From positions 1-64,000 of the forward strand of contig FWCC01000140.1 in the NCBI GenBank assembly GCA_900169235.1: 64,000 nt of DNA, written 5' to 3'. The translations under genes and the position numbers were made by a program. The notes beneath the pieces are model-generated. The model did not search any database. It had not been told where the DNA came from and worked only from the letters and a program-made list of their open reading frames with translations. This DNA comes from Zarea fungicola. Lineage: Eukaryota; Ascomycota; Sordariomycetes; Hypocreales; Cordycipitaceae. How positions within the stretch are numbered: position 1 is the stretch's first letter; each line of letters begins with the position of its first letter. Shown one piece after another: positions 1 to 64,000 of this stretch.

Positions 1-1013
1 AATTACCTGGACCCACTGTAGCATGTACAAGTCGAGATGCAGCCACTGCTTAGTTGCTCCCTTGCTGGGTCTACGGCGGCCAAGAGTCGGTCTGTAGATG
101 TGCATTTGGCCAATGCAGGGTCGGGTATCCGGGGCCGCAATCGCAATCATTTGATCAGATGATGAGAATCAAACGATAAGAGGAAAGGGAAAAAGCAAAA
201 GCAGCGAAGCAGCGAAGCAATGTGTAATTACTTGGCCGGCATGGAGTTGACAAGGCCACGCACTTGCCGTGCTAGGGGTGTTGGCCACTATAACTTGGAG
301 GCGGTCAGCGCTGGGACGACTCAGCTGGAGTCGGCTTTCTCGTGGCTACAGTATGAGCCTGCTCCATTACTCTTTTCTCGTTTAATTACACAACAATACA
401 GCAGTCTTCCGTTGCTTTATTTTCTTGTTGTGGCTCGTTCAATGGCAGCCCCTTTGTAGTTTTGCATTGACGCACTGTACAGCGCCAATGGTTACGCAGC
501 CAGGGTACCTAATTGTGTGAACCTTGATAACTGATTCACCCAGCCAGGCTGCCTCCCTTGTTCCACAACGCCAGGTGCTTCGATAAAGCACCGGCTGTCG
601 GAGAGAATATTCGCTTCTTGTCACACATTTTAGATTGTACAACAGAAGAAGCAAGCCCATCGGCAGCAACATTCACAGACGCGCTCGAGGTTGACACCAA
701 GTCCCTGACGATATCGGCCTGGTGCTGCAGCTGGCAGGGGCCGTTGCTTGTTGTTTGTCCGCTTTGATTGCTCTTGCCTGCTGATTATTGCATCAAGACC
801 CTGTCGCTACCCGGCCAGTCGCATCAAAACACGGCCATTGCTCGTTTGCAGCCGGTTCCTTTGCCTCTCCTTTCAGATCCTGGCGCCCCATCGTCTATTC
901 GTCATCTTGCTGTTCGTGCTGGCTGGACTCTTTGGACAACATCTTCCACCTCATCGTCCTTGTTTCATTCCAAACACCATTGATTGCATACCGCCAGCTT
1001 GTTCATCGCCTCA
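1..1013. other. Upstream region with no recognisable gene
   Basis: Only short overlapping reading frames occur here and none resembles a known family or has a plausible splice structure. The last 200 bases are pyrimidine-rich and probably form the promoter and 5' leader of the ABC transporter that starts at 1014. Confidence 0.6.
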
Positions 1014-4000
1014 ATGACTGTTTCCGCAGGGGCCGCCTCTGGCCTAGCAACCCTCTGCTACCTTTACCCGGCTGCAATCTTCCTCTTTTCCGGCATTGCG
1101 TCTTTGGTTGAGACTTGTTTTCTTCAGTATTTGAAAGATGACACCATGCAACGGCCCATGAGGCCTAGCAAACGTGTCATTATAGTTTTGTTTAGCTTGT
1201 TTTTAGCTACCTATGCAGCCCAGCTTGCCATGACTGCCGTCGAGGCCATCATGACGAGAGCGTGGAACGTCGAGGAGCACGTCATTATACGCCAATTGTC
1301 ATGCTTTTTGATTTTCGGTATGCAGCTCATGCGTCTCATGGAAACCGAGCGTCCCTCGTCTATTCAACTCTGGGGTTCCGTTGCTCTGGCTCTCGTTTTC
1401 GAAGTCGTCATCACCGTTTGGTCAATCGTCTTGGGGCATACGGGATTCAACGGGTTTATCCAGCTCTCAGATTTCTCGTTGAGCATTCTTCGTTGCGTCA
1501 TTCTTGCCGTGTTGGCCTCCTGGGCTGCCGTCACCTGGCTTATTGGCTTCAACTCGTCATCTCCCCAAGAAACCGAGTCTCTTTTACCCAAGGCTGTTTC
1601 CAATAGTCCTCCTGGCTATGGAGCAACGCAGACAGACAGCACAGACGATGAGGACTCCGAGGCCGACTGGCAAAGAAAGCGACGCGAGGCACGCGAGTCC
1701 ATGGAAAAGCGTCTCCAACAAAACGGAAATTGGTTCCAATATGTCAAAGGATTCATGGTAAGTTCCAACACACCCTTTTGCCAATGGATGCTAATTTGCA
1801 GATCTTCTTCCCATATGTTTGGCCAGTCGGCAACAAGCCTCTGCAGCTGAGAGCCTTTGCCGTCATACTCTGCCTGTTTGCTTCCAACGCGCTCCATTTA
1901 TTGATTCCCCGTCAAACTGGCATCATCATGGACAGTCTTGGCGGAACAAACACAACCAGCCCCTGGGTCGCCGTTTTGACATATGCCGTCCTGCGATTAA
2001 TCTCGTCCGAGTGCGGCATTGAGCTTCTTCGACAGTGGCTGTGGATTCCCGTCAAATACTTTGCCCATGACGCGCTGACGCGAGCTGCATACTCCCACAT
2101 GATGCACCTCTCTGCCGATTTTCACGATTCCAAAAGCTCGTCAGACATGCTCATGGCAATCCACGGTGGGAGTGCCGTATCAAACGCCGTCGAAAGCATT
2201 TTCCTCCAAGCCACTCCCATGCTTGTCGACATGATGATTGCCGTCATTTACCTTTCCGTCACGTTTGGGCCATACGAAGGATTCATCACCATGGCGACGG
2301 CCATGATTTTCCTACACTTTTCCAGCCGCCTCGTTGCCAGGTCCAAGGGCGCGAACCGGAAAAGAGTCAATGCCATGTATCAGGAGCACTACGTCCGCCA
2401 TGCGGGTCTGATGGGCTGGCAGACAGTGTCGGCCTTTAATCAGGTTGGGTACGAAGACAACAGACATGCGAATGCCGTGGCAAACCGTTGGCTTAAGGAG
2501 CAACAGTATGTGCTGAGTTGGCACGTTTCGACTGCCCTCCAGACAATCCTGCTCTCTTCTGGCCTTCTCGCCAGCAGTTTTCTTGCCGTCCATCGCATCC
2601 AGACTGGTCGGGCCACCTCTGGCCAATTCGCCATGTTACTCATGTACTGGGCTCAACTGACGTCGCCCCTTCAGTTCTTTGCTAAACTGGGCAAGAACAT
2701 GAGCGACGATTTCATTGATGCCGAGCGTCTTCTGGATGTTATGAAGACCAACCCCAGTGTTGGAAACAGAAAGAATGCTCGCCCCCTGAAATTCATCTCT
2801 GGGCAGGTCGTGTTTGACAAGGTCTGTTTTAGCTATGACCAGCACAAGGGCGTCATCAAAGATGTCGACTTGCAAATCCCTGGTGGTCAGACTGTGGCGT
2901 TTGTGGGTGCTACTGGTGCTGGCAAATCGACCTTGCTTCGCCTCCTGGATCGTTTCTATGATGTGACGGGTGGGAGCATCTGTATTGATGGCCAAGACAT
3001 TCGAGATGTGGATCTTTTCAGGTATGCTTGTCAGGATTCCATGGAAAACGCAGCTAACCATGTAAGCCTCCGTGACCGCATTGGTATTGTCCCGCAGAAT
3101 CCCATTCTCTTTGACGACACCATTATCAACAATGTTCGATATGGTAGAATTACTGCGACAGATGAGGAGGTGTTTGAAGCTTGCAGGGCAGCCTGTATTC
3201 ATGATAAAATCTTGGGCTTCACAAACGGATACCAAACTCGTGTCGGAGAGCGTGGTGTCAAATTGTCTGGGGGGGAGCTTCAGCGTGTTGCCATTGCACG
3301 AGCCATTCTGAAGAAACCTGATATTGTTCTTTTGGACGAAGCAACCAGCGCCGTCGACACCGACACGGAGCAGCAGATTCAACTGTCCTTCAAACGTCTC
3401 TGTCAAGGTCGCACCACATTTATTGTTGCTCATCGTCTGTCCACAATCATGAATGCCGATCGCATTGTCGTGGTTGAGCATGGCCAGGTGATTGAGAGTG
3501 GCAGCCATGATGATCTGATTGCCAGCGGCGGGCGATATGCAGACTTGTGGTCGAAGCAGATTTTTGTGCAGCCCAAGGGCCCGCCAGCCAATGTTACCAA
3601 GGCGCTAGATGAGCAAAAGGATCTTCGAGCCAACTTTTCCGAGCATGAGAGCACTCAAGTCTCTCGCACAGCTAGTGACAGCGGAGACGAGACGCCACTC
3701 TCAGAGCACGATTCTAGCGATGTACCAGGAGATCACACAACTCCCAATAACAAGCTCCGCCATGCTCAGACAAGAACCTCGGAGGATAGTGATGCCGTGA
3801 GCAAAGCTTCCAGACTCAACCCTGTGGCCCCCGCGTTCACCCCTCGCTCCTCTGCCGCTACCAAGATTATATCAGCAACGACCGACTTTGACCGGCTGAG
3901 CTCCTCTGCAGAGAGGGCCCGACTTTGGGCTGCTGAGGTTGCGGCAGCCAAGGAAGATGACGGCATTGTTCCGGACAAGGACACCAAGAGCCAAGCGGAG

Positions 4001-4060
4001 GAATCGAGAATCCTCTTGCCCGCAACGAGCACAGAGTCACACGACATCTCCAGCGCTTAG
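1014..4060 (+). CDS. Vacuolar ABC half-transporter of the HMT1/ATM type
   Basis: Exons are 1014-1757, 1802-3021 and 3067-4060, giving 985 residues. The N-terminal 250 residues carry extra membrane spans (TMD0-like) and an acidic linker. A six-span transporter domain follows, then one nucleotide-binding domain with Walker A GATGAGKST, signature LSGGELQR, Walker B VLLDEATSAVD and the switch histidine in VAHRLST. This is the layout of vacuolar heavy-metal-tolerance transporters, which move metal- or glutathione-conjugated substrates into the vacuole. The second intron (45 nt) is in frame and open, so a simple ORF would wrongly keep it; removing it restores the usual junction DLFSLRDRIG in the ATPase domain. 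The start is the ATG at 1014; the in-frame codon at 984 is TTG. The C-terminal tail contains a PAM2-like motif, and coding-like sequence continues in frame after the TAG. Confidence 0.9.
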
Positions 4061-4656
4061 AAACAGCCGGAGCTGGAAGAGCACATCGTCTCTGTGAGCA
4101 AGATTCCGGATGTAGAGTATAAGCATCCTCGATATTCACGACGTATTCAGTCAAAGAGCGACCCCCCTCACGGCGAGCTGGAGCCGCGACCAATCCCAGC
4201 CACGTCGGCCAACGAGAGTGCAAGTGTATCCAATGTATGTACATTCTTGCGCTTACTTACTGCACGGCGCAGTTCTATTTTTATGCTCCGCTGACCAGAA
4301 AACAGCGCAGAGTGTCTGCCCCCTCCAACCCAAGTCGAGTTTCAAGTTTGCCAAAGTCAAAGGCGACGCCACCAAAGGCAAATGCAACTCAACCCAATAG
4401 TGGCGTCTTGACCAAAGTCAAGGAAGATGCAACAGTAAAGACTACAAAGACGTGCGAAAACATCCATAACAAAGGAGATTGTAATGACGAGAACCAGCCG
4501 CCCTCTCATGTCGGGCACGGAAAGGCCACGGGGACAGTCGGGAGAAGCCATCGTGGCAGCCGCCGTGGACGAGGATGGCTCCGTGGGCGTCGTGGTCGCG
4601 GGCCATCGGTGGGGAGCGTGCAAAACCAGTCTCCAACCGGCAGGGGTGAGCATTGA
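4061..4656 (+). other. Coding-like continuation of the ABC transporter after its TAG stop
   Basis: Directly after the TAG at 4058-4060 the same frame stays open from 4061 to 4234. A GTATGT donor at 4235 and a CAG acceptor at 4305, preceded by GCTGAC, define a 71-nt intron. The frame then continues from 4306 to a TGA at 4654-4656. The encoded tail is basic and ends in an Arg/Gly-rich stretch (residues such as RGSRRGRGWLRGRRGRG). Reading-frame continuity and a good intron suggest it once was, or in some transcripts still is, the C-terminus of the transporter. How the TAG is bypassed, if it is, is not known; the TAG also forms the sequence CTTAG, a possible splice acceptor. Confidence 0.5.
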
Positions 4657-4847
4657 GATGACGGATGTGTTTTATGGTTTGATGTGTCATTTTTAGGAGG
4701 AATTGAAGAAACATGATACTGTACATCATTTTAATGACTGGATGGACGAGCATTTATAGATGAGATTACGAATTACTATTTTATCAATCCGATGTTTATT
4801 GAATCATGATTCGTCGTATTGTAATGAAATACGTAGTCTATGTGCCA

Positions 4848-6172
4848 TTACTGTCCAGCGCCAGGGCCACCAGGACCGCCAGGAGCACCAGGACGACCAC
4901 CGCCGCCCATCATGTTGCGGGCCCTATAATGTAGCGTTAGCATCAAGCAGCGGGGTAAATTCCACAGTATCGTCAAGCGGCAGGGTACACTCACATCTCG
5001 GCAATGTTGGGGTCGCTCATGAGGGAGTTGAGGTCAGGCATGCCGCCGCCGGAGCCAAACGAGTTGGCCATGTCGCGGATGGCAGGGTTGCTCATGAGGT
5101 TGTTCATCATGTCGGGGTTGCTCATGATGTTCTGCGCCATGCTCGCAAACATGGGGTTGCTCATGATGGAGCTGAGATCGGGCATGCCGCCCGCGCCTCC
5201 AGGGCCGCCAGCACCGCCGCCGCCAAACATGCCGGCCAGGCTGGCAAAGTCGGGCATGCCGCCGGGGCCTGCACCGGCACCAGGCGCACCACCAGCACCG
5301 CGGGTCGCGGCGACGCTGTCGTCGTCGACGCTGCCGCCCGTCTCCTCGACGCGGCGCTTGGCCGTCTCGTAGCCCTTCTTCATGGCCTCGGAGCCGCCGT
5401 TGCCCTCGTACTCGATGCCCTTGCCGTAAGCATCGACAGCGCCCTGGGCGTCGCCGAGGGCGAAGCGGGCGAGGCCGAGGCGAGACCAGGCCTTTGTGTA
5501 GGTGGGCTCGATGGCGACGGCGGCCTCGGCGTCGGTGCGGGCCGAGGCGTGGTCCTTGTTGGCCGAGTGGGCGGCGGCACGGTTGGAGAGGAAGACGGCG
5601 TTGCGGGGGTGGATGGCGAGGGCCTGGGTGTAGAGGTCGATGGCGGTGGCGTAGTCCTTTTGGGCCATGGCGGCGTTGCCCTGCGACTTGAGGCCGTCTG
5701 CCTCGCGCTTCTTGTCCTCGGAGATGTCAGACGTGGCGGCGGGTGATGCAGCCGCAGCAGCCGCAGCGGGAGAAGCGGCGGCAGCAGTCTTGTTGCGTGA
5801 CTTGGCGACCTCGTAGACAGAGTAGATCTGGAGGAGGTTCTGGGCGCCAATGGCGGAGGCGACGGCGGCCTTGTCGGTCGGGTCGACCTGGAAGGACTCG
5901 GCGATGCAGTTAATGGCCACGTCGATGGAGTCCTTGTCGTCGGCGGTGAGTGTGCCGTCGGTGGTGGAGGTGGAGAGGAACTCGCAGATGGCGAGAGCGA
6001 GCTTCTGCTTGGATGTAGGGGTGGCCTATGCAGACAGACGCATGTTAGCAATTGCTGTGCCTATTTGCTTGAGAATCTTCTCGACACTGTTGGAATTGGC
6101 GGGGTAGCGGTGTCCGGTTGATGAACAGGTGAGTGGACCGAACCAAGCCGAGGGCTGCAGGAGATTTACCAT
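4848..6172 (-). CDS. SGT2: SGT2-type glutamine/glycine-rich TPR co-chaperone
   Basis: Exons on the minus strand are 6172-6170, 6025-4995 and 4923-4848, giving 369 residues. The N-terminal helical homodimerisation domain (about 1-75) is followed by an Ala-rich linker, three TPR repeats (about 110-215), a Gly-rich Met-Pro-Asp segment and Asn-Pro-Met repeats, as in SGT2/SGTA. The family binds hydrophobic C-terminal membrane anchors and hands them to Get4/Get5 in the guided-entry (GET) pathway, docking Hsp70/Hsp90 through the TPRs. Exon 1 holds only the ATG: splicing joins it across 144 nt to codons starting ATPTSKQKLALAI, the expected N-terminus. The last intron (4924-4994) splits the ATG codon before ARNMMGG, and the protein ends with a Gly/Pro-rich tail. 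The gene lies about 420 nt downstream of the RING-CH gene on the same strand. Confidence 0.95.
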
Positions 6173-6591
6173 TTTTGACTGTGTTTTGCGTCCGACGACA
6201 ACAAGCAGAAAGAGGTTAATGGAAAGGGTGAGATGTCGAGAAACGGCGGAGAGCGTTGGAGATTTAGGCGGTGCGGCTATCCACGAAATTTAGGGTGAAA
6301 AGGTGGGCTGGCCATCACCCCGCGGCTGTTCGAGGCAGTAGGCTAGCTTGCGTGCGACATCCGTCTGCCTACGAGTCAGTGTCGCCTGAAAATGTACAGT
6401 CTGCGCTTAAGAATTCTGACAATATGGATTTAAAAAAGAGCCGAGTAGAGAAATATCAATGCCATGTTACTACTTAATTCTGCCTAACCCAAACCTTGAA
6501 ACTCCAGATTCCATGCGATTTTTCACGACAGATTTCCCATGAAATAAAGGGAAATGGCGTAGGAAAGAAATAAAAGACGGTAATGCATACA
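6173..6591. other. Intergenic: SGT2 promoter and 3' end of RING-CH gene
   Basis: No coding signal was seen. By position it serves as the promoter of the minus-strand SGT2 gene and the 3' flank of the RING-CH gene. Confidence 0.6.
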
Positions 6592-8225
6592 TCACTTCTT
6601 TGCCCGTCTTGGCCTATCCACATTCTTCACCCGTCGATTTGACAGCGCAGCTACCTTGCGCGTCTTGGTATACACGCGCAGCATGTCCCGCAGCACGATG
6701 AACAGGCACCCGCCAACCAAGCTGCGACCCCATTGCTGCTGAAAGAGACCCAGTCGCCCGCTAGAGCCAGCACGCATCCATGGGTTGCGTAGCGGCGCGG
6801 CAGTCCACTCCTTGGGCAGGACGAGACGTAGCGCCTCGCCAGCGGCAAAGGAGACGCCAGGGAGGATCAGGGCACTGACAATGGCGTTTGAGACGTTGGA
6901 GAGGATCGTGCCGAGGCCTACCCGGCGTGCAGGAGCGGGCGGTGCCTCGTGATTTGGCACAACAGGAGCCGCAGCTTCAACGTCTGCGGCTTCAACGGCA
7001 ACGACAGGTTCTGCAACAGGTTCCGCAGCAGGCTCAGCAGGCTCGATAGGCTCGGCAATGGGCATACCCCCTTGGAGAGGGTCTACTAGGCCAGCATCAT
7101 CTTCCCCGCCTTCGTCATTTTCAATCTCTTCCACAATAACTTCAAGCATGAGCCCTTCGTCCTGTTCGCCATCATCCTCCACAATGCGCTCTTCTGCTCG
7201 AAAGTCGATTTGAATATCGTCAATGTGTCGATGCCCATCAGCCTCCTCATCTTGCTCGAGAGCGTCGATAACAGTCTGTAGCATGCCGAGGATCCCCCCT
7301 TGGGCACGGGCAGCATTCCGCGCGTTACCCTGACGTTGCTCACCCTGATTGGCGTTTGCTTGGTTTTCGTTGGCGGGAGGGCGAGGCTCGACCGGCGGCA
7401 GCCCCAGCAGCTGACGGTTCAGCTTGGTCTCGTAGGGCATGACGAGCTCCTTGTACATGTTGTAGTATATAGAGCGAATGTAGGGGAAGGCTGCCATGGC
7501 GAGCTGCGGCGATGGCGGCCAGGTGAAGAATTGCTCATCGTGCATGACATGGTAGATGCCATACTACATATGTTAGCTGGTGGTGCTGAGGGGAAACGTA
7601 GGGTACGTACAAAAGACGCGGCTGGCAGAAAGACCTTGTTGCTCCAGCCAGGAAACAAGTGCCCAACCAGCAGAGCCGGGGCTACATTCATGAGAACCAA
7701 GGCATTAGCGATGCGCTCGCGGGCAAACGCCAACGGCCCCGCGCGTCTGCCATCAATCATCATGTCCGGTCCCATGACGAAGCGCATCATGGCCTCCTTG
7801 CCTGAAAACGTCCACAGCGCCATGGCACCATACATTTGCATGCTGAATTGCACACCCATGGACATGGCGGTAAACAAGACCAGGGGGCTCGTCTTGGTGA
7901 AGCGCTTGGCTACAACGTCATTGAACATGACAATTGGATCCCACATGCCCTCCATCTCAATGGTGGACTTGCAGACGGGACACTTGAGGGGGCGGTTGGA
8001 GCGCTCGCAGTCCGTGACCCAAGAGAGCATACAGTCCTGGTGCGCTTCGAGCGTGCAGGGGCACGGGTCAACCCAGCTGCCAGGCGGATCGGAAGGGTCC
8101 TCGTCGGTGAGGCAGATGAAGCAGCGTCGCGGCGCATCCGGAGCGCGCGGGGCGGCGATGGCTTCCATGGCGGCCGGCGGTTTGCTCGGGCTGGCAGCCA
8201 GCGCTTCTCTGTTGCCCGCCTCCAT
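6592..8225 (-). CDS. Membrane-bound RING-CH (MARCH-type) E3 ubiquitin ligase
   Basis: Exons are 8225-7611 and 7563-6592 (intron 47 nt, phase 0), giving 528 residues from the ATG at 8225. Residues about 35-87 form a C4HC3 RING variant: CFIC, then CPC, then HQDC and CPVC with conserved spacing, which recruits E2 enzymes. It is followed by several hydrophobic segments (about 95-215), a long acidic and Ala/Pro-rich middle region, and further hydrophobic segments near the C-terminus. The family ubiquitinates membrane proteins in the ER, endosome or vacuole membrane. The splice restores the sequence YGIYHVMHDEQFFTWPPSP across the junction. No specific substrate can be inferred. Confidence 0.9.
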
Positions 8226-10278
8226 ATGATGCTATGATTCCAAGAGAATGAGATCGTTCCGGGTTCGACGTGGCACTACTGCATAATGTTGGGACCTATC
8301 GACCGGAGCTGCCAAGCACCATGCAGCGTAGAAACAGATACAAAGGAGAGATGCTGTAAAGAAACAAGAGACTGTGGATGGCACGCAGTGATGCAGAGAC
8401 AAAGGTTGCAAGGCCAAGTGCTGGAGCGACGTGTACTGGCCGAGGCAAACGGAGCTTTGTTGGGCTTGATGTCACCATCTGGAGCTGGCAGTGGCCAATA
8501 GGGCGAGAGTACGGGATCCACATGCAGCTTTCGGATCGACGCCGGGAATCTACGATATCAGGATGGCATGGATGAATAGAATGACTTTATTTCTGATTCT
8601 GCACGTTTGTTTCAATGTCTAGCACAATTTGTGCTGTTGGAGATTTTAATAATGGTGGCGCGGATGCCACTAGGCAGTCCTGACTCCAACCACGCAACTC
8701 AGCAACGCTCCGAGTTGCTCTTTTGTCGTCTTTACATGGCTATTTCTTACTTTAAATAATTAGGCATAATAGACATAAATTAAGAGTCAGAAATTGCACC
8801 GTTTGATGCCCGGATCCTCACAAGTGATAACTTGCCCACATCATGATGCCCAAAGGCGTGCGACGCATATGCATTAATGCCACCTCAAAACGCATCAGCA
8901 GCCATCCAACAACACACCAAACCATCAGAGGCTTGGAATTTGACTAAATTTCCATAACAATGATTACTTTACAATTTCCATTGCATTAGTGCCGCCCAAT
9001 CTGGAGAGGCTTCCGCCCTGTCGCTGCGTTAGTATGAGCAAGTTACCTGGATGGACCAGCTAGCCAACCCACCCTTGTGGGCGAGCGGGCGAGCAAATAA
9101 CTTATAAGTACCTCAAACCTCCTCGTTGAATCCTTGTCTGACCGGTCCTTGCCTATACGGCATGCGTTTTTCTGGCCCAAAACGAAGAAGCGTCATGCGG
9201 CAAGGAATGGGCTGCAGTAGCGTTTGCATCGCGAGGCAGGGTCGTGGTGTATGCCCCGCTCCAATCCGCCATGACGCCTTTGCTGGGCAGCCGTGATGCG
9301 CCGAAAACATGTATTCATTGGTCTTGGGACTATGCGTTGTCATTTGACGACTTGTCATTCCGTCCATGCGAGATTAACAGTAGGTCGTCGGTCTCTGTGC
9401 TGGGCTGCCAACCCGACTGTCCGTCCGGTGGGCGGTTGGACGAGGCGTAGAGGTAGGCTCTATTGCATTTTCACTCATGAAATCTACTACCAACTAATAC
9501 AAACAGTTGTTAGTTTCTAGCTTGGCCCTTTCCATCCTTTCGACCGTCGTCTTCTCGCCCGCAAAGCGCTTCTACATGTGCGGCATTTCCTGGTCGGTCG
9601 GCCTCCTGTGCGACTTGCTCGTCGCCCTGCTCTGGTCATGGGCTCATCCATTTTGTCTGCAAAAACAATGCGGCACGGACTACTCGGCGACAGTAGCGCT
9701 CCTGACGCCGACGGCGTCGGGGTCCCTGTCGGGGTCTGCGCGGGGTAGCGGCCATGACAGCCGCCATCCATACAGTATGCGTCGGATGTGCAGTTTGACT
9801 GGGCAATTGTATTTAGTTGACGCAAAATGTGTGACGACATCAACCGAGCCATTCAGACCGACGAGATGAGCGATGCATAGGCGACCAGAGGCGGACAGAG
9901 ACGACCCGGGCTCGACTTTGCATGGGCCAGAGTCTCTCATCAGTCCCGTTTTGGCATTCCTTGCCGCCGACCGGGGTGACCAAGAGTTACACAAGCTGCA
10001 ATAATAAATCTCCGATACGCTGCACTGCCTGCTGCTGCGACGCACTGCGTCTGTTTTTCCATGTGGCGCTGGGCATCCTAATCCAAACATTGCCGAAACG
10101 GGAGTGTGGATGGAGTGTACAATATTTCAATCATCTGGAATGGAGATGGATTTTGTCACATTATAGTACAATTTTACATGTTATTTTGTTGGTTGCATTC
10201 ACGTCACAGAAACAGCGCACTTGGTGGGTAGATTGTTTAACAGGTTTATTCCACAGCAAATCTCTCAGCTACCGGTAT
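8226..10278. other. Intergenic, no gene recognised
   Basis: Two kilobases between the RING-CH gene and the metallothionein. Reading frames are short, overlap in opposite directions and show no family motif. AT-rich stretches occur near 8740-9000. Confidence 0.5.
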
Positions 10279-10443
10279 TTATTTGTGCTAAATACCAGAA
10301 AGAATCATGTTAGCCAGGTATTCAGATACCCATTCATATACTCTTTAGTCTTGAAGGCGGGGAAAACGTACGGGGCAGTTGGAGCAGGTGCAGCCAGAGC
10401 CGCAGTTGCAAGAGCCAGAGGAAGCACAGCCGCAGTCACCCAT
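10279..10443 (-). CDS. Copper metallothionein, 26 residues
   Basis: Exons are 10443-10372 (24 codons) and 10287-10279 (His, Lys, stop), separated by an 84-nt intron with a GTACGT donor, a GCTAAC branch site and a TAG acceptor. The peptide has seven cysteines at residues 4, 6, 12, 14, 18, 20 and 23, arranged as C-x-C repeats with Gly and Ser between. Without the Met it is 25 residues long. From my recollection of the Neurospora crassa copper metallothionein, length and cysteine spacing are identical, with most other residues shared. The peptide would bind Cu(I) in the cytosol as a single cluster. The unspliced reading frame runs into intron sequence and hides the gene. The proximity of the HMT1-type transporter suggests a small metal-tolerance neighbourhood, which is inference. 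Confidence 0.9.
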
Positions 10444-13400
10444 GATGATGATGTTGGTATTTGTTGTTGATTTGTGTATTAAAAAGATTTGATGATTTGA
10501 TGATGGATGATGGATGGTTGAGGAGGAAAGATGGGCAAGGTTAAAAAGGTGGGCTTTTTGTATTGAGAATCCGGTGCGTGAGGCGGGAGGGGTGAGGGGC
10601 ACAAGCGTCACCCACCAGTGCAAATATGGAAAAGGAAAAAGGCGGATGGCGAAAGCCCGGACAGGCCTAGCTGATTTGCGTCGTGGCTACGGCAAGATAA
10701 TTCCGTTCTGGGAATGACATGCAGTTTATCTATATAAACTTGCTTGTCCATCCAAATATCAACACCTAAAGATGATTTTCTACCCGTTCATAGCAGTCAG
10801 TTATGCTGCGAGAGTAGTACCCCGCACTAGGCAGTACTAATGTAGGACTGCGCCGACATCAAGGCGTAATCTCCGTACCTGATCACAATTTTGTTGGTTG
10901 TTCCTACATATTCACAGCAACCTGGGATGCCACTCACTGTAGTTCTCTAGGCCATGGGAGTCAAAGATGACATTTTCCAGTCTCGGCTTATTTGAATAAT
11001 GGCAGGAGGACAACCGAATCATCAGTGCAGTGGAATGCCAAATCCACCCATGCCAATACATTGCCAGGCTGTATCAACTAACATGGTTCTAACTCGGCGC
11101 AATCATCTTTCAACCTGGTTGGCTCTTGGGCAGCACCATATTGTCACTAGATGAAGAGAGTAAATAAGATGAATTCAAGGCAAATGAACTTGTGCATGTT
11201 GGTCTACTGTGACCCTTGTTGTGGCGAGTATGACATATGAGGGCATGAACCTTGCGAATAGCAACGTAGCTGGCAGCCACAGATTTAAGAGACATGCTCT
11301 ATGAGATGTTTATCAAGTATATGAGTTTTGAGGTTTAAGAACGAAGCGATCAAACATCAGACGCAAGGGAGCTAGCAATCCAGGTTTGGCACTTACCCTA
11401 TACTTGAGCTACCCAGTCTATATCAAGGTAGTGATAGCGAGTGACCGGTTAGGTACAAGTGATTCCCCTCTACATGACACTTGCTATAGCCTTGTTAATG
11501 TCTAACCTTTTGATAGATTTGGTATAGCGGCGTTGAGAATCGTACCATAGGTAAGGCGCATTTGCACCAACCTAATGACAACATCTGTTGGCGAGGCGGA
11601 TGTCTTTTGTCCATTTTTCTTGCTTTTTTCTTGCCTTTCTCTTAAAGTCCCTTGTTAGATTTGCAAGTTGGACAGCACTCGTCTGCCTGCGTCTAGATTA
11701 ACACAGTGAACTCGGATTGCCTTTCTTATGCCTACGTAACTGTGTGCAGCGTACTGCCACAGAAAATGTCTTACAGGCTCGAGTACTAGTTATCCGATCG
11801 ATGTTTTAGTTTAGCGGCCTTGCCTGTTCCCCCTTTCTTCTTTCCTTGGTCTGGGCATTCTTTTTCAGTTGTTCGCCGCTGGTGCCGCCACGAGCGCCAT
11901 TTGTAGAGGCGAAACACGGGGCGGTTCATCATGCCATAATCTATTTTTGGTACGGGACGGGAATCATGACAAAACAGATGCACCAAGGACAATGGCAGCG
12001 AGAGAATGGAAATGGACCTTACTTCCACACTGCAAGAATAGCAATCAGTGTTTGGCGGACAGAATGCCACAGTACAAGCGGCAACCACAAACATTGGAGG
12101 TCTCGGAGCCCCTTTGGTCGCTGGGGAAGTCCGCAACCTATTAATAGGAGGCTCTTTTCTTGATTCTTGTAGATCCATTGTGGAGTGGCAGCTTAAAACG
12201 GAGAAAATGGAGCGACACCTCACGATGACCAGCCATGGCTTAGTAGATGTGCTGGGCTCTGCAAGTTGTAGTTAAATACTGGTAGTACGGGAAAACGGCC
12301 ACTGGCTTGTGGAATAAGACACGGAACCGTTGTGAGGCTGCAAAAACGAGTCGTGTGCAAGACATTGATTGACTAAACACTGGACGCAGCCTCAAACCCC
12401 ACGTTGTGCTCCATACCTTGTGTTCGAAATGTCGTAGACAAGCTTCCAAGAATAACAAAAGAAGCTTCGCTGGAACGAAGTTTAATTGGGAGCCACGTTG
12501 TTGCTGCAGGGGGCGCCGAAATGGCTGCATTGCCTGTCGGTAGAGGGTGATTCTGCTCCCTCATTGGTCTTGTTTATTTCCTGCTTGAGACACCACTCCT
12601 TGCATGCATCGGCGAGCCCGTCGCATATTAAAACGGGGGGCAACAGAGGTTATGAGCGGGCGCCCGCGCGCTTGGTGTGCCAGAAGAGCAATGCGACCGG
12701 CGGACAAAAAATAGGGTTGAGTACTCCATAACGGAAAACAAATTGAGGACCACAGGTTTAATGTCCGCAGTGGACGATTGCTCCTCATTGCTGTCCTTGT
12801 GCATCGAGGCTGAGATGACTGGCGTAGGCTTACATACGCCATGGTTCGAGCGGCAATTTGCCTTGGGAAAATGCCCAACAGGCTTTCGTTCCCGCGTCTG
12901 ACGGGCTGCAGAAGCTGAAGCCCAATGTCTGAAAGATATTATCCGCTGGTGCCGGTCCCCTGTACAATGAAATTCTACCAGACACAATATGGCAGACCAA
13001 GTGACTGCAAAGCCAGAAAGGGCTGGATGAAAAAAAGCAGTTGATCAATTTGTAACAGTCTATACCGGTTCGGCTCGTCAAGTATGGTGCATCATGACGG
13101 AATGGGAGATAATCTGTTGATCCGATGTTAGTTACCGTCATGCTGGGTCACTAAAACGACGGAGAAAGCTCGGCGGCGTTGAGCGCAATGGTTCCTTTCC
13201 TGGACAAGGCGTTGGTACCTGGGGTGACTCTCCACCAGACCCAGTGGATATGAGCATGGCACACGGCTATTCCTATTTGCCAAAAGACACGGACTCATAC
13301 TGAAAAGTACGGCTGGCGCAGGGGTCGCGATGGTGGCTGGCAAGCTGGGCGGGTTGGTGCTTTGCCAACGGGACCGGGCATGGTTTGCAGTGAATGCGAG

Positions 13401-16400
13401 GAGCTGTGGACCTCTGCGTGCACGGAAGAGACGGGAGCCGAAGGAAGAGCCAGGAAAGGCATGGTTGGAGAACGAGCTGCTAAGCAAATGATTACATGGA
13501 ACACGCTGCGAGCCGTTGGATTTTGCGTTGGTGATACAAATGCAGGAACAGCGCCTGTCAGTAATTTACCGTGCCACGCAATACAACGGCAGGTACCCGT
13601 CAAACAGCCCAATGACTAAAACGTGAGGTCTGTGTTTGCAACGGGTCACCTCTGTGCCACTTCGGGAATTTAATTTCTGACGGAGCACCCTTCTTCGGCC
13701 GACGCCAATTCAGTGGGCATTGCAAGCAAAGAGTCTCGCACCGCCAATCCATATCTTCTCGACCCAATTAGGTCGCTGGACTCTAATAGCCGAACTAACC
13801 GTATTTTTGCATGCCTCATCTGCCGGTTGAGAACAGACACTGCAGGAGAGGCATTGCAGCTAGGCTTCTCTTGCTGGCATTGTTCCGCGACCTCAGCCTT
13901 GCCCAACGCAACACCACCCCACGGACATCAGTTCCCTATTCGAATTGTGCTACCAACAGTGTGGTGTGAAGGGTGGTTCGTGTTGTGGCTCTGCGAGCTT
14001 AGTGATGCTAATAATTAATAACCAAGTTCTCAGGCCCCTGCACGCCAAGCAAAGCATAGACAACAGCTTTGAGACACCCAGCGTTCGGCATGTACTGGTA
14101 TTCGTTTACGGTATACTATTCTTCCTGCGTGGCCGTAGGAAGCTGCCCGAGAGCCCAACGCTGCAGGAGTCAGACATGTCCCGGATCCCCTCCCACCTCG
14201 ATGGCAAACGGACAAAGGGCCAGATCTGCGTTGCATCGTCCAATGTACTGCTCCTTGATCTCATCTTATTCATTCGTTGAGCTACCGTTTGCAAACATCT
14301 TGCCATATTCATCGTCGACGCAGGATCGAACGGTGAGCGGTGGAGTGAACACGATCGAGGCACCAGGGTTTGGACGACACTCCACAGCCAACTTGGCTAG
14401 TTTGTGTGGCAACTAACTATTTACAGTTGGTCTTGGGCAGTTAGTCCGTCTACACTGGATTGCTAGTCGTCTGTGAGTTAAATTACTACCAGCCAATTAT
14501 TATCCAACGCTAAGAAACACTGGCACACTCTTTTCCACTGTTAAGGCTGCTTCCTCAACGAACGGCCATGACTGCCAAACCAAGTCAACACGCGACGCCT
14601 TGAATCCATCATTCGCGGGCCTGAAGCGTTTTTAAAGCGGACAAAGACGTGGCTGGTCGGGTCCCAGCCGTTGGAGTGGCTGCGGCCCAGAGCGCCAGGG
14701 AGCAACTGATCGACAAGCCCTGCCTCATTGGGTGGACAACCGTTGTCCCTCTTCTTTGTCGGGGCCTGTGGACACTGTACCTATTTTTGACTGTCCCATA
14801 ATGCGTGGCTGTCATGCTCAGCAGGTTACAGGGGCGACTGGTGCTAAAAATTGGGATCCTTCGGCTAGAGGACACAGCAACTTGGAGCCCCCACCATTTG
14901 TTTTTGAAGCCGTCGCAATTCTACCATGCACAATGCAGTAGTGGCGCTGCTGCCGCCGCAATGTCGTGCAGGAAATGAGTGTTAAACCTTTCCTTTTACT
15001 TGAATATTGACGACTGAGGCTGATGAATGGCAAAACTTTCCAGAGACTTCGTCACCCCGAGTAGGTACGTTCCTTATTACTAATCTACAACATGCAATGC
15101 CAACATTGATTAGTGTATTCATCTGTACATATGCGTCAGTGCCGTGCCAGCATTGAACGTTGTTGGCTTCAGACTGGGACGGAGTGACTGGTAGTTACCC
15201 GGATACGTACGTCCGCCATAATTTGCCGCTAAAATCTTTGGAGATGGGCGTAGCCTTTACTTATACATACAACTGTGTTCGGCGACAATAAAGTTTTCAT
15301 TGCCCAACCACAAGCACGGACACGCAATAAACGAACGGGGAGATCTACTGTCAGATGGACGGATAAGGCTGGTTTACGGCAAAGATGACATTGATACGAA
15401 CAGAGTGGCTGATGACAGTTTGCTTGTAGAGTGCAGTTCATGCTGAGTCTCGAAACAACCTAGCGTCGGCTACTTTGGCTATTGTGTCAACGAACAAAAG
15501 TCAATCAAAACAGCAGAAGCGTCTCCGCCCCCATCCCATTGATACTACTATCCGTCAGACGTAATTTACCTGGCCAGAGCACCATGGGCTAAACTAGTCA
15601 GGCATTTGCGGGAGGAGTTTTGGTTGGCTCGCGACAATGCAGACTAAAAGACGAGCAACTATTGAGCAATAGCTACGGATTAACTAGTCAACTAGTCAAC
15701 TTATTAGTCTGTTGTTGCACACCCACCTGAGCGCACAGACTCCGTCAGCGGGCCCATCAGCATGGGTAGCCTGCCGACGCTACGTTTCAGGATAACCTTG
15801 GTCTGCGGTGAGAAATGACTTGGTTCCTGAAACGGGGTATTTTGGGCCTTGGTTGACAGGGATGGGTAACACCAATTCGACATCTCGAGGAGACCACTTC
15901 CACTCAGACCAGCGAGCCCCAGCCGGGAGAGGGGGTGGCAGATTCCCACCACCTTTCTATACGACGAAACCTTGCAAACCCTTGATGCTTTTGCTTTTCC
16001 CGCACAAGTTTCTGCAGCGGGTTTCGTCTACTTTGAGCGAATCCTTCTTTCAGATATTCTAGAAGCCCTTTGCTCGCTTCGCCCCAGTTCATCTTCTCCT
16101 CTTTATGCCCATCATTCCCTCCCCAGTCACTCTTATTGCTCCCCATCCCCCTGGCCCGTGTACTACACTGCGCTGACGGCTAGCCCTCGACGTCGCTCTT
16201 TCACCATCAACAAACCATAAGACAGATTCAAGCTCAAGGCAGCGCCTTTAGTTCAAACGACTCACGTTGAGATTTCCGATTTAACTTTAGCTCCATCGAC
16301 ATTTCATCTTCAACGGCTCGGACATTAAAACTTTTTCCCTCACCCGTCGTCGACTCAGTTCGGCTTGACTTGACGCGCGAGGGTGAGATTCTCTCACCTC

Positions 16401-16557
16401 GACAAGAAAGTCTTTGTTTACGCGTGTTTGGTTCGGTGCCGTGTCTCTGGCTTGTCTCTCTCGGTTCTTCGGGTCTTTGTCCTGTTGCGGCACTTGAAGC
16501 CCGTCATTTAATCGTTATACCGGACAGACGGTTCATTCTCACAGCAAAGCCGCCAAC
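10444..16557. other. Six-kilobase region without a convincing gene
   Basis: The interval separates the divergently transcribed metallothionein and zinc-finger genes. All open frames are under about 150 codons, overlap on both strands and lack recognisable domains or secretion signals. The last 600 bases (about 15950-16557) are CT-rich and probably include the promoter and a long 5' leader of the zinc-finger gene. No transposon ends or tRNA-like structures were found by eye. Confidence 0.5.
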
Positions 16558-18399
16558 ATGTTTCCCTATAACGGCCACGAGGAAAGTGGTCCTCAGTCTT
16601 TGGCCGATGAAGACCACCAGCTCTTGGCATCACTTGTCCAAAAGTATGGACACTCTAGCATCTTGTATGCCTTGACAGGATACGGAGAATCCTGTACGTT
16701 GAATACTTGACGCGCCGTTTGAACCAAGTCTAACCGCTCTGCAGCACGGTCCTCCATCTTTTCAGCCAACACCATGCTGAGCAGTGCTGCTGCCAGCATC
16801 AACGCCCCATCATTGGCATGGACCAGCTCTGAAGCCTCCAACTGTAGATCTGACGGAGCGTCCGTTCACACTCAGTACACATGGCCCGAGGTCGTGGCCG
16901 ACATGCCTCCCATGCATGACGCCGACGCCGGAAAGCTCGCCGAACGGTCCTGGCTTGACTCGCCCGCTCCCGTGCCGTCGCCCATGACGGCAGAAGCAGC
17001 CACTCATCCCTCCCCTCAGCTGATTGCCCCAACAGGCAAAAAGTACCAATGCCCAATGTGCTACCTCGACAGCAGCCCCGTCGGCTTTGGCCGCAAGAGC
17101 GACTTTAAGAAGCATCTACACAACTTTCACGGATCGGATGTCGTGTGGATCTGCCATACCAAGGGCTGCCATCTCTCATTCTCTACCGAGCGCGCCTATA
17201 GCACTCACGCCAAAGAGGCTCATCGCATGAAGGCTCTGCCCAATAGCACCGCCCGGACAGATCTTTGCCCACAAGTCGTATTTTCTTGTGGCTTTGCGGC
17301 CTGCCGAGACCGCGTCTTCGAGGCGGCGGATGCAGAGGAGGCCTCGGCCACGCGCGACAAGCATTTTGAGCACATTGCCAAGCACTTCGAGGACGACTTT
17401 GACGTGGGTACGTGGGAGTACAAGGTACAGGTCCAGAATCTGTTGCGACAGCAGCAGGTCAAGCCAGTCTGGAAGACGTGCATCTGGCCCAAGGAAAAGC
17501 GCCAGCAACTACAATGGCGCTCCAGATCCTCTGGAGAGTTGAAGCGTATGCTGGAGGCCCGCCATCTGGGCAGTGATGTGTCCAATATTGTTCGACTGGC
17601 CTTTATTCTAGGCAACGCGCCATTCTCCGGTTCTGGAGCACCACCCCCCGGCGAACTCGAGTCGTACTTTCAGCTGCCACATCGCAACGTGTGTCCAATT
17701 GACGCCCCCACGCAACCATCCCCCTCGCCCTCGGGAGTCAAGGGCGAGGATGACAGCTCGTCCACCTTTAGCTTCTCCAAGTACCGATCGAGCACGCAGA
17801 CAGTTTTTAGACTGTCCGGTCGCAATTCCAAGAGAGCATCTCGCCCCCCGACACCCACACCCGTGACAGAGATGGTGACGGATGTAGTGATGGTGGAGGA
17901 CGGTGCTGCGGCTGGCCCGCACCCTGGCACACCATTTACAATCCCCAGTGAGACTGTCTGGCCCGTGGACGCGCCCAAGTTTGCGCCAGAGCCGCAGCAC
18001 ATGCACAAGCCGATGGAGCATCACATGGAGGCTCCCTTGATGTATCCCCTCCAAGGCCAGGACCATGGCTATGGTCCCTGGTCCGGCATGGACCCAGTCA
18101 TTGGGCATGGCATGGATGGCATGCAGCATCACCCCCAACAGCACATGGACACTGGCATGCAGATGAACTACCACCCGCATGTTCAGCACCCTAACCCTCA
18201 TCCGCAACTGGGCAGCAACGGCGGGCTGTACAACTATGCCATGAACGCGAGCCAGTCGACTGTTGTGCGACCCGGGACGCCGACTCCCCATAAGCGACCA
18301 GGCTCCTGGAGCCGAGTGATTAGCATGGAGAGCCTTCGCCCGAGCAAAAAGGTCTCTCAGCAGGACATGGCCATGATGCAGACGCCCATGGGGATGTAA
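16558..18399 (+). CDS. C2H2 zinc-finger protein, probable transcription regulator
   Basis: Exons are 16558-16693 and 16745-18399 (intron 51 nt, phase 1), giving 596 residues. The first exon encodes a short helical segment containing LLASLVQKYGHSSILYAL. Residues about 135-200 hold degenerate Cys2His2 fingers: CPMCYLDS with a downstream HLHNFH, then CHTKGCHLSF with HAKEAH, followed by a further Cys/His cluster ending HFEHIAKHF. The C-terminal half is low-complexity, rich in Pro, Met, His and Gln, typical of a disordered activation region. It resembles a family of uncharacterised zinc-finger regulators of filamentous ascomycetes; no target is known. A CT-rich leader precedes the ATG. Confidence 0.85.
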
Positions 18400-20859
18400 C
18401 TCTGCGGGGCATGATGCGACCGACACAACCCGAACAAACTTATCGAAATCTCTACTTGACCTTCACTTCTTCACCTTCATTGCCATACTCTTCTTTAACT
18501 TGACGGACGCGCCAACTTTCTTCGACATGTGCTTTTTTCTCTATTATTTACTACATTATTCACTTTGCATGTTTGTGCATCTACCTCGGACGACTACACC
18601 AAGCACCCTCACTGGGACCACTTTCCTTTTAATTTTTTCTTTGCATCCTGTCATTTGTTTGTGGCAAAGATTTACGTCCCATCACGAGCCCAGCTGATGC
18701 GACGGTAATATATATATCTAATACTGGGACATATTGGGCGGCTCCTTGCGGAATCGACTATATCTGTCGGTTCATTGTACTTTTTGTTTTCTGCTTCAGG
18801 ATATCCGCATTTGTTTTTTCTCTTTTTTGCTTTATACCACCGACATGTTGTTTTTTTGTTTCTTCTGTTTTTATCCTCCCAAGATACCACAATGTGTCAT
18901 TTCTTCCCATTTCTGTTTTGTTTGAAGGGAGGATACTTGCACAACCGGAGGAACGTATTACAAGAGGGTGGCCAGGATGGAGCTGCGGCGGGGAAAGACA
19001 GTGTTGAACAGCTGGGCCGATACGTTGGCCGGTTAGTTCCAACAGAATATGACGAATAGACAACATTAATGATGAGCGTTAAGCCGTACTGCATAGATCA
19101 TTGGATCATTGGGAATAGTGAATTGCGAGTTTGATGGTAAGAAGCAAGCCTGTTTGGTGTAGTTGGCGCACGCGACCCGATTGAGACAGACGGCGCCGGG
19201 GTATAAGCAGTCGGGAATAAGTACGCAAGGAAAAAGTTTCAGATTGACATTGGATTTATGCGCAAACATTATTTACACTATTCCAGTCAGAGCATGGATG
19301 AAATTCCATGCAAAGTTGCAGCAGTATTCACAGTCACCGCGGCCGGTGTCGGATGCAAGCGAGCCCCACGCCTGGGTGCGAGTCCACAGAGGCCGATAGC
19401 GGGGTGGATTTTGCGGGGAGCAGGGTTGGAGGGCGTCCTCATGTGTCTGTGGGCCGATTGTTTGGTGATGTTGTAGTTACTCTGTATGGTAAGCCAGAAA
19501 ATCAAAATGAAATAAGAACAAGTGACGGTATAAATCTTCTTGTCCTATGGTACGTGAAACGGTTGTGCGGGAATTCGGGCAATTCAAATGTCAGTTGCGG
19601 TGGGTGGTACAGAGTAGGGCTGGATGGGGTGCAAGGTATGGCTGCATGTAAGACTTGTAAGTTGCCTAGCAAGGACATTGGCCAGTTGCCGGGGTGCTGA
19701 GCAGAGCACGAGTATCTTGATACACTGGAGATGTATCTGTACTGTACCTGTTTGCATCGCTGCCGACATGGCAACCATAGCCGGCGTAGCCATCATGGCC
19801 AGCATAGCCTGGCAGAGGCTGGGTTTGGCTGGAGCTTCAGACAATGTATTATATTTATATGGTCCTGTCGACTGACTTGTAGCCTCGTGAGCCATGCCAT
19901 GGTAGATGCTTGCCTCGCCACTGGTGGGTGAGCGACAAGGTATTGATTCGGTCAACTAGCGCCCGTTGGCCTGGAGCTAGAGGCCCAGTTACAGGCTGTC
20001 GCTTGGCCATTGCTGGGACTGCAGCTCCGACGCCGCAGGGATTCCCAAACATGTGAAATCTGGGGAGAGCCACGAGCATGTCGAAATAGCGACGATGCGG
20101 CGAAAGGGTTGCTGGAGATGGCAAGGAGCACGGCTGCAGTCATCAGTAGCAAAATAGGAGGATGACATCTGTGCTGGCTTGTGATGCTGTGAAATTGCGA
20201 GTTTCGATCGTCGTCTTGATTGATGCCAATCGCATGACAGTGCAGTGACAGCTCCGCCACCATCGCTCTCAGGGTCCTGCTCGAATTGGCCTGCTGCCAA
20301 CAGAGCTCCAACCAAGTAATCTCGTGCCATCTACCATCAACCATTAACTAACTATGAAGGCCTTTGGCAGCCTGACTTTAGCTCCGGTCGCCGCACTGGA
20401 ATGACTCCAACCAGATGAGACTGTTGCTACCCCAGGTTGCCCAGTCCTGCTGGCTTATAGCGGCCGTGTACTGCATCAATAGTTCTACAGCGACCTACAG
20501 CGGACACAGCGGGCAGCCTACACGTAGGGCGCCACTAAAGCCACCAGGACAGGCCTAAGGAACGCCTAGGAACGCCGCTAGGACCAGCCGAAAGCTTCTG
20601 AGAGTCGAAATGCTCCGTGGTAATAATTAATTTCTTCGCCACCCACTCCGCCGTTCTCCAAACCTTTTTCTCTTTCTTCCTTCCCCTTCACTGCATACAA
20701 CTCTATCCAAACGCTATACATTGTTGACGAGGTCCTTCTTCTTCCAATTGGATCCAGAACATCGTATCTCGCTGCATGCTTTTAGCTGCACATTTTTGAA
20801 TATACACCCTCCTCGTTCAACGTTTGCCATCCGCCTGCCGCTGCGCACAATTATTCACA
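18400..20859. other. Intergenic: 3' flank of zinc-finger gene and ILV2 promoter
   Basis: About 2.4 kb without a supported gene. The region 18500-18900 is T-rich (3' untranslated and termination sequence by position). A TGACTC hexamer at 20402-20407, about 450 nt before the ILV2 start, matches the core of the Gcn4/CPC1 site, but a six-base match is weak evidence. Confidence 0.5.
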
Positions 20860-23309
20860 ATGCTCCGAAGTCGCCAGGCCACCAAGGCCTTCAAGGCTTT
20901 GGGCCAGACTCGCTCATTCACTTCCACAACCGCGCCCATCACCTCGCGAGCTCAAAAAAAGCTGCCTCTCTCGCAACGGAACAAGGCCACTGCTGCGACT
21001 GCCTCGCCCGCTGGGTAAGTCCATTTTTTGCTGTTGATCGGATCGGGCTGTTGCTCGGGTGGTATTTTCATGCCCTAGGGAGAACCCAACCCTGCAGAAG
21101 CCGGCATCGGTGAGGCAGCGCGACACGGGTCCATCCAACGGGATGCGCGAGATGCAACGCAATGCGCTCTGGAAAATCAATTCGACTCAATTCCTTGGCC
21201 ATCAATTACTTCTCAGCTGCTAACTTGTACAGTGCTGTCCGTGCCGCTCCTAGTCCCGCCTTCAATGCCGAATCCCAAGGCCATGTCCAGCCCCTTGTCA
21301 ACCGCCGGAAAAGCGAAATGGACGAGTCGTACGTTGCAGCAAGGAAAAAAGAAAATCGGCCCTGCAATGCTAATGTAAAACAGGTTCATTGGCAAAACCG
21401 GTGGTGAAATCTTCCACGAAATGATGCTAAGACAAGGCGTCAAGCACATCTGTACGCGAACCACATCCACACAACTTGGTGCCTCGCTAACACATCCCAG
21501 TCGGCTACCCTGGCGGTGCCATTCTCCCCGTCTTTGACGCCATCTACAACTCAAAACACTTCGACTTTATCCTGCCCCGCCACGAGCAGGGTGCCGGCCA
21601 CATGGCCGAGGGTTACGCCCGCGCTTCTGGCAAGCCCGGTGTTGTCCTCGTCACCTCCGGCCCCGGCGCCACCAATGTCATCACCCCGATGCAGGACGCT
21701 CTCTCCGACGGCACTCCCATGGTCGTCTTCTGCGGCCAGGTCCCAACCACGGCCATTGGCAGTGATGCCTTTCAAGAAGCTGATGTGATCGGCATCTCGC
21801 GCGCCTGTACCAAGTGGAATGTCATGGTCAAGAGCGTCGCCGAGCTCCCCCGCAGAATCAACGAAGCCTTTGAGATTGCCACTAGCGGCCGCCCCGGCCC
21901 CGTCCTTGTCGACCTGCCAAAGGACGTCACGGCTGGTATCCTGAGACGGGCCATCCCCACCGAGACGGCTCTGCCTTCTCTCCCCTCGGCCGCTTCCCTC
22001 GCCGCGCTCGAGGCTGGCGACCGCCTCCTCCAGGCCTCCATCAACCGCGTTGCCGAGCTCGTCAACAAGGCCAAGAAGCCCGTCATCTACGCCGGTCAGG
22101 GTATCATCCAGTCCGAGGGCGGTCCCGAGATTCTCAAGCAGCTCGCCGAAAAGGCCTCCATTCCCGTCACCACCACCCTCCACGGCCTTGGCGCTTTTGA
22201 TGAGCTCGACGAAAAGTCCCTCCACATGCTGGGCATGCACGGTTCCGCCTACGCCAACATGGCCATGCAGGAGGCCGATCTCATCATTGCTCTCGGTGCC
22301 CGTTTCGATGACCGTGTCACCGGCAACATTGGCAAGTTTGCCCCAGGCGCCAAGCAGGCTGCCAACGAGAAACGCGGTGGCATTGTCCACTTTGAAATCA
22401 TGCCCAAGAACATCAACAAGGTTGTCCAGGCCACCGAGGCCATCGAGGGCGACGTGGCCACCAACCTGCGCTTCATGCTCGACTCGGTCGAGGCCAGATC
22501 CATGGACGACCGCAAGGCCTGGTTCGACAAGATCCGCGAGTGGAAGGCCAAGTGGCCGCTGTCCGACTACGCGCGCGCCGAGCGTGGCAGCCTCATCAAG
22601 CCCCAGACCGTCATCGAGGAGCTCAGCAACCTTACGGCTGACCGCAAGAGCGAGACGTACATCTCCACCGGTGTCGGCCAGCATCAGATGTGGACGGCCC
22701 AGCACTTTCGCTGGCGCCACCCGCGCTCCATGATCACCTCTGGTGGTCTCGGCACCATGGGATACGGCCTGCCCGCTGCCATTGGTGCCAAGGTGGCCCA
22801 GCCCGACGCCCTTGTTGTCGACATTGACGGCGATGCCTCGTTCAACATGACCCTCACTGAGCTCTCCACCGCTGCCCAGTTCAACATTGGCGTCAAGGTC
22901 ATTGTCCTGAACAACGAGGAGCAGGGCATGGTCACGCAGTGGCAGAATCTCTTTTACGAGGATCGCTACGCCCACACGCATCAGACCAATCCCGACTTCA
23001 TCAAGCTTGCCGAGGCCATGCGCATTCAGTGCCGCCGCGTCTCGGATCCTGCCGAGGTCGTTGACAGTCTCAAGTGGTTGATTGAGTCGGACGGTCCTGC
23101 TCTCTTGGAGGTTATTACGGATAAAAAGGTTCCCGTCCTGCCCATGGTTCCTGCTGGCTCTGCCCTGCACGAATTCCTCGTCTACGACGGAGGTAAGAAG
23201 CTGACGCCCAACTCAAAAAGATGGAAAATGCTAACGAATTACGTTTACAGACAAGGACAAGGCGCGCCGTGAGTTGATGAAGCAAAGAACATGTGGTCTG
23301 CACCAGTAA
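20860..23309 (+). CDS. ILV2: Acetolactate synthase (acetohydroxyacid synthase) catalytic subunit
   Basis: Exons are 20860-21014, 21233-21328, 21384-21451, 21501-23192 and 23251-23309, giving 689 residues. The enzyme condenses pyruvate with pyruvate or 2-ketobutyrate in mitochondria, the first common step of valine, leucine and isoleucine synthesis, using thiamine diphosphate, Mg and FAD. The N-terminus is rich in Arg, Ser and Thr with no acids, as in a mitochondrial targeting peptide. Visible motifs include the glutamate region GYPGGAILPVFD and the diphosphate-binding GDASFNMTLTEL. The residues usually changed in herbicide-resistant forms look wild type: Pro in CGQVPTT and Trp in GMVTQWQ. The first intron (21015-21232, 218 nt) is longer than the rest and contains coding-like sequence at 21080-21109, so an alternative 5' structure is possible, although no frame-compatible donor was found. 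Confidence 0.95.
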
Positions 23310-23626
23310 AGTGGAAGAAAATTGGAAGAATGCGCATACAAAAGTTTGAGTAACGTGCTCCGTTATTTACAAGTTTGTCATCTCACCGTAACGATGAGGC
23401 TTGAATAGTTCGTTGTCATCTCAAAATGTAAACGATGACAGGCTTGAACAAGGCGTTTTGGAGACCTCATTGCAAGGTCAATTTTAAGTTGTAATATTTG
23501 AAAGGAACATGCCACTGGCGTTTACATTGTACTTGCTGTCCCATGTACTTGAATGGAGTGAAGATGTGCTCCAAGTGTATGATGAGTATGATGTACAGAG
23601 GAGATTTATTACCGGGCTAGGACTTC
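23310..23626. other. Convergent intergenic region
   Basis: Contains the 3' flanks of ILV2 and of the convergent CoA-transferase. No feature seen. Confidence 0.5.
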
Positions 23627-25144
23627 CTAGGACCTCCACTTGGGCTCGTCGCTGCCCAGAGGCTTCGGTGCCTCGTCATAGCCAACCTCGACACCCTCAA
23701 TTGATGCGGCGTGTTTCAGCGCCATGGCCCGTCCAAAGCCGCTCTCCTTTACGTCCACGAACTGGGACGGCACCTCCCTGATATTCGCAGGCCGCCTCGT
23801 CCCGTCGCCGCCCTCAAACCCCGTCCTGCCGGGATACTGGCCCAGGCTGCGCAGATACTTCATCGTCCCCGCGAGCGAGACATTGACGACCCACGACCCG
23901 CCTTCTACGGCGCGTCTTTGCAGGGCCGCCATGACGCCCGCCGCGAGGAGCTGCCCGCTGCCGTGGTCGAGTGCCTGCACAGGCATGGACCGCGCTCCCC
24001 CGTCGCTGGCTCCGTTCTCCTGCTGCTGCCCGGCGGCGGCGGCGTGGTGCTCCGCCTCGGAGACGGTCATGCCCGTCGTCGTCTGCACGAGCGAGTCGAA
24101 CCCGCGCCGCCCCGACCACGGCCCGCTCGGCCCAAACGCGGACAGATTGGCCACGATGAGCCCCGGATTGACCCTGGCGAGATCCGCCGGCGCGAGGCCG
24201 TGCGCGGCGAGGCTGCCCGGCCGGTACCCCTGCAAGAAGACGTCGGCGGTGCGGAGCAGCTCCAGCAGCCGCGCCCGATCGGCGGCGCTGCGGCGGATGT
24301 CGAGCTGCACGGTGCGCTTGCCGCGGCTCATGTCGCTGTCGAGAAAGGGCACGTCGGGCAGGTTGGGGGACGTTACCCAGAGCACGTCGGCGCCGTGGGC
24401 GGCGAGCGTGCGGCCGGCGACGGGGGCGGCGATGACGCGGCTCATCTCGACGACCCGGAGACCCTGGAGGCACTTGCTGCTGCTTGCACTCGTGGGAGGA
24501 GGAGGAGGGAGAATCTTTCTCGGCCCCGGCGCGAGCTGTCGGATGAGAATGGGCTGCGGGCTCACGGCGAGGGACTGCGGGTGCGCGTCCCACTCGGCGT
24601 AGGACCGCTGCGCGTAGATGGCGACGCTGCCCTCCTGCGTCGCCCTCGTCTCCAGGTCCACCGCCTTCCAGGCCAGCGTCTTCTCGGCCACGTGCTCTCT
24701 GGTGGCGTCCGGCGGCAGGCCGAGAATCTCGAGCGTGCCGGCGACGTGGTTCGGGAAGAGGTCGTGGATGCGGACGTGGCCGTCTGCCGTCTTGTGCAGA
24801 CCGCCAATCTTGTTCAGGCCAGTGTCTGGTGGGTTTTCGGCCCAAATGTCCAGCCACTGGTAGATTTGCGAGTCAAACTCGAGCGCGGCATGATCGAGCG
24901 GCACGGTGACGCTGGGGATGTGCTGGCTGTTATTGCGGAGGGCGTGGTACTGCGCGGCTGCGAGGGCGGCGGCCGCAATGGTGGATTGGGCGAGCACGCC
25001 GATTTTGAACGAGGATGGGAGAATGAGCGTGTCTGCAGAGGGCAGGTGTAAAGATGAGAGGCCGGACAGAGGGATGCCGACAGATGTGAGAATGTCGGCG
25101 ACGACGTCCTTGGTTGTGAGCGCCGAGCGGTCCGGACTTGCCAT
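23627..25144 (-). CDS. Class III CoA-transferase (CaiB/BaiF family)
   Basis: Intronless gene of 505 residues with an ATG at 25144. The C-terminal half contains the family signature around CLQGLRVVEMSRVIAAPVAG (CoA-binding fold start), then ADVFLQGYRPGSL, NLSAFGPSGPWSGRRGFDSL and VQTTTGM, as in formyl-CoA/oxalate and carnitine CoA-transferases. The family moves CoA between carboxylic acids through an aspartyl-anhydride intermediate. The N-terminal 200 residues form an incomplete copy of the same fold, so this is a fused or pseudo-duplicated form common in ascomycetes. Substrate unknown. The MFS gene behind it is on the same strand, so a transporter-plus-activator pair for an organic acid is possible. 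The leader contains degenerate GGAAGATGTATAT repeats and a CGG-containing palindrome lies upstream. Confidence 0.9.
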   Translation of the reverse strand: MASPDRSALTTKDVVADILTSVGIPLSGLSSLHLPSADTLILPSSFKIGVLAQSTIAAAALAAAQYHALRNNSQHIPSVTVPLDHAALEFDSQIYQWLDIWAENPPDTGLNKIGGLHKTADGHVRIHDLFPNHVAGTLEILGLPPDATREHVAEKTLAWKAVDLETRATQEGSVAIYAQRSYAEWDAHPQSLAVSPQPILIRQLAPGPRKILPPPPPTSASSSKCLQGLRVVEMSRVIAAPVAGRTLAAHGADVLWVTSPNLPDVPFLDSDMSRGKRTVQLDIRRSAADRARLLELLRTADVFLQGYRPGSLAAHGLAPADLARVNPGLIVANLSAFGPSGPWSGRRGFDSLVQTTTGMTVSEAEHHAAAAGQQQENGASDGGARSMPVQALDHGSGQLLAAGVMAALQRRAVEGGSWVVNVSLAGTMKYLRSLGQYPGRTGFEGGDGTRRPANIREVPSQFVDVKESGFGRAMALKHAASIEGVEVGYDEAPKPLGSDEPKWRS

Positions 25145-25164
25145 GGCAGTGTTTGTCTCTATAG

Positions 25165-25248
25165 GGAAGATGTATGTGGAAGATGTATATGGAAGTTCTT
25201 GTGGAAGATGTATATGAAAGATGCATATGAAAGATCAGGGAAGATATC
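25165..25248. repeat. Degenerate tandem repeat, unit near GGAAGATGTATAT
   Basis: Five or six imperfect 13-17 nt copies lie immediately upstream of the CoA-transferase start codon, within its likely 5' leader. Read on the coding strand the unit is ATATACATCTTCC. Confidence 0.7.
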
Positions 25249-25365
25249 TGATGCAATGAATAAGTACTACAGCATGAGTCATAGAATAATGTAGAGCTCG
25301 GCTCAAGGGATGTGTAGATTGCGTGCTACGATGCCGAGGCTGGCGTCGTATTAACGTCTGCGGGG

Positions 25366-25380
25366 CCGGAGCGGCTCCGG
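25366..25380. promoter_or_regulatory. Palindrome CCGGAGCGGCTCCGG, possible Zn2Cys6 factor site
   Basis: Perfect 7-nt inverted arms around one central base, 222 nt upstream of the CoA-transferase ATG. Inverted CGG triplets are the usual targets of fungal Zn2Cys6 dimers. Function is inferred from sequence only. Confidence 0.35.
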
Positions 25381-25534
25381 GCACAATACGGCAATAGACG
25401 GCGATAATCACTCAATCTGTCTTGGCATCTATAGATTGAGTAACATTTCAAGTCACTTGGCAATATTAAATTTGACTTGACAATGTTCAATTATTCTGTT
25501 ACTGATTACGGCTTATACACGGAGTCTCCGGTAG

Positions 25535-25580
25535 CCAGGATATATACGCCAGGATATATACGCCAGGATATACGCCAGGA
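25535..25580. repeat. Tandem repeat of CCAGGATATATACG
   Basis: Two perfect 14-nt copies (25535-25548 and 25549-25562) are followed by a 12-nt copy lacking one AT (25563-25574) and a partial copy. They lie between the MFS stop codon and the CoA-transferase promoter. Confidence 0.85.
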
Positions 25581-25624
25581 AATGCAAATCTACGCGCTAT
25601 GCAAATGAATCGAAATCTCAAAGT

Positions 25625-27334
25625 TCAGCTCTTCTCCTGCGTCATCTCCCCCTCACTCTCCCGATCCAGCGCCGCCTTTTCATCCGCCGTCATTGCTGCC
25701 GATGCTGAGCCCATTTTAATGGTCAGAGTCAAGACAAGCGCCAACCCGGCCAAGCCAACGCCAACCCAGAACCCAATCTGATACTGCGCGCGCAGGCCCA
25801 GCTTGTCCTTGCCCTTTGTCTCCAACGCCACCGAAACGGCCATTTCTGCGATGCCCAGCCAAAACGCCATGCCAAAGTACAGCAGGCTGTTGATGAGGCC
25901 CGACGCTGCGTTTTGTAGGCGGTGCGGCATGGCCGTTGTGATGAAGACGTTGGTGACGTTGAACATGATGTCGACGCCAATCGTGCCGCACAGCATGGAC
26001 GGGAAAATATACGCCCAGTAGAGCTTGGATGTGGCCATCTTCCCGGAGCCCGACTGGTCCGGGATCAGCGGGGGCATGAGCACAGAGATGAGGAAGCCGA
26101 CGCCGGAAATGATCATGAGAATGCGGTTCGGGATGATGTGCATGACGAAGCCGCCGCACACGGCCAGGATCATGCCGCCCACGGCCAGCGGGGTGAACCA
26201 CGCGGCCGTGAGGATGGGCATCGTGTGCAGCACCGTCTCGAGGTAGAAGCTGACGTAGAAGAGGAACAGGCCAAACATGCCGTACGAGCAAAAGAGCACG
26301 ACGCACAGGCGCTTCATGTACTTTGGCTTGAAGAGCGCGGCGGGCAGCAGCGGCTGCGCCGACACCCACCCCTGGACGTACACGGCGGCGGCGAGGAAGA
26401 GGAGGCCCAGCGCGAGCGTGACGTAAATGTACGGCGTCCGCCACCCCTGCGGCGCCTGCCCGCCCTGGGTGAAGGCGAAGACGACGAGCGCGAGCCCCGG
26501 CACAATGGTCCCGACGCCGAGCCAGTCCATCCTGGCGGCCGGGTCGATGGCATGCAGGTCGCGCGGGATGCTGAGGAGTCCCGAGACGATGATGCACAGG
26601 ACCATGATGGCGCCGATCCAAAAGTACCACCGCCAGGTGAGGAACTGCGCCGCGACGGCGCCCATGAAGATGCCAAAGTAGAAGCCCACGCACGCCAGCG
26701 CGCCCCAGACGGCGAAGACGAGGTTCTTGCGCGGGCCGGGACGGTACGTCTGGCCCAGGATCGCCAGCCCGGCCGGCACAAAGGCGGCGGCGCCGATGCC
26801 CTGCATGGCGCGGCACACAATCAGCATGACGCCGTTTTGGCTGAAGCCGGCCACGACGGACCACACCAGCATCCAGGCGTGCCCGACGAGGAAGACGGTG
26901 CGGCCCCCGTACATGTCGCACAGGCGGGAGCAGGTGAGCAGCAGCGCGGCGGTGGTGAGGTTGATGGCGGCGGCGGGCCACGTGCGGGACGACTCGGACA
27001 TGTCGAGATCGGCAGAGACGGGCGGGAGGATGATGTTGAAGCCGGAGATGGTGTACTCGGACATCATCATGGAGGAGACGACGGTGACGACAAAGGCGAT
27101 TTCCGCGTACCATGTGGCGAAGCAGGCGGGACGGATGCGGCCGAGGCGTTCAATGTCGGGCTGGGTGAGGGTGTCTTGGGAGTTGTCGCTGTGGTTGGCG
27201 GCGTCCACCTTGACGTCGGCGTCGGCGGTGGTGTTGGGGTTGCGGTTGGAGGCGCGAGAGAGGAATTTGGTGAGGCCACTGCCTGACTCTTCCATGACGC
27301 CGTCTGGCGACATGGCTGGGTGTTGGCCCGCCAT
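25625..27334 (-). CDS. MFS transporter, 14-span DHA2 drug:H+ antiporter type
   Basis: Intronless, 569 residues counted from the first ATG in frame (27334); the frame is open upstream only to a GTG. A polar N-terminus of about 70 residues precedes about 14 hydrophobic spans. The loop 2-3 motif A appears as SRLCDMYGGRTVFLVG and an antiporter-like motif as CRAMQGIGAAAFVPAG. The short cytosolic tail is acidic and Lys-rich. The family exports drugs, toxins or organic acids across the plasma membrane by proton exchange. It lies directly behind the class III CoA-transferase on the same strand; the pair may share a function, but no secondary-metabolite synthase lies in the window. Confidence 0.92.
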   Translation of the reverse strand: MAGQHPAMSPDGVMEESGSGLTKFLSRASNRNPNTTADADVKVDAANHSDNSQDTLTQPDIERLGRIRPACFATWYAEIAFVVTVVSSMMMSEYTISGFNIILPPVSADLDMSESSRTWPAAAINLTTAALLLTCSRLCDMYGGRTVFLVGHAWMLVWSVVAGFSQNGVMLIVCRAMQGIGAAAFVPAGLAILGQTYRPGPRKNLVFAVWGALACVGFYFGIFMGAVAAQFLTWRWYFWIGAIMVLCIIVSGLLSIPRDLHAIDPAARMDWLGVGTIVPGLALVVFAFTQGGQAPQGWRTPYIYVTLALGLLFLAAAVYVQGWVSAQPLLPAALFKPKYMKRLCVVLFCSYGMFGLFLFYVSFYLETVLHTMPILTAAWFTPLAVGGMILAVCGGFVMHIIPNRILMIISGVGFLISVLMPPLIPDQSGSGKMATSKLYWAYIFPSMLCGTIGVDIMFNVTNVFITTAMPHRLQNAASGLINSLLYFGMAFWLGIAEMAVSVALETKGKDKLGLRAQYQIGFWVGVGLAGLALVLTLTIKMGSASAAMTADEKAALDRESEGEMTQEKS

Positions 27335-27630
27335 TGCGTTTTGGTTGTGATGAGATGTGACGGTGGTTATGGCATACACGTTGAAGCCGTCGAGTTGTCC
27401 TGTAAGCTTACTGCTGCTTCAACTGATGTAGTAGTGTGTGATGAGATTGAACTTGTCGAATACCTAAGCCTTCACACTGGCGCAGAGCCGCATTATAAAG
27501 TCTGGCTCAGAATAACTCCAGTCTTAACTATGGAGAACTGGTGTCAACTACAAGGCGTGCGTGAAGCATTTATAAAGGCAAAAGAAAGTTTTTCTCCCAT
27601 CGTGGTCCGAGAACGGGCACTAAGAGGCAA

Positions 27631-27722
27631 ACAAGCTCTGGATGTAAGAAATGAGTGCCAATGTCCGAATTGGGCAACAAGCTCTGGATGGAAGAAATGT
27701 CTGTCATTGTCCCAATTGGACA
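27631..27722. repeat. Imperfect 46-nt tandem duplication
   Basis: Copies starting at 27631 and 27677 share ACAAGCTCTGGATG, then AAGAAATG, then CCAATT, with scattered substitutions. Confidence 0.75.
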
Positions 27723-28879
27723 AGCTTGAAGAATCCATATTCTAGATTGCTCTGTTAAATGATTGGCCCCAGAAATCTACCACTTAAAAAATTCTTTCAT
27801 CTCGAAAAGTTACCCTTTGCAGCCAAGATCCAAAATTAAAAGAGGGCAAAAGAGAAAGAAACATGGCACGGAGGACCATGCCGGCGTCTGAGAGGCCCGG
27901 CTCTGTGGGGCCGTGAAAATGTCTCTTGGCTGCCTCTTTAGGCATAGCGTAGGGCTGGCACTTGGGCGACTATTCAAGGCAATAGATGGCAGCTGATGGC
28001 GTCAACGATGGGAGATGCAGATTTGCAGCCATTTTTGGGTTGACGATTGATAAGCTGCAGATTATAAATGCGATTGTTGGTTGTGATTACGTAGCTTGGG
28101 TCATTGAGGCAGATTGAGTGACTTTGGTGACGGTACGGACTGTCGGCCCGGCATCCGCGGCCCCGAAAGGCGCCTCGAGGCCTTGGCCGGGGCGGTCTAC
28201 AATGAGTCACAGATTGTGGCTATTATTTGATAAATATTTAATTGGAAATTCGAATTTGATGCAGTACAGCGGTAGTTGAAAGTGGCACTCAAGTTGTAGG
28301 ATAGGACACTTGACTGCCCAGTTTATATCATTGTGGCTCCTGGCGCTTACTGTAGCATGCCCCTTAAAAATCGTCCACTAAAGTAAATGCCGTCAGAGTT
28401 CCCTTTGCTTCTTTGGAGTTGATTCTCGAGTAAAAGTCGGTGAATCTGCATTTATAATCTGTAGCTTCAGCTCCTGCAAGCCATGATGCATGCAGCCGCA
28501 GGTGATGCAAAGCTGCGGAAGCAAAATGACAGCAAATCAATACTAGTCACTGTCTACGTAGTCACAATAACACGTACATACTCGCCACCATGTAGAATAG
28601 AAATGTGGCGGAATCAGAGACGCAATGTCCGTGCGCAGCCGTTGTCACTCACCCTACCAAGTGGTGATCGACACTTCCAGATCGGGTCAAACCTACCCGA
28701 GCTGCACTAGGCGGCGTTTAATGATATTTACTTGGAGTCATCAATTTAATGACGCAGAGAAGTACTTGGCTGCTGTGCCCTTTGTGCATAAAAATTTAGT
28801 CCGTCTATCTATCTATACTTGTCCACTCAAGATCGAGCCACTCCTGCCGCCCAGGCTTCCAAACAAACTCATGACCTCG

Positions 28880-29470
28880 CTGAGTCTCTAGTCGCCAACC
28901 TGCCACTGCACCACCGGTGGTGTTGGTGCCGCAGCAGCATCGCCGTCCTCGACGCTCGGAATATTGTCGCGAGGTGCTTCTCCTGGTCCATGATGGCGGC
29001 GCCGAACTCGTGGCGCGCGTCTTCTAGGGGAGCCTCCCACGGCCGGGTTTTCGGTGTCGGAGCCGTACGACCTTGACACGATGGCGAGGCTGCTCACAAA
29101 GGGCAGATTTCGCAGTGTCTTGGGGTCGTGCAGCTGCAGGCGGCGCAAGTGATGCCGGCGATGGTGACATCCCGGCTCTTCTGGGTCAAAGTTCTGCGGC
29201 TGGAGTTCGAGCTTGATGCCGATGCTCGCTGGCAGATCCTCCCGTTGTAGGCGGCGGCAATATGCTCGCAAGCACGGATGCGGACCGACATGTGGCCATT
29301 GACGGCGGTGGTCTCGGCAATTTCATGGCACGGCAGTGGCTTCTCTGCATATTCATCGACGAGGAGGACTGGCAGCGGGGGAGCAAAATCGGAGACGTTA
29401 AAATTTTGCGCCAACGTTTCCTTGACCTTTTTAAGAGCTCACTATCAAAATCTACGTCGGTCTCGCGAAG
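28880..29470 (-). pseudogene. Possible degenerate gene remnant, family unknown
   Basis: On the minus strand three frames each show protein-like stretches that follow one another: DFAPPLPVLLVDEYAEKPLP with VNGHMSVRIRACEHIAAAYN, then IGIKLELQPQNFD and LRNLPFVSSLAIVSRSYGSD in a second frame, then LEDARHEFGAAIMDQEKHL in a third. No start or splice sites connect them cleanly. One stretch (AGITCAAC) recalls the metal-binding loop of copper-ATPase HMA domains, but the match is too short to name the family. It may also be chance. Confidence 0.25.
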
Positions 29471-29927
29471 AGGCAAGCTATTAATATAATGCGATGAATT
29501 AGCGTTTCACTTGTTCTTTGCTTGGTGAGGTGAGGGAACTGGGGAGATGGTTGAGATTGTACTGCACGGTAGAGCTCGAATTTGTTTGACATTGTCCAAT
29601 GCTTCTCACTGGCGTGGATGACCTCATTGCTGTCGTAACTCACTATGCGGTTGGCACAAGCACACGTTTGACGGGAATCTCCGTCCCAAGTCTTCTTCAA
29701 GTGACGGCCTTGTCCTGTCTACAGCAACTTCAACTTCCTGCTTATGATAGTAAGACCGTAAATTGCGCTCAAGGCTAACAACTAATGCAAGATTCTATAC
29801 AATGATGCCGTCAAATACTGACATTACAAATAACACCATATCATTTACACTTGAATCGACCATTCGCTGCGCACACCATTCCGGTGTGCCCTTCATTAAG
29901 CGATCGTCGATTCAGTCAAGCTCCCGC

Positions 29928-30946
29928 TTACAGAAGCATCTGGGCAGCAGCAACCATGGCAACAGGGAGCGCAACCATGAGGCCGCTGGCGGAAAATTCA
30001 GCGGCGGCGTTGGGCTTGGGGGTTGCGGAGGCGCTGGAGCTGGGTTTCGAGGTCGAGGTGCTGCTTGCGGTGGGAGAAGCAGACGTCGTGGTGCTGTTGC
30101 CTCCGGTGGAGTTGGTGCCGCTGGCGCTGGAGGTGTCCTTGTTGTAGTGGTCAATGACAAACTGCTTCAGCTCTTCGGGGTATTTGACGAGGTAGAGGCC
30201 GTGCACGGTGCGGTTGGCGCCGCTGGAGCAGTAGACGTCGCCAGTATCGCAGTACGAGACAATCTTGGAGGTAAAGTTGGCGCAAGCACCAAGTCCGTTG
30301 CGAACAAAGAGCTGAGACAAGTTAGCGGAGTTTCAAGCCAATAGACGCCGCAATCCTTACCCCATCAGTGCTGCTCGTGCCCTTGACATAGGGAGCAGTG
30401 TGGTTGAAGCTGGGGTCACCGAAGATGGCAATGGCAACGACTAGACTGCGTTAGCATTCAAGATCAATCTCAACACCATCGGGCACTTACCATCCTTGAC
30501 AGCGTCGGCAGGAATTGCGTCCTTGGTGCCAAAAATGCCGCCCTGGCCACCACAGAATGCATTGACACCAATTTGAGCACCCTTGAAGGTTAGTTTTCAG
30601 TACGATAACACAGATATCCGCAACACACCTGAGAATATCCAAGGTAGGCCATCTTGTGACCGGGGCAGTCGGCGTGGTACTGTGTGACCTGGTCATAGAC
30701 GTTCTGGGCGCCCTGCTTCTCGGAAGCATCGTAGCTGGGGTTGCTGACCGAGGCAGGATAGTCAATGGGGACTACATCGGAGCCGGGGATGGCAGCCGTA
30801 ATGTTTTTGGCCAGAACACCAGTGACACCCAGACCGGCAGGCTCATCGGTTCCGCGACCGACAATAATGTGCAGGCCCTTGGAGCAGTCGACGGCCAAGG
30901 CTGAGCCAGCCATGACGGCGGCAGCGGAGAGAGCAGCGACACGCAT
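29928..30946 (-). CDS. GPI-type cutinase / acetylxylan esterase (CE5 family)
   Basis: Exons are 30946-30629, 30581-30491, 30440-30361 and 30311-29928, giving 290 residues. A signal peptide (about 1-18) is followed by an alpha/beta-hydrolase of the cutinase family. The nucleophile Ser lies in GYSQGAQ, formed across the first splice junction, and the acid/base pair is in YCDTGDVYC and the later TVHGLY. Paired cysteines fit the conserved disulfides. A Ser/Thr-rich stretch and a hydrophobic C-terminus (ASGLMVALPVAMVAAAQMLL) indicate a GPI anchor, so the enzyme is probably held at the cell wall or membrane. The family hydrolyses acetyl or cutin esters of plant material or other polymers. Acetylxylan esterase is slightly favoured over true cutinase from overall motif spacing; the substrate cannot be fixed. 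Confidence 0.92.
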
Positions 30947-33822
30947 TGTGCTAAATTGGTGCGTATTACACAAAACCAAGTTGAAAACCGGAGACGACGA
31001 CGGGTCAGGGAAGCGATACGAGTATTCACCGAGAAGCACGACGGACAGACGAAGAGGCAAGGACGAGAGGACAAGAGTTTGGAGAGCCGCGCAGGTCCCA
31101 CCAGCAGCCTCTTATTAGAAAAAAATCAATAAAAATCCAACAACGTGTCTAGCAAATCTGGGGGGACCTGACCTGGAGCATTACAGCAATCCGGCTCCGT
31201 TGCCCCACCATCGGAATCCGCACCGCCAAGTTGGCGTTGTTCTAGCTGACCTTTGGTTCATCAAGCAAAAGACGCTAGCCAGGGGTTAATATTTTCATGC
31301 CATCATGCATGCAGGCTGCATGTAAGGCGAGGCTCCGACGTGACCTCCCCTACGTTGAAGGCTCCCTTTGTTGAATTCTGTGAAGGTGGTGGCTTCGTCT
31401 GTCCTGTCCCTTGTTCAAATTTCATCGTAAATGGTAGACAGTTTATTTTGACTGATGGGACTTGCTGTACGACAGTACGGAGTACTGGATATCAATGTCT
31501 TAATTGAGCAAATGGCGGGAGCAAGGGCTGCGGGCGTGGCGCCTCCACGCTAGGCCAAGGTAGACCGGCCTGTTTTCCCAATTACGTTAGTCGTTGGATC
31601 GGGTTACGGTACGACGACCACTGGTACGGATATGGCGGCGCTACAGGGCGGGGCGGCTTCGTAAGGGTCTTGGTGAGAGATGGAGTTGGAATGTCTTGAC
31701 GATTGTTATTGTCGGTAGCTTTTGGTATTACAGTCATCGGACCTTTGACAAAACTCTTTGTAAGACAGATTGGTGCGTTTGCTTGTAGATGTTTTCTCTG
31801 TGGCTGAAGCCTTTGTTGTGCGGGTGGCTAGCCAGGCTGTGGTAATTAATAATATTGACTCTCTCGCCAAGCACAAGCCACTTTGAGCTGTTGCCGTGCC
31901 TCGGTCTCGAGCATTGTGCTTGTGCCGTGCATACGTGTATGTCTGCGGCTACCGTCAGTTGTGGATTGCAAACTATTACTGCATGGTCTGTTGCCACGCG
32001 ATTCATCACTGCAAACTGGTTGATCGCTCGACAGTATTGTCCTTTTTCTCCTAGTGCGATAAAAGCGTCAGCACACTATTCTCCTTGTTGTCTGGGGAAG
32101 CGGTTCCTGGGTGCGGTTCCTGGGTACGGTTTTGATTACTATTAGGTAGGCTTGGCTTTTCGAATGCGGTGCAACGGAGAGGCCGACGCCACTAAAAATG
32201 TGCAAGTGGCCCACGAAGACATGAGCAATGGTGGTTGGTTGCAAAATTAAGATTGGATACCGATTGATGCATTCTGAATCGTGATGATGAAATGGGGAAG
32301 CTTTGATGGTTTGTTAACATGATTTATCAGTGTTATCAGATACACGTACTGTCGCAGCAAACGGCGATGCTGTAGCTGCCAGCTTTGTGCCTGAGGTACC
32401 AACAATGGTGCCGACGCCGGTCGTTCTCAGCCACTTTGGTCACCGCAGCCACCTGATCTTGCTGCCCCAGAACGCCCACAAGCCCTATAACGACTCCAGT
32501 ATAGGGTCTGGTTTGCTTGTGATAATTGCTTCCATGGCCCAAGCACACTTGCATGAACTCTAGCAGACTACTAGTTGTTTGATGTTTGCATTGAACCTGG
32601 GTTTAATCCGGAACCAATCAACCTTTGTTTTGTGATGCGGTAGCAATCAGCTTACTTACCCAGTTGTATCCAGTCTCTCCAAACTGACCCGTTTCCTATG
32701 CATGCAGTGGGCCACTATGAAATGACACGGCGTTGTCCCCCGGCGAAATGAAGCCTTGGCTATTGTGGGTGAGGTAAGCGTTAATGGATCAATATTTAAT
32801 TAAAGACTGCAGGTTGGTGCTGCACGAATGTTGCAATCACTGACATTGCGACCGAACGTCGTTGATACGACCGTAGAATGGCGCGAACGGGAAGACGCTG
32901 ATTGTCTCCTCCATCTGTATTGTTAATTTTTTTTTTGAACTGCTGAAAGTTGTGCAAAGGCATTGAAAGCTGTTAAAAGCTGTCCACAGTAGCTCATGCA
33001 GAGGTGCTTGTGAAGCTGCATGTCTTGCCTGCACAGCAATGTGTACTTGATCGTCAAGCCTACAAGGAGAGAAGAGGCAAGCTTGGCACATCTCCTCTCA
33101 TGCATCGTAAATATTCACTCGCATTCTTAATTTTATCTGGCGTTTCGTCCGGCGACATGCATGCAACCGTCACTGACATCTAGGGCCACTCAAGAAGAGT
33201 ATAGTATGTCGGCGACGACCCGAAACGCCGTCGTACATTTTACTCACAATCGGCGCAAACAATTGGATTAAAGCTGCCTACAGCATGAAGTGCCTGAAAA
33301 AGTGATCGTCTCGGTTTTCTTGCCTCTTTTCTCTAAAAAAATACCCCGAGATTTTACGATTGGACGCGGACTTGTACTCTTGCATCCGGGTGTCACTCTA
33401 GCTCCGGCAAGATCTGCAGCCCCGCCGGCATCATCAAAGTCATCCCATTGCCTCAATGTTCTTCAACTGTCACATCTTAGTAGAAGCGAAGAAACATACT
33501 GCAGGGCTTAAGCCGTACATGGAGGCTTACATGGTATGGCTTTGCGACGCAAGGCGGACGATTTGTCCAACCAAAAGCAGTTGCGTTGCCGAAGCTGCGA
33601 TGGAGTCAACCAAGACACTTTGTACAGTCTTGTGCATCATTACATGCAGATGCCACGTCGTCATGCATCGAGCAGCGAAATACCCCAAGACACGCCACTT
33701 ATGTGCTGTCCATCTACCCACCACAACAGTTGTATATAAAGACATCTCCGAGCTGCTGGTGGGCAGGTCAGCTTGCACAGTATCGTAATCATTTATCCAG
33801 TCTACCATACAAAACTCCAACC
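30947..33822. other. Intergenic, no gene recognised
   Basis: Divergent promoter space between the esterase and the small secreted protein. Only short frames without domains or secretion signals occur. A T-rich run lies near 32930. Confidence 0.5.
33733..33740 (+). promoter_or_regulatory. TATA box of the small secreted protein gene
   Basis: TATATAAA lies 90 nt upstream of the ATG at 33823, a normal distance for a fungal TATA element plus leader. Confidence 0.55.
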
Positions 33823-34294
33823 ATGCGTCTCAGCACCCTACTTCCGGCTGTTTTTATTGGCCAGGCGATTGCCCAAGACGCAATCGCTGTTAGTTCCTGA
33901 ATTGCCCTTGTTTCTCTACCTTGACTAACCCGCCATCGCAGGCTACTCTTATTGGAGAGGACAAGTCAAAAGTCAGCGTCAAGGTTGATACCTGTACCAA
34001 CCTGAAGAGAACACAGTATGCCGCCTCGTTGATGTGTAACGATCCGAGGAAGAAACCACAATTAACACGTGATGCCAGGTCGAGAGTTGTCACCATCGAG
34101 GTTGAGAAATCGTACACGTGCATAATCTTCGAGCAAGTAACCCCAGAATGGCCTTATAGTCTCGATGCTAATTACAAAGTAGCTCTCTTTACTGTGTTGA
34201 TGCATTCGACTCTTTGCCGGCTGGAAGCTGGCCGTTTAAGGAAATTGAGTTCAGATCTCTCAATTGCTTCACCGACAAAGAAGCCGAACTGTAA
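33823..34294 (+). CDS. Small secreted cysteine-containing protein (effector-like)
   Basis: The likely model has exons 33823-33888, 33942-34117 and 34183-34294, giving 117 residues; a donor at 34112 instead of 34118 gives 115. A signal peptide (MRLSTLLPAVFIGQAIAQ, residues 1-18) is followed by a short basic protein with four cysteines, in the contexts VDTCTNL, SLMCNDP, SLYCVDAF and SLNCFTD, enough for two disulfides. The first intron (53 nt, GTTAGT donor) is well supported because it joins two open frames. The second splice is uncertain: it was chosen because only this shift reaches the protein-like end LPAGSWPFKEIEFRSL. No family recognised. Without the second splice the frame runs to 34316. 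Confidence 0.5.
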
Positions 34295-34738
34295 CGATGA
34301 AGTTGAAAATGACTGAATGTTATGTTAAGCTAGGAGAACTTTTCAAGACATGCCAACAGCGCTAAATCTATGCCTGTGTTTGTTCCCAGTGCCCGATTGG
34401 CCCATCCGCCACGTTCATCATTGTCGTGGCTAATGACGATTACCTCTGCTTCATGCTTGAATGCGCAGCAAGGCTTGCTTGGATTGTTGCATCACCTGGT
34501 GTAAGTTTGTAGAGTCAAAAAAAACAAGGTGGCAAGGCCGTGGGCCACTAGGCTCACTAGAGACACTTTGTCAGCGGTACTGGAACGCGTCAAACGCCTG
34601 TAAACTATCGTCTTGCATTACCATACGCCGTGCGAAGTATCTTTTAAATCAGATAAAATAAAATGGAAATGGAATACCTACCCCTCAATTTCTTATGAAC
34701 GATATACTTTTCGGTAGAGTTACCGTTGAACGGACGCC
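34295..34738. other. Intergenic, no feature seen
   Basis: 3' flank of the secreted-protein gene and promoter of the Zn2Cys6 regulator; nothing distinctive. Confidence 0.5.
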
Positions 34739-36898
34739 ATGGAAGCCTCTCATCGACGTCCAAACGGTCGCCTGGCCGCGTGCGATCCTTGCAGGGCGCG
34801 CAAAGTTTCTTGTGATCACCAGCGACCAGCATGCTCTCGCTGCCTCAAGAAGAACGATGCAGCCGGCTGCTTCTACACCGGAACACCGCCAAGGAGATCC
34901 GGTGCAAATGCCCCCGCGCGGCTCCCGAGGCGTCAGACGTCAACACCGCCGGGGGCAAGCTTGAGCCACACCAGTCCGGCGCCGTTACAGTCGCTGGCGC
35001 TACCAAATCTTCGGCCCGGGGCCCGGCTTGGCCTCACCTCGGTCCTGGAAGAGACGCAGAGCAGCCTGCTCTTACTGGGCGGAGCAAACACGCCGAGTGA
35101 TGGTTTGAACATGAATCCGAAACAGCATCCAGGCGGCGTGTCTTTTCAGGACCTGCCGCCACTGCTCCGGGAGACTTGCCTGATAGTGCTGCGGGACCTC
35201 CCCGGCCAGAGTAATGAGCAAATGACATATCTTGATGGCGAGGTTGAGCCGAATGGCTGGAGCTACATTGCCATCGATCGCATCGTGCGCTCGCTCCGTC
35301 GAATGTTTGCGGCGGTGGAGCATCTCGGCGAAGAAGCGGCGCTCGAGGCACTGGCACAGACGCTCTGCCACAACACGTCGGTGCCCTTTCGCAGCGACTA
35401 TCCCGACTGCCAGTCGTGGCTGGACTCATTCTGCGGTCCTAATATCCGCTGGGAATCGATTGGCCTTTTATGGGCGCACATGGAGCGCGCCTCGGACCTG
35501 TTTGACGCGCTTAACAAGACCCTGCTTGTCCGATCAAAGAACAACCAATCCGTCGATACGGCGGCGACAAATCTCGCCCACTGCATGACCATCATACGCC
35601 GCTTTACCGAAGGTAATTTAATTCTACTGGATCTGTCACGCCGCGTGTCAGTTCTTCAATCACTCGTGCACGGTGAACTTTGTAAGTGGCCCAATTGTTG
35701 TCTCGATACTTGAACTAACATGATGCTTTCAGCCATGGATTGCTGGGAGACTGGTGCTTTTGGCGTTGCCTGCATGTCGTTTCTCGGCATCCAAAGCGAG
35801 GAGAAGAATGCCTCGTACACACCGACGTTTTATTCAGAGCACAGGCGTCGCATTGCCTGCCATATTTTTACACGAGACAAGCTGGCCGTTGCATTTACAG
35901 GCAGACCGCCCATGGTTAGCTATCGCTACTTTTCTACACCCATGCCTCTTGATATCTCAGACAAAGACCTGCTGCAAGAGGACAGCCTCAAGCGCGCGGC
36001 GTCCGCCCTCGATAGCAAGGGATGGAATACCAAGGGCGAGTTGCATTCGACCACGGTCATGAGAGCACGCTTCATGATTGCCATGATTCGCGATGAGCTT
36101 GTTGAAGCTACGCTAGGCAGAGCAGGCCATGTAAACATTAATTATCTCCTGTATGTCGTATGCATCGGTAGTGGAGCGAAGCTAACTCGAGTCAGTGATC
36201 TCAAAGCCAGGCAGTGTGCTTTGCCGGAAGAATTTCCCTCGGGCGTACGGTTTTCCGCTGCTGACCTTTCATCGGATCTGCCGCCTAGTATTGCGTACCT
36301 CAAAACATTTACGCAACTGGAGCATCTGCAAAATGTATTTTTTGCAGAGCGGCTGTTGCAGAGATATGGCCATGTCGGTGCCGGAGAGCTGCTCATTACG
36401 AGCTTTACAATGGTGACGTTGACGTTGCACTTTTGGATGAATCAGGATCGTTTTTCTTCTCCGTCCATGCGACGGAATTTTGAGTGGATTGTAAGTTCCA
36501 GGCTCTAGGTAATACGACATTGTTCTGACTTGAGCCAGGTTTTGTCGTACGGTGCGCCGGGCGCCGGCGTTCTCTGCCAAGAGCTGCTCTATCCAACCTT
36601 TCGAGGCACGCACCCATTGGATGCAAAAGTGAGCCGTTCGAGTATCATCCAGCAGCTGAGCATGCTTGTCAGCTTCTTTGACTGGGTGAGGCCGTCCGCA
36701 CCAAATGCAAAGCTGTGCTGCAACTGCAGTACCGTTATCCAGCGTGTCCTTGACCATACACTGAATGGTGCAGAAATACAAGGGACAGACAATCGTTTGG
36801 ACTTGAGCATCTTTGACCAGCCTGATTTTAGCTTTGAGTTGATGGATACGTTTGACTGGCTTCGGCCTGATGCACAGCTGGCCACTTCCATAGTGTAA
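34739..36898 (+). CDS. Zn2Cys6 fungal transcription factor
   Basis: Exons are 34739-35681, 35733-36490 and 36539-36898, giving 686 residues. The binuclear zinc cluster sits at the N-terminus: CDPCRARKVSC, then CSRCLKKNDAAGC, with the usual C-x2-C-x6-C-x6-C-x2-C-x8-C layout (residues about 15-44). It is followed by a basic, Pro-rich linker and a long helical middle region with MDCWETGAFG and FTQLEHLQN segments typical of the fungal-specific regulatory domain. Both introns have GTAAGT donors and close the frame. The second intron contains an in-frame stop, so it must be removed. Such factors bind CGG-containing sites as dimers; the target is unknown. The next gene downstream, a nucleotidyltransferase-like protein, has no obvious link. 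Confidence 0.9.
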
Positions 36899-37953
36899 TA
36901 GAACATCAACTTGCCAGATAATAGCAAGTAGCTACTCGTGAGCGGGACACGACTCGCCGGCTCTGCCGCCGCTCGATTGAGCATCTCGACAGGTTTTTGA
37001 CGGGATCTTTGTGCCATGGGCTGATAATGACCCAGTCTGGACCTCTGTCCAGTTCTTCACGCCCTATTTCTTTGTCGACTCCTTTGAAGGAGCAAGTCGT
37101 TCGCAGAGGATGGCCCGAGTTGCATTTTGACAATGCCTGGCCCTGCATGTCCTGTGCAGCATCCTGGGCGCCAAAAGCTATCATATGATCATAAAATGGC
37201 TTGAAAGGAAGAAAAATACATTCATTTAGCAACGTATTGCGGCGCATGCATACAATGGCAGCTACCAAGTCGCCAGAAGTTTTGACACATCCAATCTAGA
37301 TGAAGTAAAGCTTGTCGAGAGCTACCGAATCCAGGTCTAACATTCAAAGACACGGCGATTATTTCAGTTGGCTAACCATTTCTACATGTTGCGTTTGAAA
37401 CTCAGCATCCCAGGAATATGGGGTGCCAAAGCTGAGCGCGTGTCTTCCGATGTCGCCAGCCAAGTCCTGGGTCACACAACAAAGCAGCCTGCACAGACAA
37501 AAAGATAAAAGTAAGAGCCAACATCCTCAGCTGATACTTTCAGTTCTTGTACCCTTTGTGTATGACTTGACAAGTGGCCAGTGTTGCGACTCCTACCCAC
37601 AAAAACACCATGTAATTGGCAACACCAGCTAAAGTTTGCGTCGCATCACCAACACGCAAGCGCCGCGACGTCACTTAATCCTCGCCATTGAGCTGTCCGT
37701 TAATTTCTAAATTTATCTACAGGCTCTGAAATCATCTGCTGCCAATTTCCGCCTTGCAACTCGCCTCATTGCCCATCTCAGAAATAGCGGGCGACGCCTT
37801 GACATCGACACCCACCGGCACAACACTGACTCACCACACCGATTACATCCAGCCCAACTCAGTCATCGTACAACATAAAAGCCACGCCACCACGACTCTT
37901 TTCATCAACGCTAAACATACTCAAATTGGCCAGCTCTTCACACCGAATTTACA
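36899..37953. other. Intergenic, no gene recognised
   Basis: Contains the 3' flank of the Zn2Cys6 gene and the CA-rich likely leader of the gene at 37954. No supported frame. Confidence 0.5.
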
Positions 37954-39288
37954 ATGGGCGGCTCTGCCTTCTCCGCCGGCGTGTCGCCGCTTCACACGCC
38001 GCGCATGCCACCCCAGATTTACCACGCCGAGAGGCTGCGGTGCATGCAGCTCCTCCGCCAGCTCTACATCCACGTCGACTCCCCCATTGACGGGCCGGGC
38101 AAGACAGACTTTGGTGACATTGACATTCTCGTCTTTGGGCGGCGCTCCGATGCACCGACGCCGCCGCCGCCGTCGCCCGTCGACCCCGACGACACAACAG
38201 GCGCAGCGCCGCTCCGCGAAATCGCCACCCTGCTGGGCGCGGAGCGTACCATTTTCGAACCCCGCGCATCCTCCAACCTCGCCATTCGCTGGCCAGAGGG
38301 CGATGACGGAGATGACGTTGCGGAGAGGCACATCCAAGTCGACGTGCGCATCTCCCCCTCCATCACGTCCCACAGGTGGATGCTCTTCAAGCACGCCCAC
38401 GGCGACATCTGGAACCTTGTCGGCTCGCTCATCCGCCCCTACGGCCTGACGGTGGACGACGCGGGCATGTACGTTCGCATCCCCGAGATTGAAGCCTTTT
38501 CCAAGTCCCGCGCCAAAATCCACCTCACGTCGGATCCGCTCGCCACCCTCCGCTTCCTCGGCCTGCCGTCTGAGGGCGTCTACGGCCGCACGTGGACCGA
38601 CGAGCCCTTTGCCGACCAGGACGCCATGTGCGAGTACGCCGCCTTGTGTCGCATGATGTACATTCCACCGCTCAGGGAGGAGGAGGAGCTAAATCACGCT
38701 GTCGAGGGCTTAAGTCTCGTCGTCCCGCGTCATCTCAAAGCCAATGATCGACGACGGATGCAGCAGCGAGCGGGGTTTCGTTACTGGATTGAAGAGTTCA
38801 TCCCAAAGTGTCGCGCAGAAGGGCGGTTCGCCGTGCAGACCACGAGCCGCGGGAAAGTGGCGGACGAGGCGCTGGCGCAGTTTGGCGTCGGGGACGAGTT
38901 TGGGCAGCGCAGGGCGGACTTTGTGCGCGAGAGGCAGCGGGACCACATCTGGAACAACATCATCAAGCCGGGCGTTCCGGAGGTGGTGTGTTTTGGGGAT
39001 GGCGACCAAAAGGCCATCTTGGCGCGGTCGTGCCTCGTCAAGGCCCTGAAGCGCATCATCCTGGAGAGGGATGGCAGCTACGGCGTCGAGTTTGATGAGG
39101 GCATGGTGGGCGAGGATGGGCTGTACAATCTGGACAAGGTGACGGAGTTTGTCGAGAAGCACCAGGACAGGGTGCGGGAGGTGGCGCTAAAGAGGCACAA
39201 TGCATTGTACGCCGAGCACTTGGAGAAGAAGGCTGGTCGCGCAAAGATTAAAGATGAGGCAAAGGCCGTTGACGAAGCCAAGTCCTAA
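37954..39288 (+). CDS. Nucleotidyltransferase-like protein of unknown function
   Basis: Intronless, 444 residues with a good start context (ACAATGGGC). Residues about 51-60 (TDFGDIDILV) resemble the G-x-D-x-D metal-binding motif of nucleotidyltransferase-fold enzymes, with a possible third acidic residue in HIQVDVRI near 131. The middle contains DPLATLRFLGLP and a segment of conserved aromatic and charged residues. The C-terminus is Lys/Glu-rich and helical. It resembles uncharacterised proteins widespread in filamentous ascomycetes. A catalytic role is an inference from one motif; it may be an inactive relative. Confidence 0.7.
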   Translation: MGGSAFSAGVSPLHTPRMPPQIYHAERLRCMQLLRQLYIHVDSPIDGPGKTDFGDIDILVFGRRSDAPTPPPPSPVDPDDTTGAAPLREIATLLGAERTIFEPRASSNLAIRWPEGDDGDDVAERHIQVDVRISPSITSHRWMLFKHAHGDIWNLVGSLIRPYGLTVDDAGMYVRIPEIEAFSKSRAKIHLTSDPLATLRFLGLPSEGVYGRTWTDEPFADQDAMCEYAALCRMMYIPPLREEEELNHAVEGLSLVVPRHLKANDRRRMQQRAGFRYWIEEFIPKCRAEGRFAVQTTSRGKVADEALAQFGVGDEFGQRRADFVRERQRDHIWNNIIKPGVPEVVCFGDGDQKAILARSCLVKALKRIILERDGSYGVEFDEGMVGEDGLYNLDKVTEFVEKHQDRVREVALKRHNALYAEHLEKKAGRAKIKDEAKAVDEAKS

Positions 39289-39444
39289 CCGACGGACGCA
39301 ATGGAACCCAAGATTTCAAGAAAGAAACCGAGAATGACGTATGGATACCCAAAACTACAGATTGCTAAATTAAAAAGATTTAATGCAAATTTAATGTTCA
39401 TGTTAGGAATGCCCGCAGTTCCCTTTTATCCTTCTACTCCAACG

Positions 39445-41223
39445 TTATAGTATAACCATGCTGCCCGTATTCAGTTTCATCGCCGTTAGCTCAATCATCT
39501 CGGCCAGCCATGCCCTTTCGCGCGTCCAGCCTTCGGTCCCATCGCCAAACATGGCCCTGGCGCCCTCCAGCAACCCCAGCGCAATGGTGATGCTCACTTT
39601 GCCCATGCTTTCATCGAGAAAGTACTCCGTCAGCTGGCACATGTTGCGCGTCATGGCGACCCACGTATCCTTGTGCACGTCCCTCTGCGCGCGCAGCCCC
39701 GGAGCCGTCCTGGCGATTGCGTCCAGCGTGGATTCCTGCGCGACATGCGCCAGCTTCTTGTACACGACAAAGAGCAGCCAGTGCGTGACCATAATGCCGC
39801 TCCAGTACGTCATGAGCAGGTACGCGGTGCTAAACGTCGGACAAAAGTACGACACGGGAAAGGGCTTTCCGAGCTTGGGGTCGTCCTGCCGGCTCGTGAG
39901 GCTGCAAAATTTGGGCCAGTAGATTGGGCCGCCCACATTCTCTTCAAAACCGACATACCAGCTCTCCAGATCGGCCAGCAGCGATGTGCACTTTTCAATC
40001 AGCGCATCGCAAAGTGCAGAAATGATCGACGTGTCCGTTTGCCGGAGCATTTCGTCGGCTTGTCTTTGCAAGGGCGGCAGGTCGAGGATGCAATCCAGAC
40101 ATCTGTCCAGTATGTTTTTGGGGAAGAAGGTCCACGGAAGCTCGCGCCACTCTGGCTGCGACAAAAAGGTATCGGAATGTTTAATCAGCGTCGTGACGAC
40201 GATTTGGCGCCGCAGTCCGAGAAAGAGGCTGTGTGCCAGAGGCGTCGTGTTGGCTTCCGGGCCGCGGAGCTTGAGTAGCATCATGGCGCCGGACATGTGC
40301 TTGCCGTACGCACTCGCGCCGTTTGGTTCCTCTTGGCGGCTGGCCTCTGACCGGGACTCAGTAGGTGTGTGGTTGACTAGTCGGCCACTGGGCTTGGCTA
40401 AGCGGTTTTCCGTCAGCTCATAGACGCCGAGGGCTAGGCAGGCGGCAAGCGTGTCGTCGCTCAGTCTGGTGGCAGGGTCGGCAATGGCAGTGCGCAGGTG
40501 CTCGAGGCTGCGCAGATAGAGCTCCACGCTCTGGGCCACGACGCTCAGGTCGTTGTGGTCGCGGCCAATCTGGGCCGAGGCAAAGGCGGCAATGGCCGTC
40601 TGCAGCGCCGGCAGTGTCGAGGGGCGGCCTTGCAGCTGGAGCAGCCAGTTTCCGGTGATGTAGAGGGGCTTGCCAGAGGTGCCGAGTCCCTGGCGGGGCA
40701 TGTATGTGGTGAGGAAGATGTGGTTTAGTTGCTGCCAGAGACTAGGCATCATGGGGATGCTGTGCATGTTTAGGATGCTGGGTACCAGGGACGCACTGGT
40801 GTCGAATGCATGGCCAGAGTCAAAGTAGCAGGCGTCGTTGGCCCACCGTGGTCGAGGCTGCGAGCTGACAGTCACTGGCTCTGGTTCAAGCAGGCACTCG
40901 GCGGATGTGGTTTTGGCTGTGCCTTTCCAGCGGCCCTGGTATGTGAGAGTGCCATCGTCTTTTGCGGGGGGTGCCTTGCCGAGAACAACATTGTCTGAGA
41001 AGACGTAGGCGGTTTTGCGCGTGTAACCGCCACAGATGCGGTTGGATTTGGCGCAGTTGTTGCAAAACGGTTTTGTCAAGTCGCACTGCGGGATGTCAGT
41101 ACCTATGGATGGCTTGCAGGAACGCGATCGATGGCAACGTGAGCTGAAGGGGCTAGTACGGACTTTAATTTTACGCTTGAGGCAAGTGTTGCAGGCCTTG
41201 GACCGACCTGGGACACCGACCAT
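39445..41223 (-). CDS. Zn2Cys6 fungal transcription factor
   Basis: Exons are 41223-41164 and 41085-39445, giving 566 residues from the ATG at 41223. The 78-nt intron is in frame and open, so a naive ORF keeps it; removal restores the zinc cluster CNTCLKRKIKC followed by CNNCAKSNRIC, with the required six residues between the second and third Cys. The donor is GTCCGT, weaker than others in this window. The rest matches the fungal-specific transcription factor domain class found after such clusters, with no second DNA-binding motif. The gene is divergent from the MFS transporter at 42654, with 1.43 kb between their starts, an arrangement often seen for a regulator and its target exporter. Confidence 0.88.
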   Translation of the reverse strand: MVGVPGRSKACNTCLKRKIKVRTSPFSSRCHRSRSCKPSIGTDIPQCDLTKPFCNNCAKSNRICGGYTRKTAYVFSDNVVLGKAPPAKDDGTLTYQGRWKGTAKTTSAECLLEPEPVTVSSQPRPRWANDACYFDSGHAFDTSASLVPSILNMHSIPMMPSLWQQLNHIFLTTYMPRQGLGTSGKPLYITGNWLLQLQGRPSTLPALQTAIAAFASAQIGRDHNDLSVVAQSVELYLRSLEHLRTAIADPATRLSDDTLAACLALGVYELTENRLAKPSGRLVNHTPTESRSEASRQEEPNGASAYGKHMSGAMMLLKLRGPEANTTPLAHSLFLGLRRQIVVTTLIKHSDTFLSQPEWRELPWTFFPKNILDRCLDCILDLPPLQRQADEMLRQTDTSIISALCDALIEKCTSLLADLESWYVGFEENVGGPIYWPKFCSLTSRQDDPKLGKPFPVSYFCPTFSTAYLLMTYWSGIMVTHWLLFVVYKKLAHVAQESTLDAIARTAPGLRAQRDVHKDTWVAMTRNMCQLTEYFLDESMGKVSITIALGLLEGARAMFGDGTEGWTRERAWLAEMIELTAMKLNTGSMVIL

Positions 41224-42653
41224 GAGGGGCAGACAGCAGGGAATGACAGTTTGTTGGGCGTATGGAGGTGTGTTTTGGAGACGGGCGTCATTGTACTTTA
41301 AACTGGCACAAAGCCATGCCTGGAAAGGGAATGAATCTGCGAGGTGCAACGGCAACTGGGAGGGAGACGAGGCTGAGCGTGTGGGTGGGAGTCGTGGGCG
41401 GCAACGTCACGAAGTGGAGTCGGGGATGGCGATACAGGTTGCCGGGAGTGTGCTGAGCGATGGAGGCAGACTACAGGGCTGACATTTGTATAAGAAAGTT
41501 TGAATTGATAATTTTCACATTTTAGTTTGAAGACTTGACATTTTTATGTACTCCGTAGTGTTTGATGGTTAGAACGACAAAGTATGCATGCATTGTGACA
41601 ATTGTGCTGAGAAGAGCATAAAAATTATTGTAGTGGAATTAAGTAGACAATTTCAAGCACCTTGTCCATTATCCATTATCCATTTCCATTTCCATTTTCA
41701 AGTTTTCAAATTTTCAAATTGCATTCAAATTTGCATCGCACTCTCTGTCTCTTGAATTCATTAATCTTAATCTAGGGTATGCCGCGTAGCTGTGCTCGGG
41801 TCCATCGCGAGCTCCACGACTGCTGGAGACGAGGACTACGAGAAGCTGCCACTGGAGCGGCCCACTGCAGGATCAAAGCAGTGAATCACAAATGCACCCA
41901 GTGGCCCTACATCAACCGTCTCCAGTCACAATGCCCTGTAGCTCCACCAACTTCGCAAGCCACAGGCCCAAGCTAGCCCATCACTTCGCCAAAACCAACT
42001 GCATGGGGTTTAGCGCCTCCAGCTGAAATCGGCTCCGGCATCTCACAGCTGCAAGATATGTGCCCTAGTTATCGATGGGCTGCACGCATACTGGCAATAC
42101 CGTAATACGACGTATGCGACAGCTGCAATCGAATGAGCAAATCAAAACACAGAAAGGAAGACGCGAAGAGAAAAAAAAAACATAAAGGAATAAAAATGCT
42201 TAAAAAAAATCCGGTACGAAAATATACTCATCTCCATTGATAGAGTCTGTCGGTCGAAACCACCAAACATCGCCAAAAGCCTCACGGCAAGGCCTTATTA
42301 CCATCCACCATTACAAACGAAAGTCTCCGCTCCAATCAGCCCTGCTTGTCAGACGTTTGGAAAAAAGGAAAATTCTCTAATCAAGATTATATCATTGGCT
42401 TTACCCCTTTGGGTTTCTTTGAGCGAGGTTCCTCGATTCTTTCATCTCCAGCCCCAAAGCTTCGCCCACGGCCGCGTCAATGCCGATCCGCATCACCCGC
42501 CGCCATCCATTTTGAGACTTTGTTTCGAGGGCCCACCCTCTAACTTAGCATATAGTCCAACTTTATATAATAGCTTCAGCTCCCACCTATCTGGAATCTC
42601 TCGACTTGGGAATCAGAACATCATCTCCTTCATAGCATTGCTCTCACGTCAAC
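41224..42653. other. Divergent promoter region
   Basis: Shared upstream space of the Zn2Cys6 regulator (-) and MFS transporter (+). It holds low-complexity CCATTT/TTTCAAA repeats near 41667-41725 and A-rich runs near 42170-42210. No gene seen. Confidence 0.55.
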
Positions 42654-44626
42654 ATGTATTACGCTTATAAAAAAGTCAAAGAGCATCGCCGCCAAAAGGC
42701 ACTGGCTCAAGAATCAGCTCAGCAAGAAGCAGCTCAGCAAGAGGTGCATGTGCAAGAGGCAGCTGTTCAAGACGGCGCTCTCGACACCACCACCACCGAC
42801 TCTCTGCAGCCTGCTAGCTACAGCCACGAGCAGCCAGCCATCAAAGAGACCAACGACACCGCCGCGGCTGCAAAGACACCAAAAACACAAAAACCCGCCA
42901 AGGAAAAAAAAGTACTCTCGCCAGAAGAAATCGCCGACAAGAAGCGTCGCACCGTCTACCGATGGAAGCTCGTCGCCGGCCTCTTTGGCCCGTTTGCCCT
43001 CCAGGCACTCGACACCACAATCATTGCCTCTGCTCTCTCTGCAATTGCCACCGAGTTTCGTGAGTACATGGTTTCCTGCTTCAACGTTTTCAAGTCCATA
43101 CTGACCAATCTGACAAATCAGACCAAGTCAAGCAGCTCAACTGGATCATCTCGTCCTTCAACCTCACCTCGGCCGCCTTTCTCTTCTTCTGGGCTCAAAT
43201 GACTGACATCTATGGCCGTCACGCCACGGTTCAAGCCTCCGTCATCATCATGCTCATCGGCTCCGCCATTTGCACCGGCGCGCCGACCTCGTCCTTCCCC
43301 GCCCTCCTCATAGGCCGCGCCATCCAGGGTATTGGCTGTTCTGGCGTCAACATCTCCGTCCGCACCATCCTCGCTGACCGCGTCTCCCTCACCGAGTTTG
43401 CCACCAACTGGACCATCTTTGTTCTCATCTCGGGCATCAGCTTTGGTCTCGGTCCCTTGATTGGCGGCTACCTCACCCAGACTTCGTGGCGCTGGTGCTT
43501 TGCCATCAACCTTCCCATCGGCGCAGTCTCCGTCATCCTCGTGGCCATTCTCCTGCGAAAGGAACTCATTGGCCCTCAGCCACTGCCTGAACTTGCCGGC
43601 ACCGACCTCGAATCGTCCCGTGGCCGCTTCGTGGCCCGCCTGCTGACCATTGACTTTACTGGCCAGCTGCTCTTCCTCTTTGGCATGGGCCTGCTCCTGC
43701 TTGCCTTCACTTGGGGCGGAAGCACATACTCCTGGGGCTCCGCCGCCGTTCTCGCACCCCTCATTGTCGGCGCCGTCCTCACTGCCGTCTGGGTTTGGTT
43801 CGAACGCTCCATGACCAACGGCCGCACCATGTCCCGCATCTTCTCCCGCCAGCGCCCCATGATGCCCTGGGACCTCCTCTCCCAGCGTGACAACTGCCTC
43901 GTCTTTCTCATCACCTTTTGCGGCGGCATGGCCATGTTTGCCGCCATGTACTTTATGGACCTCTACTTTACCTTTGTCGAGGGCAAGAGCCCCAGTGATG
44001 CTGGTATCGGTCTGCTGTTTTACATGCCCGGCCTCGCCGTTGGCGTCTACATGGCCATTTTCTCGTCCAAGTTCTGGCCCCGACAGACGCTTCCCCCGCT
44101 GACATTGGGTGCGCTGACCGCCGCCGTGGGAATCACTGTTCTTGCATATGCCACGCATGCAAGGAACACGAGCCTCATTTACGGCATGCTCGCCCTCGTC
44201 GGCCACGGTGTTATGCTACGCATGAACCCAGCGGCGCTGCACTGCCTGGGCTACTTCCCAGACCGCACTTCGCAGATTACTTGCCTCTCTGCTTTTGCTA
44301 CGCCGTTTGGTGGCCTTGTCGGCCTGACTATCATGACCACCGTCTTCAACAACAAAAGTGGTGTCGCACACCTCGATGCCAAGGACGGCATCTCCTGGGC
44401 CTTTATCTCCATGATTCCCTTTATGTGGGTGTGTGTGCTGCTGACGCTGTGCCTGGGTAACGTCTGGATCCTCAAGACTGGTGGCCACGAGGTCATGAAC
44501 GGCTCTCTTCTTCTCGGCCTCTTCCGGCGCGGACCTCTCAACAAAGAGCTGCGCCATCGCGGCGAAGGTCCTTTCCGAGAGAGCACCAAGGACAAGGTGG
44601 TTGATCCCGCAGAGAACAACTGTTAA
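42654..44626 (+). CDS. MFS transporter, 14-span multidrug type
   Basis: Exons are 42654-43059 and 43122-44626 (intron 62 nt, phase 1), giving 636 residues. An unusually long N-terminus of about 100 residues is Gln/Glu/Ala-rich and starts with repeated AQQEAAQQE-like units. The transport domain has about 14 spans, motif A as AQMTDIYGRHATVQ and an antiporter motif as RAIQGIGCSGVNISVR. The splice joins ATEFHQVKQLNWIISSF, the usual loop between spans 1 and 2. The family exports toxins or drugs at the plasma membrane. Its divergent neighbour is a Zn2Cys6 factor. Confidence 0.93.
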
Positions 44627-44768
44627 GTACTTTACTCTATTTGCTCGTTTGGTACATGTGGTTTTATATAGGTAGCGTTTATAGACTGTTGTAATGCATA
44701 ATGCTCTATTTTATGCCCCGTTCCATTTGTAATCATGTTCACGTCATGTCTTGCGCAAGTCCATCATT

Positions 44769-46715
44769 CTAATTCAAAACGCTCAGATCCAACACTGTCC
44801 CCTCCCTCGCCACGCAGCATCTCACGGTACCGTCTGTGCCTTTTACAAAAACCTGGCACGTCTTGTGCATCCCTAACCACCCATCTACACCAAAAAAATC
44901 ATTCGTGCATTCTATCCTCCCCTCCTTCAGTGCCTCGATCAACGTCGTGCTACTGAGAGGCATAGGCTCCATACCCCAGACGACGGCCACCACATCCCAT
45001 CCACCGGCGGCCACAACGGCTTCACCTTGCACCACCCAATCGATCCCGCCCCTCTGCGTCGTATCATATGGTGTGATTTCCACCATGCCCTCCGACTCGC
45101 TCGTCACCAGGAGCCGTACATGTTCGCCCGAGGCCCCGTATTGATACACCACGGCAATCGTCTTGTACACACCAACCCACGGATCCGGCGAAGCAAAGTA
45201 CTTGACGACATCGGGGTCCAGCTGCAGCGTCTGCTTACTCGTCGTCTGGCCCTGTAGTAATGGTGTAATATCCAGCCCGCCCCAGTTGGCGCACAGAATG
45301 TGCAGATGGGGCGGAATCTCCAGCCTGTCGTCCTGCAGCGCCGTCACCGTCTCGTATTCCGTCGACACCACCCCTCCAGCGCGCGCATACGTCCAGCAGA
45401 CAGTCAGCGTCTTTCTGTACGCCGGCGCCGGGTCCTGTGCGAAAAGCTGGGCGTTTGTCGCTTTAATGACTGTGTGCCCCGTGCCAACCAGCGTCGCCAC
45501 GCGCTCCGTCACGTCAATCTCATTCCAGCTCGCCATGATGACCTGCGTCGTCCCCTCGGCCACTGGAGCCTCTGGTGCTCCGGCAAAGGAGAGCTCTGCG
45601 TCGAGGTTAACCGTAACGACGGTGTTTTCCGCCGCAGATACTCTCTGCGGCGACGAGTACAGCACCCTGTTCCCGCGCACCACGCGCTTCCGCCACACCA
45701 TGGAAAATGCCTTGACGTGCCCGTAGAACGGATCTCCCCCAAACACGGCGTTGGTAACTGTGAATTGAATGGTGGACCGCTTCGTCGAGACGTGGCTGTC
45801 AAACATGCGGCGGAGGAGCGGCGTGACGACCAGCGGCCCGTACACGGCGGAGAGGACCTCGTACGTCGGGGCCTCATCTTCATCGGGGGATGACGGGGGT
45901 GTGTTCATGGCCGGCGTGCTGGCCGCGGTCGGCATCATCGTACCAGGTGCGACGGCGGCGGCGGCAGACTGTAAAACGACCTGGCCCTGCTCGTCAATCT
46001 GCACGCCCATGACCCCGTGCCGCCTCATCTCCCTGACGAGGTCATCCCAAAACGCCGTGTCCCCTGCCATTCCCCTTGAATGCTCGCCATCGTGGAGGAC
46101 TTCTGTCCCCGTCGTACTCGCCACCAGCGTCGTCGTCGAGATACTTGCAAGCCCGCTGGTTCCCGCGCCGATGGCGTCGCCGCTGCCGCCATCGCCCTTG
46201 ACAATGAGCAAAATCTCCCGCAGCGTATCGAGAATCTGCCGCTGCGACTTTTCCGTCCGCGCGGCGAATTGCACGTGCGAAACGACGATGCTGCTGTTAA
46301 ACGCCGCAATTGCGCTGGTCACTGCCGTGATGCGCGATCGCACCGCGGCCACCTCACCGCTCGTCCACTTGAATCGATACAGTCCGCGCGGGCGCTTCTC
46401 CTCTGGCACCTTTGCACGCAAGTCGCCGATAATCTTGGCCGTTTGCGCGAGGATGTGCTGCAGAGCGTCATTTTCGTCCGCAGACAGACCGCCACTGCTG
46501 CTGCCGCTGCCGCCGCCTCCGTCTTTTTCATGGCCGTCCGAGTCATCGGCGTCTTGAAAGACGAGCCTGTTGCCGAGGACTTTGAGCGTCGCCTCGAGAC
46601 TGGAAATGTCCTCGCAGAGAGCGGCGTAGCGGTCCTGCGCGCCGCGGTAGACGCTGTAGAGGTTGTATGCGTCCTTGGCGAGGGAGAGGACGTCGAGCGG
46701 GGAGACGGCCGCCAT
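44769..46715 (-). CDS. NLR-like N-terminal domain with four beta-rich repeats
   Basis: Intronless, 648 residues from the ATG at 46715 (the longer frame begins with GTG). Residues 1-175 are helical and resemble the N-terminal domains of fungal NLR proteins (SPLDVLSLAKDAYNLYSVY, then ISSLEATLKVLGNRL). After a disordered linker (180-283), four related units occur at about 285-372, 391-467, 471-547 and 575-645. Each opens with a hydrophobic strand and an A-x-W/Y-G-like turn (LSAVYGPLVVT, IMASWNEIDVT, LCANWGGLDIT, VAVVWGMEPM), followed in most by a D-P/G-W-x-G or similar turn and a K-T-x-x-V strand. There is no NACHT domain. It lies next to a NACHT NLR on the same strand. Function unknown; a receptor or adaptor role is inference. 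Confidence 0.75.
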   Translation of the reverse strand: MAAVSPLDVLSLAKDAYNLYSVYRGAQDRYAALCEDISSLEATLKVLGNRLVFQDADDSDGHEKDGGGGSGSSSGGLSADENDALQHILAQTAKIIGDLRAKVPEEKRPRGLYRFKWTSGEVAAVRSRITAVTSAIAAFNSSIVVSHVQFAARTEKSQRQILDTLREILLIVKGDGGSGDAIGAGTSGLASISTTTLVASTTGTEVLHDGEHSRGMAGDTAFWDDLVREMRRHGVMGVQIDEQGQVVLQSAAAAVAPGTMMPTAASTPAMNTPPSSPDEDEAPTYEVLSAVYGPLVVTPLLRRMFDSHVSTKRSTIQFTVTNAVFGGDPFYGHVKAFSMVWRKRVVRGNRVLYSSPQRVSAAENTVVTVNLDAELSFAGAPEAPVAEGTTQVIMASWNEIDVTERVATLVGTGHTVIKATNAQLFAQDPAPAYRKTLTVCWTYARAGGVVSTEYETVTALQDDRLEIPPHLHILCANWGGLDITPLLQGQTTSKQTLQLDPDVVKYFASPDPWVGVYKTIAVVYQYGASGEHVRLLVTSESEGMVEITPYDTTQRGGIDWVVQGEAVVAAGGWDVVAVVWGMEPMPLSSTTLIEALKEGRIECTNDFFGVDGWLGMHKTCQVFVKGTDGTVRCCVAREGTVLDLSVLN

Positions 46716-47143
46716 GATTCTGGCGAAGCGCACGCCCTTGAATTTTAAAGGATACTGCGAAAAGAAAAGGATGGAAGGGTGTAAAGGCACCCCTCAGTTC
46801 CATTTACATCTCCAGCCCCGCTGTCGCAGCCTCATCAGCTGGGGAAGCGCTACTCCATCGACTTGCAGGAACTAACATTTCCACCAGCTCGTCCATGTAA
46901 TGGCGCAATTTAATATAAATTAAAATATCAATCCTAAATTCAATCCTAAATTAGTGCAGTTGGTGAGTATAATTTAATCCATAACCCTAAAATCTGGTAA
47001 TGTAAATAGGGATGCGATTGTGCATTTCGATATCACTTACAGTCGCGCGTAGTATTTCTTCAAACCTTCATGTTACATGCTCCCAGTGACCACCCGAAAT
47101 ATCCACCGTAATCCCTGTTCTTTTTGGGTCTGTTTTGACCCTC
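46716..47143. other. Intergenic, no feature seen
   Basis: AT-rich spacer between two minus-strand genes; contains TAAAATTCAATCC-like simple repetition near 46920-46950. Confidence 0.5.
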
Positions 47144-50100
47144 CTAGATGAGAGAATACACGCTGGGCGCGTCATTCACTTCAAATTGCTCTTCTTTAAA
47201 CCGACCTATGCTAATCAACTGATCCTTAACCTCATTATAGCTAACCAGAGCCTGTGTTTTCTTCAGTTTATCGACAAAGTCGGTAATGCCAGGGATCACA
47301 ATCAGCCGACCTTGAGTTATCTGATCTCTAGCCCAAGTTGGTAGTCCGCTGTTTGTGGCGTCACTAATTGCATCCAATCCAAAAAATGCGAGGACATTAT
47401 CCGACGCATTGTCTGCATGTGGCACAAAATATTCATCGTGACACGATCGTACGGCCACAATCCTGAGTAGAGGCGGCATCGCCAATGCCTGAACTGCTGC
47501 ATATATTTCCTCCCATATGGAGGCAAGTTCTTGGTCAGAAGGTTTCATCGCTGTTGTCCAAAGAAGCATCAACAATGTTCTAGTATTTGTCTCAAAGAAA
47601 ATGCCACGTCCATGACTATCCAATGGGTTTCTTCCCAGGCATTTTATTTCGTAGTGATCCACCCCTTCAAAAGTCTGCCGCAATGAATGCAGATGGATAA
47701 AAACTGGTATCCGGCCACATTCCGCGAGAACGAGTCCTGGCAGAAGTCGAGCCATTAATTCCCAGTCTTCGATGTAGTCAGACTTGCAGACAGCACGGAG
47801 AAAGCGCAAAACCAGATCAGTATCAATGTGAAACCGGTGATCTGGCTTTGTATTATAACAAATTGAATCCGTTTGGTTCCATGAAGTGGCATTTATTCCT
47901 CTTTCGAGCAAAGTTTTGAACAGTCTTGCTGCACCCCCAATGCTGGCGCCGGGCCGGTTTAGGCCACTAGTCAAACTGGCGAGGAGGAAATTCTCATAAG
48001 CAGCAGATACTATCATGCCACTAGGACGGTGTTGATGAAGTCGATTTAGCTCCATGGATGCATAGTCGAAAAAAGATGCTTCTATTACGAAGTGGAGGAA
48101 ATCACGCCTCTTCATTGCCAAACCGCTCACCACCCACTGCGTTGTTCCATTTTTTGTGAGTGCTCTACGAATAGCATTTCCTGGACAACGGTTCGCCCAC
48201 AGCTGTCTTTCTTCCACAGCCTTGATGTCTGCGAGAACTACATTTCCTTCGATTGGGAAATGAAAATTGATGCTGTTGAGCACAGATTCTAATGCTTGGA
48301 ATATACAGCAATTGTCCAGAACTTTATCGAACAGGTCTGTGGAGTTCTCCATTTCAAAGTTGGAGCTCTCAGCAACGCGGTCTTTTTCCAGAAGGACTTG
48401 CATGTACGCAATATAGACTTTTAATAAACTAGCCAGTCGCTCCATTGGCTCAGTTTTGTCTAGATGCAAGACCTTTTGACCAAAATCAGAAAACTTTAAG
48501 AAATCGTGGGCTGAGCGGTGAATAAAAGCCACCTTGCCATCTTTGGCGACCTCCAGCAGACCAGCAGTCCGTGAAACCAGGCATTTTTTGGTAGCATTGC
48601 GTTCAGTCCTCAGGTTCTTGAGGAGAGAGTTGTCGTAGTTGTAAAGAAGAGACGTCACCATCCGTGGATTAACGGCCAACGTCATCAATGTAACGGTAAG
48701 CCAGCAATCGAAGAAACAGGCCCAGTCACCACAAGTGACCGCAATGTTTAGGTATCGTGAGGCATCCTCTTCATAGATAATTTGCTGGCCATTTGCACGA
48801 TTCCACATCTGCTGATAAAGATCGCATATATCATTCGGTAAAGTACGCAGGTGAGCGCTCAGTGCCTCGGAATTTTCACCGTACAATGTCCCCCGTTTTA
48901 GCTGATCAAGAACGAGAGCTACCCAGAGGAACACCCCAGAAGATTTGGAATACAATTCATCTAGAAATATTTCGGCTTCATCTTCATTTTTCCAGCCCAA
49001 GGTCCCAAGTTTGTCTTGACAATACTTGTAGATGTCAGGTTTTGTAAGATCCTGCATACGGAGCGACGGGTAGTCACGAAACTGGTGCTGCAATTGTGGC
49101 TCCGGACGACTCGAAAGGCAAAGTTGAATGTTGGGAGCTTTGAAAACTCTGGTGAAAAGATCAATTAGTGTTGATTGATCCTCTTTGTCTGCCTCGTCTA
49201 TGCCGTCTATGAAAATACACCAGTGGTTTTGGGACGCTAAAAACGCATACTTGGTGACGGCTTCCAACTCTCGATTTGACCAGTCCTGGACGGTTGATTT
49301 CCATTTGGCACTGGAAAATCTTTTGAGTACTAGTTGCTGCAGTACATCATCTTCAATGAGAAGGTCGTGAAGCAATGAGCAGAGGAATCCCTTTGTGCTT
49401 CTCAATGCAGAGTCGCCTGCCGCCCAGAAATAATGACTTAGGACTTTTGGAGACTTTTTTTTCGCATGCAAAATGTCGATTGTTCGAGAATCTTCAGCCA
49501 AAAATCGCATCAGTGTGCTTTTGCCGGAGCCAGCTTTGCCCGAAACCCAATAAGGTCGGTGGTCCTGCGAACGCAGCCACTCAACGAAATCATCCCATTG
49601 TAGCGTTGAATATTCAACGTCGTCTGAATAAGTTGAAAAGTCCGTAGCTTGCGACGAAGAATCCGTTTCGTCATCTGAAGAATCATCTTGCCCCAGGTTA
49701 TTTGCGTCTGAAAGGGAGACCTGTGTTGAATGTTAGTCAGGAGAAACATAGTGACACCCCCGCTTACATCAGTTGACTCATCCGTGATGGAAGAAAATAT
49801 CCATTCAAAAGTCTGATGGTGTGCATTTTCAATTTGGTCACGGCGCGAATCTTTACCAGGGTAGTTCAAGCTTTTCAGTAGCCTCTCTCCTTCTTGTCTC
49901 TCTGCCTGGAATTTCTGAGCCGCCTCCACGGCCGACGATATTGTGTCATCGAATTTTCTGGAACGGGTGCTAATGTCTTCTTTGATGCCTTGTCGCAGTT
50001 TTTCTGTTTCGCCTGTGACATGGGCTTTGATCGAGATCGACTCCTCGGCAATGAGATTTTGGAGAGCAGTCTGTCCACGAGATAATGCAGCAACAAAACG

Positions 50101-50653
50101 CTGCATGGAATGGTCCAGATTATCAAACCCTTCCTGATTCATGATAATTGCGGCGTCTGTGGTCTTGCTGAAATAGTAGGTTAGAAACAACCCTGTATTG
50201 ATTACTCTACACCCACGAGACCTACCAAATTCGAGTGAGAAGCTGGGTCTCAAGAATACGCTGTCGGGCACGCATTGTCTCATCAAGATCCTTCAATCTC
50301 CTTTTCACCACTGTAATAGTCTTGAACCATGCCATAGCCGCATGGACAGAACTCTTTTGTGATAGCTCCCTAATCTTGGCCAGCTCGGTCGATATCGCAG
50401 TACCTGTGGTGAGGCTCCCACTAGCAATATCGAGCAGTGTCCGACAGTCCTGAGTTATTGGCTGCGCTCCGTTTTCAAGTTGTTGCTTCAAGTTCAGTAT
50501 ACATGTATTAAGGTGAGACGTGTTGTATTCAAGGATGCTGTCCATGCTGCCGCCGTGGCGCATGTCCCGAGCAACTTTGACCGCCTCGTGCGCAAAGCTG
50601 ATGGTCTGCATGACATTGCAGGCGATGCCGAAAATTGCTATAGCTTCCATCAT
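47144..50653 (-). CDS. NACHT-domain NLR-type protein
   Basis: Exons are 50653-50226, 50167-49768 and 49720-47144, giving 1134 residues. Residues 1-270 form a helical N-terminal domain of the fungal NLR kind (MMEAIAIFGIACNVMQTISF). A short acidic stretch leads to a NACHT NTPase: Walker A WVSGKAGSGKSTL (about 334-346), Walker B CIFIDGIDEAD (about 444-454) and sensor-like LCLSSRPEPQ. The remaining 600 residues contain no ankyrin, WD40 or TPR repeats that I can see. Fungal NLRs act in heterokaryon incompatibility and immune-like recognition; this one would need an unrecognised sensing domain. Both introns are required to keep the frame through the P-loop: the second removes 47 nt and restores DESTD-VSLSDANNL. 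Confidence 0.88.
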
Positions 50654-51589
50654 GGATCATTTCACCTTGTTGACTGTATTTTCTTGGTCATCGCAGCGTT
50701 GGGCCGTCGCGGCCGCCTGGAAATATTAATTAAGGTGCTGCGGGGTTGGCCAATGGTAGCTGCAGTCGGTACATTGGGCTGAGCGCGTATGACCAGACCC
50801 GGCAAGGCAGACAGGATGACGCCCATTAGTCTGCAAACAATACAGATGCTGGGTAGGTGAGTACGGGCAGCTGGGCTGTCATCTGGGTTACAGCGTTCTT
50901 CGAGGGTTCGAGTCGAAGAATATGTGAGATGCCTTACATAACAAATACCCATTACAACAATGTTGAGAGAAGTATTTGAGCCTTGTCTTTAATACAATTT
51001 GCCTGAATTTGAAAGAAGTCTCAACCTTCAGCGACCGGCGATACGAAATACTAACAACTCGAGCAGGCCACCTGGCCTGATTAATGTTACGGCAAGCCTA
51101 ACTTCGGCAACCACAGCCCGTCAAGGGACAGGTATCAAACCTCAGAGTAAAGTTAATGGATTATGGTTTTCTTCTTAATAGTCATATTTTCTTCGCGTTT
51201 TTTTTTTGTCTTTTTTTGTCTTTTTTTGTCTTTTTTTGTCTTTTTTGTCTTGTTTGTTTCTTAGCTTTCTTCTTTGCTTTCTTCCCAACTACATGATGAC
51301 ATTCCATAGCTAAAACTACGTCAGTGTATCGTCTAAAATCGTTCTAATCCGGCACAGCCGGGTACCGCGCCGAGCCGAATTATATGGTGGGGTTGGAAAT
51401 GTCAGATGGCCCAGTCTCTTGTGGGTGGATTGGCAGTCTCTAATCCTTCTCACTGTGGCGACAAATCATTGAGCAACACCATTCATTGCCTAGCAAACAT
51501 CTTGCTCCTTCACAATCTACTCTAAAGCAATTACCGCCTCACAGAATAATTCTCTCCAGACTGCACCGTTGCTACCTAGCTCCATTACC
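50654..51589. other. Divergent promoter region of NLR and response-regulator genes
   Basis: Nearly 1 kb between the NLR (-) and the REC-LuxR gene (+). It contains a T-rich microsatellite at 51201-51250. No gene seen. Confidence 0.55.
51201..51250. repeat. Microsatellite, 10-nt unit TTTTTTTGTC
   Basis: Four perfect units plus one copy with one T fewer, about 340 nt upstream of the response-regulator start. Confidence 0.95.
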
Positions 51590-52198
51590 ATGTCGGCCAC
51601 TCCGTCCCAGCCGGCCATCCGGATCGTGATTGCTGACGGGAACCCCGATGCCATCACCACGTTCAAAAAGGATTTCGCTCCCGATTCACACCCAAGCATT
51701 GTTGGCACGGCAAACACGACGGAAGAGCTGCACAAATTACTCTCTTCAACTCCCTGCGATGCTGTTCTTCTAGACTTTGTGACATTCGGAGAGATGTCTG
51801 TGCTGGAGGCTGTCAAGGAGAGTCATCCCAACCTACGGGTGATTTACGTGGCTGCACAAGGCCCCGCTAGCGATACACTGCAGAGCCTGGTGCGACGAAA
51901 TGTGATCCCGGGATTCATTAAAAAGGGTGACAAGCCGGAGGAAACTGTCTACACGATTGAGACCATCTTCGATGGGCCGATTGAAGGCGACACGAAATTG
52001 GCTACGAGTTTCACGCGACTAACCGCCCGCGAAAAGGCAGTCCTGAATTGTCTCTTGGAGGGCTTTACCACCAGCGAGATTGCGTCGCAGCTCCATCGAA
52101 GCCAAAAGACGGTCGCTGAGCTGAAGCAGAGTGCCTGCGACAAGCTCGGTGCAAATAGTCTTTCGGACCTCTTTAAGCTGCAGCACAAGTTTCAGTAG
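51590..52198 (+). CDS. Bacterial-type response regulator: REC-like domain plus LuxR helix-turn-helix
   Basis: Intronless, 202 residues from the ATG at 51590 (start context ACCATGTCG). Residues 9-125 fold like a receiver domain: IRIVIAD, a candidate phospho-acceptor Asp62 in DAVLLDF, and Lys111 in GFIKKG. The acidic pair is reduced (Asp16-Gly17) and the conserved Ser/Thr is replaced by Ala in IYVAAQG, so phosphorelay may be lost. Residues 142-200 match the NarL/LuxR-type DNA-binding domain: LTAREKAVLNCLLEG, TTSEIASQLHRSQKTV and ACDKLG, closest in my reading to RcsB-like proteins. This architecture is normal in bacteria and very unusual in fungi. The flanking genes are intron-bearing fungal genes, so contamination is unlikely. 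Ancient horizontal transfer followed by adaptation is the favoured inference. Confidence 0.88.
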   Translation: MSATPSQPAIRIVIADGNPDAITTFKKDFAPDSHPSIVGTANTTEELHKLLSSTPCDAVLLDFVTFGEMSVLEAVKESHPNLRVIYVAAQGPASDTLQSLVRRNVIPGFIKKGDKPEETVYTIETIFDGPIEGDTKLATSFTRLTAREKAVLNCLLEGFTTSEIASQLHRSQKTVAELKQSACDKLGANSLSDLFKLQHKFQ

Positions 52199-52580
52199 GA
52201 TATAATACATTAATGGCTTTGAAATAGTTGCGTGCAACGTGGCATAAGTCTCGTTGATGGGGCGATGGAATGGAAACCATAATATTTCTGCTTAGCTGCT
52301 TCGCCCTACTGATCGTGGATTAAACTTTCAGTAGTTTCTGGGCTATCGTAACGCATGTTTTTTCTCCCTCTCTTCATATTATAATAGACGACGTACTGGC
52401 TACAGCAATAGGTAACCCTTTTTGTATACGGGGTTATACCCTAACCCCAAACTGTAGACGATGTGGTGAACCAAGATGGAAGACAAAGGAATACTCTAAA
52501 CAGAACATTAATATTTATTGGCAGTGGACTCTATACAAGTGTTCCCTCTTCTTTGGGTTTATAACTTGCAGAGCCCCGTG
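52199..52580. other. Convergent intergenic region
   Basis: 3' flanks of the response-regulator and the 423-residue protein genes. Contains CCCTAACCCC near 52439, a telomere-like fragment. Confidence 0.5.
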
Positions 52581-54015
52581 CTACTGCTCATCTTCGCTGG
52601 AACGACGAGCCATGACTACATGTGCCTTGTCGAGAACCAGCTCTTCTTCCCCGCGATACTTTGGATGCTTCACCAGAGCCCCAAACATGGTAAGCTTAAT
52701 CTTGTCCCCCATATCATCGTCATCGCCCCTAAATACAGCAAATGCCTCGGCAATAGATTCGTTTTCGGCCAGGTCCGTCCCGGAGCGCAGCCTGACGCAC
52801 TCATAACCCTCCCGCGAGCCTCGCATCAAGAGCCGCAGCTTGATTGCATCTTGGCAGAGCTGCAGGAACCGTGCATGAAGTGTTGTAAGCTCGGACGAGT
52901 CCACATCCTCAACAATCATGCGCTCGAAATAGTTATACATGTATTGTGCCATGTCGGTGCCCAAGTCTTCCGTCAGATTCCCCAGACGCACGCATTTCAG
53001 GGTCGCCACTCGCCAGTCTGTGATTAGATTATCGGGCACTGTTGCGGTGGTTAGCTGGAATCATTCTACAGACGCCACCCGCAGCTTACCCCTTCGACTT
53101 TGCAGCAATGTCTCGAAATGGCTCAGTGTTGCGTCAATATGAAAAAACTCCCTCCGTTCGTCCCGGGTGGCTGATGGCGCCGCCGAGACCCCGAAATAAT
53201 TATGACCAAGAATGTAGTTATAAATAATCCGAAACATTTGGACCCTCATTTTTATTATACGGTCTTTACGAGCCTCTCCTTGCCAGGCGTCGTAAAATTG
53301 ATCGCGTTCGTCATATGCGGGCACATATGGGCTGGTCGCATTGCCACTGTTGGCATATATTCGATTATTGGCCAACCTTTGGATCTGTTGCCGTAGACTT
53401 CGAAATGATTGAATAACGTCACTGTCCAACGTCTCTTCGCCTGTTGAATTGTCCAGAATACTGACTAGAAGCTTTTGCTCCCTCTCTTTTAGATCCCGGA
53501 CCTCTTCATCCGCGAGGCGCAGCTGCGCTTCCAACTCCAACAGTCGTTTTTCGGGTGCTGACGTATCTTCTGTTTTTTGTCCAGTTTGCTGTAGCTACGC
53601 GCCCATTAACTTCAAAGATTCACTAAATTTGTCGCAAATCTGCAGCCTTTGTGCTTACTTTGGCGCCGCCTATATCGCCTTCACGTATTGCCGCGGCAAT
53701 TTTGCGTTGCGACGGCTTTTTTACTCGGACCTCATCCCACTCTGCATCAAGTGTCTAAGGTTTACTCAGTAATATTTACCTTCCAGTACAAGATAAACTT
53801 ACGTCGCCTTGTAACTTTAGAGCGAGCGCTTTCTGCGCGGAAACGGGCATGCCCTCGATGTCAGAAGCAATCTTCTTGAAACCAAGCTCGTTAAACAGAT
53901 CTTGGAGCTGACGGACCGGGTCGCGCGGGAAATCCCGCGGACCTGTCCTCCTGTCCCCATCACCACCGACTGGCCTTGGCTGGCTCTGAAACGGTCGTGA
54001 TAAGAAATTAAACAT
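52581..54015 (-). CDS. Uncharacterised fungal protein with coiled-coil centre
   Basis: Exons are 54015-53803, 53754-53659, 53594-53090 and 53038-52581, giving 423 residues. All three introns are 44-64 nt with GTAAGT or GTAAGC donors and TAG or CAG acceptors, and the frame closes. The N-terminus is Pro/Arg-rich, then about residues 105-160 form a heptad-like coiled coil (LLELEAQLRLADEEVRDLKE). The second half is helical with acidic and basic patches, including WRVATLKCVRLGNLTEDLG and a segment RGDDDDMGDK. No domain recognised and no function is proposed. It is transcribed divergently from the Hsp70-like gene, 383 nt away, so the two may share a promoter. Confidence 0.75.
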
Positions 54016-54398
54016 ATTCGCTTGATGTAAATGCAATTTGATTGCCCAGTAAGGATTTCAAAGCACAGCACCTACCCCTCAGCTCGGAGTTAGGCGCCGT
54101 ATCAAACTTAGGCCTCGCTGGGCTTGCGGCCTGCATGTTACAGTCACGTGCATATGCAGCAAGGGTATCAGCCGCTTTCAATAGTTTTCTTTGGTGAGGC
54201 CGGAGTTGAAAGGAGAGAGGGGTAATAGTGTCGTATTAACAAGCGGTAGGTTTGTGTGCAACCTGTAGATGGGATATTATAACCAACAAGGACAGTCTTG
54301 GCGGCCGTTAAACAGCGGTTTGTATAAGACGCTAAACATCGAAATAAAAACACAAAAGAAGAGCAATAAACGTACAAGGGTTTTGCTACACTACGATA
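54016..54398. other. Shared divergent promoter
   Basis: Separates the unknown coiled-coil gene (-) and the Hsp70-like gene (+). No strong element seen. Confidence 0.5.
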
Positions 54399-56677
54399 AT
54401 GAGTGAATTTTCAGTCTCTGCAGCAACTCGCCGGTTTGGCGATCTGAAGGTGTCAGGGTCACCCGCAAGGCGCTTGATCATTGCGATAGATTTTGGAACT
54501 ACTTATTCAGGAGTAGCCTACTGCTTTCCTGATCAACGCGAGGCTACACCGAATTCAGTCTTGAACTGGCCAGGTAAGGGGCTAATCTTCTACTCCTGCA
54601 GAGACTTACACTGGATGCAGGCGCCCGAGGCGTCACGGCGCCAAAGATCCCGACAGTCGTGAAATATGGTGTCAGCGGTGACTGTGAATTTGAGTGGGGG
54701 GCGCTCGTCAAGAACCGGAATGGCAGCATCGTTGGCGTCAAGCTCCTGCTTGACCAGAAGCAGCCACTGCCGTGGCATGTTCCAAACAGCTTCAGAATGG
54801 ACCTGGATGAGCTTCCCAAGGCACCAGAAGCAATAGCGGCTGATTTCCTTCGCGAGATGCACTCTCACGCCATGGCGCAGATTGCGACAAAGATTCCCCA
54901 GGCGGCTCTAGATCTCTTTGCAAAGGAATATATCATGTCGGGTACGTAGCTTCATGTATTCGCAATGGGATATCCTGACTTAGATTATTAGTACCTGCTG
55001 TATGGTCCGATGTTGCAAAGAATGCTACTCTCAAGGTATGGCGCTTGTGTGTAAAACATACCAGAGCTGACTGTTTCAAAGGCAGCAACCCAGGCAGGCA
55101 TCTCCCCGGTTTCATTGATAAAGGAGCCTGAAGCAGCTGCGCTGTATACGATCAGAAGACTTGACGCAAACCTTGACCCAACCGATGTTATTGTTATATG
55201 CGATGCTGGTGGTGGCACCGTTGACTTGGTGTCGTATGAGATCGAGGCGACTTCTCCGACTCTTCAGTTGAAGGAAATTGTACCTGGCACAGGTAAGCTC
55301 ACCCCTGATTATGCTCCCAAATTCTAACACGTATGCAAGGGAAAATGGTTGGCTCTGTGGCGCTCAACTTGCGGTTCAAGGCCGCTGTTCAAGAAATTAT
55401 CCCAGCCCACAAGTGGGAAACATTCAAATCCAGCAGGGCAATGACGCAAGCCAGCATTCAGTTTGAAGAAGAGATAAAAAAGACCTTTCACGGAGATCTA
55501 GACGAGGAATACTATGTCAACTTCCCTAGAGGTGGGCTGGATGATGACCCGGCTAACAACCTGGAGTCAAACGAATGGAGAATGACAGGGTACGACTTAC
55601 ATGATCCACGCCTTCTAATCATGGGCTAACAGATGGTAGATCCGATGTAGCAAAGATTTTTGAGCCCGTCATGGTTGATATCGTACAACTAATTCACGAT
55701 CAAGTCCAGTCCGTTCGAGCAAAGAACAAGTCTGTCAAGGTGTGTGGTCCTGACCGTGTTGTGGATTATCCATTGATGTCGTACAGGCAGTGTTTCTTGT
55801 TGGGGGCTTCGGAAGCAACCAATATCTGAGGGTGCGAGTCGAAAAAGCGAACCCGGACATCCGTGTTGTTCAGCCTGACGATGCATGGGCCGCCATTGCC
55901 AAGTGAGTACAAGCATTCAGTTATCAGGCCGCTTGATTAATTGTTATGTCGTGTTACAGAGGAGCGGCCCTATCGAGAATGCCAGACAACGCCGTCGTGA
56001 CGAGCGTCTCAGCGGTTCGACACTACGGTGTCCTGGCAGCGCGCCATTTGACCCCATCATCGACAAGGGGCAGGAGAGATTTTCGTTTTATCGTGACGGA
56101 ATTGTACGATCGAATCGACTAAGATGTTTTGTTCTTGCTGCGTCAATCCGCTCTAACAGTTACAGCTGCTCTGGCACATCAGAACGGGCGACAGCATCAA
56201 GAAGAGCCAAAAGATTCGAATCACTCTCAACAGGGAGCTTCCGAATCACTTCACTCCGGATCAATGCATATTTAAAGCCACTCTCTTTGACAGCGAAGAT
56301 AGGTACGTTAGGAGTGCTCAGCCACGGTATTCCTTGCTAACGAGTAAATAGAGTGGCCCCGCTACACATGTCAGAAGGCAGAAAGATTAAGCAAAACTGT
56401 GTTCTGACTGCGAGACTTGACGGTGTCCCAACTTCCAAGTTTACCAGAATGATGAGCCAGTCCAGCTCGGCACTCGTGCACGGGGGTATGCAGGGACCTG
56501 GGTCAGGGGAGCCGTAGTAAGTAGCGGAAGCCAGTGCGACAAATGTATAGCTAACACAGGTGTAGTTGGTTGATAAAGTTTGACTTGGTAATATCCTTTG
56601 AATCGGCGCTGATGAAATTTTCGCTGGAATTCGATGGTGAAACCATGGGCTCGGTAGAGGCTCATTTTGAGCAGTAA
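54399..56677 (+). CDS. Hsp70-like ATPase of the fungal actin-fold family, with apparent frameshift
   Basis: Eleven exons are supported: 54399-54573, 54621-54941, 54992-55035, 55082-55292, 55340-55589, 55640-55739, 55787-55902, 55960-56103, 56166-56302, 56352-56516 and 56566-56677. The protein has the actin-like ATPase signature IIAIDFGTTYSGVAYC at the N-terminus, a second phosphate loop VICDAGGGTVDLVSYE and the adenosine motif FLVGGFGSNQYL. It lacks a canonical Hsp70 substrate domain and ends with ALMKFSLEFDGETMGSVEA, typical of the divergent Hsp70-like (Hsp12A-type) proteins expanded in fungi. Exon 8 changes frame at about 56046-56049: frame 1 gives RHYGVLAAR, and the continuation FDPIIDKGQERFSFYRDG is in another frame, as if one T were missing. 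Without that, translation stops at 56119-56121 or shortly before. The gene is either broken or the base is a sequence error. Confidence 0.82.
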
Positions 56678-56977
56678 CTTATGGCGCGAGCAGACGCTCC
56701 GTCCGCGACTGTCTCATGTCAGCGTTTGTGTCTCTAGTAACTTCAATTCAGCCTTTTACCTCGTTACTCCAGTGAATGTTGATAATTGGCGGCCTAGTTG
56801 TGTGGCTCGGTAGGGCGGAGTTCCTGCATGCCGCCGACAGATCCATTCCGCAGCTAAGCGTCTGTGACTCATCCTGCGCAGCGGCGTCCAAACTTGCAGT
56901 AACATACCTTGTATTGTCATTGTGATACCATTTTCCCGACTTCTCCGTAAGAAACTGCTGCCAGTAACCTATTCGCC

Positions 56978-57562
56978 ATGGAATCCACCCAAAGCCTTGT
57001 ACATGGGAAACTGGCCGTCTCAGGAGAACCATGGACATCGCCGGCACCGGAAGCGGCAGGCCATCAGCTAGTACAGCTCTCCTTGCCAGTATTGGATGCC
57101 CTTGCCGAAAACAATCTGGATACTGCCCGAAGCTTGTCCAAGAGTCCAGCAATATCGCCCTATATCGCGTCCGGTGCCTGCAGTGGCACGTGGAAAATGA
57201 GAGCCGCCCAAATTAGAGCCAATGCCGGAGATGCGGATTGGGTCACCCGGCTCATTGTCGACTCGACTGGTACTGTGGTAGGCCGCGCAGGATTCCATGG
57301 GCCACCAGATGAAAAGGGCATGGTCGAAGTCGGATATTCCGTCGATCCATTGTACCGGCGGCAGGGCCACGCTCGAGCTGCTCTCAAGATTATGCTCGAT
57401 ATGGCAGCAAAGGACTCTCGTGTCAAGGTTGTTCGGGCCTCGACTCAGCCAACCAACATTGCATCGCGGAGTTTGATTGACCAGTACGACTTCAAGGAAG
57501 TTGGGGAGCAGTGGGATGAGGAGGATGGGTTGGAAACGGTGTTGGAGGTCAACAAGCCATAG
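56978..57562 (+). CDS. GNAT-family N-acetyltransferase
   Basis: Intronless, 194 residues. The acetyl-CoA binding motif A is seen in VEVGYSVDPLYRRQGHA (about residues 114-130), with the R-R-Q-G-H-A loop that binds the pyrophosphate. The following helix ALKIMLDMA and the strand VVRASTQPTNIASRSL with the F-x-E-V ending complete the fold, as in RimJ/RimL-like enzymes. The substrate (amine, antibiotic or protein N-terminus) is not predictable. The ATG at 56978 follows a good context (GCCATGGAA). It starts 300 nt after the Hsp70-like gene on the same strand. Confidence 0.9.
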   Translation: MESTQSLVHGKLAVSGEPWTSPAPEAAGHQLVQLSLPVLDALAENNLDTARSLSKSPAISPYIASGACSGTWKMRAAQIRANAGDADWVTRLIVDSTGTVVGRAGFHGPPDEKGMVEVGYSVDPLYRRQGHARAALKIMLDMAAKDSRVKVVRASTQPTNIASRSLIDQYDFKEVGEQWDEEDGLETVLEVNKP

Positions 57563-58187
57563 CCTGGCCTTGCGTGAAGAGGGGCAAAGGGAGTTCAAAT
57601 AACGATAACAACCATCATTACGGAGTATTTCTTTCAAATGGCCGCATCAGTTACAAAGGTAGTCTACAAGCCTTTCGCTTTTTATCAGCCTCTTCATTGT
57701 TTCGATTTTAGCAATTTTGTACATAAAGCGCAGATTCACGGCAACTGTGGCTCCTATTCCTGGAGTCGTCAATTTTATAGGGCACCATAAGACAGACCAC
57801 AACTAGATGGATGGTGAGACCCGCCACTAGATATCAAACTTATCATTCTGCTGGGACGAGTGTTTAAAAATTGATAAAGTTGAGGAAATTGAAAACTGAA
57901 GGGCTGATGTGTGACCTGCGTAGATAAGCAACTCGCTCATTCGACACGTTTTACATTCGTATTTCACTCATTGTAATGAAGCAGTGGACGTTCTCAGGGC
58001 CTGCAGCCGCGGTGGAGGAGCGGGCAGACCATGGCTCAAAGTGGAATATCCGGCCAATTATTGCAGCGCGCGGCGTTGTCGGTTAAAGAGTGGCTAAATA
58101 ACCAACATATTTTACATGAGGCCACACCCAATCAGATACTTGACTGAGACATCATTAACGCTGTGTTCCAGCCCTCTTCAATAAAAA
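57563..58187. other. Intergenic, no feature seen
   Basis: AT-rich spacer between two plus-strand genes without a supported frame. Confidence 0.5.
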
Positions 58188-59061
58188 ATGAGCTTGGAAG
58201 GTACAAAAGAAGGGCAAATCTCCCAGGCAGATGATTTGCGTAAACCTGATGAACATATTGATCCCGAGGCCGGGAGAAGATATTGGGAAAACGCAGCAGC
58301 CAGCAATGTTGGCATGCTCGGTGGAATCCCAACTCTACACGAGTTTAGCCACATTTCACGAACAGATATCATAGGCTCCCGCGCATTTTTGGCAAGACTA
58401 GGGATCGGCCTTAAAGGTGGTCGCTCTGCTCTGAAGAGTGCTGTGGACGGTGGAGCTGGGTACGTGAGCAGAAATGAAGCATCTTTCGGGCTGTGCTGAC
58501 TTGCCACAATTCTGTCTTATGAAATAGGATCGGAAGGATTACTAAAGATCTTCTTTTAAATATCGCTGAAGAAGTTGACGTGGTGGAGCCGGTGTCACGA
58601 TTTACCGAGTCCCTCAAAGGCACCAAAGGCGTGCGAACCATTTTCAACGTTGGGCTTGAGGAATGGCAGCCGATTGAGGGCGCTGAATACGATCTTATAT
58701 GGACGCAATGGTGCTTGGGCCACCTTACCGACAAGCAGGTTGTAAAATACTTGGAGGTCTGCCAAACAGTCCTAAGACCAGAGACTGGTCTCATCGTCAT
58801 TAAAGAAAATTTGAGCACTGGCCTGGAGGATATGTTTGATTCAACTGATAGCAGCGTCACCAGGTATGGAATTTAATGGGAGACTGAAAGCTCTATGAAG
58901 ACGCGACTGACGAAAGCTACAGGCTAGACGAAAAGTTCCGAGACTTGTTTGCACAGGCAAACCTAAAACTAGTAAGAACGGAGGAGCAGCGCAGCAGAAG
59001 CCCTGTGAGGTCGTCGAGAAGACTTCTCCCGGTACGAATGTATGCTCTAAAGCCGCAATGA
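58188..59061 (+). CDS. Protein N-terminal Xaa-Pro-Lys methyltransferase (NTM1 family)
   Basis: Exons are 58188-58459, 58528-58863 and 58923-59061, giving 248 residues. The family adds methyl groups from S-adenosylmethionine to the alpha-amine of proteins beginning with (Met)-Xaa-Pro-Lys, including ribosomal proteins (yeast Tae1). The SAM-binding glycine loop GGAGIGRITKDLLL forms exactly across the first splice junction, followed by DVVEPVSRF. The substrate-channel motif YDLIWTQWCLGHLTD and the ending LLPVRMYALKP are characteristic. The N-terminal ARRYWENAAASNVGMLGG-like segment matches the usual YW-x-G-V-G-x-MLGG start region. Length agrees with the family (about 230-260). Confidence 0.9.
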
Positions 59062-59623
59062 CGCACACGTGGCTCCACGTCGAAGAAAGACTACAATTCA
59101 TAGTTGTTCCTATGCAAATTTACGGTGCCAATACTTTGATTGCTCAAGAAGCCAGAGTTGCACGTCGTTACTCATCAAGTGTATTCCAACATTTTACACC
59201 GTCACCATCGTGTAGATGGTCGGACTCAGCGTCGCCGCCAATTCGAATTTTGGGCTCGGCCTCTGTGGCCCTTAGGGTTAGGGTTTTATACATCGCCACG
59301 AAGCTTTTGAACATTAGACAGACTCTGATCAGCCTTGGGCATTGCTTTGGGAGCTGAATACATGTAGAAACATGGGGCAAGGGCAACTGTAGATGAATTT
59401 TCTCTGAAATTTATGGCGTGGACCAGTTGACTATGGAATCGATGTTGCTCTGCTAGCCGAGCTCGAAATTTTGATACTCTCACGGCCAATGCTGCCTATT
59501 GCCGTCGGTAGACATGTACCGTCTAGTAAACAGTGTATATGGTTGTATCTTGATATCCTTCAAGCAGTACAGAGCCTTGGAACACATCCCACTTCTGGAC
59601 TTTCGATACAAGAGTTTCATGCC
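59062..59623. other. Convergent intergenic region with telomere-like repeat
   Basis: 3' flanks of the NTM1-type and SET-domain genes. Includes TTAGGGTTAGGGTT at 59272-59285. No gene seen. Confidence 0.55.
59272..59285 (+). repeat. Short interstitial telomere-type repeat
   Basis: TTAGGGTTAGGGTT, just over two units of the usual fungal telomere sequence, lies between two convergent genes. Confidence 0.8.
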
Positions 59624-60766
59624 TCATTGCAATTTTGCTCCAATATTTGCAATGCCAAGCCGAATAGCTTTTTGTCCGAGTTCCTCAATTTGATTCCAGC
59701 GCTCCAAAAGGAGTGTTCGGCATCTCCCATCGCCATCATCCAAACTTGTAATCTTTTGACGGCGGACTTTCATTTCCTCGGGGAGATTTTCTAGAATTTC
59801 GTGCAGTAGTACTTGTGCTGTTGTATAAGTACTCTCAGAGCGTTTTTTATTGTTGATAATGTTATCCGCTTCAGCTCCCGGCTTGCAAGACTGACCCAAT
59901 GCACCAAAAGTCGCCATTTCCTTTAGAGTCTCGGCTTGTTTGGTGCTCGCTTTTGGAGAGATCAGATCATCGACAGTGAAGTGGTCGCTTGGGTTGTTTT
60001 GCAATAGAAAGCCATACTCGGTCAGCAAAAAATCATTTGAATGGTCACCGTAAGAAGTGCAGACCTCGCTTCCTTTGGGATAGTCGCGGTCCGCAGTGAT
60101 GGTGTAGCTTTTAGAGGAATAAGACACCTGACAGCCAGTAGCCGCATGGTTAAACAAGTCGGCAACAGGCAACAGCGCCAGGCGATCATGCCAGGGATAT
60201 AGAATCGTTTGCGGAGTCTCGTTATAGAAGGCTCTCGTGCTGACAACAAACCAAGCATGAGTGTACTCTCGCAATTGAACGTTGGGAAAGGCAATTTTAA
60301 GCTGCTCCCAGTCTTGTTTAAAGCTGCTTTGCTGCCGATGGAGCAGCAGTTTTGCTTCTGTTGGGAGCAAGTCCTGTGCTGTTTCCGGCCAGAAAAAAGG
60401 AAAGGACTCAAAATCACTCAATTTTGGAATCACCCTCGCCCAGCTCTCTGCTAGGGGTTTGAGAACAAGATCTGCTGCCAAGAGGCTATGAATGGTTATT
60501 CCTTCAGGTATTTTGGCGCGAATCACCCTCGACACCGTTTCAAGGCTCCGAACAGCCCGAGTAGGAACAGTGATCAAGACATCACCCTTCTGTTGCTTGA
60601 TTAGCCGTAAGAGCTGGTCCAGGAGGAGTGCTTTCGTCCATACCTTGAGGTTTCTTGTCGCCATCATCCCGAAGCCGCTAGCAGGGTTACTGTGTGGCCG
60701 AATGCCGGCAATTTCAACGCCTTTCGTCCTCGCCCACTTCAGCAGTGAGTCCGTCGGGTCCATCAT
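59624..60766 (-). CDS. SET-domain protein lysine methyltransferase (Rubisco-LSMT-like)
   Basis: Exons are 60766-60644 and 60589-59624, giving 362 residues from the ATG at 60766. The 54-nt intron is in frame and open; removing it restores ATRNLKKGDVLITVPTRAV, the normal SET N-terminal strand. The split-SET core is visible as LLPVADLFNHAATGCQVSY (SAM-binding Asn-His) and the later EVCTSYGDHSNDFLLTEYGF with the catalytic Tyr region. The large insert between SET-N and SET-C, and a C-terminal helical domain that binds substrate, match the class that methylates non-histone proteins such as ribosomal proteins. The exact target is unknown. Confidence 0.88.
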   Translation of the reverse strand: MMDPTDSLLKWARTKGVEIAGIRPHSNPASGFGMMATRNLKVWTKALLLDQLLRLIKQQKGDVLITVPTRAVRSLETVSRVIRAKIPEGITIHSLLAADLVLKPLAESWARVIPKLSDFESFPFFWPETAQDLLPTEAKLLLHRQQSSFKQDWEQLKIAFPNVQLREYTHAWFVVSTRAFYNETPQTILYPWHDRLALLPVADLFNHAATGCQVSYSSKSYTITADRDYPKGSEVCTSYGDHSNDFLLTEYGFLLQNNPSDHFTVDDLISPKASTKQAETLKEMATFGALGQSCKPGAEADNIINNKKRSESTYTTAQVLLHEILENLPEEMKVRRQKITSLDDGDGRCRTLLLERWNQIEELGQKAIRLGIANIGAKLQ

Positions 60767-61789
60767 CGCGAGAGTCGTTGGTGGTTGCAGCTGGATCAAT
60801 GAGCGGTACCCAGGTCAAAAATCAACATTTCTGCCTACAGTAACACCTTACGCCAACGGGGTGCCGACGTTTGGTCTCGTCGGATAAGTAGACACCAGAG
60901 TGAATGCTGCGCGGTTTGTGGATAATGGCAAACAGGCGGCCCTAGCTTTGGACGACGCCTTCATTCTAGCAGCAAAGCCACGTGCATTTGTAAGCGGCCA
61001 CCTCTAACTAACTCTCACACACGCCTTTTAGAGAACTTTCTTTTTATAGTTAAATAACCAATCAACAGCTCCATTTACTCGTAATGCTCTATCCCTGCAC
61101 TGCGTGTCAATAAATGTGGGAACCATTGCCCTTGTTAGTGAAGTCGACGCATTTCCTGCTTATAGACTTTGCAGGCGATGTAAGGCATACCACTACAAAT
61201 ATCGGGGAGTAAACTTGAACAACTCGTCTCATTGGGTAGTTACTTGATTTGTTACATGGGAGGCATTCACTATAATGAGCCATGGCGCCCATACTGTACT
61301 TCTTGCTGTCAATAAGTGGCAAGCGGTAGTGGAGGGTTACAGGGATGTTTTAATAGCCGATTTCTGCACCGGTGGGCCTAGTCTTAATTAGACGATTGTC
61401 TCCTCCTGCATTAGATCCTGTTAATGAGGCTTCGCAGCCAAGCCTCCAGGTACCAAGCCGAGCAAGGAGTAACCATTGCATTGCAGGCATCCGCCACAAA
61501 CAAACACAGGCAACCGTCCAATTTAACCAAGCCTGCTAATACGGGCTAGGAAAAGGATCTGTGCCGTAGTCCCTTGATTTTAAATTAATTACCTGAATGC
61601 GGCTAGTTGACCTCAGTATATTGCCCTGTGCCAATGCGACTGCCTGGCCATGTATCAGGCAGCTGAATAACTGAACTCCACCGCTACTTATAAACGCAGG
61701 AAGCCGCATCCACAGATGGCCTCAAAATCAGTAGACCTAATCAGACCATTAACAACTTGATATCATTCTACCTTGCCAAATAAACCATT
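60767..61789. other. Divergent promoter region
   Basis: Upstream space of the SET-domain gene (-) and the kinesin-like gene (+). Apart from the TATA element at 61689 nothing was recognised. Confidence 0.55.
61689..61694 (+). promoter_or_regulatory. TATA box of the kinesin-like gene
   Basis: TATAAA 101 nt upstream of the ATG at 61790. Confidence 0.45.
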
Positions 61790-63157
61790 ATGAACGTCTT
61801 TGTCCGCTGGAGGCCCCTGGTTGGCACTGAAATCCAACAAGGAAGCGTCGATCACTCTACCATTGTTGCAACCAATTCAGCTTCTCCCAAGCGGTCCCTC
61901 GTTGCCGTCTCTGTCAATCGCAGCCTTGCACCCTCTGACAAGCCCTGGAAGAGCTCTGCGGCCTTTGATACAGTGCTGGACGGTTCCGACTCCAATGACG
62001 CCGCTTACACCACGATTGTCCAGCCCGCAGTCCCCCAGGTCATGGCCGGGAGCTGCTGTAGCTTCTTTGCCTATGGCCACTCGGGCAGTGGCAAGACACA
62101 CACCGTAATTGGCTACGAGAAGCAGGAGAGTTCCGGATTAGGGCTCTGCTTGGCTGCTGCGCACCAGTTGTTTATCGAAATCGAACGGGTAAACGAGCTC
62201 CGCGGCGAGGATGGTGGCAAGCAGCCGCCGCTGGCTATCGGACTGAGTGTCTTTGAGCTTCGACAGAAGGCTGCCTTTGATCTTCTCAATAACGGTACCA
62301 AGTGCCATATCCGCGAAGGACCAGACGGCAAGGTTCACATTCGGGGAGAGACTGAGACGCTCTCGGAGGGCAGAGTTCGAGTCCAGCCCATCGTCAAGCG
62401 TCCCTGCTGGAGCTTTGACGAGCTCAGGAACGAACTCTCTTCTGCCCTTGCTCGCCGTGCCGTTGGAACTTCTTCAGTCCACGACCAAAGCTCCCGTACA
62501 CATGCCGTTCTGGAACTAGAAATCATCAACGACCAGTTAGTCAGTGCACGCGCAGAACTAGTGGATAGGCAATCTGATCTTGTCCCCGTGGGGAAGCGGG
62601 CCATGGACGTTACGATTGCAGAACAGACCAAGAGTGTGATTCAGGATGCAGACGGCAATTATAGGCCACGACCGGGGTATGTTATGAACCAGACACTTCT
62701 TGACGAGGTCGAGGCTGAAAAGGCCAAGTTTGAGGCTCGCGTAGCAGAAGCAGAAGCCGAGATCGAAGCTGTTTACGCAAAATACAATAACACAGCGTCT
62801 AATTGTCTCGGTGGGAAAATGGTGTTTGTAGATCTAGCAGGAGCAGAGTATCAGCAGGATGGTAACAAAACGGCAACAAACCTTTCTTCCAAGGTTCAGA
62901 CTGCCGCGGAGAAGCAGGAAGCTCGACAGATCAACACAGACTTGTTGGCGCTGAAGGAGGTGATGCGGGCATGGTCCACACAGCAAAAACGAGTGCCCTA
63001 CCGCTCATCTCCCTTGACAATGGTGCTTCGAGAAACGTTTATGGATGCTAGAAACTGTGGTTCTGGAATGGTGGTGACTGTTTCGCCGGCAAAGTCAGAT
63101 TACGCGGCAACTCTCAACTCTCTCAAGTATGGAAGCTTAATGGGAACTGCGAGATGA
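61790..63157 (+). CDS. Stand-alone kinesin-like motor domain
   Basis: Intronless, 455 residues, ending right after the motor. The ATPase motifs are Walker A GHSGSGKT (96-103), switch I as SSRTH in HDQSSRTHAVLELE, switch II DLAGAE in GKMVFVDLAGAE, and NTDLLALKEVMRA with YRSSPLTMVLRE at the end. The usual forms are SSRSH, DLAGSE and NKSLLALGN-like, so the motor is divergent but all catalytic residues appear present. An Ala/Glu-rich helical insert (about 300-330) lies between switch I and switch II. There is no neck, coiled coil or cargo tail, unlike ordinary kinesins. It may be a single-domain microtubule enzyme or act through a partner. The missing introns set it apart from typical kinesins. 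Confidence 0.85.
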   Translation: MNVFVRWRPLVGTEIQQGSVDHSTIVATNSASPKRSLVAVSVNRSLAPSDKPWKSSAAFDTVLDGSDSNDAAYTTIVQPAVPQVMAGSCCSFFAYGHSGSGKTHTVIGYEKQESSGLGLCLAAAHQLFIEIERVNELRGEDGGKQPPLAIGLSVFELRQKAAFDLLNNGTKCHIREGPDGKVHIRGETETLSEGRVRVQPIVKRPCWSFDELRNELSSALARRAVGTSSVHDQSSRTHAVLELEIINDQLVSARAELVDRQSDLVPVGKRAMDVTIAEQTKSVIQDADGNYRPRPGYVMNQTLLDEVEAEKAKFEARVAEAEAEIEAVYAKYNNTASNCLGGKMVFVDLAGAEYQQDGNKTATNLSSKVQTAAEKQEARQINTDLLALKEVMRAWSTQQKRVPYRSSPLTMVLRETFMDARNCGSGMVVTVSPAKSDYAATLNSLKYGSLMGTAR

Positions 63158-63863
63158 ACAACGGCAGCTGGGGGCTATTATTGGCTACTTTGGGACTGAA
63201 AACAATGTGAAATATTTGACGCGGTCTAACACGTCTTATGGGGCTCGCCTACAATGTTGGATCATGGGGCTACGGCTCTCACGTCAAGTATAGTGGCTCA
63301 ATAGTCATCTACAGGTGAAGAATGAATAGGAGGAGAGCTCCAATGTTTACTGCTACAATATAAACCCCTGTGGGAACATTTCCCTGGGCCAGGCTTTGTT
63401 TTGCGCGGTGCTGGCCAGGTGACTAGGCTTGCCGCAGCTCCGTTGCCGCTGGCAGTCCGGCAGCCCACCTCGCTTCTATTGTGAATCACGCGAATGAGGA
63501 AAAATTCTTTTGCCTTCTCTTCTTCTTCTCCGTTTTCTCTATCCTCAGATCCACCTTTCCAGAGTGCCTCGAAAACAAACACACCATTGACATCTCTTGT
63601 TCACCTCGACTCCCGCATCTTGAATTACATTCGTCAGTCTTGTGAGGCATAACAATAACGGAAGCTGAGAAGAGTATAGTCATCAGTACTACCTTTTATT
63701 GCTCTCCATTGCCTTGCTCATCCTGTATAAATACAGGTGCTCGTTGCAGAGCTTTCGTCTGTTGTTTTCACTTCACCATCCTCTTCCTTGCACACTCCCA
63801 CCGCACTTCAAAACTTTCTGCAATCTCTTTTACCTCCAAGCACTCTTTGAAAAGCTCTTCACG
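63158..63863. other. Intergenic: promoter of the gene at the right edge
   Basis: No gene seen. The final 130 bases are CT-rich, as in the leader of a strongly expressed fungal gene. Confidence 0.5.
63726..63733 (+). promoter_or_regulatory. TATA box of the right-edge gene
   Basis: TATAAATA 138 nt upstream of the ATG at 63864, followed by a CT-rich leader. Confidence 0.5.
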
Positions 63864-64000
63864 ATGGCTATCACGATTCCTTTTAATCGTCGTGCATTTC
63901 GCAAGTTCTTCAACCGCTTGCGGCCCTCTAGACGGGCTCATCCTCCACCGCCTCCTCCCCCGCCTCCCCCGGCCTCTCGAGGACGGCGTCTTCTCGATTC
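63864..64000 (+). CDS. Partial gene: basic, proline-rich N-terminus
   Basis: The ATG at 63864 (context ACGATGGCT) opens a frame that runs off the window after 45 complete codons. The N-terminus is basic and aromatic (FNRRAFRKFFNRLRPSRR) and is followed by about nine consecutive prolines. A TATA box and CT-rich leader support a real start. The remainder lies outside the window, so no family can be assigned. Confidence 0.5.
   Translation, partial: MAITIPFNRRAFRKFFNRLRPSRRAHPPPPPPPPPPASRGRRLLD

Follow-up and report, generated by a model that had tools for sequence, protein, structure and literature searches.

An atypical RcsB-like response regulator encoded in the genome of the fungus Zarea fungicola

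A normal receiver domain depends on an acidic pair, an acceptor aspartate, a Ser/Thr residue and a lysine, and the second residue of the acidic pair (DD2) binds the metal directly. These requirements are set out in excerpts of a 2025 review (PMC12632262), in which a receiver is termed a pseudo-receiver as soon as any of the five is absent, and the control of bacterial pseudo-receivers is called a mystery. RcsB, the NarL/FixJ-type regulator of the Rcs phosphorelay, consists of a receiver followed by a LuxR-type helix-turn-helix (HTH). In its complex with DNA, as described in excerpts of the structural report (PMC5829831), the side chains of K180 and S184 touch bases, while those of S152, K154, T169, R177, T181, S183, Q185, K186 and K187 touch phosphates; a DNA-bound dimer forms with or without a phosphodonor, albeit a weaker one without. 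Receiver folds devoid of key residues are also found in the atypical bacterial regulators ChxR, HP1043, BldM and WhiI: ChxR and HP1043, both members of the OmpR/PhoB family, act independently of phosphorylation according to the abstracts of the pertinent studies, and BldM and WhiI are termed orphan and atypical in comparable extracts.

The protein described here, labeled P0001, has such a degenerate receiver but is encoded by a fungus. It thus shares with Ssk1, Skn7 and Rim15 the presence of a receiver domain in a fungal cell. Fungal receivers form a relay with Ypd1, and to our knowledge neither Ssk1 nor Skn7 nor Rim15 carries a LuxR HTH. LuxR-type domains already appear in a published table that lists the DNA-binding domains characteristic of fungi (Shelest, 2017; PMC5415576), so that the domain alone is not new there. 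A literature search that covered titles and the beginnings of abstracts, mostly of journals outside subscription, brought up no study in which a REC-LuxR regulator is described from a fungus.

The window, that is the entire 64,000-nucleotide stretch of Z. fungicola DNA that we analyzed (contig FWCC01000140.1 of assembly GCA_900169235.1), contains the P0001 gene as a single uninterrupted frame whose start codon is preceded by an A at position −3 (Table 1). An earlier sequence-only reading had proposed an intronless gene with a fungal start context whose 202-residue product joins a receiver to a LuxR-type HTH, and we found it accurate in each of these respects. The Pfam GerE profile (PF00196) scores 44.8 bits on P0001 (cut-off 23.5), which identifies a LuxR/GerE HTH; the Response_reg profile stays at 18.6 bits, under its cut-off of 30.2. 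Structure prediction, which the same reading had proposed for both domains, yielded a proper fold for each of them (mean pLDDT 79.7, pTM 0.61), and P0001 shares its N-terminal receiver fold and its HTH with the NarL/FixJ (REC-LuxR) regulators, though not their complete set of five phosphorylation residues. Some 350 bases 5' of the start codon, a tandem T-rich unit (GTCTTTTTTT-like) was spotted by eye on the plus strand (window 51195-51250).

Table 1. Features of the P0001 gene and of the genes adjoining it, in window coordinates.
Feature	Position	Strand	Basis
Intronless gene for a 202-aa REC-LuxR (RcsB-like) protein, stop codon included	51590..52198	+	
Pseudo-receiver domain, residues 10-129, five-fold beta-alpha fold	51617..51976	+	Pfam, fold prediction, Foldseek
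Acidic-pair site: Asp16 (DD1) kept, DD2 replaced by Gly17	51635..51640	+	Alignment to bacterial rows
Phospho-acceptor Asp62, kept	51773..51775	+	70/70 bacterial rows
Shortened beta3-alpha3 loop through alpha3, no Pro at D+4	51776..51826	+	17 residues D62-P80; bacterial 19-23 (n=69)
Ser/Thr switch position, replaced by Ala88	51851..51853	+	Thr/Ser in 69/70 bacterial rows
Catalytic Lys112, kept	51923..51925	+	70/70 bacterial rows
Short inter-domain linker	51977..52018	+	31 residues K112-L144; bacterial 34-58 (n=70)
LuxR/GerE four-helix DNA-binding domain (predicted), residues 144-196	52019..52177	+	Pfam, fold prediction
Predicted recognition helix, residues 172-186	52103..52147	+	K173, T174, K179, K185 kept; A176, E177, L178, Q180 changed vs RcsB
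Left neighbor, STAND/NLR-like gene (NPHP3_N domain)	47144..50653	-	Several exons, read by eye
Right neighbor, uncharacterized gene	52581..54036	-	Several exons, read by eye; two scanned pieces below Pfam cut-offs

The surroundings of the gene are those of a fungal chromosome, as had been claimed from the letters alone. Both adjoining genes were read by eye as multi-exon genes, and the NPHP3_N domain of the left one is of the kind present in fungal STAND proteins. Profile matches were obtained for seven of the nine further long window ORFs that we scanned: an ABC transporter, an acetolactate synthase (NCBIfam names this thiamine-pyrophosphate enzyme as the large subunit), two MFS transporters, a family III CoA-transferase, an SGTA-type TPR co-chaperone and a kinesin. 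Hence, eukaryotic genes lie on both sides, with the co-chaperone and the NPHP3_N protein to the left and the kinesin to the right, and P0001 is integrated among fungal genes. No histidine-kinase or Hpt family was detected among the neighboring exons scanned, a further point in which P0001 differs from RcsB. The composition of the gene (GC 53.8%, GC3 62.9%, codon score 0.70) falls inside the range spanned by the 25 long ORFs of the window, not all of which are genes (their codon scores run from 0.60 to 0.87), and its flanks have a GC content of 42% and 41% vs. 53.8% in the gene itself. Two further observations concern the window at large. At 21491-27418, the genes for the acetolactate synthase large subunit (over the TIGR00118 cut-off), the family III CoA-transferase and an MFS transporter adjoin each other, a trio that may represent either a housekeeping copy or a metabolite cluster. 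At 54399-56677 (plus strand) there is what looks like a gene of several exons; we read its first exon as that of an Hsp70/actin-like ATPase, for which Pfam gave no more than a sub-threshold RuvX match.

A GerE profile scan of the entire genome (43,144,919 bases in 456 contigs) returned a single match, the P0001 gene, whereas the same kind of match was found 12, 38, 43, 14, 16, and 5 times in six bacterial genomes or records; the genome is therefore unlike a bacterial contaminant. No second copy of P0001 was present in it at E 0.1. Sixteen other receiver matches exist at separate loci, none of them accompanied by a GerE match, and we consequently rejected an ordinary fungal response regulator as the identity of P0001. 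Elsewhere in this genome (C175:66835-67038), a partial receiver match contains one internal TAG and possibly represents a pseudogene or an intron-split domain. Zarea fungicola is the newer name of Lecanicillium fungicola. The genome paper on L. fungicola 150-1 (44.6 Mb, 781 contigs; PMC6509529) does not mention a REC-LuxR gene.

When about 5.8 billion proteins were searched with P0001, one match was recovered: P0002, a "hypothetical protein NQ176_g3591 [Zarea fungicola]" of 202 residues from a separate fungal assembly that is 96% identical over its full length, a finding that makes contamination very unlikely. Residues 1-142 used alone as the query revealed two further proteins, P0124 and P0125, each of 203 residues and encoded on contigs of 3.1 and 3.3 kb, respectively. 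Over their full length, these are 55% (P0124) and 52% (P0125) identical to P0001 and 95% identical to each other. Judged from their sequences, the four proteins form a distinct subfamily: common to all of them are a DGN motif in the place of DDH and the same D62-P80 and K112-L144 spacings (Table 1). Their frames are of nearly equal length (202-203 aa) and intact down to 51% identity, which argues for selection to keep the protein. In two database searches, the only named fungal match was P0002 and no other named eukaryote was found, and distant fungal members could have been missed; since the 5.8-billion-protein search overlooked P0124 and P0125, copies in other fungi may likewise have escaped it. 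As to the expectation that the gene would occur in several related fungi, it is present in two fungal assemblies.

Among named proteins, RcsB is the closest relative, just as the sequence-only reading had it. It is the best match by sequence among solved structures (E 8e-7) and occupies ranks 1-22 of the Foldseek list obtained with the predicted fold, where its rows are 22-24% identical to P0001. The NCBIfam equivalog profile for RcsB (NF008098) gives 30.5 bits against a cut-off of 235, so that P0001 does not qualify as an RcsB orthologue. The two proteins have the pattern RS-x-KT-x(4)-K-x-S-A-x(2)-KLG in common, but P0001 departs from RcsB in its lost DD2 and Thr residues, its shorter loop and linker, its altered recognition helix and its residence in a fungal genome.

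Searches of bacterial and mobile-element sequences gave distant relatives throughout. With P0001, tblastn retrieved 43 plasmid records, led by Burkholderia (8), Caballeronia (6), Pantoea (6), Cupriavidus (4), and Sinorhizobium (4), with 26-29% identity among the ten matches listed; together with two phage records, all were below 60% identity and the listed rows did not exceed 31.6%. P0124 matched 120 plasmid records, the best of the eight listed at 34%, and none of the viral contigs searched. A recent phage or plasmid source was rejected on these grounds. When species genomes of bacteria and archaea were scanned with alignment A1, a search that is biased because its patterns derive in part from the bacterial rows supplied, 118 loci were obtained; of the best 80 that were kept, 59 belong to Pseudomonas, Herbaspirillum, Burkholderia, Paraburkholderia or Achromobacter, their best segments being 23-34% identical. 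Among 398 evenly drawn genomes of this proteobacterial phylum, 242 contain a P0001 match at E 1e-3, and the matches listed reach at most 33% (full-length), 36% (partial, residues 47-200) and 47% (HTH only). At E 1e-15, P0124 has a match in just one of the 398 genomes (34% identity); at E 1e-17, a cut-off that a 50% relative should by inference pass, none was found in either of two orders sampled with 399 and 390 genomes, respectively, samples that overlap little of the known species and were run with no positive control. No full-length bacterial match exceeded 34% identity. A profile search with alignment A3 scored 7997 candidates, 6315 of them at E 1e-6, and the named proteins among the 120 listed are bacterial except for P0002; A3 leans towards bacteria through five bacterial rows taken from earlier matches.

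Alignment A4 combined 58 of 80 loci from the A1 scan, 11 of 30 from the phylum sample and one of 30 from the six-genome GerE scan, picked by eye to limit near-duplicates. Tree building started from 165 rows, each cut back to the region that the profile matched; 105 of them were kept after removal of rows at least 72% alike; a further 29 (13 long or stray bacterial rows and 16 from crowded subgroups) were dropped, leaving 76, or 78 with P0124 and P0125. In the resulting tree, whose sample is almost wholly pseudomonadotal, the four sequences form one clade (support 100/100) on a long stem branch (1.88). This clade lies inside the RcsB-like bacterial proteins (98/93 and 98/96) and apart from NarL, UvrY and EvgA of E. 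coli, and its favored sister is a 15-row group of Pseudomonas, Burkholderiales and Pantoea sequences (90/85). AU tests disfavor joining it to UvrY (p 0.047) or to EvgA (p 0.024) and tolerate its position as an outside sister of the bacterial RcsB-like rows (p 0.383) or apart from the 15-row group (p 0.312), all p values being weakened by the fact that the groups were named after the trees had been inspected. The expected nesting within one bacterial clade is hence favored by the tree and not enforced by the AU test, which likewise does not single out the 15-row group or any other bacterial subgroup as the source. Collectively, sequence, predicted fold and trees assign the four-member clade to the RcsB-like branch of the proteobacteria or to a position next to it.

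The bacterial rows nearest in the tree are L133, L082, L034, L003 and L022, and the best BLAST scores belong to L051, L008 and L005. These RcsB-like regulators of Burkholderiales, Pseudomonas and Pantoea, 23-34% identical over their full length, differ from P0001 in that the five-residue active site is intact in nearly all rows. L003 adjoins a 2.4-kb gene annotated as "ATP-binding protein" and L004 is near a 2.6-kb gene annotated as "response regulator"; we read both as genes for kinase partners. The fungal endosymbiont Candidatus Glomeribacter gigasporarum also encodes RcsB-like regulators (L069, L074). As L069 falls into a different tree subgroup from P0001, this bacterium is not supported as the donor.

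Transfer from bacteria is, in our view, very probable; its direction and age are what we infer from these data. Bacterial contamination or a chimaeric assembly can be set aside as a negligible prospect in view of the lone GerE match in 43.1 Mb, the co-chaperone, NPHP3_N and kinesin genes that flank P0001, and the 96% copy in the other fungal assembly. A REC-LuxR family of ancient eukaryotic standing, passed on by vertical descent or derived from plastids and lost nearly everywhere, would accord with the absence of a fixed transfer date and with the AU result that allows the clade to stand outside the sampled bacterial RcsB-like rows; it is highly improbable given that P0002 is the one named eukaryotic match of two database searches, which could miss distant fungal members, and that the affinity is to RcsB-like proteins in a tree that contained no plastid sequences. 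A more serious contender, although still unlikely, is that the subfamily acquired its degenerate features in bacteria of a lineage outside our sample, from which the fungus received it ready-made, perhaps recently. P0124 and P0125 reside on 3-kb contigs that could be bacterial and possibly stem from that lineage, and the DGN motif, the short loop and the short linker are present in all four members. The near absence of P0124 relatives from the proteobacterial samples searched at E 1e-15 and E 1e-17, together with the fungal-like composition of the window gene, speaks against it.

The receiver of P0001 is, by its residues, a pseudo-receiver in which two of the five key residues are missing, and the phosphorylation site had rightly been called degenerate. 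At position 17, P0001 has Gly, in contrast to the Asp of all 65 bacterial rows that are not gapped at this site, and this DD2 replacement is common to the four subfamily members; the change of the Ser/Thr position to Ala88 was likewise predicted correctly and is found in P0001 and P0002, while P0124 and P0125 may retain a Ser (VLYLS; the alignment is ambiguous). The pseudo-receiver definition as excerpted from PMC12632262 hence applies to all members, with two residues missing in P0001 and P0002 and at least one in P0124 and P0125. Asp16, Asp62 and Lys112, by contrast, persist throughout the subfamily. Asp62 was the acceptor proposed previously; the catalytic lysine had been assigned to position 111 and is in fact Lys112. 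Ordinary phosphorelay is unlikely with Gly17 at DD2, Ala88, no Pro at D+4 and a short loop region; the retained Asp and Lys counsel caution, since their presence in all four proteins would be odd if phosphorylation were wholly irrelevant.

In the HTH, of the 11 RcsB side chains that contact DNA, four are identical in P0001 (K180, R177, T181, K186), three are conservatively replaced (S152T, K154R, T169S) and four are changed (S184E, S183A, Q185L, K187Q). The base-contacting Lys180 is kept as K173, a Glu occupies the position of the other base-contacting residue, and a Leu stands where 63 of 70 bacterial rows have Gln. The net charge of the recognition helix is +1 in P0001, +2 in P0124 and +3 in P0125, vs. 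2 to 5 in all 70 bacterial rows; that of the whole HTH is +2 (bacterial range 1-8, with 9 of 70 rows as low). Judging from these contacts, DNA binding is probably kept and its specificity changed.

Two other functions have to be weighed against such a role. P0001 could still be a phosphorylated output regulator in a fungal His-Asp relay that runs from hybrid kinases via Ypd1 to Asp62, and the three acidic and basic residues kept throughout the subfamily, the possible Ser of P0124 and P0125, and the 16 other receiver matches in the genome fit this idea; we nonetheless consider it quite improbable, because DD2, the direct metal ligand according to the excerpted review (PMC12632262), is Gly in every member, P0001 and P0002 have Ala at the Thr/Ser position, the loop is shortened and the D+4 Pro is absent. 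The main rival to retained DNA binding is its loss: with the same origin, HTH and pseudo-receiver might by now function in binding other proteins, as a module that titrates a partner for instance, or the gene might be slowly decaying. The recognition-helix charge below the entire bacterial range and the four changed contacts point in this direction. Yet among the four sequences, conservation of the HTH equals that of the receiver (58% vs. 59% between P0001 and P0124; 98% vs. 94% between P0001 and P0002), K173, R147, R170, T174, K179 and K185 are kept or conservatively replaced, the helix charges of P0124 and P0125 are higher, and four intact frames speak against decay, so that we rate this alternative as rather doubtful.

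The best explanation, to which we assign a probability of roughly 0.58, is that P0001 is a horizontally acquired, phosphorylation-independent, DNA-binding regulator; the DNA-binding, phosphorylation-independent role taken for itself we consider moderately probable. Its ancestor would have been a proteobacterial RcsB-like response regulator that entered the fungal lineage by horizontal transfer and was then retained. Control by ordinary phosphorelay would probably have been lost along with the DD2 metal ligand, the Ser/Thr switch and the full-length active-site loop. Since RcsB forms a DNA-bound dimer even without a phosphodonor, albeit a weaker one, domestication could plausibly have set out from an activity that does not require phosphorylation. 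As a small soluble protein, P0001 may reach the nucleus, dimerize with no need for phosphorylation of its Asp, and bind DNA through its LuxR HTH, by which it would regulate fungal genes.

Bacterial genes taken up by fungi have mostly been reported as enzymes, and one published study (PMC5169069) deals, by its title, with a case of this kind. More tentatively, and at slightly less than even odds, a complete bacterial two-component output protein may here have become a phosphorylation-independent nuclear transcription factor of a fungus, severed from its kinase, rewired to eukaryotic promoters and set apart as a fungal subfamily of its own by the DGN signature, the shortened active-site loop and the changed DNA-reading helix. 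If true, a bacterial regulator would have been kept in a eukaryote without its kinase, its RNA polymerase or its operon, with both domains preserved and the switch chemistry lost, and it would offer a system in which the control of pseudo-receivers can be put to the test.
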